IMG/VR virus record: IMGVR_UViG_3300038701_001978
Coordinates: 1-35,292 of that record
DNA length: 35,292 nucleotides
DNA from: a virus
Direction: 5' to 3' (one strand)
Part shown: positions 1-35,292 of the stretch, piece by piece
How positions within the stretch are numbered: the stretch's first letter is position 1
Layout of the letters: each line of letters starts with the position of its first letter
The notes under the pieces: generated by a model
Databases searched by the model: none
Told to the model about the DNA's origin: nothing
The model's input: the letters and a program-made list of their open reading frames with translations, nothing else
Program-made: the position numbers and the translations under genes

Positions 1-1
1 G

Positions 2-301
2 AGATGGACAGATAAAGATGGCCAAAAGCAAGAAAAAACCCAGTGGCATAATGTTGTTGTTTGGGGGAAGCTTGCTGAAGTTTGTGGAAAGTATCTTAAA
101 AAAGGTTCACAAGTTTTCTTAGCAGGAAAGCTTGAAACAAGATCTTGGGAAGATCCCCAAGGCGTTAAAAAATACACCACAGAAATTATTGCAAAAGAAC
201 TAGAAATGCTTGGAGGTCAAGAAAAGCGTGAAGCTTCTTCTTACCATTCGGGACATGAGCTTGAACCCCCTTTTGGTTCATCGGAAGAATTTCCCTTTTA
301 A
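2..301 (+). CDS. ssb: Single-stranded DNA-binding protein SSB, C-terminal part
   Basis: This is the 3' part of an SSB gene whose 5' part is at 35060-35292. Joined over the terminal overlap, it gives one OB-fold protein with the typical SSB strand W-H-N-V-V-V-W-G-K and the following K-Y-L-K-K-G-S motif. The last residues (SEEFPF) form the acidic tip ending in Pro-Phe that SSBs use to recruit host replication and repair proteins. It should coat single-stranded phage DNA and work with the ERF annealing protein and exonuclease encoded just upstream across the join. It is partial only because of where the window is cut. Confidence 0.93.
   Translation, partial: RWTDKDGQKQEKTQWHNVVVWGKLAEVCGKYLKKGSQVFLAGKLETRSWEDPQGVKKYTTEIIAKELEMLGGQEKREASSYHSGHELEPPFGSSEEFPF
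4..129. repeat. Terminal direct repeat (contig end overlap)
   Basis: Positions 4-129 are identical to 35164-35289. Just outside the block the copies differ (1 and 3 against 35161 and 35163, and 130 against 35290). A repeat of this kind at the ends of an assembled phage sequence means the molecule is circular or circularly permuted, with a unit of about 35,160 bp. The ssb reading frame continues across the join. It is more likely an assembly overlap than a physical terminal repeat, because P22-like phages package by headful and have permuted ends. Confidence 0.9.
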
Positions 302-310
302 GGAGTATTT

Positions 311-550
311 ATGGCGCACATAGAAGTTGATTTAGATTTTGGAGATTTAGGCGAGTTTACTTGTGATGTTTTTTATATTCAACGCCATGAAGTTGTTGTG
401 ATAACGCATGTCTATGCGTTCTTAGGCGTAAAGACTGATTTGCGTAATTTTCTGATTGATTCAAAGATCGATGAAATCAAAGAGACAATTTTAAATAACG
501 ATGAGTCAGAAGACACAGACATGATTTTCGATAGGGCAATGGATCGATGA
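311..550 (+). CDS. Hypothetical protein, 79 aa
   Basis: This is a small acidic protein of unknown function. It starts nine bases after the ssb stop, with the ribosome-binding sequence AAGGAG close upstream of its ATG, and its end overlaps the next small gene. It contains alternating hydrophobic stretches such as EVVVITHVYAFLG that suggest a small alpha/beta fold, and an Asp/Glu-rich C-terminus. I recognise no motif. Its place directly behind ssb suggests co-transcription with the recombination genes. Confidence 0.7.
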   Translation: MAHIEVDLDFGDLGEFTCDVFYIQRHEVVVITHVYAFLGVKTDLRNFLIDSKIDEIKETILNNDESEDTDMIFDRAMDR

Positions 551-663
551 TAGACGCAACAATGATCTTTCTAGGCGAGCATTTGCATTTTGTAATAATC
601 ATTTTGTTTGTCATTGGGATTTACATAGAACTTAAAAGAATTAGGAATGGGAATATTTACTAA
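547..663 (+). CDS. Small single-span membrane protein, 38 aa
   Basis: A 38-codon frame starts at an ATG overlapping the stop of the preceding gene (ATGA) and ends TAA. It encodes a short N-terminus, a hydrophobic span around residues 13-26 (HFVIILFVIGIYIE), and a basic tail with K, R and R. This is a clear one-pass membrane peptide with the positive end on the probable cytoplasmic side. It has no strong SD of its own and is probably translated by coupling. The function is unknown. Small phage membrane peptides in such positions include holin-like and exclusion proteins, but nothing here favours either. Confidence 0.5.
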   Translation: MIDATMIFLGEHLHFVIIILFVIGIYIELKRIRNGNIY

Positions 664-668
664 AGGCA

Positions 669-1118
669 TTGTATAAATTGGGGGAATTAAAAATTGACTA
701 CGACAAGTTATTCAAAAGAGCAAGTGCTTATGGAAGATCTAAAGGACTTGGAGATGACAGTGAAGACTTTGCTCAAGAGGCTCTCATCAAATCTTTCGAG
801 GTTGGAGCGATCAACCTTGAATACATATATAAAAACTATGTCGGAAGAGAACGAGCAGATAAAAGAATACTCAGCGCACCTCAAGGAAGTATGTCTGTTT
901 TTAAAACAATCAGCCTCGATAGACCGATTGACGAATCAGACAGTGGTTCAACAACTCTTGCCGATGTTGTCGGATTTGAATGCACTGAGTACGCTTCAGT
1001 CGGAGAGATTGAATTTTATGATGATTTACTTGGAGAAGTCTTGAGCATGGTAAAGGAAAACGAAGTTAAAGCTTGGGCATTAGGTATGTACATGAAATAT
1101 CTAGAGGATAATATATGA
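669..1118 (+). CDS. Sigma-factor region-2-like protein
   Basis: This 149-residue protein resembles the front half of a sigma-70/ECF-type sigma factor. Residues 11-45 contain the region-2 signature D-D-S-E-D-F-A-Q-E-A-L, in which helix 2.2 normally contacts the core RNA polymerase beta' subunit. Residues 82-102 (SLDRPIDE...TLADVVG) match the linker that follows region 2/3 in many sigma factors. Residues 117-149 look like the first helices of region 4, but the protein then stops. The missing helix-turn-helix lies in the next gene, which starts inside this stop (ATGA at 1115-1118). The start is uncertain: no ATG is present. TTG 669 or TTG 678 are possible, and the only strong SD (GGGGGAA, 680-686) points to 693-694. 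Confidence 0.75.
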   Translation: MYKLGELKIDYDKLFKRASAYGRSKGLGDDSEDFAQEALIKSFEVGAINLEYIYKNYVGRERADKRILSAPQGSMSVFKTISLDRPIDESDSGSTTLADVVGFECTEYASVGEIEFYDDLLGEVLSMVKENEVKAWALGMYMKYLEDNI

Positions 1119-1555
1119 TTTCAAACTCAGAAAGCAAAGTAATTGCTTATTTGCAGCAAGGCTTATCCAATCGTGACATAGCCGATAGCTTAAATGTGTC
1201 TGAAAAAACTATTAAGTTTCACCTAACTAACATTTATAAAAAGCATGAAGTAAGAAGTCGATCTGAATTAATATCTAAACTAGTTGGCTGGAGTACGCCA
1301 GAGGTGTCTATGAAAGAACTGAGTACAGAAGTAACTGAAAATAAGCAACCAACATCACAAATGCAAAAAATTGAGTTTATCAATGATAAATTCAAAGTTG
1401 GAGACTCTATAAATCAACTTCATTCAATGATGAAGGGAGTAACTAAAGACGGTATAAATCCAGCAACAGTTAATGCAGCTTGCAATTGTGTGGCAAGACT
1501 TAATGAAACAATTAATACAGCAATACAGGCGGCAAAGTTTTTAAATGAAAGATAA
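1115..1555 (+). CDS. LuxR/GerE-type helix-turn-helix protein, partner of the sigma-like gene
   Basis: Residues 3-55 form a complete LuxR-type (GerE/NarL) DNA-binding domain: S-E-S-K-V-I-A-Y-L, then G-L-S-N-R-D-I-A-D-S-L-N-V-S-E-K-T-I-K-F-H and V-R-S-R-S-E-L. No receiver or autoinducer domain precedes it. The remaining ~85 residues are helical and unrecognised, ending with a segment that repeatedly places Asn and Ala (NAACNCVARLNETINTAIQAA). LuxR-type HTH and sigma region 4 have the same fold. Because this gene is translationally coupled to a sigma region-2-like gene that lacks its own HTH, it may supply region-4-like DNA binding. It overlaps the next gene by 11 bases. Confidence 0.8.
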   Translation: MISNSESKVIAYLQQGLSNRDIADSLNVSEKTIKFHLTNIYKKHEVRSRSELISKLVGWSTPEVSMKELSTEVTENKQPTSQMQKIEFINDKFKVGDSINQLHSMMKGVTKDGINPATVNAACNCVARLNETINTAIQAAKFLNER

Positions 1556-2372
1556 TATTTGCTCAAGTTGTCAAACTAACCCAATTAAGGGGCATAAGAA
1601 CGCCAAGTGGTGTGAACCATGCTCTATTGAAAGAAGAAAATATCCGGTCTCTACAATGTCTAAAACGCAAATAGCTGAAGCTGAAAAACTAATTGGATCG
1701 ATGCCTAGAGAGATGATTGCTGCGGCACTTGATGTTTCGCTATCTAATCTTAAGCGGGCTTTTAGCGGGCGACGGCTCGGATATTATAATTATTGTGTTG
1801 CAAATCCTAAATTTGTTAAAGAAGTGAATACGTATTTTGAATCTCACACTCAAGAAGAAACCGCAAACCACTTTAATCTTTCTAAAAAACAAGTTGACCA
1901 TATTATATATAGGTACAGAAGTGCTGAATGGAAACAGATACCCTGGAAGGACTGGCAATTAATTGAACTTGTAAAAATGGCGGGTTTAATATCTCCAACT
2001 GCACAGGCTAATTTTTTTAATCGCCCTGGTGCTCATGAGGGCTCAATAAAATCGGCATGGTCAAAAAAATTCAACTTAGCAGGGGGGTGCATAAATGGTT
2101 TGCCGCAATTCAGAGCTAAGCATTTTGTAAACTGCAAAGCTAGGTATATTAGACCATTAGGTATGGATAGATCTGGTAAGAAATGCGAATTCAGAAAACT
2201 TATACTTTGGGTTGATTTAGAAAACACATTAAAAAAATCATGCCCTAGTTTTATTATTGAAGCAGTAAATGCAATGGCAAGTTTTCAGCGGTGGATTTGG
2301 GAAAGTAATGATCCAAAGCCACTAATATTAAAAATGATTAAAGAGAGAGAATATACAAAGGAAGGCTTCTAA
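1545..2372 (+). CDS. Zinc-finger and helix-turn-helix protein, 275 aa
   Basis: The N-terminus holds a four-cysteine cluster (CSSC at residues 6-9 and CEPC at 23-26), a likely zinc ribbon. Around residues 98-120 a helix-turn-helix-like stretch follows (ETANHFNLSKKQVDHIIYRY), and an earlier one may lie at residues 56-75 (REMIAAALDVSLSNLKRAF). The rest is basic and aromatic. It is probably a DNA-binding regulator or accessory DNA protein, but I recognise no family. It overlaps the LuxR-type gene upstream and the 44-residue gene downstream, so all three sit in one operon with the sigma-like gene. Confidence 0.7.
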   Translation: MKDNICSSCQTNPIKGHKNAKWCEPCSIERRKYPVSTMSKTQIAEAEKLIGSMPREMIAAALDVSLSNLKRAFSGRRLGYYNYCVANPKFVKEVNTYFESHTQEETANHFNLSKKQVDHIIYRYRSAEWKQIPWKDWQLIELVKMAGLISPTAQANFFNRPGAHEGSIKSAWSKKFNLAGGCINGLPQFRAKHFVNCKARYIRPLGMDRSGKKCEFRKLILWVDLENTLKKSCPSFIIEAVNAMASFQRWIWESNDPKPLILKMIKEREYTKEGF

Positions 2373-2506
2373 TGAGCGATAGAGATAAAGTCGTAAGCTT
2401 CACTCAAGGGGTTATGGATAGAATAAGAGAGCGCATGGGTGAGCAAAAAAAGGGCTTGAGAGATAATAAGAAGAAACCATTAATGCATGAAAAAATTGAG
2501 AAGTAG
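2372..2506 (+). CDS. Small basic hypothetical protein, 44 aa
   Basis: A 44-codon frame starts with an ATG overlapping the previous stop (TAATG) and carries GAAGG six bases upstream. It ends TAG at 2504-2506, immediately before the strong SD TAGGAGG of the next gene. The product is highly charged and Lys/Arg-rich (MSDRDKVVSFTQGVMDRIRE, then a run of Lys). No motif is recognised. Compact packing on both sides supports it as a real gene. Confidence 0.5.
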   Translation: MSDRDKVVSFTQGVMDRIRERMGEQKKGLRDNKKKPLMHEKIEK

Positions 2507-2514
2507 GAGGCTTT

Positions 2515-2952
2515 ATGGGGGCAGCAAAAAACGTGGATATTGAAGCGGATGTTCCGCAGAGATTGAAATGCATAGCAGAGCGTCTTGTTGAATTTCGTCC
2601 TGATGACGAAAGAAAAACGGTCTCGATCTATTTTTTATGTAGCAATGATGAAGTCGTTTATGTCGGGCAAGCCGTAGATATGTTTAATAGAATGAAGGCT
2701 CATAGAGAAAAAATATTTGATAGAATATTCCATTTAAAAGTAAAAAAAGAAATTTCTTATGAAACAGAAAGGTCAATAATAAAAGCACTACGTCCTAAGT
2801 ATAACAAAGAAAGGTTTTCTACTTGTGAAATTTGCGACATGGAAAGAGGGCGATTGTTAACTTTAGGAATGCTAGATATTTATCGACCTGAAGAAAGAGA
2901 ATTTATTTATAGTGGAATGAGGGCAATGTACACTGAATATAAGGGGGACTAA
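2515..2952 (+). CDS. GIY-YIG domain nuclease-like protein
   Basis: This 145-residue protein carries the pattern of a GIY-YIG endonuclease. The first strand is SIYF (residues 37-40), the second is VVYVGQ (47-52, the YIG element), followed by R59 and H63, and E85 in the helix before A-L-R-P-K-Y-N (91-97), which is the usual spacing of the catalytic Tyr/Arg/Glu set. The first element is I-Y-F instead of G-I-Y, as in many phage members. A very strong SD (TAGGAGG) precedes ATG 2515. It could act in recombination, host DNA breakdown or as a remnant homing enzyme. Its position between regulators and the Xis/Int pair gives no clear role. Confidence 0.7.
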   Translation: MGAAKNVDIEADVPQRLKCIAERLVEFRPDDERKTVSIYFLCSNDEVVYVGQAVDMFNRMKAHREKIFDRIFHLKVKKEISYETERSIIKALRPKYNKERFSTCEICDMERGRLLTLGMLDIYRPEEREFIYSGMRAMYTEYKGD

Positions 2953-3242
2953 TGAGCAATTGGTGGGACGAGGGATCGGCCAAGAAAATAAAAGTTGATA
3001 AGGATGAACAGCCAGCACAATTTGGACTTGTTAAGTCTATTGATGATATTGAACCTCTTTATTCTCCAGAAGTAGCAGCGAAATATTTAGCTGTTTCAAT
3101 TCACACTTTACCGGGGTTGATTAGAAAAGGATTACTTGAGCCAACAAAGCAGGGGCGAAACAACTACTTTACAGCGCAACAAATAGCAGACTGTAAAAGA
3201 AAGAGGCAACAAGAGTGGCGAAGAAAAAAAGGCCAACGATAA
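2952..3242 (+). CDS. Excisionase-like (MerR/HTH_17-type) DNA-binding protein
   Basis: This 96-residue protein has a winged-helix HTH at about residues 37-82: SPEVAAKYLAVSIHTLPGLI, then G-L-L-E-P and N-Y-F-T-A-Q-Q-I-A-D-C, the layout of MerR/excisionase-family domains. The C-terminus is strongly basic (KRKRQQEWRRKKGQR). It overlaps the integrase start by 28 bases and shares its operon. A small winged-helix protein coupled to a tyrosine integrase is usually the recombination directionality factor (Xis), which bends attL/attR DNA for excision. Function is inferred from context and fold. Confidence 0.7.
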   Translation: MSNWWDEGSAKKIKVDKDEQPAQFGLVKSIDDIEPLYSPEVAAKYLAVSIHTLPGLIRKGLLEPTKQGRNNYFTAQQIADCKRKRQQEWRRKKGQR

Positions 3243-4540
3243 GAAAATCCATAAGGATTAATGGCGAGCTAATTCAAAATCGATTCACAAGTCCTGAAGA
3301 CGCTGCTGACTGGTATGCTGTTCAATTAAGAAAGAAAAAAAGAATCGAAGCTGGCCTAGATGAATCTTTAGGACCTCAAATTATAACTGTCTCAGAGTAT
3401 GCAAAAATCTTTATGCGCCGAAGGGTTGTTGAGGAAAGAGTTGTTAAGGGTACATGGCGAAGCGATGGTCAAAGGTTTGAAGATTATATTTTGCCACTTA
3501 TGGGTGATAAAGTTTTGCAGTCGATTAAATCAAATGACTGGAGTGAAGCTTTAAATCTCATTCAATCAAACCCATTAAAGGTGCTAAAAATTGCTCTTTC
3601 AAAAGCATCAAGCATTCAGGAAAAAGAAAAGATCCAAAAGAAAATAAATGCCGGCCGTACTGCTTTAAGCAATACCACTCGAAATCGAATAAGAACCTTA
3701 ATAAATACGATGTATAATGAATCGATAAAGGTTGATAAAATTTCGCTATCTAACCCAATGGCCCAGGTCGATGTAAAAGACGAGGGTGATCATGAGTTAA
3801 AATCTGATTATTGGGAGTCTACAAAAGAGTGTCGTGAATATTTAGAGGCTCACAAGATAAATGCTGAAGAAAGTGGCCATTATGGATATTGGCTTTGGGC
3901 TGTTTTCTCAATTTATTCAGGAGCCCGAGTTGGTGAGCTTTTAGCGTTAAAGCATGAAGATATAAACTTGGACCAAGGCAAAGTCCGAATTAATAAAATA
4001 TATGATCCAAACGTGAAGGCTGATGTTTATAGAACGAAGGGTTCAAGGAAGTCGCAAGCTAAGGGCCGTAAACGATCTTCTCGCTGGCTTTATCTAACAG
4101 GCCCAATTCTAGCCGTATATGAACTTCACGTTCAACATACTCCATATAACAGGCTCACAGACCATGTCTTTATGAATACTAGAGACTCGGCATTCTCTCA
4201 AATTAAAAACCAAGGCACTAGGTCCACACTTTCTGGAATTACTAGAGTGCACAAAATGATGTGTGAACAATCGGGAGTCAGAGAATTAAGGGTTCACGAT
4301 GTAAGGCATACTTTTGGAGCCCAATACATGATGAGGGGCGGCAACATTACAGCCCTTGCAAAGATCTTGGGGCACTCGAGTCAGTGGATTACAGAGCGTT
4401 ATGGGCACCTATCTGAGGCTCATATTTCTAAGGAAGTTTTGCGCGTTTCCTTTGAAAATGACGTAAAGCGTGATGCCACAGTGATGCCAGTCCTAAAAAA
4501 CAGGCAGAGTAAATCAAAGAAAAATAGAGGTTCAAAATGA
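3215..4540 (+). CDS. int: Tyrosine-family site-specific integrase
   Basis: This full-length phage integrase (441 aa) begins at GTG 3215 inside the xis-like gene. The C-terminal catalytic domain shows R238 (GARVGE), the H-x-x-R box H361-D-V-R364-H365, H387 (GHS) and nucleophile Y396 (ERYGHL). The N-terminal part contains an arm-binding-like segment and a SAM-like core-binding domain (about residues 55-180). It cuts and rejoins attP and attB to insert the phage into the host chromosome. The attP with its tRNA segment lies 67 bases downstream. One copy of the putative arm-site repeat is inside the 3' end of this gene (4470-4489). Confidence 0.95.
   Translation: MAKKKRPTIRKSIRINGELIQNRFTSPEDAADWYAVQLRKKKRIEAGLDESLGPQIITVSEYAKIFMRRRVVEERVVKGTWRSDGQRFEDYILPLMGDKVLQSIKSNDWSEALNLIQSNPLKVLKIALSKASSIQEKEKIQKKINAGRTALSNTTRNRIRTLINTMYNESIKVDKISLSNPMAQVDVKDEGDHELKSDYWESTKECREYLEAHKINAEESGHYGYWLWAVFSIYSGARVGELLALKHEDINLDQGKVRINKIYDPNVKADVYRTKGSRKSQAKGRKRSSRWLYLTGPILAVYELHVQHTPYNRLTDHVFMNTRDSAFSQIKNQGTRSTLSGITRVHKMMCEQSGVRELRVHDVRHTFGAQYMMRGGNITALAKILGHSSQWITERYGHLSEAHISKEVLRVSFENDVKRDATVMPVLKNRQSKSKKNRGSK
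4470..4489. repeat. Putative integrase arm-site repeat, copy 1
   Basis: The 20-mer GTGATGCCACAGTGATGCCA occurs here, inside the last codons of int, and again exactly at 4769-4788. Each copy is itself two tandem units of GTGATGCCA spaced 11 bp apart (one helical turn). The copies sit on either side of the tRNA-matching attP core, 118 bases before it and 114 after it. This is the geometry expected of P and P' arm-type integrase sites. Confidence 0.6.
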
Positions 4541-4606
4541 CGCAAATAATTGGACTGACTAGCTATTTCAAAACAACAAAAATTGGACTGATTAAAAGTG
4601 AGATCA

Positions 4607-4654
4607 GGAATCATAATCCGCGTGTCGGGGGTTCAAGTCCCTCTCTCGGTACCA
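4607..4654 (+). other. attP core: 3' half of a CAU-anticodon tRNA
   Basis: The segment matches the 3' part of a tRNA. It runs from the last bases of the anticodon stem (GGA), through loop ATCATAA with anticodon CAT, 3' stem TCC, variable loop GTGTC, T-arm GGGGG/TTCAAGT/CCCTC, acceptor strand TCTCGGT, discriminator A and the encoded CCA. No 5' half is present, so it is not a functional tRNA gene. Phages that integrate into tRNA genes carry this fragment so that the host gene is restored. The likely target is an elongator tRNA-Met gene; tRNA-Ile2, also CAT-encoded, is the alternative. Confidence 0.85.
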
Positions 4655-4698
4655 CTTCAAAATACAAATTCCTTAATAATTACATAGAGACAAATCAC

Positions 4699-4707
4699 TT
4701 ATCCACA
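4699..4707 (+). promoter_or_regulatory. DnaA box (TTATCCACA)
   Basis: This is a perfect match to the bacterial DnaA consensus TTATCCACA, between the attP core and the replication initiator gene. A single 9-mer can arise by chance, but its position just upstream of a phage replication gene makes host DnaA binding plausible, either as an origin accessory site or to regulate this operon. Confidence 0.4.
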
Positions 4708-4768
4708 CATAAACAGTTTGTTTATTCTTTAAGCTATATTTGTTCGTTTAAGCCTGTTTTTGCTACTA

Positions 4769-4788
4769 GTGATGCCACAGTGATGCCA
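4769..4788. repeat. Putative integrase arm-site repeat, copy 2
   Basis: This is an exact copy of the 20-mer at 4470-4489, in the same orientation, on the far side of the tRNA-matching core. It lies outside any gene, so protein coding does not explain its conservation. It is best read as the P'-arm integrase-binding site. Confidence 0.6.
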
Positions 4789-4941
4789 CGACTTTGCTCG
4801 TTTGGGTCAACAAGTTTTAGTGAATTATTCCAGTCAGTGCTCCGTCGGACACAGTTTAGTTCATATCAATTCATCAACATTCTACATCAAAAATTCAAAA
4901 ATTTATACGACAAGATTTCAAAATCATTCGGGGGGATGAAT

Positions 4942-5739
4942 ATGGCGAAAAGATTTACAGATACAGATAAATGGGCAAAACCTGATTTCCATGAATTATC
5001 AATGAAACTTAAATTAGTCTGGATTTACCTTTGTGACAATTGTGACCATGCAGGAATTTGGGACGTTAATCTTTCATTACTTTCATTTCAAATTGGAGAA
5101 AAAATTGAAATTACTGATATCAATGAAGTCTTTGAGGATAAAGTAATTTGGTTTGATAATAATAAAAAAATATTCATAGAATCTTTTGTTGAATTTCAAT
5201 ATGGCGCATTGAATCCAGATAATCGAGTACATCAATCAGTGATTTCAAGGCTTAAAAAACAAGGGGCTTATAAGGGGCTTATTAGAACCTTACAAGGTTC
5301 TAAGGATAAAGATAAAGATAAAGATAAAGATAAAGATAAGGATAAGGATAAATACAAGGATAAAGAAAAAGAAAAGAGCAAAAAAGTTTTCAAAAAAGAC
5401 CTTGAAGAAATCTATCTGCGATATCCAAAAAAAGAGGGAAAGACTATCGGCATTAATCGGCTGATACCTCAAATCAAAAACCATGAAGACCTTGAGCTCT
5501 TAGCAACGGCCGTAGAGAAATACAGAAGTCATTGTGAAAGTGAAAAAAAGCCCAAGCAATTTATTAAACAATTTTCAAGTTTTGTTTCGGAGTGGCAAGA
5601 CTGGCTAGATCCTGAGGCTGGAACAGCTAAGGGCTTCGGAGTAAATCAGCAAAAAACATTCGCCGACCTCAAATCCCAAGGCAACGCAGAGATTGCAAAA
5701 ATGGCTAGAGAGGGGGCTTTTGATGAATACGAAGGGTGA
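4942..5739 (+). CDS. Phage replication initiator / replisome organiser-like protein
   Basis: This 265-residue protein begins MAKRFTDTDKWAKPDFHELS and continues with L-V-W-I-Y-L-C-D-N-C-D-H-A-G-I-W, a winged-helix-type N-terminus common in phage replisome organisers. A linker of alternating Lys and Asp follows (about residues 122-140), then a C-terminal domain containing Y-P-K-K-E-G-K-T and W-Q-D-W-L. This is the layout of lambda-O-like initiators: N-terminal origin binding, linker, C-terminal partner binding. The frame is open from 4537, but that start would run across attP. ATG 4942, six bases after GGGGGG, is far better. The linker DNA contains repeats that may be the origin. It overlaps the next gene by 17 bases. 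Confidence 0.7.
   Translation: MAKRFTDTDKWAKPDFHELSMKLKLVWIYLCDNCDHAGIWDVNLSLLSFQIGEKIEITDINEVFEDKVIWFDNNKKIFIESFVEFQYGALNPDNRVHQSVISRLKKQGAYKGLIRTLQGSKDKDKDKDKDKDKDKDKYKDKEKEKSKKVFKKDLEEIYLRYPKKEGKTIGINRLIPQIKNHEDLELLATAVEKYRSHCESEKKPKQFIKQFSSFVSEWQDWLDPEAGTAKGFGVNQQKTFADLKSQGNAEIAKMAREGAFDEYEG
5261..5364. repeat. Iterated repeats and palindrome inside the initiator gene (candidate origin)
   Basis: In order: a tandem 11-mer AAGGGGCTTAT (5261-5271 and 5272-5282), a perfect dyad GAACCTT-AC-AAGGTTC (5285-5300), then eight contiguous hexamers GATAAA/GATAAG (5305-5352) and a ninth at 5359-5364. The hexamers encode the Lys-Asp linker. Repeats, dyad and A-rich tract in the middle of an O-like gene are the arrangement of lambda ori. 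Replication slippage producing a simple linker would explain the hexamers but not the other two elements. Confidence 0.5.
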
Positions 5740-6259
5740 AGTATTAGCAAGTCTGGCTGAAGTGTGTGGCGAGCAATTAACACCATCAAGAACAAAAGCT
5801 TATCTGTTTGCGATGAAAGATTTAAGCCTTGAAGAGTTAAAAGGCGCTGTTTGGAAGTTGATGAATGATTCATCGTTAACAAGATTTCCAATGCCTGGAA
5901 AAATAATCGAAATGGCGCGTCCAACAAATACGCTTGAAGATGCAGCAAAAGAATCAGCGGCCCGTATCGTCCACGCAGTAGCAAAATTTGGTCACCCTAA
6001 CCGATCACAAGCGAGAGACTACATTGGGGCCTTAGGCTGGAACGTCGTTGAAATGCAGGGGGGGTGGGGACACCTTTGCGAGTCGATGCGTGATTCAAGA
6101 ATACCAATGCTTCAGGCTCAGTTTAGGGAACTTGCAAAAACAGTGCATCAAAAAGCAAGGCTTGGGACTTTAGATGTTGCGCCAAGTCTACCTGAACCAA
6201 CGGATAAAAACACAAAACAAATTACATCACTTTTAAAAATCAAAGGGGTTGGGGAATGA
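5723..6259 (+). CDS. Replication loader-like protein
   Basis: This 178-residue, mostly helical protein directly follows and overlaps the initiator gene. ATG 5723 has AGAGGGGG eight bases upstream. An in-frame upstream start at 5693 has no SD and was not chosen. The N-terminal ~55 residues (EQLTPSRTKAYLFAMKDLSL, then W-K-L-M and FPMPGKIIEMA) resemble the small helical domain seen in phage helicase-loader proteins of the lambda-P/G39P type, which bring the host replicative helicase to the origin. The assignment rests mainly on position behind an initiator, so it is tentative. No Walker motifs are visible, so it is not a DnaC/DnaI-type ATPase. Confidence 0.55.
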   Translation: MNTKGEVLASLAEVCGEQLTPSRTKAYLFAMKDLSLEELKGAVWKLMNDSSLTRFPMPGKIIEMARPTNTLEDAAKESAARIVHAVAKFGHPNRSQARDYIGALGWNVVEMQGGWGHLCESMRDSRIPMLQAQFRELAKTVHQKARLGTLDVAPSLPEPTDKNTKQITSLLKIKGVGE

Positions 6260-6594
6260 TGTTTAAGAAATACGCAAGAGGCAGGACTAGATCAAAACGT
6301 GGATCTATGAATGGTTGGGAGGCTGCTTATGCAAACCACCTTGAGGCTTTAAAACATCAAGGAAAAGTTCTTTGGTATGAATTCGAGCCTTTAAAATTCA
6401 GGCTAGCAAAGGCCACATTCTACACGCCGGACTTTGGTGTTTTGTTTACTAATGGTGATTTTGAACTGCATGAGGTGAAAGGGCATTGGGAAGATAAGGC
6501 AAGAGTAAAGATCAAATGTGCTGCTGAAAAATTCCCTTTCAAATTTATTGCAATCAAAACAAAAAAGTCTGGTTGGGAAGTCGAGGAATTTTAA
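6256..6594 (+). CDS. DUF1064-type PD-(D/E)XK nuclease-like protein
   Basis: This 112-residue protein has the features of the phage DUF1064 family, a PD-(D/E)xK nuclease fold. It carries N-G-W-E-A-A-Y-A-N-H near the N-terminus (Glu of helix 1), Y-T-P-D-F at about residues 56-60 (catalytic Asp), and E-L-H-E-V-K-G (about 71-77, the ExK strand), followed by K-x-K-x-A-A-E-K-F-P. It probably resolves branched DNA or nicks DNA during replication and recombination. It starts inside the previous stop (ATGATG) after the SD-like GGGGTTGGGG. Confidence 0.8.
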   Translation: MMFKKYARGRTRSKRGSMNGWEAAYANHLEALKHQGKVLWYEFEPLKFRLAKATFYTPDFGVLFTNGDFELHEVKGHWEDKARVKIKCAAEKFPFKFIAIKTKKSGWEVEEF

Positions 6595-6801
6595 ATGCAC
6601 ATAATGAAAATGGTTAGGCCAAACATACAGCGGTGCCCAAACACTACTCCAGACAAGTGCAAGGGCCATGAAAGGTATTTAGATTTTGTAAGGCCACTAC
6701 ACGCAACGGCAAGCCTATTGAAATATAGGTGCCGCTATTGTGGTGAGACTTTGGAATTTATTGATGAATGTAGAATTAAAACAAAAAAGAAAGGGTTTTA
6801 A
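6595..6801 (+). CDS. Small zinc-ribbon-like protein, 68 aa
   Basis: Its ATG follows the previous stop directly, with GAGGAA six bases upstream. The product has C14 and C21 near the N-terminus and a C-R-Y-C knuckle (about residues 46-49), which could bind one zinc ion, plus a basic tail. It is probably a small nucleic-acid- or protein-binding zinc protein. The family is not recognised. It belongs to the replication operon. Confidence 0.6.
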   Translation: MHIMKMVRPNIQRCPNTTPDKCKGHERYLDFVRPLHATASLLKYRCRYCGETLEFIDECRIKTKKKGF

Positions 6802-6984
6802 ATGAACATAAATAAATTAGCAGTAGCAATCTGCAAACTAGAGGGCGGTAAGAAGTCGCTCTCAATTGGGCAAGTGAAAGAGGTCATGCGCTGCCTCGCT
6901 GACATAATGTCTTTAGATGATGAGGTAGTAAAAGTGTTTAAGGGTTATGTAAAAAGGCGAGGTAAGAAAAATGAGACTAGGTGA
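6802..6984 (+). CDS. Hypothetical helical protein, 60 aa
   Basis: The start codon directly follows the previous stop, with GAAAGGG upstream. The product (MNINKLAVAICKLEGGKKSL...) resembles short phage proteins with the pattern K-L-A-x-x-I-x-K-x-E-G-G-K-K-S-L-S-I-x-Q-V-K-E-V, which are common in replication and recombination operons and have no known function. Two helices and a basic end (VKRRGKKNETR) are visible. It overlaps the next gene by 14 bases. Confidence 0.6.
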   Translation: MNINKLAVAICKLEGGKKSLSIGQVKEVMRCLADIMSLDDEVVKVFKGYVKRRGKKNETR

Positions 6985-7210
6985 TTTAATAAAAGAGAAA
7001 AGAGAAACGCAAGGGTTGAAGCAGCAAGATCTTTCTAAAGTTTTTGGTTATACATCTGGCCAGTATATTTCGAATTGGGAACGTCGGAAGTCAAACCCTC
7101 CCAACAAGATTGCAAAACAACTTTGCGAGATTCTTAAAATTAAATCTAGCACTTACCAAAAGATTTTAATCGATGAATTTAAACGTGAACTTGAAAGGGC
7201 TTTTAGATGA
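6971..7210 (+). CDS. XRE-family helix-turn-helix protein
   Basis: This 79-residue protein consists mainly of one XRE/Cro-CI-type HTH (residues 2-60): LGDLIKEKRETQGLKQQDLS, then K-V-F-G-Y-T-S-G-Q-Y-I-S-N-W-E-R and P-P-N-K-I-A-K-Q-L. It lacks a dimerisation or cleavage domain, so it resembles a Cro-type or antitoxin-like regulator and not a CI. It sits within the replication operon, away from the CI/Cro pair at 32.1-33.0 kb, and may be a secondary switch acting on early genes. The downstream gene overlaps it by four bases (ATGA). Confidence 0.8.
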   Translation: MRLGDLIKEKRETQGLKQQDLSKVFGYTSGQYISNWERRKSNPPNKIAKQLCEILKIKSSTYQKILIDEFKRELERAFR

Positions 7211-7458
7211 AAAAATTCATTATACGAATTTGGAAATATATAAAGCATCCAAACCCTTGTTGTATGAGCTTTAATAATGAGCGAGAAACTTTTGTCTTTG
7301 GAAATCTTGCGTTTGTGAAGTGTCATGGCTGTGGAGGTGAATCAATACCTTGGCCAGTGTCAAAGGAAAAGGCAGGCCGTTGGCGTAAGATTCATCCAAA
7401 TTATATGGAACTATTTAATTCTATGAATAAGAAAGGGCATTTAGATGAAAATATATAA
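7207..7458 (+). CDS. Small zinc-ribbon-like protein, 83 aa
   Basis: It starts at an ATG overlapping the stop of the XRE gene. A basic and aromatic N-terminus is followed by C-C at residues 18-19 and a C-H-G-C knuckle (about residues 39-42), suggesting a single zinc site. The function is unknown. The C-terminus overlaps the next gene by 14 bases, and the tail motif GHLDEN is reached where the next SD lies (AAAGGGCAT). It is part of the same small-gene operon. Confidence 0.55.
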   Translation: MKKFIIRIWKYIKHPNPCCMSFNNERETFVFGNLAFVKCHGCGGESIPWPVSKEKAGRWRKIHPNYMELFNSMNKKGHLDENI

Positions 7459-7873
7459 AAAAAGTTGGCACTATAGGTGGTTAATATTTGTTAGCAATAG
7501 CTCATATGATATTCCAAATAATCTATGCGCATATTTTTGGACTGTAGTTTTGGTTGCTCCTTTAAAATTTTTACTGATTGTGACTATGCTGATTGCAGCA
7601 ATTACAGCTTTGGTAATTTTTCCCCTATTGCTGATTCCCAATATTTGGTTTTCATTTCTCTCTCCTAAAATTATTTTTTTTAGTATTTTATTATCCTTTC
7701 CTGCAGGTTTTATTGCGTTTTTTCTTTTACAAGAACAAGCTAGGAGAAATGGCTACATCGACAAGACACGATTCCCGAATATGAGACCTCCTGGTTTGTT
7801 AACTTCATACATTAAAGCTAAGAAGAAAAAGTACTGCCCAATGTTAACTTTTCATGGAGGTAAATATGACTAA
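7445..7873 (+). CDS. Two-span membrane protein, 142 aa
   Basis: Two strongly hydrophobic segments lie at about residues 36-69 (long enough for one long or two close helices) and 77-93. They are flanked by basic residues, with a basic C-terminal tail (KAKKKKYC). No signal peptidase site is seen, so it is an integral inner-membrane protein. Its operon position among early genes suggests host takeover or exclusion, not lysis. No family is recognised. Confidence 0.6.
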   Translation: MKIYKKSWHYRWLIFVSNSSYDIPNNLCAYFWTVVLVAPLKFLLIVTMLIAAITALVIFPLLLIPNIWFSFLSPKIIFFSILLSFPAGFIAFFLLQEQARRNGYIDKTRFPNMRPPGLLTSYIKAKKKKYCPMLTFHGGKYD

Positions 7874-7916
7874 CCATCTAAGAGAGAAGCGGGAGCCACT
7901 AGGCTCTTTTAAATAG
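7866..7916 (+). CDS. Possible 16-codon leader peptide
   Basis: ATG 7866 is preceded at ideal distance by TGGAGG (7855-7860), the strongest SD nearby, yet the frame is only 16 codons (MTNHLREKREPLGSFK) and ends at TAG 7914-7916. Its last codons overlap a terminator-like hairpin. A strong start leading to a tiny frame that ends in alternative hairpins is the usual layout of a translational attenuator. It may instead be the remnant of a deleted gene. Confidence 0.35.
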   Translation: MTNHLREKREPLGSFK

Positions 7917-7920
7917 AGCC
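7893..7920 (+). terminator. Hairpin with T-tract and competing hairpin (attenuator-like)
   Basis: GAGCC (7893-7897) pairs with GGCTC (7902-7906) around loop ACTA and is followed by TTTT, as in a short intrinsic terminator. The same GGCTCT (7902-7907) can instead pair with AGAGCC (7915-7920). The two hairpins exclude each other, and a ribosome on the leader frame would cover the first arm. Stems are short (5-6 bp), so strength is uncertain. Confidence 0.4.
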
Positions 7921-7940
7921 AAGAAAGTATTGGAGCAAGA

Positions 7941-8315
7941 ATGAGAGAAGAGTTTGAGGAGTGGAGAAATATTGTTTGGCTTGAAAGATGTTGCGATGAA
8001 AAAGTGGCGGGAACATCTTATGAAGAGCAGTACAAGGCAGGAGCCGAAGCGGCTTATGTGTGGTGCTCAAAAGAGCCAGTGACTTGCCCAGCGTGTGCTG
8101 AAACTTTCGATATGGTTCAAATGCGAGAGGCCACAATATCAATTGATAAAGACTTAACAAAGAAAGACAAAATCATCCAGCGGCTTAAAGAGGGGTTGGA
8201 GTTTATTCGAGATAACCCTAACTATGGTCAATACCATGACGGGTCTAGTGAACTTAAAGCAAAGCAAACCCTATCCGAAGTCGCCGAGATGGAAGGGGGT
8301 GAGTTATGGGCTTAA
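7941..8315 (+). CDS. Hypothetical protein with CxxC motif, 124 aa
   Basis: GGAG stands seven bases before ATG 7941. The product is charged and helical. A C-x(6)-C-x-x-C arrangement (C52 through C59 and C62, W-C-S-K-E-P-V-T-C-P-A-C) could bind zinc, and the N-terminus has C27-C28. It lies downstream of the putative attenuator. No family is recognised. It overlaps the next gene by 10 bases. Confidence 0.6.
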   Translation: MREEFEEWRNIVWLERCCDEKVAGTSYEEQYKAGAEAAYVWCSKEPVTCPACAETFDMVQMREATISIDKDLTKKDKIIQRLKEGLEFIRDNPNYGQYHDGSSELKAKQTLSEVAEMEGGELWA

Positions 8316-8641
8316 GGCTGGACACAGATGTTAGCTGGAAATTAAATTCAGATTTTGCAGAACTTTCTGAAGACGGTTTTTGCCCACTCTGCAATGATTT
8401 TCACAACGACTGTTTTTGTGAAGCGTTTTGGATACGAATGGTTCAGCAATACAAACGAGGCTGGAAAAGTAATTATAAACTCACCGCAGAGGCCGAGGCG
8501 TTGGCAAAAGAAGTTAAATTACACTTAGGTTGCCAAGGTGAAACTTGGGATGAGAACAATAAAAAGATAAGGTGGGGCACTGATTTAGAATCAGCCCTAG
8601 CCCGCTGGGAGAAATTTAAAAATGAAGGGGGTGAGGGGTGA
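8306..8641 (+). CDS. Hypothetical protein with cysteine cluster, 111 aa
   Basis: A G-G-G-G-G-T-G-A-G stretch provides the SD before ATG 8306. The N-terminus holds F-C-P-L-C-N and D-C-F-C-E (C26, C29, C36, C38), a compact four-cysteine zinc-binding candidate. The rest is helical and Lys/Trp-rich. The function is unknown. It is joined by short overlaps to both neighbours, so it is one cistron of the early operon. Confidence 0.6.
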   Translation: MGLRLDTDVSWKLNSDFAELSEDGFCPLCNDFHNDCFCEAFWIRMVQQYKRGWKSNYKLTAEAEALAKEVKLHLGCQGETWDENNKKIRWGTDLESALARWEKFKNEGGEG

Positions 8642-8853
8642 GTGAAAAACTGTACCTAAAAGTAGGAGAATATAACGGTTACGATGATTTTTACTTTCAG
8701 TTGAATTCAAAAGACAAGACTTGGAACTCGGTTTTGGAGAAAATAGAGTCGGTTCTTGATGATAAATACCTTGATAATGGTAGTAAATTGGAAGGCATAA
8801 AAGTTAGTGTTGAAATAGTAACAGTTATGCCCGATGAAGTGGAGATGATATGA
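8638..8853 (+). CDS. Hypothetical acidic protein, 71 aa
   Basis: It starts at GTG 8638 overlapping the previous stop (GTGA), with G-G-G-G-G-T-G-A-G-G as a strong SD. The product is acidic (pattern E-Y-N-G-Y-D-D-F-Y-F, then I-E-S-V-L-D-D-K-Y) and looks like a small alpha/beta protein. No motif is recognised. Confidence 0.55.
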   Translation: MSEKLYLKVGEYNGYDDFYFQLNSKDKTWNSVLEKIESVLDDKYLDNGSKLEGIKVSVEIVTVMPDEVEMI

Positions 8854-8900
8854 TCCCCCCGAAAGATAGCCCGAAACCAGCAGAGCCGAGGGTGGAATGA
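8850..8900 (+). CDS. Possible 16-codon peptide or gene remnant
   Basis: ATG overlaps the previous stop (ATGA), and the frame MIPPKDSPKPAEPRVE ends at 8900. Its DNA shares the 16-mer CCGAAAGATAGCCCGA (8859-8874) with the start of the gene at 9012 (9027-9042), both encoding K-D-S-P. It is more likely a duplicated gene start left by rearrangement than a working protein. Confidence 0.2.
   Translation: MIPPKDSPKPAEPRVE
8859..8874. repeat. 16-bp direct repeat (second copy 9027-9042)
   Basis: The sequence CCGAAAGATAGCCCGA occurs here and again at 9027-9042, both in the same orientation and reading frame sense (K-D-S-P). The copies bracket the 42-codon membrane-peptide gene, suggesting that this gene was inserted or exchanged between short homologies. 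Confidence 0.6.
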
Positions 8901-9025
8901 TTATAATTGAAATAATTCTTTATGGTGCAGTGATCTTTTCATTTTTCTCAGGATTCGGTCTTTGCTATTGGATGGCTAAGTCGAACAACCTGAAAGGTGT
9001 TAGGGGTATAGATGAATTCAAATAA
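8897..9025 (+). CDS. Small single-span membrane protein, 42 aa
   Basis: The 42-codon frame has GAGGGTGG just upstream of its ATG. It encodes MIIIEIILYGAVIFSFFSGF, then G-L-C-Y-W-M-A-K: one long hydrophobic span (about residues 2-26) followed by a basic tail. It overlaps the next gene's start by 14 bases. The function is unknown. It is the second tiny membrane protein of the early region, besides the one at 547-663. Confidence 0.5.
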   Translation: MIIIEIILYGAVIFSFFSGFGLCYWMAKSNNLKGVRGIDEFK

Positions 9026-9368
9026 ACCGAAAGATAGCCCGAGGGTCTACACATTTTCAGAGAGTTATGAGAATCACAATACTGATGATTATATATGTGA
9101 CGGTGATGATGGTCCATGGTTTGAAGTTGTTTCACGTTCGGCTTATGAGGAGTTGGCGGGGCATTGGGCTGATATTGTTAATGCAGAAAAAGATAAGAAT
9201 AAAAAACTCGAAGCCCTACTGGATGAGATGGCTGAAGTCTTTGACTTTGATTGCGAGCATGAGATGTATCAAGAGCATGAGGGCGAAAAGGCTTGCTACA
9301 ATTGCGGAAACAATGAAACAAGGATTGTCATTCTCAATAAGTACCGCGAGTTTAAGGGGGAGAAATGA
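9012..9368 (+). CDS. Hypothetical acidic protein, 118 aa
   Basis: A GGGG-containing SD (TAGGGGTATAG) precedes ATG 9012. The product is rich in Asp/Glu with a C-terminal pair C-Y-N-C-G (about residues 95-99) and C83, a possible zinc site. A central helix resembles a coiled coil (ADIVNAEKDKNKKLEALLDE). Such small proteins occur in early operons of many phages without known role. It overlaps the next gene by four bases. Confidence 0.6.
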   Translation: MNSNKPKDSPRVYTFSESYENHNTDDYICDGDDGPWFEVVSRSAYEELAGHWADIVNAEKDKNKKLEALLDEMAEVFDFDCEHEMYQEHEGEKACYNCGNNETRIVILNKYREFKGEK

Positions 9369-9610
9369 ACGACAAGCTGAAGGCTAGGGTTGAGAAAATG
9401 CGTTTCAAGCCATGGCCTGGGAACAGTGACCACCCTTGTTACCATGATGGATCAAGAGACATGCACAAAGTTTTATGGCCCGAGATCGAAAGGCTTAGAG
9501 AGGAATTAGAGTATTATGCATCTGGTAAAGCATTGAGAATCAGCGGGGAAATAGACACCGGCTCAGCCAAAGAAGCATTGATGAGGTCTGTAGAAATTGT
9601 AGGAAATTAA
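9365..9610 (+). CDS. Hypothetical protein, 81 aa
   Basis: It starts at ATG 9365 overlapping the previous stop, with GGGGGAG upstream. The product contains W-P-G-N-S-D-H-P-C-Y-H and a helical C-terminal part (WPEIERLREELEYYASGKAL). It is the last rightward gene before two leftward genes, and its stop codon abuts the stop of the leftward gene at 9611. The function is unknown. Confidence 0.6.
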   Translation: MNDKLKARVEKMRFKPWPGNSDHPCYHDGSRDMHKVLWPEIERLREELEYYASGKALRISGEIDTGSAKEALMRSVEIVGN

Positions 9611-9817
9611 CTAATGCCGAGTCTCGCTTGCAGGGGCAAAGCCCATCATAATATTTTCTTGAAGCCAGACTTCAATCACCATTACGATTTCGTCAGCTTC
9701 CATTGGAGTCTCTGAAGTTACATCCAAACTAAAACCCTTCTGGTCAGGCTCAATCTGCATGTTCACCATGTATTCTTCACCTGATTCTGCTTCAACTTTT
9801 TTCTTGTGCCTTGCCAT
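9611..9817 (-). CDS. Hypothetical protein, 68 aa, leftward
   Basis: The leftward gene starts at ATG 9817-9815 with no clear SD. The product begins with a basic MARHKKK and then alternates Glu/Asp-rich strands (EEYMVNMQIEPDQKGFSLDV), ending in an amphipathic helix. No family is recognised. With the RHH-like gene it forms the only leftward pair in the first 29 kb, placed between the early and late operons. Confidence 0.5.
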   Translation of the reverse strand: MARHKKKVEAESGEEYMVNMQIEPDQKGFSLDVTSETPMEADEIVMVIEVWLQENIMMGFAPASETRH

Positions 9818-9844
9818 ACATAAATTAAGGCAAATGGATTAAGT

Positions 9845-9860
9845 TAGGTCACTGGACCTA
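9845..9860. promoter_or_regulatory. 16-bp dyad TAGGTC-ACTG-GACCTA
   Basis: A perfect 6-bp inverted repeat with a 4-bp spacer lies between the two leftward genes and covers the stop codon of the RHH-like gene. There is no T-tract on the leftward side, so it is not an obvious terminator. It could be an operator for the gene at 9611-9817 or a stabilising RNA hairpin. Confidence 0.4.
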
Positions 9861-10067
9861 GGCTTGTTTACAATTGTTTTCGAGTTTGTCTTGAGCCTGT
9901 TTTATATACTCATCAATGGCCTTTCTGCACAAAGATGCAGTATCAACTCCAAGGCCTTTTAAATACTCAAGACTTTTCTTAGTATCAGACTCTACTCGAA
10001 TAGTAATTGCTTCTTTATAAGTGAATGTATTTTTCATTGGGATATTGTTCATATAAAAAGCATACAA
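9858..10067 (-). CDS. Ribbon-helix-helix-type regulator, leftward
   Basis: Residues 21-60 fit a ribbon-helix-helix fold: a basic strand A-I-T-I-R-V-E-S-D, a first helix with K-K-S-L-E-Y-L-K-G-L-G, turn V-D-T-A-S-L-C, and second helix R-K-A-I-D-E-Y-I-K-Q. RHH proteins (Arc, CopG, MetJ) bind short repeats one helical turn apart as cooperative dimers. Such an array lies immediately upstream at 10070-10133. Starts at ATG 10067, ATG 10052 (MNNIP) or ATG 10037 (MKNTF) are all possible, none with a clear SD. It probably represses itself and the terminase operon. Confidence 0.6.
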   Translation of the reverse strand: MYAFYMNNIPMKNTFTYKEAITIRVESDTKKSLEYLKGLGVDTASLCRKAIDEYIKQAQDKLENNCKQA

Positions 10068-10069
10068 GA

Positions 10070-10133
10070 GTAAACCTGATAAATAAATAATTACATTAGG
10101 TAAACATAGGTAAACATGACGCGGGAGTTTACC
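10070..10133. promoter_or_regulatory. Repeat array, candidate operator at terS
   Basis: AGGTAAACAT occurs twice in exact tandem (10098-10107 and 10108-10117), giving GGTAAAC every 10 bp. A partial copy GTAAACC lies at 10070-10076 and an inverted copy GTTTACC at 10127-10133. The array spans the space between the divergent RHH-like gene and terS and overlaps the terS start codon. The 10-bp period (one helical turn) suits ribbon-helix-helix dimers. Confidence 0.55.
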
Positions 10134-10607
10134 ATTCTTTTTATGGGTAAAGAAGGAAGGCCAACCAAGTATAAACCAGAGTATTGTGAAGATATTATAG
10201 AGTACTTTTCAGTTGTGCCCTATGAAGAGAAAACAAAAACTATTGTTCCCAAAAATGGTGAGCCTTATGACATACTTGTTGATGAAGCCTCAGACTTCCC
10301 ATCTTATGAAGGATTTGCCGCAAAAATAGAAGTTCATAGAGAAACTTTGCTTAATTGGTGTGAAGAGCATCCCAAGTTTTTCGACGCATACAAAAGATGC
10401 AAGGCTTTGCAAAGGAATTGGTCTCTTGTAAATGGCCACAAAGGAACTTGCAACACGACTTTTGCAATATTCGCAGCAAAAAATCTTTATGGTTATACAA
10501 ACGGAAATCAGCCGGAAGTTGTTGTAAACAATAATAGTAACTACTCAAATATGACAAAAGAACAGCTAGAGAAAGAGCTTGAAAAACTCGAAGCTGATGA
10601 GTCGTGA
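10116..10607 (+). CDS. terS: Terminase small subunit
   Basis: The sequence G-R-P-T-K-Y-K-P-E-Y-C-E followed by G-F-A-A-K-I-E-V-H-R-E-T-L-L-N-W and F-x-A-Y-K-R-C-K-A-L-Q is typical of P22/Sf6-type small terminases. They bind the pac site and start headful packaging with TerL. The C-terminus, N-N-N-S-N then an acidic helix, is the usual TerL-contact tail. Two starts are possible: ATG 10116, within the repeat array, or ATG 10143 (MGKEGRP), which fits the family's normal N-terminus better. Neither has a well-spaced SD. The gene overlaps terL. Confidence 0.85.
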   Translation: MTREFTILFMGKEGRPTKYKPEYCEDIIEYFSVVPYEEKTKTIVPKNGEPYDILVDEASDFPSYEGFAAKIEVHRETLLNWCEEHPKFFDAYKRCKALQRNWSLVNGHKGTCNTTFAIFAAKNLYGYTNGNQPEVVVNNNSNYSNMTKEQLEKELEKLEADES

Positions 10608-12063
10608 AAAATTAATTAAGAAAATTCAAATAAAAAAGGCAATTCAGAAAATCAATTCTGAGAATAAGATTAATTCTTACTTTCCTGAAACTGGCCCTTT
10701 GCGCCGAGAACTTTACAAAAAACATACTGAGTTTTTTAAAGCCGGTGCAACCTTCACCGAGCGTCTTTTTATGGCGGCGAACAGAGTCGGCAAGACTGAA
10801 TCGGCTGGAGGCTGTGAAGTCACTTATCACTTAACAGGTGATTACCCTTTTTGGTGGGAAGGCAAACGCTTTGACAGGCCTATTGATGCTTGGGCGGCAG
10901 GGGACACTTCAACAACTGTCAGAGATATTATTCAAGAAAAACTCTTAGGGAAAATGGGAAACCTTGGATCAGGTTTAATCCCAAAAGATAAAATCCATGA
11001 GGTAACAAGAAAGCGCGGCGTTGCAGATGCCATTGACACAATTTCAGTCAAACACATTTCTGGTGGCATAAGCCATATAAGTTTGAAGTCTTATGACCAA
11101 AAAAGAGAATCCTTTCAAGGTACAAAGAAAGATTTGATTTGGCTTGATGAGGAACCGCCACTTGATATTTACACCGAGTGCTTGCTTCGTACTATGGACA
11201 CATCAGGCGGCGAGGGAGAAGACTCAGGAATCATTCTGCTGACCTTTACGCCACTTATGGGAATGAGTGAAACTGTCATGTCATTTCTCCCAAATGGCCA
11301 AGTGAGTGACATTAAAAACGATGGTTCAAAGTTTGTTGTAATGGCGACTTGGGATGACGTGCCTCATTTAAGTCAAAAGGTAAAAGATGCTCTATGGGCT
11401 TCAATCCCTCCATTTCAAAGAGATGCAAGATCAAAAGGTGTTCCACAGCTAGGAGCTGGGGCAATCTTTCCAGTGCCAGAATCAGACTTTGTTGTTGATC
11501 CGTTTGAAATTCCGGCTCATTGGCCAAAATCTTATGCGCTTGATGTTGGTTGGAATAGAACGGCGGCTTTATGGCAAGCATGGGACAGAGAGAATGATAT
11601 TGTGTATTTATACTCTGAGCACTATAGAGGGCAGGCAGAGCCTAGCATTCATGCTCAAAGTGTTAAGGCTAGAGGTGATTGGATAAAAGGCGTTATAGAT
11701 CCAGCGGCAAGAGGTCGAAGTCAAAAAGATGGCCAGCAATTAATTCAAGATTACATAGACCTTGGACTTGACCTTGATGTTGCCTTTAACGGCGTTGAGA
11801 GTGGTCTCCATGAAGTATGGCAAAGACTTTCTACTGGGCGCTTGAAGGTTTTCAAATCTATGAGTAATTGGCTTTTTGAATTCAGGCTCTATAGAAGAGA
11901 TGAAAAGGGCAAGATTGTTAAGGCAAACGATCATTTAATGGACACGACACGATATCTAATTATGTCAGGCCTAGACCGAGCAATGGTGAAGCCTGCTGAT
12001 AAACCAAAAGAAGAAAACTTCATGTATCAGTCGGGAAGCACATCTGGAGGTTGGATGGGGTAA
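10597..12063 (+). CDS. terL: Terminase large subunit
   Basis: This 488-residue packaging motor is read from ATG 10597, which overlaps the terS stop; an in-frame start at 10579 is less likely. The ATPase domain shows Walker A A60-A-N-R-V-G-K-T67 and Walker B L180-I-W-L-D-E-E186. The nuclease domain starts at Y-A-L-D316-V-G-W-N, continues with G-V-I-D368-P-A and ends with an Asp in A-N-D-H-L-M-D, giving the RNase-H-like acidic set. It cleaves concatemeric DNA and drives it into the procapsid through the portal. The small gap to the portal gene contains two copies of AACCTTTGTAT. Confidence 0.96.
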   Translation: MSREKLIKKIQIKKAIQKINSENKINSYFPETGPLRRELYKKHTEFFKAGATFTERLFMAANRVGKTESAGGCEVTYHLTGDYPFWWEGKRFDRPIDAWAAGDTSTTVRDIIQEKLLGKMGNLGSGLIPKDKIHEVTRKRGVADAIDTISVKHISGGISHISLKSYDQKRESFQGTKKDLIWLDEEPPLDIYTECLLRTMDTSGGEGEDSGIILLTFTPLMGMSETVMSFLPNGQVSDIKNDGSKFVVMATWDDVPHLSQKVKDALWASIPPFQRDARSKGVPQLGAGAIFPVPESDFVVDPFEIPAHWPKSYALDVGWNRTAALWQAWDRENDIVYLYSEHYRGQAEPSIHAQSVKARGDWIKGVIDPAARGRSQKDGQQLIQDYIDLGLDLDVAFNGVESGLHEVWQRLSTGRLKVFKSMSNWLFEFRLYRRDEKGKIVKANDHLMDTTRYLIMSGLDRAMVKPADKPKEENFMYQSGSTSGGWMG

Positions 12064-12082
12064 AGGATGATTACATCATGTA

Positions 12083-12120
12083 AACCTTTGTATTAAAAAG
12101 ATTACGCTTAACCTTTGTAT
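12083..12120. repeat. Direct repeat AACCTTTGTAT upstream of the portal gene
   Basis: The 11-mer occurs at 12083-12093 and 12110-12120, starts 27 bp apart. The second copy contains the TTG proposed as portal start, and the first follows GTAAACCT, a word also found in the terS operator array (10070-10077). It may be a duplicated ribosome-entry region or a binding site. It is short, so chance is possible. Confidence 0.35.
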
Positions 12121-14208
12121 GTGTACGAAAAAAAATCAAAAAGAAATTCAAAGAAAGTAATTGAAACTGCAAAAAAGCGTTTTCAATTGGCTGTTGAAGC
12201 TGACCAACAAGTCAGAGATGTGGCTTTAGAAGATTTAAAATTTAGAGCCGGCGAGCAATGGCCTGAGCAAATCAAGAGTGAAAGAACTAATGATAATCGG
12301 CCATGCTTAGTTATTAACAGAATCCCTCAATTTATTCGGCAAATCACAAATGACCAAAGACAAAATAGGCCTTCAATTAAAGTACATCCTGTTGATGATA
12401 AAGCTGATGTTGAAACAGCCAAAATTTATCAAGGCCTTATAAAACACATTGAATATAATTCTGGAGCTGATGTTGCTTATGACACAGCCTTTGAAGGTGC
12501 TGCAACAAAGGGCTTTGGATTCTTTAGAGTCATAACTGATTACGTTGATCCAACATCGTTTGAGCAAGAAATTTTAATTAAACAAATCAATGATGATTTC
12601 AGCGTTTACCTAGATCCAAATCACAAAGAGCCTGATGGTAGTGACGCGGATTGGGGCTTTGTATTCGAGAACATTCCAAAAGAAGACTACAAAGCAATGT
12701 ATGGCGATTCTGATTTGAGCAAGATGAATGATTGGAGCTCAATCGGCGAAAACATTCAAGATTGGGTTGATAAAAGCACTGTTAGAATTGCGGAGTATTT
12801 TTATAAAAAATATGAAGTTAAAGAAATCAGTCTTTTAAGTAATAACAAAAGCGTATTAACAGAAAAAATTAAAGAGATTTATCCCGAAGGACTTCCAGAG
12901 GGCCTTGATGTTATAGAGACCAGAAAAGCGAATATCCCCGTTATTAAGTGGTGCAAGATCAATGGCCTGGAAGTGCTGGAGGAAACAACTTGGCCAGGGC
13001 GCTGGATTCCAATTATTCCAGTTTATGGTGACAAGTTAATTGTTGAAGGTAGAAAAATTCTAGAGGGCATTGTTAGACATGCTAAAGATTCTCAGCGCAT
13101 GTATAACTATTGGGCCTCAACAGAGACAGAGACAATTGCACTTGCTCCGAAATCTCCTTACATAGTCGCTGAAGGTCAAATCCCAAAAGAGTATGAGAAT
13201 CAGTGGAAAACGGCCAACCAAAAGTCACATGCTTACTTGCCATATAAACCAACAACTCATGCTGGACAGCTTGCACCTCCACCACAAAGACAAGTTTATG
13301 AGCCTCCAGTTCAAGGCATTACCAATGCAAGAATGCAGGCCTCAGAAGATTTAAAAAGTACAACTGGAATTTATGACGCTGCACTTGGAGCAAGATCCAA
13401 TGAAACAAGTGGTATTGCAATTCAAAGACGAAATGTTCAAGCACAAACGAGTAATTTCCATTTAATAGATAACCTTACAAGATCCATTAAACATTGTGGG
13501 CGCATTGTTGCGGATCTTATTCCAAAAATTTATGACACAGAAAGAGCCGCTAGAATTATCGGTGAAGAGGGCGAGCAAGAAATTGTCCGAATCAATCAAG
13601 AGTTTGTGAGAAAAGGAGAGTTAGTTTCATATAATTTGGGCGTTGGAAAATATGATGTTGTTGTTGAAACAGGCCCTAGCTTTGCAACAAAACGTGAAGA
13701 GGCAAGTCAAACAATGATCGAGTTGAGCCGAGTGGCTCCAAACTTAATGGCTGTTGCTCCAGATTTAATTGTTAAGAACTTTGATTTTGCTGGAGCACAA
13801 GAAATTGCAGAAAGATTAAAGAAAACTCTACCTCCAGGCATTGCTGACGATAAAGGTCAAAAGCCAATACCTCCTGAAATTCAAGCACAATTACAGCAAT
13901 CGGCACAAATGATTGAAGGCTTAACTGCACAGTTGAAGCAAGCCAATGAAGAAATCAGAACAAAAGCTATGGAAATTCAATCTAAAGAGAAAATCGAATT
14001 CTCTAAACAAGAAACGGATCTTTTAAAAGAGATTCTTAAGCAAAGTGCAGCGGGTGCGAAGTATCAAGTCGACACTCAATTGCGCGAACTCAATGAAATG
14101 CAAAACAAAAATAATACAAGTGGGTTTGGGCCTCAACAGGCTACGCCCACACAAAATTTTAATCCTACTGATGGGAATTCATCAGGCCAACCAATGGGAG
14201 AGTTTTAA
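12115..14208 (+). CDS. P22-like portal protein
   Basis: The 697-residue product has the length and sequence of P22 gp1-type portals: L-K-F-R-A-G-E-Q-W-P near residue 42, N-D-N-R-P-C-L-V-I-N-R-I-P-Q-F, and a long C-terminal helical part with A-Q-L-K-Q-A-N-E-E-I that forms the barrel. Twelve copies make the DNA gate of the head, dock TerL and carry the tail proteins. No ATG exists near the 5' end: TTG 12115 or GTG 12121 are possible starts, and no SD is obvious, which is odd for a late structural gene. It ends three bases before the scaffold gene. Confidence 0.92.
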   Translation: MYVYEKKSKRNSKKVIETAKKRFQLAVEADQQVRDVALEDLKFRAGEQWPEQIKSERTNDNRPCLVINRIPQFIRQITNDQRQNRPSIKVHPVDDKADVETAKIYQGLIKHIEYNSGADVAYDTAFEGAATKGFGFFRVITDYVDPTSFEQEILIKQINDDFSVYLDPNHKEPDGSDADWGFVFENIPKEDYKAMYGDSDLSKMNDWSSIGENIQDWVDKSTVRIAEYFYKKYEVKEISLLSNNKSVLTEKIKEIYPEGLPEGLDVIETRKANIPVIKWCKINGLEVLEETTWPGRWIPIIPVYGDKLIVEGRKILEGIVRHAKDSQRMYNYWASTETETIALAPKSPYIVAEGQIPKEYENQWKTANQKSHAYLPYKPTTHAGQLAPPPQRQVYEPPVQGITNARMQASEDLKSTTGIYDAALGARSNETSGIAIQRRNVQAQTSNFHLIDNLTRSIKHCGRIVADLIPKIYDTERAARIIGEEGEQEIVRINQEFVRKGELVSYNLGVGKYDVVVETGPSFATKREEASQTMIELSRVAPNLMAVAPDLIVKNFDFAGAQEIAERLKKTLPPGIADDKGQKPIPPEIQAQLQQSAQMIEGLTAQLKQANEEIRTKAMEIQSKEKIEFSKQETDLLKEILKQSAAGAKYQVDTQLRELNEMQNKNNTSGFGPQQATPTQNFNPTDGNSSGQPMGEF

Positions 14209-14210
14209 CC

Positions 14211-15155
14211 ATGTCAATCACGATTACATCAACAACTGATTCTGAAGAGACTGTGCAAGACGCCACAGGAGACAAACAAGAAACGGTTGAAGAGCAAAAC
14301 TCTGAGTCTAGTGAAGAGTCACAAGACGAAACTACTGAAGAGTCAGAAACTTCAGAAGAAAATGATTCAGAAGTTGAAGAATCAGAATCAGATGATGAGT
14401 CAGAAGACGATGATTCTGACGATGATGATTTAGCAGCGAAAGAAAAGCCAAAAAAGAAGAGTGGATTTAAAAAACGAATCGAGCGTTTTCAGAGAAGACT
14501 ATCTGAAAAGGATGAGAGAATAGCTCACCTTGAAAGACTAGCTTTTGAGAAATCATCAAATCAAGATGATTCAGTTGAAAAACCAGTTGAGAGTGTGGCA
14601 GTCACGGAAGATAAACCACAACAAGATGATTTTGAAACTCATGAAGAATGGGTGGATGCATTAACAGACTGGAAACTTGAAAAGCGTGAAGCTGATAGGC
14701 TTTCAAAAGAGAGAGCGAATCAAGCGAAAAGTGCTATTCAAGAGCAAACTGAAACCTTTCAAGGGCGCGTTCAAGAGTTTTCTAAAAAACATACTGATTT
14801 TAAAGAAGTCATTGAAGATGTTGACGACATTAAATTGTCTCTAGGTCTTCAAGAGGCATTACTCTCTTCAGAAGTTGGCCCAAATGTAATGTACGAGCTT
14901 GCACAGAATAGAGATGAATATGCGCGAATTAATTCGCTTTCACCTATTCAAGCGGCAAAAGAGATTGGAAAAATCGAGGCTCGTATATCTTCAAGCATTT
15001 CTGAATCAACAAATCAAAATACAAAAGTGAAAACAACAAAAGTGCCTAAACCAATTCAACCTGTCGGCTCAAGCGGTGGTGGTGGAAGTTCCACAAAGTC
15101 GCCGGATAAAATGAGTTATCAGGAATATAAGAAGTGGCGGGCAAAGTCTGGATAA
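14211..15155 (+). CDS. Scaffolding protein
   Basis: It lies between portal and coat, the P22 gp8 position, and at 314 residues is close to gp8 in length. The first ~75 residues are an extremely acidic Ser/Glu/Asp tract. A basic coiled-coil segment follows (G-F-K-K-R-I-E-R-F-Q-R-R-L-S-E-K-D), then a helical middle, a Gly/Ser linker (SSGGGGSSTKS) and a short basic C-terminal helix (YQEYKKWRAKSG) that would bind the coat protein. Scaffold directs coat assembly and then leaves the procapsid. The assignment rests on position and composition. Confidence 0.8.
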   Translation: MSITITSTTDSEETVQDATGDKQETVEEQNSESSEESQDETTEESETSEENDSEVEESESDDESEDDDSDDDDLAAKEKPKKKSGFKKRIERFQRRLSEKDERIAHLERLAFEKSSNQDDSVEKPVESVAVTEDKPQQDDFETHEEWVDALTDWKLEKREADRLSKERANQAKSAIQEQTETFQGRVQEFSKKHTDFKEVIEDVDDIKLSLGLQEALLSSEVGPNVMYELAQNRDEYARINSLSPIQAAKEIGKIEARISSSISESTNQNTKVKTTKVPKPIQPVGSSGGGGSSTKSPDKMSYQEYKKWRAKSG

Positions 15156-15160
15156 TTATT

Positions 15161-15192
15161 AACCCTTTTCCTTTTGCCGGACAATAACCGGC
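15161..15192 (+). promoter_or_regulatory. Leader hairpin, element A (before the coat gene)
   Basis: AACCCTT (15161-15167) is followed by stem GCCGG (15176-15180), loop ACAATAA and CCGGC (15188-15192), just upstream of the coat SD TGGAG. A second copy at 26494-26522 keeps AACCCTT and the loop A-Y-AATAA, but its stem is GCGGG/CCCGC: one pair differs and the pairing is kept. It has no T-tract after the stem, so it is not a normal terminator. It is probably an mRNA-stabilising or translation-enhancing leader. Confidence 0.5.
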
Positions 15193-15205
15193 CTGGAGTT
15201 TAGCA

Positions 15206-16414
15206 ATGGCAAATACAAATTTAACAATTTCAATGATTACTAGGGAGGCTCTCAGAGTTTTAGAGAACAACCTTACTTTTACAAAAGGCGTGAGCCGACA
15301 ATACGATGATAAGTATGCAGTTGAGGGAGCCAAGATTGGTGACACTCTTAACGTTCGCAAGCCAGCTCGTTATGTTGGCCGAACTGGAACAGCTTTGAGT
15401 GTTGAAGATCACACTGAAACGAGCGTTCCTTTACAACTCGACACTCAATTTGGTGTTGATGTTAACTTTACATCAAAAGAGCTTGCTCTTGATATTGATG
15501 ATTTTTCTGATCGCATCATAAAGCCTGCAATGGCTACTGTTGCAAACAAGATTGATCGCGATGGATTAGCACTCTACAAAGATGTTTATAATGCAGTAGG
15601 AACGCCTGCAACAGTTCCAACGGCTTTAAAAACTTATTTACAAGCCGGTGCAAAAATGGATTACGAAGCGGCTCCAAGAGATGGAATGCGCTCAGTTGTT
15701 TTAGATCCAAATGCACAAGTAGAAATCGTTGACTCTCTTAAAGGACTTTTTCAGTCTAGCAATGAAATTAGTGATCAATACAAGTCTGGCAACATGGGAA
15801 TGGCCGGTGGCTTTAAATGGTCAATGGATCAAAATATTAATACTCACACAGTTGGACCTTTAGGTGGCACACCACTTGTTAATGGTGCAGCTCAAACAGG
15901 CTCAAGCCTTGTAACTGATGGCTGGACAGCCTCAGCGGCGGCAAGACTTAACAAAGGTGATATTTTCACAATTGCTGGAGTCTTTGCTGTAAACCCACAA
16001 AGTAGACAATCGACAGGTCAGCTAAGACAGTTTGTTGTAACTTCAGATGTGAGCTCTGATGGTTCAGGAAACGCGACTGTTGGAATTTCACCTTCAATCA
16101 TAGCAAGTGGTGCTTTCCAAACTGTTGATGCACTTCCTGCTGATAACGCTGCAATTACTGTTTTAGGTGCTGCTGCTGCATTATCTCCAACTCACCTTGC
16201 ATATCATAGAGATGCTTTTACTTTCGCCTGTGCTGATTTACAGCTTCCAAACGGAGTAGACATGGCAGCTCGAGTTTCAGACAAACAGTTGGGAATGTCT
16301 GCAAGAATGGTAAGAGCTTACGATATCAACAACGATAAGTTTCCTTGTCGATTAGATATCCTTTATGGATGGAAATCAATCTATCCAGAATTGGCTTGCC
16401 GAATTCAAGGATAA
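15206..16414 (+). CDS. P22-like major capsid (coat) protein
   Basis: This 402-residue protein begins MANTNLTISMITREALRVLE and continues with G-D-T-L-N-V-R-K-P-A-R-Y, V-N-F-T-S-K-E-L and N-K-I-D-R-D-G-L, all typical of the P22 gp5 coat family (HK97 fold with an inserted I-domain, here about residues 220-310 with T-G-Q-L-R-Q-F). It builds the T=7-type shell on the scaffold. TGGAG lies seven bases before its ATG and a structured leader precedes that. A strong hairpin follows the stop (16435-16459). Confidence 0.94.
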   Translation: MANTNLTISMITREALRVLENNLTFTKGVSRQYDDKYAVEGAKIGDTLNVRKPARYVGRTGTALSVEDHTETSVPLQLDTQFGVDVNFTSKELALDIDDFSDRIIKPAMATVANKIDRDGLALYKDVYNAVGTPATVPTALKTYLQAGAKMDYEAAPRDGMRSVVLDPNAQVEIVDSLKGLFQSSNEISDQYKSGNMGMAGGFKWSMDQNINTHTVGPLGGTPLVNGAAQTGSSLVTDGWTASAAARLNKGDIFTIAGVFAVNPQSRQSTGQLRQFVVTSDVSSDGSGNATVGISPSIIASGAFQTVDALPADNAAITVLGAAAALSPTHLAYHRDAFTFACADLQLPNGVDMAARVSDKQLGMSARMVRAYDINNDKFPCRLDILYGWKSIYPELACRIQG

Positions 16415-16434
16415 TTTACTCATCAATAAAAAAC

Positions 16435-16459
16435 TCAAGGGGGGATTTTTCCCCCTTGA
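16435..16459 (+). terminator. Strong hairpin after the coat gene
   Basis: TCAAGGGGG (16435-16443) pairs perfectly with CCCCCTTGA (16451-16459) around the 7-base loop GATTTTT. It follows the coat stop by 20 bases. No T-tract comes after the stem, so it is likely to stall or protect mRNA ends, giving extra coat transcript, more than to terminate fully. The next gene begins 30 bases later with its own SD GGAG. Confidence 0.6.
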
Positions 16460-16489
16460 CCTTGCAAATACCTAGACGGAGAAATTCAA

Positions 16490-16699
16490 ATGAAGAAAGA
16501 AATCACAGTAAAAGAAAACGAATACCCGAAATATCTTTATCATAAAACTGAAGGCGCAATGTTACTTAAGTGCAAAGAAGATGAGGATGCTTTAGGAAAA
16601 GGTTGGGTTGATTCTCCAGTGGCTTTTGAAAAGGAAGATAAGAAAGAAGCATCAAAGAAAGAAGAGAAAAAAGAAGACAAGAAAGAAAAGAAGTCGTAA
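16490..16699 (+). CDS. Small structural-operon protein with Lys/Glu-rich tail, 69 aa
   Basis: It starts at ATG 16490 with GGAG nine bases upstream and ends directly before the gp4-like gene. The first ~45 residues form a small domain containing Y-P-K-Y-L-Y-H and G-K-G-W-V-D-S-P-V-A-F, a pattern frequent in short proteins next to phage coat genes. The rest is a Lys/Glu run predicted to be a free helix. The role is unknown. A head-completion or capsid-binding role fits the position. Confidence 0.65.
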   Translation: MKKEITVKENEYPKYLYHKTEGAMLLKCKEDEDALGKGWVDSPVAFEKEDKKEASKKEEKKEDKKEKKS

Positions 16700-17407
16700 A
16701 TGGCTACGGCAAGCGATTTAATTAAAGGCTCACTTAGAGATATCGGCGCAATTGCAGCCGGTGAAACGCCTTCAGCCAGTGAAATTGCTGATGGCTTAGA
16801 GTCTTTAAATTTGCTTGTTAGCAGTTGGAGCAATAACGGTTTTTTAATCTATGAAGAAAAAAGAGAACCGTTTACTCTTTCAGTCGGTGTTCAAAGATAC
16901 ACAATTGGCTCCGGTGGTGATTTTGATACATCAAGACCGATGAGACTAAAAGCTGCATCTATTAAACAATCATCAAATGACACTGAAATACCTGTAAGAA
17001 TCTTAAATATTCAAGAGTGGCAAGACATAGCACTTAAAAGCACTCAGTCTGATTTGGTTCAAGCCATTTATTATAATGATGCTTATCCATTGGCTGAAAT
17101 AGATGTTTATCCGGTGCCAAGTGAAGCAAACAGTTTAATTTTGTATAGCGAAAAGCCGCTGACAGAATTTGCATTGAGTTCAACTGACGTTATTTTGCCA
17201 CAAGGTTATTTCAGGGCATTAAGAAAGAATTTGGCCGTAGAGATGTGTCCAGAGTATGGAAAAAATCCGAATCCTATCTTAATGCAAGCGGCAATTGATT
17301 CAAAAGCAGAAATTTCAAGAGTGAATACAAAGCCAGTTTATTTAAAAAGTGACGCCGCAGAATTAACTTCAAAAAAGAGTACTTTTAATTGGTTAACAGG
17401 AGAGTGA
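16700..17407 (+). CDS. P22 gp4-like head-tail connector (tail accessory factor)
   Basis: The 235-residue protein starts MATASDLIKGSLRDIGAIAA, then E-T-P-S-A-S-E-I-A-D-G-L-E-S-L-N-L-L-V-S-S-W, the helical N-terminal domain typical of P22 gp4. Gp4 binds under the portal after packaging and stabilises DNA inside the head. It is longer than P22 gp4 (166 residues) by a C-terminal region containing P-Q-G-Y-F-R-A-L-R-K-N-L-A and a conserved-looking P-E-Y-G-K. It directly precedes the gp10-like gene, as in P22. Confidence 0.87.
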   Translation: MATASDLIKGSLRDIGAIAAGETPSASEIADGLESLNLLVSSWSNNGFLIYEEKREPFTLSVGVQRYTIGSGGDFDTSRPMRLKAASIKQSSNDTEIPVRILNIQEWQDIALKSTQSDLVQAIYYNDAYPLAEIDVYPVPSEANSLILYSEKPLTEFALSSTDVILPQGYFRALRKNLAVEMCPEYGKNPNPILMQAAIDSKAEISRVNTKPVYLKSDAAELTSKKSTFNWLTGE

Positions 17408-17408
17408 A

Positions 17409-19478
17409 TTGAAACTTGATGGGTTTATAGGGCCAGCTTACACACTTGATTCTGTGAATGTTGATGCCCAACGTTGTGTAAACTTATATCCAGAAGTTAT
17501 CGAATCAGGAAAAGGCAAAGGCGCACAAGTAGCCTATTTAAAGTCTACTCCAGGTCTAGAGCTACTTTTAACTGTTGGAGATGGCCCAATTCGGTGTATG
17601 CATACCGATGCTTTAGGCCGTACATTTGTAGTTAGTGGCAATAAAATTTATGTAGTTTCACACAAAGACAATTTTCATTATTTGCCAAGACAAGTTGGTG
17701 CAACGAGTGATTTGGTTGTTCAAGGCGGATCTACAATTGATATTTCAACAGATGAAATAACATCAAATGATCATGGATTTTATACAGGCCAACAGGTTCA
17801 AGTTTCATCATCTGGAACGCTTCCAGCCGGTCTTACAGTATTAACGGATTATTATCTAATCGTTTTAAGTTCTAATGTTTATAAATTTGCAACATCTTTG
17901 GCAAATGCTTTAGCTGGCATCGATGTTGATATAACGAATGTTGGAAGTGGTAACATGACAGTCACTTCTCAAACATCCACAACAGTTTCTTATATTCAAA
18001 ATGCTGATATTGATTTGACAACAGACACTTTTACAATGCGCTCTCATGGCATGTATACAGGAATGAAAGTGCAAATATCTACAGATGGTGTTTTGCCAAC
18101 AGGTTTGAGTGCTGGGACTGATTACTATATTATTGCATCTACTTCTAACACTTTTAAACTCGCCTCCAGTTCAGCCAATGCTGAGGCTGGAACGGCTGTT
18201 GATATCACGGCCTTTTATTCATCAACAGACTGGGTTTCAACATTAATGACTACGACTGGTACAGATAGTGGTGGTTCAGCTTTTACTCTTGAGACTTCAA
18301 GTGGTCCTGTTTATGCGGCCTCATCTCAAAATATAGTTGAGTTTTCTGGCAATAATTATGTGACTGAATTTGTTGATGGCACTGACGAATATAGTTTTAT
18401 AGATAGCCTTCAGGGCAGTATGACACTTGGACCATTATTGGGAAGTAGTCAGCCAGTAACTAATATTTTATGGCTTGATTCTTACTATATTAGAATATTT
18501 AAAGACTTTAATACATTTTATGTTTCAACTCTTGGAGGCGTTGCTTTTGGAGATGATTTCGCATCTGCTGAAGGCGATCCAGATAAAATTCTATCAATAG
18601 TTAAAAACTTTCGTCAGCTCTATTTATTTGGTGAAAAAACTATTGAAATATTTAGTAATACTGGAAACTCGGCTTTTCCATTTGAAAGAGTACCAGGCGG
18701 ATATATTGAAGTAGGTACTTCGGCAAAAGATAGTGTAAGAAAAATCAAAGAGACAATATTCTGGCTTGGGAGAACTAACTCAGGGGCTAACAGCGTTTAT
18801 GCAATGAGGGGTAACACTCCTCAAAGAATCTCTACTCATGCAATAGAGCAAGCAATATCAAGCTATGCTGATCCAGCAAGTGCAACGGCTTATACTTATG
18901 CTAAAAATGGGCATGACTTTTATGTATTGAATTTTGCAGAGGCTACTTGGGTTTATAATATGTCAAATGGACTTTGGCATGAAAGAGCTTATACGAATAG
19001 TGGAACTCTTGAAAGGCATAGAGCCGAGCAAGCTTTATATTTTGCACCAAAAGATTTAAACCTAGTTGGTGATTACGAGTCTGGGAAAATCTATAAACTC
19101 AATGACTCTTATTATTCTGATAATGGCGATGCGATTACAAGGCTTCGGACTTCACCTCATATTAGCTCAGGGCTTGACCGGATTTTTTGCTCAAAGTTTC
19201 AGTTAGACATGGAAACAGGCATCGGTCTTGACGGAGACGTTCAAGGTTCTGATCCAACTGTGATGCTTGATTTCTCTGATGATGGCGGCCACACATGGTC
19301 AAGTGAGAGCTGGGCATTGGCTGATGCAGGAAGTGGCCAAATTGGAAACTTTAAAAAGAGAGTTATCTGGAGAAGACTTGGAAGTTTTAGAGACCGAATA
19401 TTCAGAGTGAAAATCACTGATCCAGTACCAGTTACCCTTATAGATGCGCAGTTAGAAGTTAAAAAGGGGGCTAATTAG
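17409..19478 (+). CDS. P22 gp10-like tail hub protein with inserted tandem repeats
   Basis: It starts at TTG 17409 with AGGAG just upstream. The N-terminus L-D-G-F-I-G-P-A-Y and Q-R-C-V-N-L-Y-P-E, and later blocks R-Q-L-Y-L-F-G-E-K-T-I-E-I-F and F-P-F-E-R-V-P-G-G-Y, are characteristic of the P22 gp10 family, which forms the tail hub below gp4. The protein is 689 residues against 472 in P22. The extra length includes two copies of a ~70-residue beta-rich unit at about residues 108-182 and 198-268. The rest fits a beta-propeller-like fold. It overlaps the next gene by one base. Confidence 0.88.
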   Translation: MKLDGFIGPAYTLDSVNVDAQRCVNLYPEVIESGKGKGAQVAYLKSTPGLELLLTVGDGPIRCMHTDALGRTFVVSGNKIYVVSHKDNFHYLPRQVGATSDLVVQGGSTIDISTDEITSNDHGFYTGQQVQVSSSGTLPAGLTVLTDYYLIVLSSNVYKFATSLANALAGIDVDITNVGSGNMTVTSQTSTTVSYIQNADIDLTTDTFTMRSHGMYTGMKVQISTDGVLPTGLSAGTDYYIIASTSNTFKLASSSANAEAGTAVDITAFYSSTDWVSTLMTTTGTDSGGSAFTLETSSGPVYAASSQNIVEFSGNNYVTEFVDGTDEYSFIDSLQGSMTLGPLLGSSQPVTNILWLDSYYIRIFKDFNTFYVSTLGGVAFGDDFASAEGDPDKILSIVKNFRQLYLFGEKTIEIFSNTGNSAFPFERVPGGYIEVGTSAKDSVRKIKETIFWLGRTNSGANSVYAMRGNTPQRISTHAIEQAISSYADPASATAYTYAKNGHDFYVLNFAEATWVYNMSNGLWHERAYTNSGTLERHRAEQALYFAPKDLNLVGDYESGKIYKLNDSYYSDNGDAITRLRTSPHISSGLDRIFCSKFQLDMETGIGLDGDVQGSDPTVMLDFSDDGGHTWSSESWALADAGSGQIGNFKKRVIWRRLGSFRDRIFRVKITDPVPVTLIDAQLEVKKGAN

Positions 19479-19981
19479 TGGCTAATGTAGAGAAAACATT
19501 CACCTTACCACTCCATAGCCCAATGCTTGAAGGTGGCATTCTAACTCACATTTGGACTTGGTTTTTTAGAGACTTGTTTTCTAGAGTTTTTCCATTGGGA
19601 AAAGAGCGTTATGCAGGCCTAGCCAATAATCAAAGTTCGCCTGCAAATGTTGAAGGATTAAAATTTGACCGACGTTTTGTGAGTTGTGTCTTTGTTGAGT
19701 ATTGCGTTCAAAGAGTCACAACAGGTGGTAGTGCCATTGAAAAGATTGAAGCGGGGCTTTTTGTACTGACTTACAATCCAACTTCAGATGATTGGAATTT
19801 TCATTCAATTAATGCAGATAGCCCAGACAATTCGGGCGTTGATTTTACTGTGACCTCAACAGGCCAGGTTCAATACACCTCAACAAACGAGGGGGGAACA
19901 GCATCAATTTCAAGAATATTTTACAGAGCAAGAGTCATGGAAGGCAAAAGCTCACAGTATTCACTTTTAAGGGAGGCGTAG
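19478..19981 (+). CDS. Tail-associated hypothetical protein, 167 aa
   Basis: It starts at GTG 19478 sharing a base with the previous stop, with AAGGGGG upstream. The product is beta-rich with aromatic residues (ILTHIWTWFFRDLFSRVFP) and a C-terminal half of alternating Thr/Ser/Val strands. It occupies the place where P22 encodes the tail needle gp26, but it has no long coiled coil, so it is not an obvious needle. It is probably a tail or virion component. Confidence 0.65.
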   Translation: MANVEKTFTLPLHSPMLEGGILTHIWTWFFRDLFSRVFPLGKERYAGLANNQSSPANVEGLKFDRRFVSCVFVEYCVQRVTTGGSAIEKIEAGLFVLTYNPTSDDWNFHSINADSPDNSGVDFTVTSTGQVQYTSTNEGGTASISRIFYRARVMEGKSSQYSLLREA

Positions 19982-19983
19982 AA

Positions 19984-20856
19984 ATGGATTTTAGCAGCAT
20001 ATGGAGTCCTGTTGATAACACATTGGGTACAAATATTGGGGGCAGTAACTCGACTGATAGAGCACTTCGATCACAAGCTGAAGGAACTGCAAACGCAAAC
20101 CAAGCATTATCAAATGCATACGACCAACAAAGAAATGCATTAGGTGCATATAGAGTCGCGGGTGAGGGGTCTTTAAGTCAACTGGCTAGAGGCGACTTTA
20201 TGAATAACTTTGAAGCTAATCCAGGCTATCAATTTAGATTGAATGAAGGATTAGATGCGCTTCAGGGATCAGCCGCAGCAAAGGGAATGCTCAACTCTAG
20301 TGGAACCATGAAGGGCATGATGGGTTATGCCCAAGGGATGGCTTCACAAGAATATGATAAGGCCTACGATAGACAATACAACAGACTCTCTCAACTAGCC
20401 GGCATTGGTCAAAATGCAAACAACCAATATGTAAACGCCGCTGGAAATTATGGAGCTGGAGTTTCTGCAAACTACATGGGCATGGGAAACGCTGGAGCTG
20501 CCGCAGAAATTGGAGAAGCAAACAGACAAGCAAACTTAATTGGTCAAGGTGGCCAAGCCGCTGCAACAATGATGTCCTTTTCAGATGAAAGAGTGAAATC
20601 AGATATTGAGCAAGTAAGTGCTGAAGATTTACGAGAACTAAAAGGAGCGGTCAAACCTTATCACTTTAAATACATAGATTCGAAGTATGGCCAAGGCCCT
20701 TGGGTTGGAGTTATGGCCCAAGACTTAGAAAAGACCAAGCTTGGAAAGACTGTTGTCACAAAAGATAAAAAAGGAGTGAGAAAAGTAGACATGAAAAAGC
20801 TCTACTCAATCTTGGTAGTTTCTCTTTTAGATAGCGAGGTGAAAAATGCCGGCTGA
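19984..20856 (+). CDS. Ejection-type virion protein with C-terminal S74 chaperone domain
   Basis: Residues 1-195 are Ala/Gln/Asn/Gly-rich and helical, with N-N-F-E-A-N-P-G-Y-Q-F-R-L-N-E-G and Y-D-R-Q-Y-N-R-L-S-Q-L-A-G-I-G, like P22 gp7-type DNA ejection proteins. From residue ~197 a Peptidase_S74 (intramolecular chaperone) domain follows: S200-D-E-R-V-K205-S-D-I, with the Ser/Lys self-cleavage pair spaced as in endosialidases, then Y-H-F-K-Y and G-V-M-A-Q-D-L. Cleavage before S200 would release the mature front part. S74 domains usually end tail fibres and spikes, so this fusion is unusual. It overlaps the next gene by 11 bases. Confidence 0.8.
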   Translation: MDFSSIWSPVDNTLGTNIGGSNSTDRALRSQAEGTANANQALSNAYDQQRNALGAYRVAGEGSLSQLARGDFMNNFEANPGYQFRLNEGLDALQGSAAAKGMLNSSGTMKGMMGYAQGMASQEYDKAYDRQYNRLSQLAGIGQNANNQYVNAAGNYGAGVSANYMGMGNAGAAAEIGEANRQANLIGQGGQAAATMMSFSDERVKSDIEQVSAEDLRELKGAVKPYHFKYIDSKYGQGPWVGVMAQDLEKTKLGKTVVTKDKKGVRKVDMKKLYSILVVSLLDSEVKNAG

Positions 20857-21802
20857 CCACAGTATTTATCTAAACATGAAAGCGCCAGATATTGCTGGAG
20901 GAATTACAAGAGGTCTTCAAACTGGCATGAATATGCGTCAAATGGCTGATCAAAGAGACATGCAGCAAAAAAAGTTGGCCGATCAAGATGCAATGAAAAA
21001 AGCTTATGCAATGGGTGTTCAAACAAATCCTGATGGCACAACTACATTTAATCAAGGCATTGCTATGAGTGAAATGGCAAAAATTAATCCTGAAATGGCC
21101 AGTAAAATGTATCAAAATCAGCAGGCTAATAAATTTCAGCAAGATAAGTTTTTACAAGAAAAAACAAATAGAAATCAAGATGTAGAGTTTAGAAAAAATA
21201 AACTAGATCTAGAAAGAAGAAGGTTAAGAATAGATGAAAAGGCCGCAAAAGAAAAATCCAAAAATACGGGTTTTTCAGTAGGCCAAAAGAAAGTCGATCA
21301 AGAGTTTGCAAAAGATTATAACGAATGGACTTCTGGAAATTCTGAAATTGCCAGGTCAGAAATAAATAAACTTCAAAGTGTATCTGAAAAGTTAAAAAAT
21401 GGATCAGTGACAACAGGTGGACTCACAGGGATGTTTCCAGACCAAGTAACATCAAATGAAGTTTTAAGTGCAAGGTCTGATGTTCAATCAACTGTTATGA
21501 ATAGTTTAAGAGCAATTCTTGGTGCTCAATTCACCGAAAAAGAAGGTGATAGAATTATAAAAAATACTTGGAATGAAGCAGATTCAACAGAAAATAATTT
21601 AGCAAGAATTAATAGGTTAGTCTCTGACTTAACGGCTCAGGCTGAAGCTAAGGACGCAAAAGCTCAGTATTTTAAGGAAACAGGCGGGACTCTAAAAGAT
21701 TTTAGCCAAAAACAATCTTCTAATCTTGTGGAAAGACAAACCAAAGACGGCCGCATTGCAATTTTTGATGAGAAAACAAAACAATTTGTGAGGTATAAAT
21801 AA
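20846..21802 (+). CDS. DNA ejection (injection) protein, P22 gp20-like
   Basis: The 318-residue, strongly helical protein is rich in Met, Gln, Lys and Asn, with a long charged coiled coil (FRKNKLDLERRRLRIDEKAA) in the middle. The region after it (F-A-K-D-Y-N-E-W and L-R-A-I-L-G-A-Q-F-T-E-K-E-G) recalls the conserved part of P22-like ejection proteins, including F-T-E-K-E-G-D-R-I. It would travel inside the head and enter the host envelope with the DNA. GAGG precedes ATG 20846. The assignment rests on position between the S74 protein and the large gp16-like protein, and on composition. Confidence 0.7.
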   Translation: MPADHSIYLNMKAPDIAGGITRGLQTGMNMRQMADQRDMQQKKLADQDAMKKAYAMGVQTNPDGTTTFNQGIAMSEMAKINPEMASKMYQNQQANKFQQDKFLQEKTNRNQDVEFRKNKLDLERRRLRIDEKAAKEKSKNTGFSVGQKKVDQEFAKDYNEWTSGNSEIARSEINKLQSVSEKLKNGSVTTGGLTGMFPDQVTSNEVLSARSDVQSTVMNSLRAILGAQFTEKEGDRIIKNTWNEADSTENNLARINRLVSDLTAQAEAKDAKAQYFKETGGTLKDFSQKQSSNLVERQTKDGRIAIFDEKTKQFVRYK

Positions 21803-23793
21803 TGGATAAACCCACTTGGGATGATACGCAAGAAGTAGCTCCTAAATGGGATGATACTTCAGAGCCTTCACAAAAAAAGAAAGAAGAAAGAGATGATATT
21901 CTAGGAATACCAGTTTCAACTGTTGAAGGTGTTTTAGATGCATTGCCATTTGCTGGAACACTATTCGGCGGTGCTCTTGGGACTGCTGGAGCTCCAGGTG
22001 TTGGGACTGTTGTTGGAGCAGGTCTGGGCGCTGCAACAGGTGAGGCCGTTGCAAATTCAATTAGGTCAGGTTTGGATTTAGAATCTGCACCGCAAACAAG
22101 TCGTGAAGTTTGGGAAGAGCCAGCAAAAGAGGGTGTTGTTGGTTTAACTGCCGAGGCAGGAGGGCAAGTACTTTCAAAAGTTCCAGGTTTAATTAAAAAA
22201 GTTCCCGATGTAGTTAAGCGTGGAACTAAAATGATTAAGGGTGAACCCACTCCTTCAGTCGAGGTAATTTCACCAAATCAATCTTTTAAAGATATTGGGT
22301 TTGAACAGACATTAAAGTCTAATGCTGATGATATTCAACAGTCTACACAGAGAATTGCGCAATCAAATGCAACGCCTGGGATGGTCACCTCAAACCAAAA
22401 TATTCAAAATGTTGAAAATATCTTGGCACAATCGCCAACAGTGGCGGGTGAGAAAGTAAGAAAAGCATATAAGCCAATTACAGAAGGATTAGAGAAAAGT
22501 GCTGATGATTTAGCGGGAAGTCCTAACATGACTTCATTTGAAGCCGGTGAGCAGGTTAAGCAGGGTATAAAATCAAAGATTAGTGAAAAAGTGAAACCTC
22601 TTTCTTCACAATTTGAACAGATAAGAACATCTTCAAAATATATCAGGCCAAACAAAGATTCACTAAATCGATCAGCAGACAGGCTTTTAAAACAAGATTT
22701 AGCAGAATTTGTTGATTTGCCACAAGGCCAAGCTATCAAAAAATATGCTGAAATGATTCGAGGAGCAAAGTCTTTAGATTCTTTAAAACAACTTAGGTCA
22801 AGCGTTGGAGATGAGATATCAGCAGCAATAAACTCAGGTAATGGTCAAATGGCTATGGCTTTAGGGAAAGTAAAATCATCGATTCAACGATTAGAGAGAA
22901 GAGAAATAATTAAAGCAGCTATTGATGCAATGCCAACTAAGGCTCAGGGTCAAAAAGCTGCAAAAGAATTAATTGGTGATTTAAAAGAAGTGAACAAAGG
23001 TTGGCGTTCTTTAATGAGTGAGCTTGAATCAATTGCAAAGGCTGGTGGAATTAAAAAAATTCACTCACCTAAGCATTTGGCCAAGCTCATCGAAGATATG
23101 CCTTCAGAGAAATTAGCTGAAAGATTTTTTAATACTAAAAACTATAGCGGGTTAAGAGATGTTAAAAAATTCCTTCCCGATGAATTTGAAATTTTAAGGC
23201 AACATAAACTTGGGCAAATTGCCGAAAGATCTCTTACAAAAGGTCAGCCAGATCCATTTAAGCTTGTAAGAAACTTAAAAAAAGTAGGCAAAGAATCTAG
23301 AGAATTATTGTTTGGAAAAGATGGTGAAAAAATACTATCAGACATGGAAACAGTTATTAACTCTCTGCCCAGAAAAGTTGGTTCAAGTGACACTCCAAGA
23401 GGAATATCTTGGTTTGCTAGTGTTTTAAAGCCTTCTAATTATTCCCGTGAAGCTGAGAGTGCCATGAACTACATGCGACTAACAGGCCGAATTTCATCAA
23501 AAAAAGTAGGTCAAAAGACAAGTCAAATAGTTCCACGAGCTGCAAGTTACGCTGTGGTTAGTTCTATGTCAAAAGATGACAAGAGGCGTGGAGCAGATAA
23601 GTGGGCAGCAAATGGATTGAAAAAAGTTCAGTCTGCAAGTGATGGAAAGTTTTCAAATATTAGTGAAAAGGATTTTAAAGACAGTCCAAAGTTAAAGAAA
23701 TTGATGATTAGAGCTTCAGATCTAAGCCCGAACTCAAAGGCTATGGCTAACATATTAAAACAAATCGAAAAAGAATTTGGAGGTAAAAACTAA
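21802..23793 (+). CDS. DNA ejection protein, P22 gp16-like
   Basis: This large protein (663 aa) has an acidic N-terminus with two W-D-D-T repeats (residues ~5-20) and a Gly/Ala-rich hydrophobic segment (A-L-G-T-A-G-A-P-G-V-G-T-V-V-G-A-G-L-G, about 55-80) able to enter membranes. A long helical body with A-M-A-L-G-K-V-K-S-S-I and K-E-V-N-K-G-W-R-S-L-M follows. This is the usual layout of P22 gp16-like ejection proteins, which form part of the channel for DNA entry. No lysozyme motif is visible. It is coupled to both neighbours by start/stop overlaps. Confidence 0.72.
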   Translation: MDKPTWDDTQEVAPKWDDTSEPSQKKKEERDDILGIPVSTVEGVLDALPFAGTLFGGALGTAGAPGVGTVVGAGLGAATGEAVANSIRSGLDLESAPQTSREVWEEPAKEGVVGLTAEAGGQVLSKVPGLIKKVPDVVKRGTKMIKGEPTPSVEVISPNQSFKDIGFEQTLKSNADDIQQSTQRIAQSNATPGMVTSNQNIQNVENILAQSPTVAGEKVRKAYKPITEGLEKSADDLAGSPNMTSFEAGEQVKQGIKSKISEKVKPLSSQFEQIRTSSKYIRPNKDSLNRSADRLLKQDLAEFVDLPQGQAIKKYAEMIRGAKSLDSLKQLRSSVGDEISAAINSGNGQMAMALGKVKSSIQRLERREIIKAAIDAMPTKAQGQKAAKELIGDLKEVNKGWRSLMSELESIAKAGGIKKIHSPKHLAKLIEDMPSEKLAERFFNTKNYSGLRDVKKFLPDEFEILRQHKLGQIAERSLTKGQPDPFKLVRNLKKVGKESRELLFGKDGEKILSDMETVINSLPRKVGSSDTPRGISWFASVLKPSNYSREAESAMNYMRLTGRISSKKVGQKTSQIVPRAASYAVVSSMSKDDKRRGADKWAANGLKKVQSASDGKFSNISEKDFKDSPKLKKLMIRASDLSPNSKAMANILKQIEKEFGGKN

Positions 23794-24422
23794 TGGGCAT
23801 TTTACTTCCTAATATCAAGATCAGGTTTTTAGATGAAAATGCCAACTCTCTAGCTGGAGGAAAGCTTTATACTTATATTGCTGGAACCACAACACCACTT
23901 GCAACGTATTCAGACAATGAAGTCACTCCTAATACTAACCCAGTTGTTTTAAATGCAAATGGTGAAGCCGATGTTTGGCTTGCCTCAAGCTCAACATATA
24001 AATTTGTATTAAAAGACTCCGCAGATGTGACTCAATGGGAAGTTGATAACATTTCTGGAACAGCAGGCGGCGGTGGTAGCTCATCAAGTAGCGGATGGTC
24101 TGCACAAACTCAACATACAATAACAAACGGTCAAGCTGCCACTGATTTGAGTGGTGAGACAATTGATTTTGATGATTATTCGTCAGCTATTTATGACGTT
24201 GAAATTATTCGGGGCACGACAGTTATCGTAAATGGACCTTTAGCGATTCAAAACTTAAACGGAACTGGCAGAGTTATTTTAGGCGGGCTTTTAACGCTTG
24301 AGCTGCATGGGGTAACTTTCACACTTTCACAAGCGGGTACAGTGGCTCAATTGAGAGCCGCATTAGACTCAGGGGCAGGAAATGGGACTATTAAATTATC
24401 TCGCCGACTTTTTACGGCGTAA
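23793..24422 (+). CDS. Tailspike/fibre head-binding protein, short
   Basis: Residues 1-95 form a P22-tailspike-like head-binding domain: I-R-F-L-D-E-N-A-N-S-L-A-G-G-K-L-Y-T-Y, T-T-P-L-A-T-Y-S-D, then N-P-V-V-L-N-A-N-G-E-A and Y-K-F-V-L-K-D-S. A Gly/Ser linker and ~100 beta-rich residues follow, then it stops. A complete spike would carry a receptor-binding trunk. Here a separate fibre gene starts within the last 41 bases in another frame. It may act as adaptor between the tail and that fibre. Confidence 0.8.
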   Translation: MGILLPNIKIRFLDENANSLAGGKLYTYIAGTTTPLATYSDNEVTPNTNPVVLNANGEADVWLASSSTYKFVLKDSADVTQWEVDNISGTAGGGGSSSSSGWSAQTQHTITNGQAATDLSGETIDFDDYSSAIYDVEIIRGTTVIVNGPLAIQNLNGTGRVILGGLLTLELHGVTFTLSQAGTVAQLRAALDSGAGNGTIKLSRRLFTA

Positions 24423-25833
24423 TTTATTAATTTTAATTGCAATTTCTTTTTGTAGTTATGCAGTTGGTGACTTGATTGGAAATCTTTTAATTAGTGGCAA
24501 CACAATCAGCTCACTAAATACAGATGGCGATATTATCCTAGATCCAAATGGATCGGGCGGAGTTTTATTAAATGATTTGACCGCAAGTCGAGTTCTAATT
24601 CTGGATTCAAACAAACAAATTAGTAGTTCAAGTGTTACTGATACCGCTTTAGGTTATGTTGATTTCACAAGTTCTGGGCAAACGCAGCTTGATGCAAAAC
24701 TAGATGATTTTACAAGTTCATTTGATAATGTGCTTTTAAGAACTAATGGCACAAGTGGTGATGCAGTTCAAGACTCAGGAGTGACGGTTGATGATTCTGA
24801 CGTTATGGGTGGGATTACACAACTCAATGTTGATAACTTAAGGTTTGATGGCAACACGATTAGTGCAACAGACGCCAATGGCGATGTGAGATTGTTACCC
24901 GCTGGCAATGGCGTTGTTGATGTTTTAGGCCTAGAGACTGCGCAAGTTGATATTAGAAGTGCAAATGAATTGCGATTTCAAGATACAACAGGCGGGCAGT
25001 ACATGGGCTTTAAAGCTCCAGGTACTGTCACAAGTTCAACAACTCTCACTCTTCCAAATGGGGCTGGAACAAGCGGGCAAGTGCTTTCAACCAATGGCAC
25101 AGACACACTTTCCTGGGTAACTCAGTCTGGAGGCGGCGGCGTAACTGTTGAAAGTAAGTCTGCAAGCTTTACTGCTGAGTATGGAAAACTTTATTTAGTA
25201 GACACAAGCAGCGGAGATGTAACAGCAACACTCACAACGGCCAGTGGGAATTCTGGAAAATCAATTGAATTTTTTATGACAGATGGGACTAATGAGTTAA
25301 TCATTGACGGTGCAAGCACTGAGACGATTGCAACGGTAAAATCTACAGCTACTACTTTCACACTATTCTTAGACAATGAGTACGCAAGAGTAACATCAGA
25401 CGATACTAACCTAAAAATGACTGGTTTGGTTTTAGCTGAAGTAGTGGTTAGAGCCAGCCTTACAACAGGTGATACAGGCATAACCAGTAAAGTAATCGCT
25501 TTCGATACAGAAAACGAAGACAACCAAGGTGCACATTCTAGCGGTACATTTACTGCCCCGGCTGATGGATATTACAGGTTTTCATGTGGCATTGCTGCAT
25601 CTGACTTATCAGCCACCGATCATAGCATAGCTTTAAGAAAAAATGGGAGTGGTTTGAATCAGCAGTATGGAAGCTCATACACAGTTACAGGAAGTGGAGG
25701 TCCAGCCATGAGTTCACTAAATGTCAGTCTAATTAAAGGTGACACTCTTCAATGTTTCGTAACAGGGGATGCTTCTTTTAGTATTGAAGGCGCATCAAGA
25801 TCTTATATGTCAATTAACAGGATAGGTTTGTAA
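24382..25833 (+). CDS. Fibre-like protein with signal-peptide-like start and C1q-like end
   Basis: This 483-residue protein opens with a basic stretch and a hydrophobic core, RRNLLILIAISFCSYA, which looks like a Sec signal peptide cleaved after SYA. The body is typical of phage fibres: I-S-G-N-T-I-S-S-L-N-T-D-G-D, L-P-A-G-N-G-V-V-D and G-A-G-T-S-G-Q-V-L-S-T-N-G. Residues ~370-483 resemble a C1q-like jelly roll (G-T-F-T-A-P-A-D-G-Y-Y-R-F-S-C-G-I). SD AGGGG precedes ATG 24382 inside the previous gene. An export signal on a virion fibre is unexpected. Either the protein is exported, or the hydrophobic stretch is a docking helix. Confidence 0.75.
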   Translation: MGLLNYLADFLRRNLLILIAISFCSYAVGDLIGNLLISGNTISSLNTDGDIILDPNGSGGVLLNDLTASRVLILDSNKQISSSSVTDTALGYVDFTSSGQTQLDAKLDDFTSSFDNVLLRTNGTSGDAVQDSGVTVDDSDVMGGITQLNVDNLRFDGNTISATDANGDVRLLPAGNGVVDVLGLETAQVDIRSANELRFQDTTGGQYMGFKAPGTVTSSTTLTLPNGAGTSGQVLSTNGTDTLSWVTQSGGGGVTVESKSASFTAEYGKLYLVDTSSGDVTATLTTASGNSGKSIEFFMTDGTNELIIDGASTETIATVKSTATTFTLFLDNEYARVTSDDTNLKMTGLVLAEVVVRASLTTGDTGITSKVIAFDTENEDNQGAHSSGTFTAPADGYYRFSCGIAASDLSATDHSIALRKNGSGLNQQYGSSYTVTGSGGPAMSSLNVSLIKGDTLQCFVTGDASFSIEGASRSYMSINRIGL

Positions 25834-26222
25834 TGAAAAACATATTGATGGTTTTAATAATTCAAGGTTTTGGCACATGCAGTGTCTCATACGCTGGTAA
25901 AATGAAATCCTACATTGTCTCATGCAGCTCAACACAAAGCTGTACATACAAAATTGTCACAGATAATAACAAAGTTGCTGGTGCTCTCTGTGAAGTAAAT
26001 GATGCTGGCACTGTTGGTGATGATTATACAATTGAAACTAAAAGAGGCAAAGTTAAATGCACTTTTGATAAAAAGAAAAAAGAAAAACGAATAAAAGAGA
26101 TAGAGAATAAAAAAATTGCTGAGAAAAAGAGGCGTCAAAACAAAATACAACAATGGAAATTGGTTTGTGCTAATTCCAAAAAAGGCCTTGAGGAATTAAT
26201 TTGTGAGGAGCGAGGTTTTTAA
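25833..26222 (+). CDS. Exported cysteine-containing protein, 129 aa
   Basis: The N-terminus MKNILMVLIIQGFGTCSVSYA is a signal peptide, with cleavage likely after SYA. The mature part has six further Cys (in S-C-S-S, S-C-T-Y, L-C-E, K-C-T, V-C-A, I-C-E), suggesting disulfides in the periplasm, and a long Lys/Arg/Glu helix (KRIKEIENKKIAEKKRRQNK). It starts right after the fibre stop, as part of the late operon. The function is unknown. It could be a fibre partner, a spanin-like or an exclusion factor. Confidence 0.65.
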   Translation: MKNILMVLIIQGFGTCSVSYAGKMKSYIVSCSSTQSCTYKIVTDNNKVAGALCEVNDAGTVGDDYTIETKRGKVKCTFDKKKKEKRIKEIENKKIAEKKRRQNKIQQWKLVCANSKKGLEELICEERGF

Positions 26223-26488
26223 TGGACGATAAAAAAACAAATCTTAGCGTTGCTGACATTATAAAAATATTTATTGGCCTTGGAGCTTCTGGGATGGGTG
26301 GCGTGGCGACTTATAACGTAGGCAGTGCTGCAGAAGCAATAAAAGATCTTAGAGGTGAAGTCCGAGAAACTAGAAGAGAAATTACAAAAGTGCATTCGTC
26401 TTTGGTTGAAGTAGTTACTATTCAATCATTAACGGTCAAGAGAGTGGATGACCATGAAGGAAGAATTAGAAGAATTGAAATAAAATAA
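26222..26488 (+). CDS. Small membrane protein, holin candidate
   Basis: The 88-residue product has one hydrophobic, Gly-rich span at about residues 12-33 (IIKIFIGLGASGMGGVATYN) and a charged C-terminal coiled coil (LRGEVRETRREITKVHSSLV). This shape resembles XhlA/hemolysin-type small membrane proteins found beside phage endolysins. It lies before the lipoprotein and endolysin genes, so a role in membrane permeabilisation is plausible. It has only one evident membrane helix. It could equally be an anchor for a tail or spanin complex. Confidence 0.5.
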   Translation: MDDKKTNLSVADIIKIFIGLGASGMGGVATYNVGSAAEAIKDLRGEVRETRREITKVHSSLVEVVTIQSLTVKRVDDHEGRIRRIEIK

Positions 26489-26493
26489 TAACA

Positions 26494-26522
26494 AACCCTT
26501 AACTTGCGGGATAATAACCCGC
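26494..26522 (+). promoter_or_regulatory. Leader hairpin, element B
   Basis: AACCCTT (26494-26500), then stem GCGGG (26506-26510), loop ATAATAA and CCCGC (26518-26522), with the SD AAAGGA right after. It matches the leader of the coat gene (15161-15192) in order, conserved AACCCTT, loop length and loop sequence. The stem differs at one position with the pairing partner changed to match. This supports a selected RNA structure in front of two late genes. Confidence 0.5.
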
Positions 26523-26535
26523 CAAAGGATATAAA

Positions 26536-26817
26536 ATGGCAAAAATAAAAATTGAGATCGAGGTCTCCAAAGAAACTTATGAATTAGGTCAAGGCCTTGT
26601 TGCAATGCTTACGGCTGTAATGGTTGCAAAAAAGGATGGATGGCAAATGGGAACTGATATCCCTGCTGTTGCAATGGCGGCTTTTGGTCAAATGGCTGCA
26701 ATTGAAGGAATTGATTTGATTGATGAAGAAATCAAAGAAGATCCATCAGCTTTTGGTAAATCATTAATGTGTGCTCTTGCTGATGGATACGGTGCTGTTA
26801 AGGCAGAGGAGGAATAA
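26536..26817 (+). CDS. Hypothetical protein behind leader hairpin B, 93 aa
   Basis: It has AAAGGA nine bases before ATG 26536. The product starts with a strand M-A-K-I-K-I-E-I-E-V-S-K-E-T-Y-E-L, then an Ala/Met-rich helical region (AMLTAVMVAKKDGWQMGTDI) without a clear membrane span, and an acidic C-terminus. I recognise no family. Sharing its structured leader with the coat gene suggests that it is made in large amounts late in infection, for example as a capsid decoration or abundant scaffold-like protein. That is inference only. Confidence 0.6.
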   Translation: MAKIKIEIEVSKETYELGQGLVAMLTAVMVAKKDGWQMGTDIPAVAMAAFGQMAAIEGIDLIDEEIKEDPSAFGKSLMCALADGYGAVKAEEE

Positions 26818-27305
26818 TGATAGTTCAAAATACAGATATCGCAGGATTAGTTAGAAGAATTAGACGATTTAAGTTTGAAGTTCAAAAGTGTAACTCAGCG
26901 GGATTAATGTTCACAACTGAGAAAGACTTAGAGCGTTTTGAATCTTACTTGGATGCAATGAATATTTATTTTGATTGGATGATTGATCAGCCAATGCAGG
27001 ATTTGCCAGAATCCCACCCAACAGATATTGATCTTGGTGAAGCCGAGAAGTTTGAGCTTCCAGAGAATGAATCACTTGCTGATTTAATTCATCAGCTTGA
27101 TTCTTTAGAGCAAGAAATTGGTTTGTCTCAAAGTGCTCGAATGCATACAAGTATGATGGCTCCTGATGAGACGCGATATAGAGAAATCACTCTTAAAATA
27201 GCTAATTTTTTATCTGATTATGTGAGAAACGTTCAGCCACTTGATACACCAGAATCATCGCCGTTAAGAGCAATGACTGGCAAGGGTCGAAGAACAAACA
27301 AATGA
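26817..27305 (+). CDS. Hypothetical helical protein, 162 aa
   Basis: It begins at an ATG overlapping the previous stop (ATAATGA) after AGGAGG. The protein is acidic and helical, with one Arg-rich helix at the start (GLVRRIRRFKFEVQKC) and acidic middle helices (DIDLGEAEKFELPENESLAD). No membrane span, signal or motif is seen. It is translationally linked to the 93-residue gene upstream and the lipoprotein gene downstream, so the three may act together. The function is unknown. Confidence 0.6.
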   Translation: MIVQNTDIAGLVRRIRRFKFEVQKCNSAGLMFTTEKDLERFESYLDAMNIYFDWMIDQPMQDLPESHPTDIDLGEAEKFELPENESLADLIHQLDSLEQEIGLSQSARMHTSMMAPDETRYREITLKIANFLSDYVRNVQPLDTPESSPLRAMTGKGRRTNK

Positions 27306-28048
27306 TTCAGAAGTTGTTAGTTTTACTTCTAACTGTTTTGGCCTTGGGGTGTTCATCACTCCAGGGCTTTCTATTTCCTGAAGCATACGACAAGGATGCA
27401 AGAGTAGCTTGGGAAAAAGATATGAAAATGCAGATCAATGGCAAAGTCTATTATGGAACTGCTGTTGTTGATGAGGCAGAAATATACTCAATAGCCATTT
27501 ACCCTGCGTTTAAAGAAATAGACCGCTTACAATGGAGAACTTGTCACCAAGATGGCCACACAGATAAGGCCGTAGTGCATGGGCGTTGGCCCTGGAGCAA
27601 GAAACAAGAATATTTTGTGATGAATTTTAAAGTTCGAGACATTGAAAGAGATAGAGCTTGCAGTCTTGATATTGAGGCCGTGACTGCGAAAAGAAAAGTC
27701 ATGAGTTTTGGAATGGTCGTTTTTCCAGATATCAGACCATACATAAATTTAGGTGCAACAGTTGAGTGCAATGGAAAATTACTTGTCACTGGAGGGCAGA
27801 GCTTATGCCAAGGGCACCACAAATCAATTCAAAGAATCGCGTTTAGGCCTGGAGTAATTCAAGATATACACGATGATTCAAAATGCCCGCCAATGAAAGA
27901 AGTAAGCCCTGGAGTTTTTGAATATTTAATCCCAAAAGAAAAATGTGTGTATCAGTTTATATCTCAAGAAAAGACCGATCTTGGACGCTATAGAGAGCAT
28001 ATTTTAACAACATTCGGTTATGAACAAACTCCGCCAGCGGAGCTCTAA
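27302..28048 (+). CDS. Lipoprotein encoded next to the endolysin
   Basis: The N-terminus MIQKLLVLLLTVLALGCSS is a lipoprotein signal, with the lipidated Cys17 after A-L-G. The mature ~230 residues are beta-rich with five further Cys and blocks such as W-R-T-C-H-Q-D-G-H and W-P-W-S-K-K-Q-E-Y-F. It is far larger than a typical outer-membrane spanin subunit, but its place just before the endolysin makes a late envelope-disrupting role possible. Other options are a fibre or exclusion lipoprotein. It overlaps the upstream gene by four bases. Confidence 0.6.
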   Translation: MIQKLLVLLLTVLALGCSSLQGFLFPEAYDKDARVAWEKDMKMQINGKVYYGTAVVDEAEIYSIAIYPAFKEIDRLQWRTCHQDGHTDKAVVHGRWPWSKKQEYFVMNFKVRDIERDRACSLDIEAVTAKRKVMSFGMVVFPDIRPYINLGATVECNGKLLVTGGQSLCQGHHKSIQRIAFRPGVIQDIHDDSKCPPMKEVSPGVFEYLIPKEKCVYQFISQEKTDLGRYREHILTTFGYEQTPPAEL

Positions 28049-28058
28049 GGGGGCTTAA

Positions 28059-29093
28059 ATGTCAGCATTAATTTTTCAAGCTGTATTAAGTGGACTCGGG
28101 TTTATATTTCGCTTCTTCGGTGCCAAGGATGAGCAATTAAAGTGGCTTGCAAAAACGGCTGAGACTTTAAGCGAAAAAGGCTGGGTTAGAAACGAGTTTA
28201 TTTTAAAGCTAGAGCAAGACAGAAGAAAGCGTCTTTATGAGCGCATGGATCAAATACTAAGTGAGAAACAAAATTTAGTTGGAGAGGTTGAAACTGAAAT
28301 GAAAAAAGTAAAAAGAGAAGAAATTAGTTATGTTCCAGCATTGGGTGATAGGGGCGACGCTGTTGCGGTTGTTCAATTAGAACTTAACAGAGCATCGTTT
28401 AGCCCTGGGGAGATTGACGGTGTGTTTGGTCATAGGACGAAGGATGCAATCTCAAAATTTCAAAAATCAATTGGGCTTCGTGGAAGTGGTATTATAGGAC
28501 CTAAGACCTTGGCTGGCTTAAAAATTACTCTTGTTGAGCCCAAGCGCAGTGGTAAAAACCCACCTTGGTATGATTATGCTAAGAAATTTTCAGGTAAGAA
28601 AGAGACAGACCCAAAGTTTGCAAAGTTTATGATTCCAAAATGGAAACTTGTGGGTCTTGATTTAAAACGTATTGATAAGAAATGGGCAGCATGGTGTGGC
28701 CTGGCCATGGCTGTAGCACTATCAGGTGTTGGGTTGAATTATTCTAAAAAGGGTGCCGCTGCAAAGAATTGGGCTAAGTTTGGAGTAGCTATTGAGTGGA
28801 AAACCCACGGCATACCAAGAGGTGCAATCATTCACATTAACAAGCGTTGTGGAAGTGGAAGCGGCAATCATGTTACTCAAGCCGATGGTGATTGCACAGC
28901 AAAAGATTTATTAAAAAAAGGTGCTACAATCAATGGTTATGGCGGCAACCAAGGCAATCGTTGGAAGGTCTCGACTTATCCAGTGAGTCGCATTTGCGCT
29001 GTTCGTTGGCCCAAAGATTATCCCTACCCACCAAGAGTATTGAAGTCTGAAAGATGTACCTCGGGCAAGAGTAAGGATGAATCGACTAGGTAG
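28059..29093 (+). CDS. Modular endolysin: anchor, peptidoglycan-binding domain and Cys/His amidase
   Basis: This 344-residue lysis enzyme has three parts. Residues 1-21 are hydrophobic (MSALIFQAVLSGLGFIFRFF), a likely signal-anchor. Residues 22-90 are a charged helical stalk. Residues 91-155 form a PG_binding_1-type domain (L-G-D-R-G-D-A-V-A-V-V-Q, I-D-G-V-F-G, F-Q-K and I-G-P-K-T). Residues ~168-325 resemble the NlpC/P60-like family found in phages: W-A-A-W-C213-G-L-A (nucleophile), N-H271-V-T, and I-N-G-Y-G-G-N-Q-G. It should cut the peptide part of murein. SD GGGGG precedes ATG 28059. A membrane-anchored export form would allow SAR-type timing. Confidence 0.85.
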   Translation: MSALIFQAVLSGLGFIFRFFGAKDEQLKWLAKTAETLSEKGWVRNEFILKLEQDRRKRLYERMDQILSEKQNLVGEVETEMKKVKREEISYVPALGDRGDAVAVVQLELNRASFSPGEIDGVFGHRTKDAISKFQKSIGLRGSGIIGPKTLAGLKITLVEPKRSGKNPPWYDYAKKFSGKKETDPKFAKFMIPKWKLVGLDLKRIDKKWAAWCGLAMAVALSGVGLNYSKKGAAAKNWAKFGVAIEWKTHGIPRGAIIHINKRCGSGSGNHVTQADGDCTAKDLLKKGATINGYGGNQGNRWKVSTYPVSRICAVRWPKDYPYPPRVLKSERCTSGKSKDESTR

Positions 29094-29107
29094 TTATAAA
29101 TAAACTA
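29091..29107. terminator. Weak AT-rich hairpin between convergent stops
   Basis: TAGTT (29091-29095) pairs with AACTA (29103-29107) around ATAATA-type loop DNA, followed rightward by TTCTCTTTTT. The left arm holds the TAG stop of the endolysin and the right arm the TAG stop of the leftward lipoprotein gene. It is short and AT-only, so termination would be weak. Still, it is the only candidate between the late operon and the opposing gene. Confidence 0.35.
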
Positions 29108-29683
29108 TTCTCTTTTTGCATCTTCAGCCATTTGATTTAACGTGCCCCGTAGACAGTTAAAGTGAGTTAATAGTTCTGTATTGTATATTGGCTTTGATGA
29201 GGAATATCCAGAACAGCCATAGCCTGTACAATATGAACCGCCGCTACCATAAGAGCCAAGGTAGTTTTCTTTAACCTCTCTTTGAGTGACTTTAAAAATT
29301 GGCCGCTTATGGCCAGTGCAAAACTCTTTAATCGTATCATTTATCATTTCAGGTGGCGCATGACCAGGCGACGAAACAATACCGCTAGGTGGCTCATACT
29401 TTACATTGATAAATTTAATTTTACTTTTTATTTCAGCTAATATCTTTAAATTTTTCTCATGCTCTTTGGCCTCAAGTTTTGCGATTTCTTTTGCTCTTGA
29501 CCGATAGCCTTCGATTGATTGGCCCTCTTTTTCTATACACTTTAAAGCCTCAAGAGACCGGGCACTATTTAGAAAAGAAATACCACATCGACTTTTTGCT
29601 TTATGGTAAGCCGTAATACTATTTGTAGATGCACAGCCACTCACAATGAAACATAGAGCTAAAGATATTGTTAATTTATTCAT
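29105..29683 (-). CDS. Leftward lipoprotein gene (moron-like)
   Basis: The reading frame is open further upstream to 29815, but the real start is ATG 29683, where the lipoprotein signal MNKLTISLALCFIVSGCAS begins (lipobox V-S-G-C17) and AGAGAG lies upstream. The mature part has a Lys/Glu-rich helical region (AKEIAKLEAKEHEKNLKIL) and a Gly/Ser/Tyr/Cys-rich C-terminal loop (SYGSGGSYCTGYGCSGYSSS). It is transcribed against the late genes from its own consensus promoter (29742-29770), as expected of a gene expressed from the prophage. A surface or exclusion role is plausible but not shown. Confidence 0.7.
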   Translation of the reverse strand: MNKLTISLALCFIVSGCASTNSITAYHKAKSRCGISFLNSARSLEALKCIEKEGQSIEGYRSRAKEIAKLEAKEHEKNLKILAEIKSKIKFINVKYEPPSGIVSSPGHAPPEMINDTIKEFCTGHKRPIFKVTQREVKENYLGSYGSGGSYCTGYGCSGYSSSKPIYNTELLTHFNCLRGTLNQMAEDAKRE

Positions 29684-29741
29684 ATTTATCTCTCTTGTAT
29701 GGTTGGATATTTTGTGAAAAATAAAATTTAGAACAAACTTA

Positions 29742-29770
29742 ATTATAAACAAATATAATTTGAATAGCAA
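29742..29770 (-). promoter_or_regulatory. Sigma-70 promoter of the leftward lipoprotein gene
   Basis: Read leftward: -35 TTGCTA (complement of 29765-29770), exactly 17 bp spacer, -10 TATAAT (complement of 29742-29747). The start codon is about 58 bases downstream of the -10. It is the best consensus promoter in the window. It implies expression by the host polymerase without phage factors, for example in a lysogen. Confidence 0.7.
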
Positions 29771-29935
29771 AAGTAAAAAATGGTTTTTGTACAAATTGGG
29801 AGAACTAAACGGCAATCTAAGCCAAAAGTCTTAATCTGTTAATTTACGGCCCCGAAATGCAAATAAACAAAATCTAATTTATTCTGGACTTGATGTAATT
29901 CTTTATAAGCTGAACACTTGCTGAGGAGGTACGTT

Positions 29936-30598
29936 ATGAATAAATCAGTATTTGAAGAGATGATAAATGAACGTTTAAAGAGGGTTGAGTCTACTATAAT
30001 GAAGTTTGATTGGAGTTGTAGGCACACCTACTCTAATTGGTGTGCTCAAACCTATAAGTATGTTTGCCACTCAGCCCCTTTAATAAAAAAAACTAGTGAG
30101 GCTCTCCCTGTTGGGCATTTAAAAACAGAAATGCAGAAACATTATAAAGAGGAACTTGGTCACGAAATGTTTGCACACAGGGATGCTAAATTCTTTGGTT
30201 TGGATGCTTCTGATGCGCCTGAGTTGGAAAGTACAAAAGGAATGTACTCTTACGTTGATCAGTATATCGAGAATGATCCAGGTGCTATGTATGGTTATGC
30301 CTTTGCACTTGAGAATATTTCAAAAGTTTATGCACCTTGGATAAGTGAAAAAGTTATGAAGTCTTTCAATGTTGAAACTTCAAATAATCATTCTAAGAAC
30401 ATTCCAGCAAGCTTTTTGACTCTTCATGCTGAGGTTGATCAAGACCATGCTGATTGTGGCATTCAGGCCCTTGAGCATATGAGTGAGAAGAATAAAGAAG
30501 TGGCAATTACAGCAATGAATCAGTCTTTCGATAATTACGAAAACTTTTTAAATGGAATCACAGATTATGTTCAGAGCCTACTTCCGAAAGCCCAGTAG
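29936..30598 (+). CDS. Heme-oxygenase-like diiron oxidase/oxygenase (HDO family)
   Basis: The 220-residue protein starts at ATG 29936 behind the very strong SD GAGGAGGT. It has the complete six-ligand pattern of heme-oxygenase-like diiron enzymes (the UndA/SznF/BesC group, related in fold to TenA): E73-x-x-H76 in E-E-L-G-H-E, E126 in F-A-L-E-N-I, and H164-x-x-x-D168-x-x-H171 in H-A-E-V-D-Q-D-H. Such enzymes use iron and O2 on amino acids, fatty acids or amines. The Trp/Tyr/His-rich helix Y-S-N-W-C-A-Q-T-Y-K-Y near residue 40 is also typical. The substrate cannot be told. It overlaps the acyltransferase gene downstream, so both likely serve one pathway. It does not look like a virion or lysis gene. 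Confidence 0.8.
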   Translation: MNKSVFEEMINERLKRVESTIMKFDWSCRHTYSNWCAQTYKYVCHSAPLIKKTSEALPVGHLKTEMQKHYKEELGHEMFAHRDAKFFGLDASDAPELESTKGMYSYVDQYIENDPGAMYGYAFALENISKVYAPWISEKVMKSFNVETSNNHSKNIPASFLTLHAEVDQDHADCGIQALEHMSEKNKEVAITAMNQSFDNYENFLNGITDYVQSLLPKAQ

Positions 30599-31181
30599 CT
30601 TAAGTGCAAAAGAGGCTGATGAGGTATACCTCTTTTGGAAAGATAATTGGCAAAAAGAATTTGAGAAACAAAAATTAAATGGCATTAATACTAATTTCTC
30701 AGACCACTTTATATTTTCTAATGAGATTCTTATTCTCCGCTCAGAAGATGAAATTGCGGGAATAGTTTTAATAAATAACTTTGATAGAAGGTTAATCTCA
30801 GTAAAAGAATGTTCATATTTTGAAGGGTTCCCAAATCTTCCGAGCTCTAAGGTACAAGCATTGAGGTACTTATTATCTAATCAAAAATTTCGGAGAGGAA
30901 AGCGATCTAGAGTCGGACATTTACTGCTGTCATTGTGTTTTGATAAATTTTTGGGCGAAGATGTTGAGTTGTTAGTTGGAATGCCACTCAAAGAAAACGG
31001 TGTGCATAATCTATGTAGAAAATTTGGGATGCAGTCATTAATTCAAAGCGAAAAGGTCACAAAGCATGGTGTTGGTGTAGAATATATGACGCTTGATAAA
31101 AGTGATCTTAACCTTAAGCTTGTTGTTGAAACTATAGACTTACATCTTCAGTCAGTTGAAGTTTATTGTGAATCGGTTTGA
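30552..31181 (+). CDS. GNAT-family N-acyltransferase-like protein
   Basis: The 209-residue product has a GNAT-like layout: a strand pair E-I-L-I-L-R-S-E-D-E-I-A-G-I-V-L-I-N-N, the acyl-CoA loop region F-R-R-G-K-R-S-R-V-G-H-L-L-L-S-L, and a C-terminal half with L-C-R-K-F-G-M-Q, as in other acyltransferases of the GNAT/N-acyl amino acid synthase type. It starts within the diiron-oxygenase gene (ATG 30552 or ATG 30567; neither has a strong SD), so it is probably translationally coupled. Its 3' end overlaps the convergent gene at 31132 by 50 bases. It may acylate the substrate or product of the oxygenase. Confidence 0.65.
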   Translation: MESQIMFRAYFRKPSSLSAKEADEVYLFWKDNWQKEFEKQKLNGINTNFSDHFIFSNEILILRSEDEIAGIVLINNFDRRLISVKECSYFEGFPNLPSSKVQALRYLLSNQKFRRGKRSRVGHLLLSLCFDKFLGEDVELLVGMPLKENGVHNLCRKFGMQSLIQSEKVTKHGVGVEYMTLDKSDLNLKLVVETIDLHLQSVEVYCESV

Positions 31182-31842
31182 ATATTTGCTCAGTGGTATG
31201 TGATATAAAGACGCCTGACATTTCTTCTTTATCAGAATTAATAGACCTCTTGTAAATAGGGCAGCAATAGCCTAAGTCCATTTCCCAAAAATAGTTTAAG
31301 TTAGCATCGCCATATTTTTCCCACACGGGGTGCTTTGGAATATCAAACTTTACAAGTTTTTCGTGTTCAACACATTCAGCAATTTTATTCTGTATAGAGG
31401 GTGCATAAACGGGCTCACGGTCATAGAGCATAAAATTTGAGTTAGTCATTAGCTCAACAATGTCGTAAGTCTCAAACATCATAAATGACGCTGACCGATA
31501 GAGCTGATTGAACTCAAAGTCATAAATTTCAAAAACATTGTTGTTGGAACGTCTCATAAGGTTTGAAATATTTACATGTGAATAATGATTAGAAATTTTC
31601 ATAAAGTAAAGAGCCATCTTCACTTCATTATCAATTAGGGAAAGATTTGGATCATACTTATTGTAAACCTCTGCAAAGAGTAGAATATTGTTCTCAACGC
31701 TCTTATCTATGGTATCTAAGTTATAATTTTGAATAAATTTCCGTGGAAACCTTTCCCTTAAATACTCTAAACTTTTCAATGCATTTAATTCGATACCAAA
31801 CATCCCTTGTTTCTCACAGTAATGTGAGATATTGATAAACAA
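31132..31842 (-). CDS. Unknown protein, convergent with the acyltransferase
   Basis: This leftward frame has either TTG 31842 or, more likely, ATG 31803 as start (223 residues). It is rich in Asn, Tyr, Phe and Met, with N-Y-F-W-E-M-D-L-G-Y-C-C-P-I-Y, I-S-N-H-Y-S-H-V-N-I-S-N-L and R-S-A-S-F-M-M-F-E-T-Y-D. No membrane span, signal or known motif is visible. A perfect -35 TTGACA lies upstream (31886-31881). Its 3' end overlaps the acyltransferase gene tail to tail, so the two transcripts would be antisense there. It may belong functionally to the cassette, for example as sensor or regulator, but this is not shown. Confidence 0.6.
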   Translation of the reverse strand: MFINISHYCEKQGMFGIELNALKSLEYLRERFPRKFIQNYNLDTIDKSVENNILLFAEVYNKYDPNLSLIDNEVKMALYFMKISNHYSHVNISNLMRRSNNNVFEIYDFEFNQLYRSASFMMFETYDIVELMTNSNFMLYDREPVYAPSIQNKIAECVEHEKLVKFDIPKHPVWEKYGDANLNYFWEMDLGYCCPIYKRSINSDKEEMSGVFISHTTEQIFKPIHNKLQLTEDVSL

Positions 31843-31857
31843 ACAACAACTATCGAA

Positions 31858-31886
31858 TGTGTAGGATATTAAATGCTATGTGTCAA
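31858..31886 (-). promoter_or_regulatory. Possible leftward promoter with perfect -35
   Basis: Read leftward: TTGACA (complement of 31881-31886), 17 bp, then TACACA (complement of 31858-31863), a poor -10. It overlaps the first codons of the rightward gene at 31873. It would start transcription near 31850 and could drive the unknown gene ending at 31132. The weak -10 suggests low or activated expression. Confidence 0.35.
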
Positions 31887-32142
31887 TGAGCGAGTGATTT
31901 TAGTGCATTATCTTCAAAATTGTGCAGAAGAGCTTCGTCAAGCTTTTCGTAAAAATAACCTTAAGATACGTATTTTTAATGACCCAGATGTCATTTATAA
32001 AATGGAGGTTGAGGAACTAAAAAAAGTTGCTGATAATTTTTATTATACATTGAAAGCTTTTAAAACAGCTTTTCCTAGCCCAGATGAATTTTTACAAAAT
32101 ATTCAAAACAGTTTATTGGATCGAGACGGTGGGAATGATTAA
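31873..32142 (+). CDS. Hypothetical protein, 89 aa, before the repressor
   Basis: ATG 31873 has TAGGAT seven bases upstream. The helical product has an N-terminal Y-L-Q-N-C-A-E-E-L-R-Q-A-F-R-K-N-N and a middle helix E-V-E-E-L-K-K-V-A-D-N-F-Y-Y-T-L. It ends sharing TTAA with the stop of the leftward CI-like gene. No family is recognised. Its position beside the repressor suggests a lysogeny-associated gene, and it is divergent from the unknown gene at 31132. Confidence 0.55.
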   Translation: MLCVNERVILVHYLQNCAEELRQAFRKNNLKIRIFNDPDVIYKMEVEELKKVADNFYYTLKAFKTAFPSPDEFLQNIQNSLLDRDGGND

Positions 32143-32705
32143 TTCACTTTTAAAAGTTTGTAGACTTTATCTAGGACGACGTCTTTTTCCTTTTTCTCTT
32201 TTTTAGCATCAGCCTCATTAAGCTTAATCTGAATTTTTTGAAACTCTTCTAACTGCCGAAATATTGTTGGAAGTTTCGGGTTAATATCAGCAAGATGATC
32301 ATAACTACGAATTAATTTAATTTCAGCCTGTAAGTCCTTGATAGTATTTTTCATTTTTTCGATTTGTGCCTCATAACTCTGAACAGACTTAGCCTCTTGG
32401 TTGTTTTTTATAAGGGCCTCAATATTGGCGAGTTGCTTGGCTATGTCTTTAGGTTCACCATAGGTTGTGGCACCTTCACGAACCTCTAAATGCTTATTTG
32501 GGTTTTCATATAGATCAGACACCTCACATTTAAGAGCCCTAGCTAGAGAGGATAATTTCTCTGGGCTTGGTGTGGAGATGCCTTGTTCGTATTTTTGATA
32601 GCCACGTACTGATATATCGACAATTTCAGCTAATTCAGCCTGAGTAAGGTCAGCATTCTTTCTTCGTCGTTTTAGGTTATCTTTTAAAAACAATGTATTA
32701 TCCAT
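32139..32705 (-). CDS. CI-like repressor with XRE HTH and coiled coil
   Basis: Residues 6-65 form an XRE HTH: L-K-D-N-L-K-R-R-R-K-N-A-D-L-T-Q-A-E-L-A-E-I-V, then S-V-R-G-Y-Q-K-Y-E-Q-G, P-S-P-E-K-L-S-S-L-A-R. Residues ~85-175 are a coiled coil (YEAQIEKMKNTIKDLQAEIK) in place of the LexA-type self-cleaving domain of lambda CI, so induction by RecA cleavage is unlikely. It is divergent from the Cro-like gene, with a shared operator region between them. Its -10 TATAAT ends only seven bases before the ATG, so its mRNA is probably leaderless. Confidence 0.8.
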   Translation of the reverse strand: MDNTLFLKDNLKRRRKNADLTQAELAEIVDISVRGYQKYEQGISTPSPEKLSSLARALKCEVSDLYENPNKHLEVREGATTYGEPKDIAKQLANIEALIKNNQEAKSVQSYEAQIEKMKNTIKDLQAEIKLIRSYDHLADINPKLPTIFRQLEEFQKIQIKLNEADAKKEKKEKDVVLDKVYKLLKVN

Positions 32706-32792
32706 TAGTTACATTATACGAATTTATAGTTCATAAAAAACGACCAAAAAGTTACTAATCAGCTTGATTGCACGAACTAATTAGGGTACTTT
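32704..32792. promoter_or_regulatory. Divergent CI/Cro switch: operators and two leaderless promoters
   Basis: Leftward: TATAAT (complement of 32713-32718) places +1 at the CI ATG. Rightward: TTGATT (32764-32769), 17 bp, TACTTT (32787-32792), placing +1 at or next to the Cro-like ATG 32799. ACTAAT words lie at 32754-32759 and 32776-32781 and inverted at 32704-32709. Two dyads, AATCA-GCT-TGATT (32757-32769) and CTAATTAG (32777-32784), overlap the rightward -35 and spacer. This is a compact operator set for CI and Cro. Confidence 0.6.
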
Positions 32793-32798
32793 GAGGGT

Positions 32799-33017
32799 AT
32801 GAAGAGCAAAGCACTTAAGCAAAAAACGTATAACTGGGCTCAGGCAATAGGAATGAATAAGGCCATTGCTCGCTTAATAGAAAGAAATGTAGGAGTTCGA
32901 ACAGCCTCAAGGCTTGCTAGAAATCAATATGATAGCGAGCCTAGAGGAATGCTTGCGAGCATCCTCATGGAAGAAATGAGAAAAGACGGCTTTGTCCTGT
33001 CCGATGAGGCCGTCTAA
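32799..33017 (+). CDS. Cro-like small DNA-binding protein
   Basis: The 72-residue basic protein is divergent from the CI-like gene. Its middle, I-A-R-L-I-E-R-N-V-G-V-R-T-A-S-R-L-A-R-N-Q-Y, followed by P-R-G-M-L-A-S-I-L-M-E-E-M, fits a short HTH of the Cro/YdaS type. Position and size are those of Cro: first gene of the early rightward transcript, opposing CI. No SD of normal spacing exists, in agreement with a leaderless message. After it come a dyad (33048-33063) and the leftward sieB-like gene. Confidence 0.6.
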   Translation: MKSKALKQKTYNWAQAIGMNKAIARLIERNVGVRTASRLARNQYDSEPRGMLASILMEEMRKDGFVLSDEAV

Positions 33018-33047
33018 TTATTAGCTCAATTAATAAGCAGAATTGAA

Positions 33048-33063
33048 CACTTTTACAAGTGTA
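33048..33063. promoter_or_regulatory. Dyad ACACTT-TTAC-AAGTGT
   Basis: A perfect 6-bp inverted repeat with a 4-bp centre lies between the Cro-like gene and the 3' end of the leftward sieB-like gene. No T-tract follows on the right, and a second weak hairpin (TGGG...CCCA) lies just after. It could be a protein-binding site or part of a weak terminator for convergent transcripts. Confidence 0.35.
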
Positions 33064-33108
33064 ATGGGTTTTTGCGCCCAAAATTTGAAAGGAATACAGG
33101 GTGAAACA

Positions 33109-33615
33109 TTATTCAATTGGAATTTTTAAATGTTTACAGAGTAATTCAAGGTTTTCTAATGGAATCGTATACCCTTTTGCCCAAATAGTGACAAATTTAT
33201 TTCGTGTAAGAAAATTTCTTATCTCTAGAGAATATTTATCAGAATTTATAAGTGTAGTACTTGATCCATTCACAAGCCTAGAGCAATGCTTTACAGAGAC
33301 TAATAAAGAACTTTTAAGAATACTTTTTGCTTCTGGAGAAAGGGCTTCGAGTTCTGAAATCAAAATATCACTGTTCTTTTCAGCAAATTTAATAATTTTT
33401 TTGCCTTCAAAGTATGGGTTAACGAAAAGTCTAAATAACATTCGTGTCAAAGCGCCAAGAAAAACTAAAATTGGAAATGTAAGCCAAGAATATGGCCACC
33501 AATTGTATAGCAAGAAAGGCAGAGTAAAAGAAAATATTATCCAAGATGCCATCATAAGTTTTGTATCCGACTCAATTAAATCAAAAAGTTTATCAACAAA
33601 TTTAAAGTCCATCAT
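33109..33615 (-). CDS. SieB-like superinfection exclusion membrane protein
   Basis: The leftward 168-residue protein starts at ATG 33615 with the SD AAAGGAAAA. Residues ~21-36 (LMMASWIIFSFTLPFL) and 44-60 (WLTFPILVFLGALTRML) are two membrane spans. A soluble C-terminal part follows (L-S-P-E-A-K-S-I-L-K-S-S-L and L-E-L-L-C-K-H-L-K-I-P). Two N-terminal spans plus a cytoplasmic domain, a leftward gene next to the early recombination genes, and the size all fit the SieB family, which aborts superinfection by related phages. The opposite-strand frame over the same bases is a shadow. Confidence 0.55.
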   Translation of the reverse strand: MMDFKFVDKLFDLIESDTKLMMASWIIFSFTLPFLLYNWWPYSWLTFPILVFLGALTRMLFRLFVNPYFEGKKIIKFAEKNSDILISELEALSPEAKSILKSSLLVSVKHCSRLVNGSSTTLINSDKYSLEIRNFLTRNKFVTIWAKGYTIPLENLELLCKHLKIPIE

Positions 33616-33642
33616 TTTTCCTTTCGACTGGATGGTGGATGA

Positions 33643-33674
33643 GCGGTCTTCGGGGGCTGAATCCCGGGGGCCGC
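33643..33674. other. GC-rich stable hairpin between sieB-like and erf genes
   Basis: GCGGTC (33643-33648) pairs with GGCCGC (33669-33674) with one G-U. Inside, CGGG (33651-33654) pairs with CCCG (33663-33666) around an 8-base loop. In otherwise AT-rich DNA this is striking. It has no T-tract on either side. It lies in the leader of the leftward sieB-like gene and ~50 bases before the rightward erf start. Confidence 0.45.
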
Positions 33675-33723
33675 GCTTTATAAGTATATCTAATTTAACA
33701 TTGAATCAAGAGGGTGGTGTTTC

Positions 33724-34443
33724 GTGAGTAATTTACCAGAGAAGAAAGAAGAGAGTCAGCCTGTAAATATTCAAGCTGCATTGCTTGAGATAGTTCAAAG
33801 AAAGGATATCGACCTAGATAAACTAGAGCGTTATATTGATTTGCAGTTCAAAATGGAGGAGCGCCAATCAAAAATGGCATTCATGAATGCAATGGCTGGC
33901 TTCCAAGGTGATTGCCCTTCAATCCCAAAGTCAAAAAGAGTGAACTTTAAAAGCGTTGATTACAAATACTCTCCAATAGAAGAAATTACGAAAATAATTA
34001 ACCCGATCACTCAGAAGTGGGGCTTGTCTTATGCCTTTGATATTAGAAAAACAGAATCACCAAATGAAAATAATCTAGTAACAATCATTTCTCATGAGTC
34101 AGGGCATTCAAAAGAGTTTAATTATTTCTTTAATCCAATTCATAATGACGAACGTATGAATCGAAGCCAACAGGCTAAATCATCTATTACTTATGCAAAA
34201 AGAGCCGCTTTAGAAAATGCTCTTGGGATAGTAACAGGCGGTGAAGACAACGATGCCAGGGGTGAAGACACACAAGCCATTGACGAAATGCAATTAAATC
34301 AAATCAAAGCACTTATTGAAGAAACTAAAACTGACCTTGGAAAGTTCTTAGGCTTCATGAAAGTTGAAAGTCTTGAAGCAATGACAAGTTTTGATGCTAA
34401 ACGGGCAATTGTAGCTCTTAAGCAAAAGAAGGCTAAGTTATGA
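33724..34443 (+). CDS. erf: ERF-family single-strand annealing protein
   Basis: The 239-residue product matches the ERF superfamily (P22 Erf): F-M-N-A-M-A-G-F-Q in the N-terminal part, Y-K-Y-S-P-I-E-E-I-T-K-I-I-N-P-I, and the conserved block S-S-I-T-Y-A-K-R-A-A-L-E-N-A-L-G-I-V-T. It forms rings on single-stranded DNA and anneals complementary strands, helping genome circularisation and recombination. It starts at GTG 33724 with GAGGG nine bases upstream. It overlaps the exonuclease gene by four bases (ATGA) and works with it and SSB. Confidence 0.9.
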   Translation: MSNLPEKKEESQPVNIQAALLEIVQRKDIDLDKLERYIDLQFKMEERQSKMAFMNAMAGFQGDCPSIPKSKRVNFKSVDYKYSPIEEITKIINPITQKWGLSYAFDIRKTESPNENNLVTIISHESGHSKEFNYFFNPIHNDERMNRSQQAKSSITYAKRAALENALGIVTGGEDNDARGEDTQAIDEMQLNQIKALIEETKTDLGKFLGFMKVESLEAMTSFDAKRAIVALKQKKAKL

Positions 34444-35063
34444 GCTTCACTATATCAAAACACGCGCATGGCACTGAAGGATGGACTCTTGACCGATTAG
34501 GGAAGATTACGGCCAGCACTTCAGATAAAATAATAACAAAAACGGGCAAGCTATCCTCTCAATCAAGTGACCTTGTAAGCAGGGCTGTAGCTGAAGTTAT
34601 TTTAGGAAGGCCAGACATTAGTTTTCAATCTTTTGCAATGGAGCGTGGTCTTGATCTTGAGTCTGAAGCTTTGGAGTATTTCAATTTCACGGGCAATCAT
34701 AATTTTAAAGCTTGTGGCTTTGTTAATTCAGGGCTTGGTTATGGGTGCTCGCCGGATGGAATAGACCTAGAAAAAAGCATTGGTCTTGAATTGAAGTGCC
34801 CAGAAGCTCACACACATTTGGCTTATTTAGCAAGTAGCGAAATGCCTGATAAATACAAAATGCAAGTTCAGTTCTCTCTTTGGGTGACAGGTTTTGAATC
34901 ATGGGTTTTTGGTTCTTATCATCCTGAATTACCAGGCTTTGAAATTACAGTTGAAAGAGATGAGAAGTTAATCGCAGCTTTGGCAAAAGAAGTGCCTAAA
35001 TGTGTAAGTCAAATTGATGAAATGGTTATTAAACTTAGGGAAATAATGGAGATAGCGGCGTGA
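34440..35063 (+). CDS. YqaJ/lambda-exo-type recombination exonuclease
   Basis: The 207-residue protein shows the PD-(D/E)xK pattern of lambda-exonuclease-like enzymes: R-L-G-K-I-T-A-S near residue 20, E-S-E-A-L-E-Y-F near 77, then G-C-S-P-D-G-I (catalytic Asp) and L-E-L-K-C-P (ExK), with Y-K-M-Q-V-Q-F-S-L-W-V-T-G after it. It would digest one strand from double-strand ends to give 3' tails for the ERF protein. The start overlaps erf and the end overlaps ssb, so three recombination genes are translationally coupled. Confidence 0.9.
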   Translation: MSFTISKHAHGTEGWTLDRLGKITASTSDKIITKTGKLSSQSSDLVSRAVAEVILGRPDISFQSFAMERGLDLESEALEYFNFTGNHNFKACGFVNSGLGYGCSPDGIDLEKSIGLELKCPEAHTHLAYLASSEMPDKYKMQVQFSLWVTGFESWVFGSYHPELPGFEITVERDEKLIAALAKEVPKCVSQIDEMVIKLREIMEIAA

Positions 35064-35292
35064 ACAGAGCAGAATTAATTGGAAGACTTGGAAAAGATCC
35101 AGAGATTAAAACGGTCAATAGTGGTGACACTGTTTGCCGATTGAGTGTGGCTACGTCCGAAAAATGGACAGATAAAGATGGCCAAAAGCAAGAAAAAACC
35201 CAGTGGCATAATGTTGTTGTTTGGGGGAAGCTTGCTGAAGTTTGTGGAAAGTATCTTAAAAAAGGTTCACAAGTTTTCTTAGCAGGAAATCT
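35060..35292 (+). CDS. ssb: Single-stranded DNA-binding protein SSB, N-terminal part
   Basis: It starts at GTG 35060 overlapping the exonuclease stop. The N-terminus M-N-R-A-E-L-I-G-R-L-G-K-D-P-E, then V-C-R-L-S-V-A-T-S-E and W-H-N-V-V-V-W-G-K-L-A-E, is a standard bacterial/phage SSB OB fold. The frame is cut by the window end. The terminal overlap shows it continues at positions 2-301. The last bases (35290 onward) differ from the repeat copy and are probably end-of-assembly errors. Confidence 0.93.
   Translation, partial: MNRAELIGRLGKDPEIKTVNSGDTVCRLSVATSEKWTDKDGQKQEKTQWHNVVVWGKLAEVCGKYLKKGSQVFLAGN
35164..35289. repeat. Terminal direct repeat, second copy
   Basis: This is identical to positions 4-129. 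It marks the closing point of the circular map, inside ssb. Confidence 0.9.

Follow-up and report, generated by a model that had tools for sequence, protein, structure and literature searches.

Sigma factors are the subunits of RNA polymerase that tell the enzyme where transcription starts and, to our knowledge, a single chain almost always holds both region 2 and region 4. Region 2 attaches to the beta-prime clamp helices and recognises the -10 element; region 4 contacts the beta-flap tip and recognises the -35 element (PMC7892883). These jobs are divided between two proteins in SigO-RsoA of Bacillus subtilis (PMC8103513) and in gp55 with gp33 of phage T4 (PMC7892883). The domains of SigO and RsoA are given the other way round in PMC10141391; as far as its title goes, the primary paper cited in PMC8103513 supports RsoA as the region 2 protein.

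The phage locus described here resembles SigO-RsoA in that sigma-2-like and HTH functions lie on two adjacent proteins. However, the HTH protein of the Bacillus pair is a true relative of sigma region 4, whereas the phage HTH is of LuxR or Fis type; the HTH protein at the present locus also has an extra domain (CT), its LuxR-CT arrangement accompanies complete sigma factors as well, and the genes belong to a phage operon that is known here from sequence. With gp55-gp33 the locus would share a divergent phage sigma factor, a separate protein at the flap and a link to late genes, but the T4 system needs the sliding clamp, and the likeness is an analogy. We know of no description of gp33 as a LuxR-type HTH protein. 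ECF (group IV) sigma factors are similar in size and in the fold of region 2, and the full-length relatives of the phage protein have the same order of region 2, linker and region 4; the present protein differs in having no region 4 and in a linker finger, SLDxPI...TLADxI, that resembles that of sigma-A. Finally, the phage HTH and a core LuxR protein of Bdellovibrionales, of LuxR/NarL type, have a near-identical motif (EKTxKFHLTNIYKK), but the phage version is fused to CT or adjoins a sigma gene.

The window (the whole stretch of DNA that was analysed, 35,292 bases of an IMG/VR virus record) is read as a temperate phage, with portal, scaffold and major head proteins among its PHROG matches. 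Its relevant features are as follows.

669-1118, plus strand: ORF1, sigma-70-family protein lacking region 4, 149 aa from TTG 669
680-686, plus strand: GGGGGAA, possible ribosome-binding site 7 nt before TTG 694, from sequence
694-1044, plus strand: nested +1-frame ORF within ORF1, orphan protein of 116 aa, TTG start
699-857, plus strand: three-helix part of sigma region 2, ORF1 residues 11-63, with DSEDFAQEAL (AlphaFold model, VIA-align)
909-974, plus strand: region 3.2 (sigma finger) motif ISLDRPIDESDSGSTTLADVVG (family profile alignment to the SigA finger, weak E)
999-1112, plus strand: two C-terminal helices of ORF1 (residues 111-148) where region 4.1 would be, without the HTH (model; alignment with relative L046)
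1115-1555, plus strand: ORF2, LuxR-type HTH fused to CT, 146 aa, ATG inside the ATGA stop overlap
1121-1276, plus strand: LuxR/GerE HTH domain, ORF2 residues 3-54 (Pfam GerE, E=5.4e-17)
1352-1552, plus strand: CT domain, ORF2 residues 80-146, helical, core motif TVNAACNCVARLNETINTAI (conservation; model)
1545-2372, plus strand: companion HTH protein, conserved downstream gene of the cassette (weak PHROG 'D5-like' match)
3215-4540: integrase
10116-10607, plus strand: likely small terminase ORF, called by position
10579-12063, plus strand: terminase large subunit, start of the late genes (PHROG, E=1.5e-28)
32139-32705, minus strand: repressor
33724-35063: Erf-like and exonuclease genes

A sequence-only reading of this DNA had described ORF1 and ORF2 as a sigma factor split into two translationally coupled genes; the extents of both genes and their ATGA overlap are as it had given them, and the CT domain and the +1-frame ORF had gone unseen. 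TTG 678 is an equally possible start of ORF1. To the left of the cassette are an ssb-like gene and the end of the window, to its right is the integrase, and the terminases follow about 9 kb downstream; the end of ORF2 overlaps the regulatory-looking companion gene. Open frames cross both ends of the record (35060-35290 and 2-301, the left one ssb-like by eye), which fits a circularly permuted or a cut phage genome. Relatives occur in Bdellovibrionota MAGs (L046 and L047), with one more on a 3-kb contig binned as Flavobacterium, and a search for the companion gene in 140 + 58 related genomes found no copies beyond L046 and L047. The host of the window phage is probably a Bdellovibrio-like predatory bacterium.

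Used alone, ORF1 gave no Pfam or PHROG match, no tblastn match in 50,697 phage records, and nothing in a scan of viral contigs with ORF1 as sole query. A sigma profile built from full-length relatives only, several of which carry Pfam regions 2 and 4, recovered ORF1 at E=4e-18 and the sigma of its relative L002 at 2e-17 when run against 20,000 shuffled decoys; more divergent region-4-less proteins scored more weakly with this profile, several of them unseparated from the decoys, and are united by the whole-family profile. Against the PDB, the family profile listed six sequences at E<=10, all of them sigma factors and each individually weak (E 0.4-1.8), and two relatives, L003 and L041, gave Sigma70_r3 matches below cut-off. 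The AlphaFold model of ORF1 has a low pTM (0.43) and shows three confident helices over residues 11-63 (pLDDT about 87-96 at residues 11-60), an extended, loose linker containing the finger motif SLDRPI...TLADVVG, and C-terminal helices at residues 111-127 and 131-148 with no HTH beyond them. VIA-align placed sigma region 2 in each of the eight best rows for this model (Z 6.8-5.2 over 59-72 residues), with the first unrelated row following at Z 4.6; at Z values as modest as these, the model lends support to the assignment but does not prove it. Foldseek returned nothing under E=0.001 for the same model, its best row being a sigma factor at E=0.22. The assignment of region 2 and linker to ORF1 made in the sequence-only reading is supported by profile and model, and the model also fits its view that the protein stops at the opening helices of region 4. 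Taken together, sequence and model indicate that ORF1 is a real sigma-70-family protein that has the region 2 fold and the region 3.2 finger and is without the region-4 HTH.

A truncated protein with a divergent region 2 might instead resemble PhyR and act as a sigma mimic or decoy, tying up polymerase or an anti-sigma factor, since non-initiating sigma-like domains are known (PhyR; PMC8103513). We regard this as very improbable for ORF1, which keeps the finger motif, an element that works inside the initiating complex, and whose full-length relatives fill the same operon slot.

About 28 related cassettes were found by profile search, located in uncultured phages and in prophages of Bdellovibrionota; full-length and region-4-less sigmas are equally frequent among them (14 vs 14 distinct loci). 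A search with the CT domain found 35 viral loci and three genome loci, and sigma-like genes adjoin CT in most of them. Among the full-length sigmas, that of L041 matches Pfam region 2 (E=0.0017), region 3 (below cut-off) and region 4 (E=0.0003) in that order, those of L029, L045, L008 and L007 match region 2 followed by region 4, and that of L013 matches region 4 at E=1e-8. L046, a prophage-like locus found in a Bdellovibrionaceae MAG, is the closest full-length relative of the window; its sigma, of 203 aa and with an intact region 4, is followed by a LuxR-CT gene whose CT is 79% identical to that of the window. When ORF1 and the L046 sigma are aligned, the region-4 HTH is present in L046 and absent in the window and L002, and a tree of the region-2/finger part joins the window and L002 to L046 in a 98/96 clade. 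The region-4-less sigmas form three clusters on the sigma tree, with at least two changes of region-4 state. The L002 sigma is only 42% identical to ORF1 yet ends at the same place, which argues against a recent nonsense mutation. A programmed frameshift from ORF1 into ORF2 was considered and discarded, the HTH gene being separate and upstream of the sigma gene in L003, L021, L024 and L028.

The sigma genes of this family also appear to encode a second protein. About three quarters of them (about 21 relatives) contain a +1-frame ORF of about 80-130 codons, the exceptions being L003, L006, L016, L017, L019 and L023. In 500 synonymous-codon shuffles the +1 opening was never matched for the window, L013, L021 or L026. 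Compared with 266 control tiles taken from other genes of the same loci, the 26 sigma genes far more often have a +1 ORF of >=100 codons (65% vs 4.1%), and the same percentages were obtained for a stop-absence test at p<0.05. A leave-one-out +1 profile scored the real products above their own synonymous shuffles at a mean z of 7.6, with z>2 in 19 of 20 cases (5.1 for the window; the exception is L013, at 0.1), whereas the HTH gene next to the sigma gene, used as control in the same phages, gave a mean z of 0.07-0.45. The +2 frame of the sigma genes, which is not open, gave a mean z of 3.7, the expected echo of nucleotide constraint. Third codon positions diverge less inside the +1 ORF than elsewhere, with values of 0.11 versus 0.43 downstream for L007/L008 and 0.30 versus 0.61 in the companion gene for L021/L024, and their divergence is normal in sigma genes that have no overlap. 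A further locus, L089, which had been left out of the +1 profile, matches it at E=1.4e-16. Start sites and ribosome-binding sites of the +1 ORF are not uniform among relatives, standalone homologues of its product were sought in the loci lacking the overlap and none was found, and the protein has no convincing Pfam, PHROG, PDB-sequence or phage-record match.

These comparisons strongly support the +1 ORF as a conserved overlapping coding sequence. As in known nested or alternate-frame phage genes, two proteins would come from one stretch of DNA; unlike those cases, the second gene sits inside the gene of a sigma factor and is kept in phages that have diverged widely, an arrangement on which a brief literature search found no paper. 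Such an overlap is a clean case of dual coding, and the +1 product is an obvious candidate regulator of the sigma factor in whose gene it lies. The CT gene of L021, L024, L026 and L028 begins, in a different frame, within the 3' end of the sigma gene, which is thereby overlapped twice; second codon positions vary most at these doubly overlapped 3' ends.

The LuxR-type HTH that had been recognised by eye in ORF2 is confirmed as a member of the LuxR/GerE family, with a score of 61.6 bits against a curated cut-off of 23.5 and VIA-align rows for ComA, RcsB, NarL and similar proteins at Z about 10. Part of the same stretch matches Sigma70_r4_2 at 3.5e-5, below cut-off, GerE/LuxR remaining the best match. 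The CT domain, modelled as helices 82-93, 95-111 and 116-145, is very strongly conserved, is present in all related cassettes and has no Pfam or PHROG family; it is a previously undescribed domain. It occurs alone or joined to a LuxR or Fis HTH, the LuxR fusions being those of the window, L002, L013, L014 and L046 and the Fis-type fusion that of L047.

A separate HTH gene is found at 11 of the 14 region-4-less loci (LuxR 7, Fis-like 4). The LuxR gene is fused to CT in the window and L002, stands separately upstream in L003, L021, L024 and L028, and lies 1.3 kb upstream in L023; the Fis-like gene is directly upstream of the sigma gene in L006, L017, L019 and L020; and no LuxR- or Fis-like gene was found within the records of L018, L025 and L026. 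Full-length loci have an HTH gene in 3/14 or 4/14 cases, with LuxR-CT in L046, L013 and L014, and the full-length locus L047/L033 has a Fis-CT (HTH_8, E=3e-7). The corresponding Fisher test gives p=0.007 or 0.02 with kinship ignored and 0.057 without L023 counted, and the association is not significant once kinship is counted, there being too few independent pairs. Hence the tendency of HTH genes to accompany region-4-less sigmas more often than full-length ones is suggestive. The tree used as reference for this paired test, that of the companion gene (D5+CT), is discordant with the sigma tree.

These patterns bear on whether ORF1 and ORF2 are two parts of one sigma factor. The truncated sigma and the recurrent separate HTH gene agree with the split proposed in the sequence-only reading, and homologues with the second gene do exist. 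However, the presence of LuxR-CT beside an intact sigma in L046 indicates that ORF2 is not a detached region 4, three region-4-less phages have no LuxR- or Fis-like gene in their records, and similar LuxR proteins occur elsewhere, both as a core protein of Bdellovibrionales and in the Manatee Spring phage (L064), where no sigma lies beside it. The tree implies that the window lineage already had LuxR-CT next to the sigma when it lost region 4, and the company of LuxR-CT with complete sigmas suggests that it had another role first. For the supposed split gene, a better account is that the sigma lost region 4 while an HTH partner was already present, a partner that may now substitute for that region. 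The overlapping gene is better supported than the sigma split.

It is rather unlikely, in our estimate, that ORF1 acts alone as a gp55-like, region-2-only sigma on extended -10 promoters, with LuxR-CT an ordinary regulator or classical activator that is in the operon by chance. There is precedent in T4, where gp55 gives basal transcription and late promoters are without a conserved -35 element (PMC7892883), and solo action would suit both the partnerless L018, L025 and L026 and the coexistence of LuxR-CT with full sigmas. What it leaves unexplained is the frequency of an adjacent HTH gene and the recurrence of two unrelated HTH types.

Improbable, too, is a reading in which a host protein is recruited by the region-4-less sigma; the LuxR of the phage would then be a captured copy of the core Bdellovibrionales LuxR, and phages that carry no copy would use that of the host. 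Of 138 Bdellovibrionales genomes, 124 indeed encode a standalone LuxR HTH protein of 134 aa, with one match per genome in nearly every case, and the phage LuxR of L003 lies near it on the LuxR tree. Capture from a host is thus plausible, but the LuxR tree, with one of its 20 inner branches strongly supported, cannot prove it. In the genome examined, the core LuxR gene (L049:4170-4574, minus strand) lies beside a CheY-like gene.

We give about an even chance to the reading that ORF1 is a minimal sigma that pairs with LuxR-CT to make a phage-specific holoenzyme of two components serving the late operon, the sigma gene holding the nested +1 gene besides. Region 2 of ORF1 would hold the clamp of the host polymerase and recognise a -10-like element, with the finger reaching into the active-site channel. 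The lost part is the region-4 HTH, which normally binds the beta-flap and the -35 element; LuxR-CT from the overlapping gene would be its most likely replacement, its HTH binding promoter DNA upstream and either its CT domain or the leftover terminal helices of ORF1 tying the two proteins together. We infer this physical partnership and the substitution at flap and -35 element from the recurrent HTH neighbours and the operon layout. As a variant of the two-component sigma idea it would be new. Both T4 gp55-gp33 and SigO-RsoA suggest that upstream recognition can be outsourced, and the loss of region 4 at least two times, usually beside a LuxR- or Fis-type HTH, makes such outsourcing directly testable. 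More broadly, and tentatively, a phage lineage with some members in Bdellovibrionota may use modular sigmas, consisting of region 2 and finger, with exchangeable HTH partners (LuxR, Fis-type or the LuxR of the host), its sigma gene also coding for an unrelated +1 protein that may regulate the sigma. Through these cassettes gene control becomes more accessible in uncultured phages, including phages of predatory bacteria.

The late promoters would be the target of such a pair. In L002 the terminase genes come right after the cassette, as they do by ORF layout in L013 and L017; this points to late genes as the target and fits the late-gene control that had been proposed from the sequence. The distance of about 9 kb between cassette and terminases in the window counts against the two-component reading, as does the outcome of the promoter search. 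A shared promoter motif before the late genes, proposed as a check in the sequence-only reading, was searched for and none was established, and consensus sigma-70 promoter matches were no more numerous than in shuffled sequence. The element ATTACATnAnGTAAAC occurs twice in the window, at 10090 ahead of the terminase genes and at 12070 between the terminase and portal genes; in 15 related loci it had one match within 2 mismatches (L045) and no exact one. The two copies, ATTACATTAGGTAAAC at 10090-10105 and ATTACATCATGTAAAC at 12070-12085, contain the dyad TTACATnATGTAA and are a candidate operator.

Two hairpins with near-identical loops and compensatory stems were also seen at approximate positions 15175-15192 (GCCGG-ACAATAA-CCGGC, ahead of the major head gene) and 26505-26523 (GCGGG-ATAATAA-CCCGC, ahead of the ORF at 26536), and this pair is possibly a shared RNA element of the late operon.

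Follow-up and report, generated by a model that had tools for sequence, protein, structure and literature searches.

The gene cassette found beside the lysogeny repressor of the phage described here is best explained, judging from its sequence and its relatives, as a phage-borne copy of a conserved chromosomal module of Bdellovibrionota, which encodes a GNAT-fold acyltransferase, a heme-oxygenase-like diiron oxidase (HDO) and a helical-PAS protein. The gene set, the linkage of its members, their spread across the phylum, their presence in two kinds of phage and their adjacency to a repressor gene were all directly observed.

The window, that is, the whole stretch of DNA analysed, consists of the 35,292 bases of a viral record (IMG/VR IMGVR_UViG_3300038701_001978). 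Because it carries a P22-like portal gene (PF16510, 1e-192), together with terminase, Erf and YqaJ recombination, endolysin-like and CI-type repressor genes and an integrase at 3215-4540, the virus is assigned from its gene content to the temperate P22-like phages. The sequence-only reading had regarded the cassette as being of prophage type, and the temperate context bears this out, but both the Bdellovibrionota origin and the bacterial module had escaped it. The cassette is located between a lysis-type gene and the repressor (Table 1), shows a low G+C content (0.35 against 0.38) and retains all its ORFs intact, and no known defence system was matched by it. Regarding the host, portals about 52% identical to that of the window are present in two genomes of the Bdellovibrionota set, the best named phage portal being 44.5% identical, and the helical-PAS family is restricted to this phylum; for these reasons, Bdellovibrionota (predatory bacteria and relatives) are the likely, not proven, host. 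The module was absent from the stretches read around the prophage portals of those two genomes. Both contig ends (35060-35292 and 1-298) encode sequence similar to one single-strand-binding-protein-like gene, although a search for exact terminal repeats of 20-400 bases was negative. Consensus promoter and terminator scans returned no more matches than in shuffled sequence.

Table 1. Features of the cassette and its surroundings in the window.
Feature	Position	Strand	Basis
Shine-Dalgarno AGGAGGT of the HDO gene	29924..29930	+	sequence
HDO (predicted heme-oxygenase-like diiron oxidase), 220 aa	29936..30598	+	PF14518, 3dde and MboA profile matches, invariant ligands
GNAT-fold acyltransferase, candidate N-acyl synthase, 209 aa	30552..31181	+	AlphaFold2 and Foldseek; relatives adjoin HDO
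Helical-PAS protein, candidate receptor	31132..31842 (TTG 31842 listed; likelier start ATG 31803)	-	alignment, PAS-type fold, linkage
Operator-like palindrome TCTCACA-GTAA-TGTGAGA, weak evidence	31812..31829		just 5' of the PAS ATG
Small ORF between PAS gene and repressor, coding status uncertain	31873..32142	+	ORF list
CI-type repressor, HTH_3 and coiled coil; candidate module output	32139..32705	-	HTH families

The HDO product was matched by the Pfam family PF14518 (Haem_oxygenas_2) at 6.4e-10 and 39.6 bits, above the cut-off of 28.9, and its profile matches in the PDB included 3dde (2.8e-18), which implies a seven-helix fold, and MboA, involved in mangotoxin synthesis (8.9e-8). In an alignment of relatives (n=56), the ligands E73, H76, E126, H164, D168 and H171 were 100% invariant, as were H69, D83, G120 and L125. 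These six ligands constitute the 3H/3C set described in a review of the HDO enzymes (PMC13108848). The sequence-only reading had placed the six residues exactly where they are found and had pointed to a strong Shine-Dalgarno sequence, which indeed lies shortly upstream of the ATG start codon, and its assignment of a predicted diiron oxidase with all six ligands was confirmed at this level. Membership of the CADD family (TIGR04305) was rejected, since the score reached 22 bits against a cut-off of 200.

The second gene overlaps the HDO gene by 47 bases, and a search of its product against Pfam, PHROG, NCBIfam and PDB sequences gave nothing significant. A GNAT-family Pfam match was obtained neither for this protein nor for five of its relatives, and the autoinducer synthase (LuxI) Pfam gave none at E up to 1. 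Nonetheless, a GNAT- or N-acyl-synthase-like protein had been claimed earlier and a structure comparison suggested, and an AlphaFold2 model built with four relatives (pLDDT 75, pTM 0.77) retrieved many GNAT folds in Foldseek with probability 1.00, so that the modelled structure shows the GNAT fold where no sequence family was matched. The model resembled the N-acyl amino acid synthase FeeM (TM up to 0.59) and the AHL synthases BjaI (TM 0.62) and LasI (0.58), a likeness that is not unique to LuxI among GNATs, since ordinary acetyltransferases, including those acting on proteins and aminoglycosides, were also resembled. The protein may thus act as an N-acyl synthase.

The cassette had initially been delimited as a pair of genes. 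The pair stood, but its extent did not, since a conserved third gene, encoded on the minus strand at 31132-31803 and separating the HDO/GNAT pair from the CI-type repressor, had been missed. Its product had no significant match in Pfam, searched with seven members, or among PDB sequences. In an alignment of seven members, the family showed few but sharp conserved positions, and among 68 members R142 was invariant and E175, Y126 and E105 were nearly so. The AlphaFold2 model (pLDDT 77, pTM 0.76) consists of N-terminal helices followed by a PAS-type domain with two strands, helices and three strands, and Foldseek retrieved the PAS domains of NifL, ARNT and HIF2a with probability near 1 but E values of only 1e-3 to 1e-2, the matches including FAD-binding NifL and LOV domains. 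The third protein is therefore predicted to have a PAS-type fold, at moderate scores. Among predicted viral proteins, one from an uncultured phage matched it over its full length (E 1.2e-10). No DNA-binding domain or HTH was detected in it by Pfam or in the model, and for this reason its link to the repressor is drawn from position.

Relatives of the cassette were traced by several routes. By tblastn, a 25% identical HDO relative was located on a plasmid of Bdellovibrio sp. HM001, with a GNAT relative directly upstream, and degenerate DNA patterns derived from the metal-ligand motif revealed two phages (L098 and L220) and three bacterial loci (L116, L195 and L160); a member of the helical-PAS family adjoins HDO or GNAT in each of these loci. 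For L116, the labels differ, being Deltaproteobacteria in the record and Myxococcota in the tree, and the genome falls within the Bdellovibrionota set. In viral contigs, a looser ligand pattern mostly hit sequences unrelated to HDO. No relatives were returned by single-protein pattern searches of viral contigs or by tblastn in named phages, and a first genome scan with a two-sequence alignment yielded nothing.

The survey was then extended to 369 genomes from the phylum to which L195 belongs (Oligoflexia; Bdellovibrionota). An HDO of some kind was present in 166 of them and the PAS family in 123, with a maximum of eight PAS copies per genome. Among the 30 best HDO loci, three of which had supplied the starting sequences of the profiles, a GNAT gene was located within 1.5 kb in all 30 and a PAS gene in 28. 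As a second sample, 40 loci lower in the ranking were read with 4 kb on either side, using profiles refined on the first set; several of these loci end at contig edges, and the corresponding counts were 37 and 26. Since GNAT thus adjoins HDO in 67 of the 70 pooled loci (the PAS gene in 54/70), the pairing is, in these genomes, well beyond chance, and the co-occurrence claimed from the window clearly holds. On the other hand, no member of the PAS family was detected in 12 related P22-like viruses or in 38 HDO-bearing genomes, mainly of Pseudomonadota, that had been selected by the ligand pattern; therefore, on present evidence, the module appears typical of Bdellovibrionota. A fatty acid desaturase gene (FA_desaturase, PF00487) stands beside the pair in 5/44 loci, and no transporter, resistance gene or peptide-forming enzyme was found to recur there. 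Several genomes (L231, L235, L237, L240, L243 and L246) encode multiple PAS-family proteins with no HDO gene within 1.5 kb, possibly solo receptors. A second HDO type was observed in Bacteriovorax-like bacteria (L142 and L143), in a cluster with AMP-ligase-like, KAS III-like, SDR, hydrolase and acyl-carrier-protein-like genes.

Besides the window phage, genes of the module are carried by two other phages. The L220 phage is lambda-like, with terminase, portal, tape measure and tail fibre J families, and its HDO and GNAT genes overlap as in the window (E values of 4.6e-62 and 7.6e-37). The only genes it has in common with the window phage, arranged in identical order, are those for HDO, GNAT, the PAS protein and the repressor, and no shared virion gene was detected. 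The L098 phage is related to the window phage (portal 59%, terminase 70%) and has the HDO and PAS genes, with no detectable GNAT of the window family. In all three phages, the PAS gene is found between HDO, accompanied by GNAT in two of them, and a repressor-type gene. In a quick HDO tree, characterised by long branches and SH-aLRT support only, and in which the L220 and L098 phages appear under their genome loci as L224 and L225, respectively, the clade of the window HDO was separate from the Pseudomonadota HDOs compared; the window and L220 proteins were sisters (99) inside the Bdellovibrionota clade, and the L098 protein was placed elsewhere within it (98). This separate grouping of L098 suggests that HDO was captured by phages at least twice. 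The cassette was also considered as a typical component of the window phage lineage and rejected as such, since HDO was found in 0/46 related P22-like records, many of which are fragments; it therefore appears to be an optional cargo of this lineage.

In both the window and L220, the PAS gene has a co-oriented CI-type gene on its 5' side, separated from it only by a small ORF on the opposite strand, and the two repressors are 26% identical over 136 residues (1e-8). In L098, the minus-strand gene at the place of the repressor starts HTH-like, is cut by the contig end and has no Pfam match, and a small XRE gene is also located just upstream of HDO. ORFs similar in size to the intervening one occupy the equivalent place in L220 and L098, and no similarity was found between the window ORF and its L220 counterpart. 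The window repressor had no S24 peptidase match, so that induction may run otherwise than by classic RecA-stimulated self-cleavage. The palindrome preceding the PAS start codon is perfect over 18 bp and belongs to a set of 18 comparable perfect inverted repeats of 7 bp within the window; it was rejected as a CI operator since it is the sole exact copy and none lies near the CI gene. Among the 25 genes found immediately 5' of the PAS gene and outside the module in wide loci, HTH_3 was the commonest Pfam family (10/25), three genes had histidine-kinase ATPase domains and one encoded a response regulator. Additionally, 14 of the 20 XRE hits in 8-kb loci were located at most 600 bp from the PAS gene; the XRE profile was built from PAS-gene neighbours, and the HTH_3 count is independent of it. 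An XRE neighbour was detected for only 26 of the 67 unique PAS genes with HDO nearby, the others being found near kinases, response regulators or unrelated genes.

Signalling is considered the most likely function of the module, with confidence about evenly balanced. Given the tight linkage of GNAT and HDO, both enzymes probably act in one pathway, and we infer a molecule, its sensing and an effect on lysogeny as follows. The GNAT would draw on acyl-ACP or acyl-CoA and attach the acyl chain to an amino acid or amine. With iron and O2, the HDO would desaturate, hydroxylate, decarboxylate or cleave the conjugate or its precursor; in some bacteria, the fatty acid desaturase would also edit the acyl chain. 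The desaturases beside the pair indicate acyl chains, and HDOs act mostly on amino acids and peptides (PMC13185094), so that an HDO-oxidised product of the acyl-amino-acid type is the simplest proposal. Such a product would accumulate with the number of carriers and bind the PAS protein, which also occurs in solo copies at other sites of the same genomes and is the obvious candidate for a receptor. The latter would adjust the neighbouring XRE/CI-type repressor, the natural candidate output, which would turn the signal into a lysogeny decision. In this way, the prophage could read the number of carrying neighbours, or a matching signal of the host, and bias the choice between lysis and lysogeny. 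A wider proposal, which we hold more tentatively and short of even confidence, is that Bdellovibrionota use an undescribed chemical language, made by GNAT and HDO and read by helical-PAS proteins, and that the phage copies are wired to the lysogeny repressor, allowing virus and host to eavesdrop on or override each other.

Several observations weigh against signalling: the GNAT family has no Pfam assignment, LuxI or other, and the GNAT fold is also found in enzymes that acetylate proteins and drugs; the fold matches of the PAS protein are moderate and it has no detected DNA-binding domain; a minority of PAS genes have an XRE neighbour; and the L098 phage has no detectable GNAT. Alternatively, the pair could make a secreted or membrane metabolite, such as an antibiotic, a siderophore-like compound or a lipid, which aids the lysogen or excludes rivals, in which case the PAS protein would sense oxygen, redox state or a metabolite and serve only to time production. 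PAS domains often bind heme or flavin, the model matches FAD-binding NifL and LOV domains, and an O2-using enzyme beside a redox sensor would make sense. Furthermore, mangotoxin and related natural products are among the toxins and metabolites made by HDOs (PMC13185094). However, the lack of a recurring transporter, resistance or peptide-forming gene, the adjacency of the PAS gene to XRE repressor genes, its extra copies without enzymes and the lack of a defence-system match render this explanation rather unlikely. In fact, it is the repeated position beside phage and bacterial XRE-type repressor genes that favours signalling over a toxin or defence role.

It could also be supposed that the cassette is an ordinary moron, an incidental host metabolic gene cluster with no role in phage biology, which would agree with its absence from the 46 P22-like records and from the prophage stretches of two Bdellovibrionota genomes and with its low G+C content. 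Nevertheless, the same module occupies the same place beside a related repressor in the unrelated L220 phage, the HDO tree suggests at least two captures and every ORF is intact, making an incidental cluster improbable. Finally, the pair could modify a cell component: the acyl group would be transferred by the GNAT to a protein, lipid or nucleotide, while a cofactor or precursor would come from the HDO, in the way that p-aminobenzoate comes from CADD. The weak CADD-like score and the resemblance of the GNAT model to protein and aminoglycoside acetyltransferases are compatible with this role, but it seems very improbable, considering that the CADD score is far below its cut-off, that the closest solved relatives of the HDO by profile are 3dde and MboA and that the PAS-XRE linkage is left unexplained.

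Among known systems, prophages of Phaeobacter inhibens carry LuxI/LuxR quorum-sensing circuits, in which synthase-receptor pairs control lysogeny, and these modules are exchanged between phages (PMC13345283). The cassette resembles them, by gene anatomy only, in placing genes for a GNAT-fold candidate synthase and a candidate sensor beside lysogeny control. On the other hand, Pfam does not identify its candidate synthase as LuxI, the set also includes a diiron oxidase, Bdellovibrionota are the likely hosts, a signalling role is only proposed and, in contrast to LuxR receptors, the candidate sensor is PAS-type with no HTH detected. The extra PAS proteins without HDO nearby in genomes of the phylum are comparable to LuxR solos. 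FeeM (2g0b) is similar in fold, in size and in TM score, but is only 10-13% identical. We know of no HDO or PAS partner of FeeM.

With 3dde and MboA, from the superfamily that includes UndA, BesC, SznF and CADD, the window HDO shares the six-ligand 3H/3C site (PMC13108848), but it belongs to a clade apart from the compared Pseudomonadota HDOs and has another gene context. The Pseudomonadota HDOs are often found in an operon of T_hemolysin (PF12261), an AMP-binding ligase, HDO and an SDR (L083, which was read out, and L102-L219), and 73 T_hemolysin-like hits were obtained in the locus set, the coupling of HDO to T_hemolysin being present in most Pseudomonadota HDO loci fetched. We take T_hemolysin to be a GNAT-related family of small enzymes, and the operon is apparently an uncharacterised biosynthetic cluster. 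It differs from the cassette in its enzyme family and in the extra ligase and SDR, and the helical-PAS family is absent from the 38 HDO-bearing genomes. The window GNAT was rejected as a T_hemolysin member, having no profile match and a BLASTP E of 5 to one member.

The HDO review makes no mention of GNAT, phage or quorum sensing (PMC13108848), and no described system with GNAT, HDO and helical-PAS parts was found in the literature searched; while the enzyme folds are known, the whole system matches none described there. Even if signalling fails as an explanation, a module that is present in many Bdellovibrionota genomes and was captured by different phages beside a repressor needs explaining, and the likely host group includes Bdellovibrio, for which laboratory strains exist. 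If the signalling model is right, the cassette would be similar to arbitrium (AimP/AimR) of Bacillus phages in combining a phage-made signal with a phage sensor, the arbitrium signal being a peptide; phages would then have a communication system distinct from both arbitrium and LuxI/LuxR, and predatory bacteria a chemical one made with a diiron oxidase.
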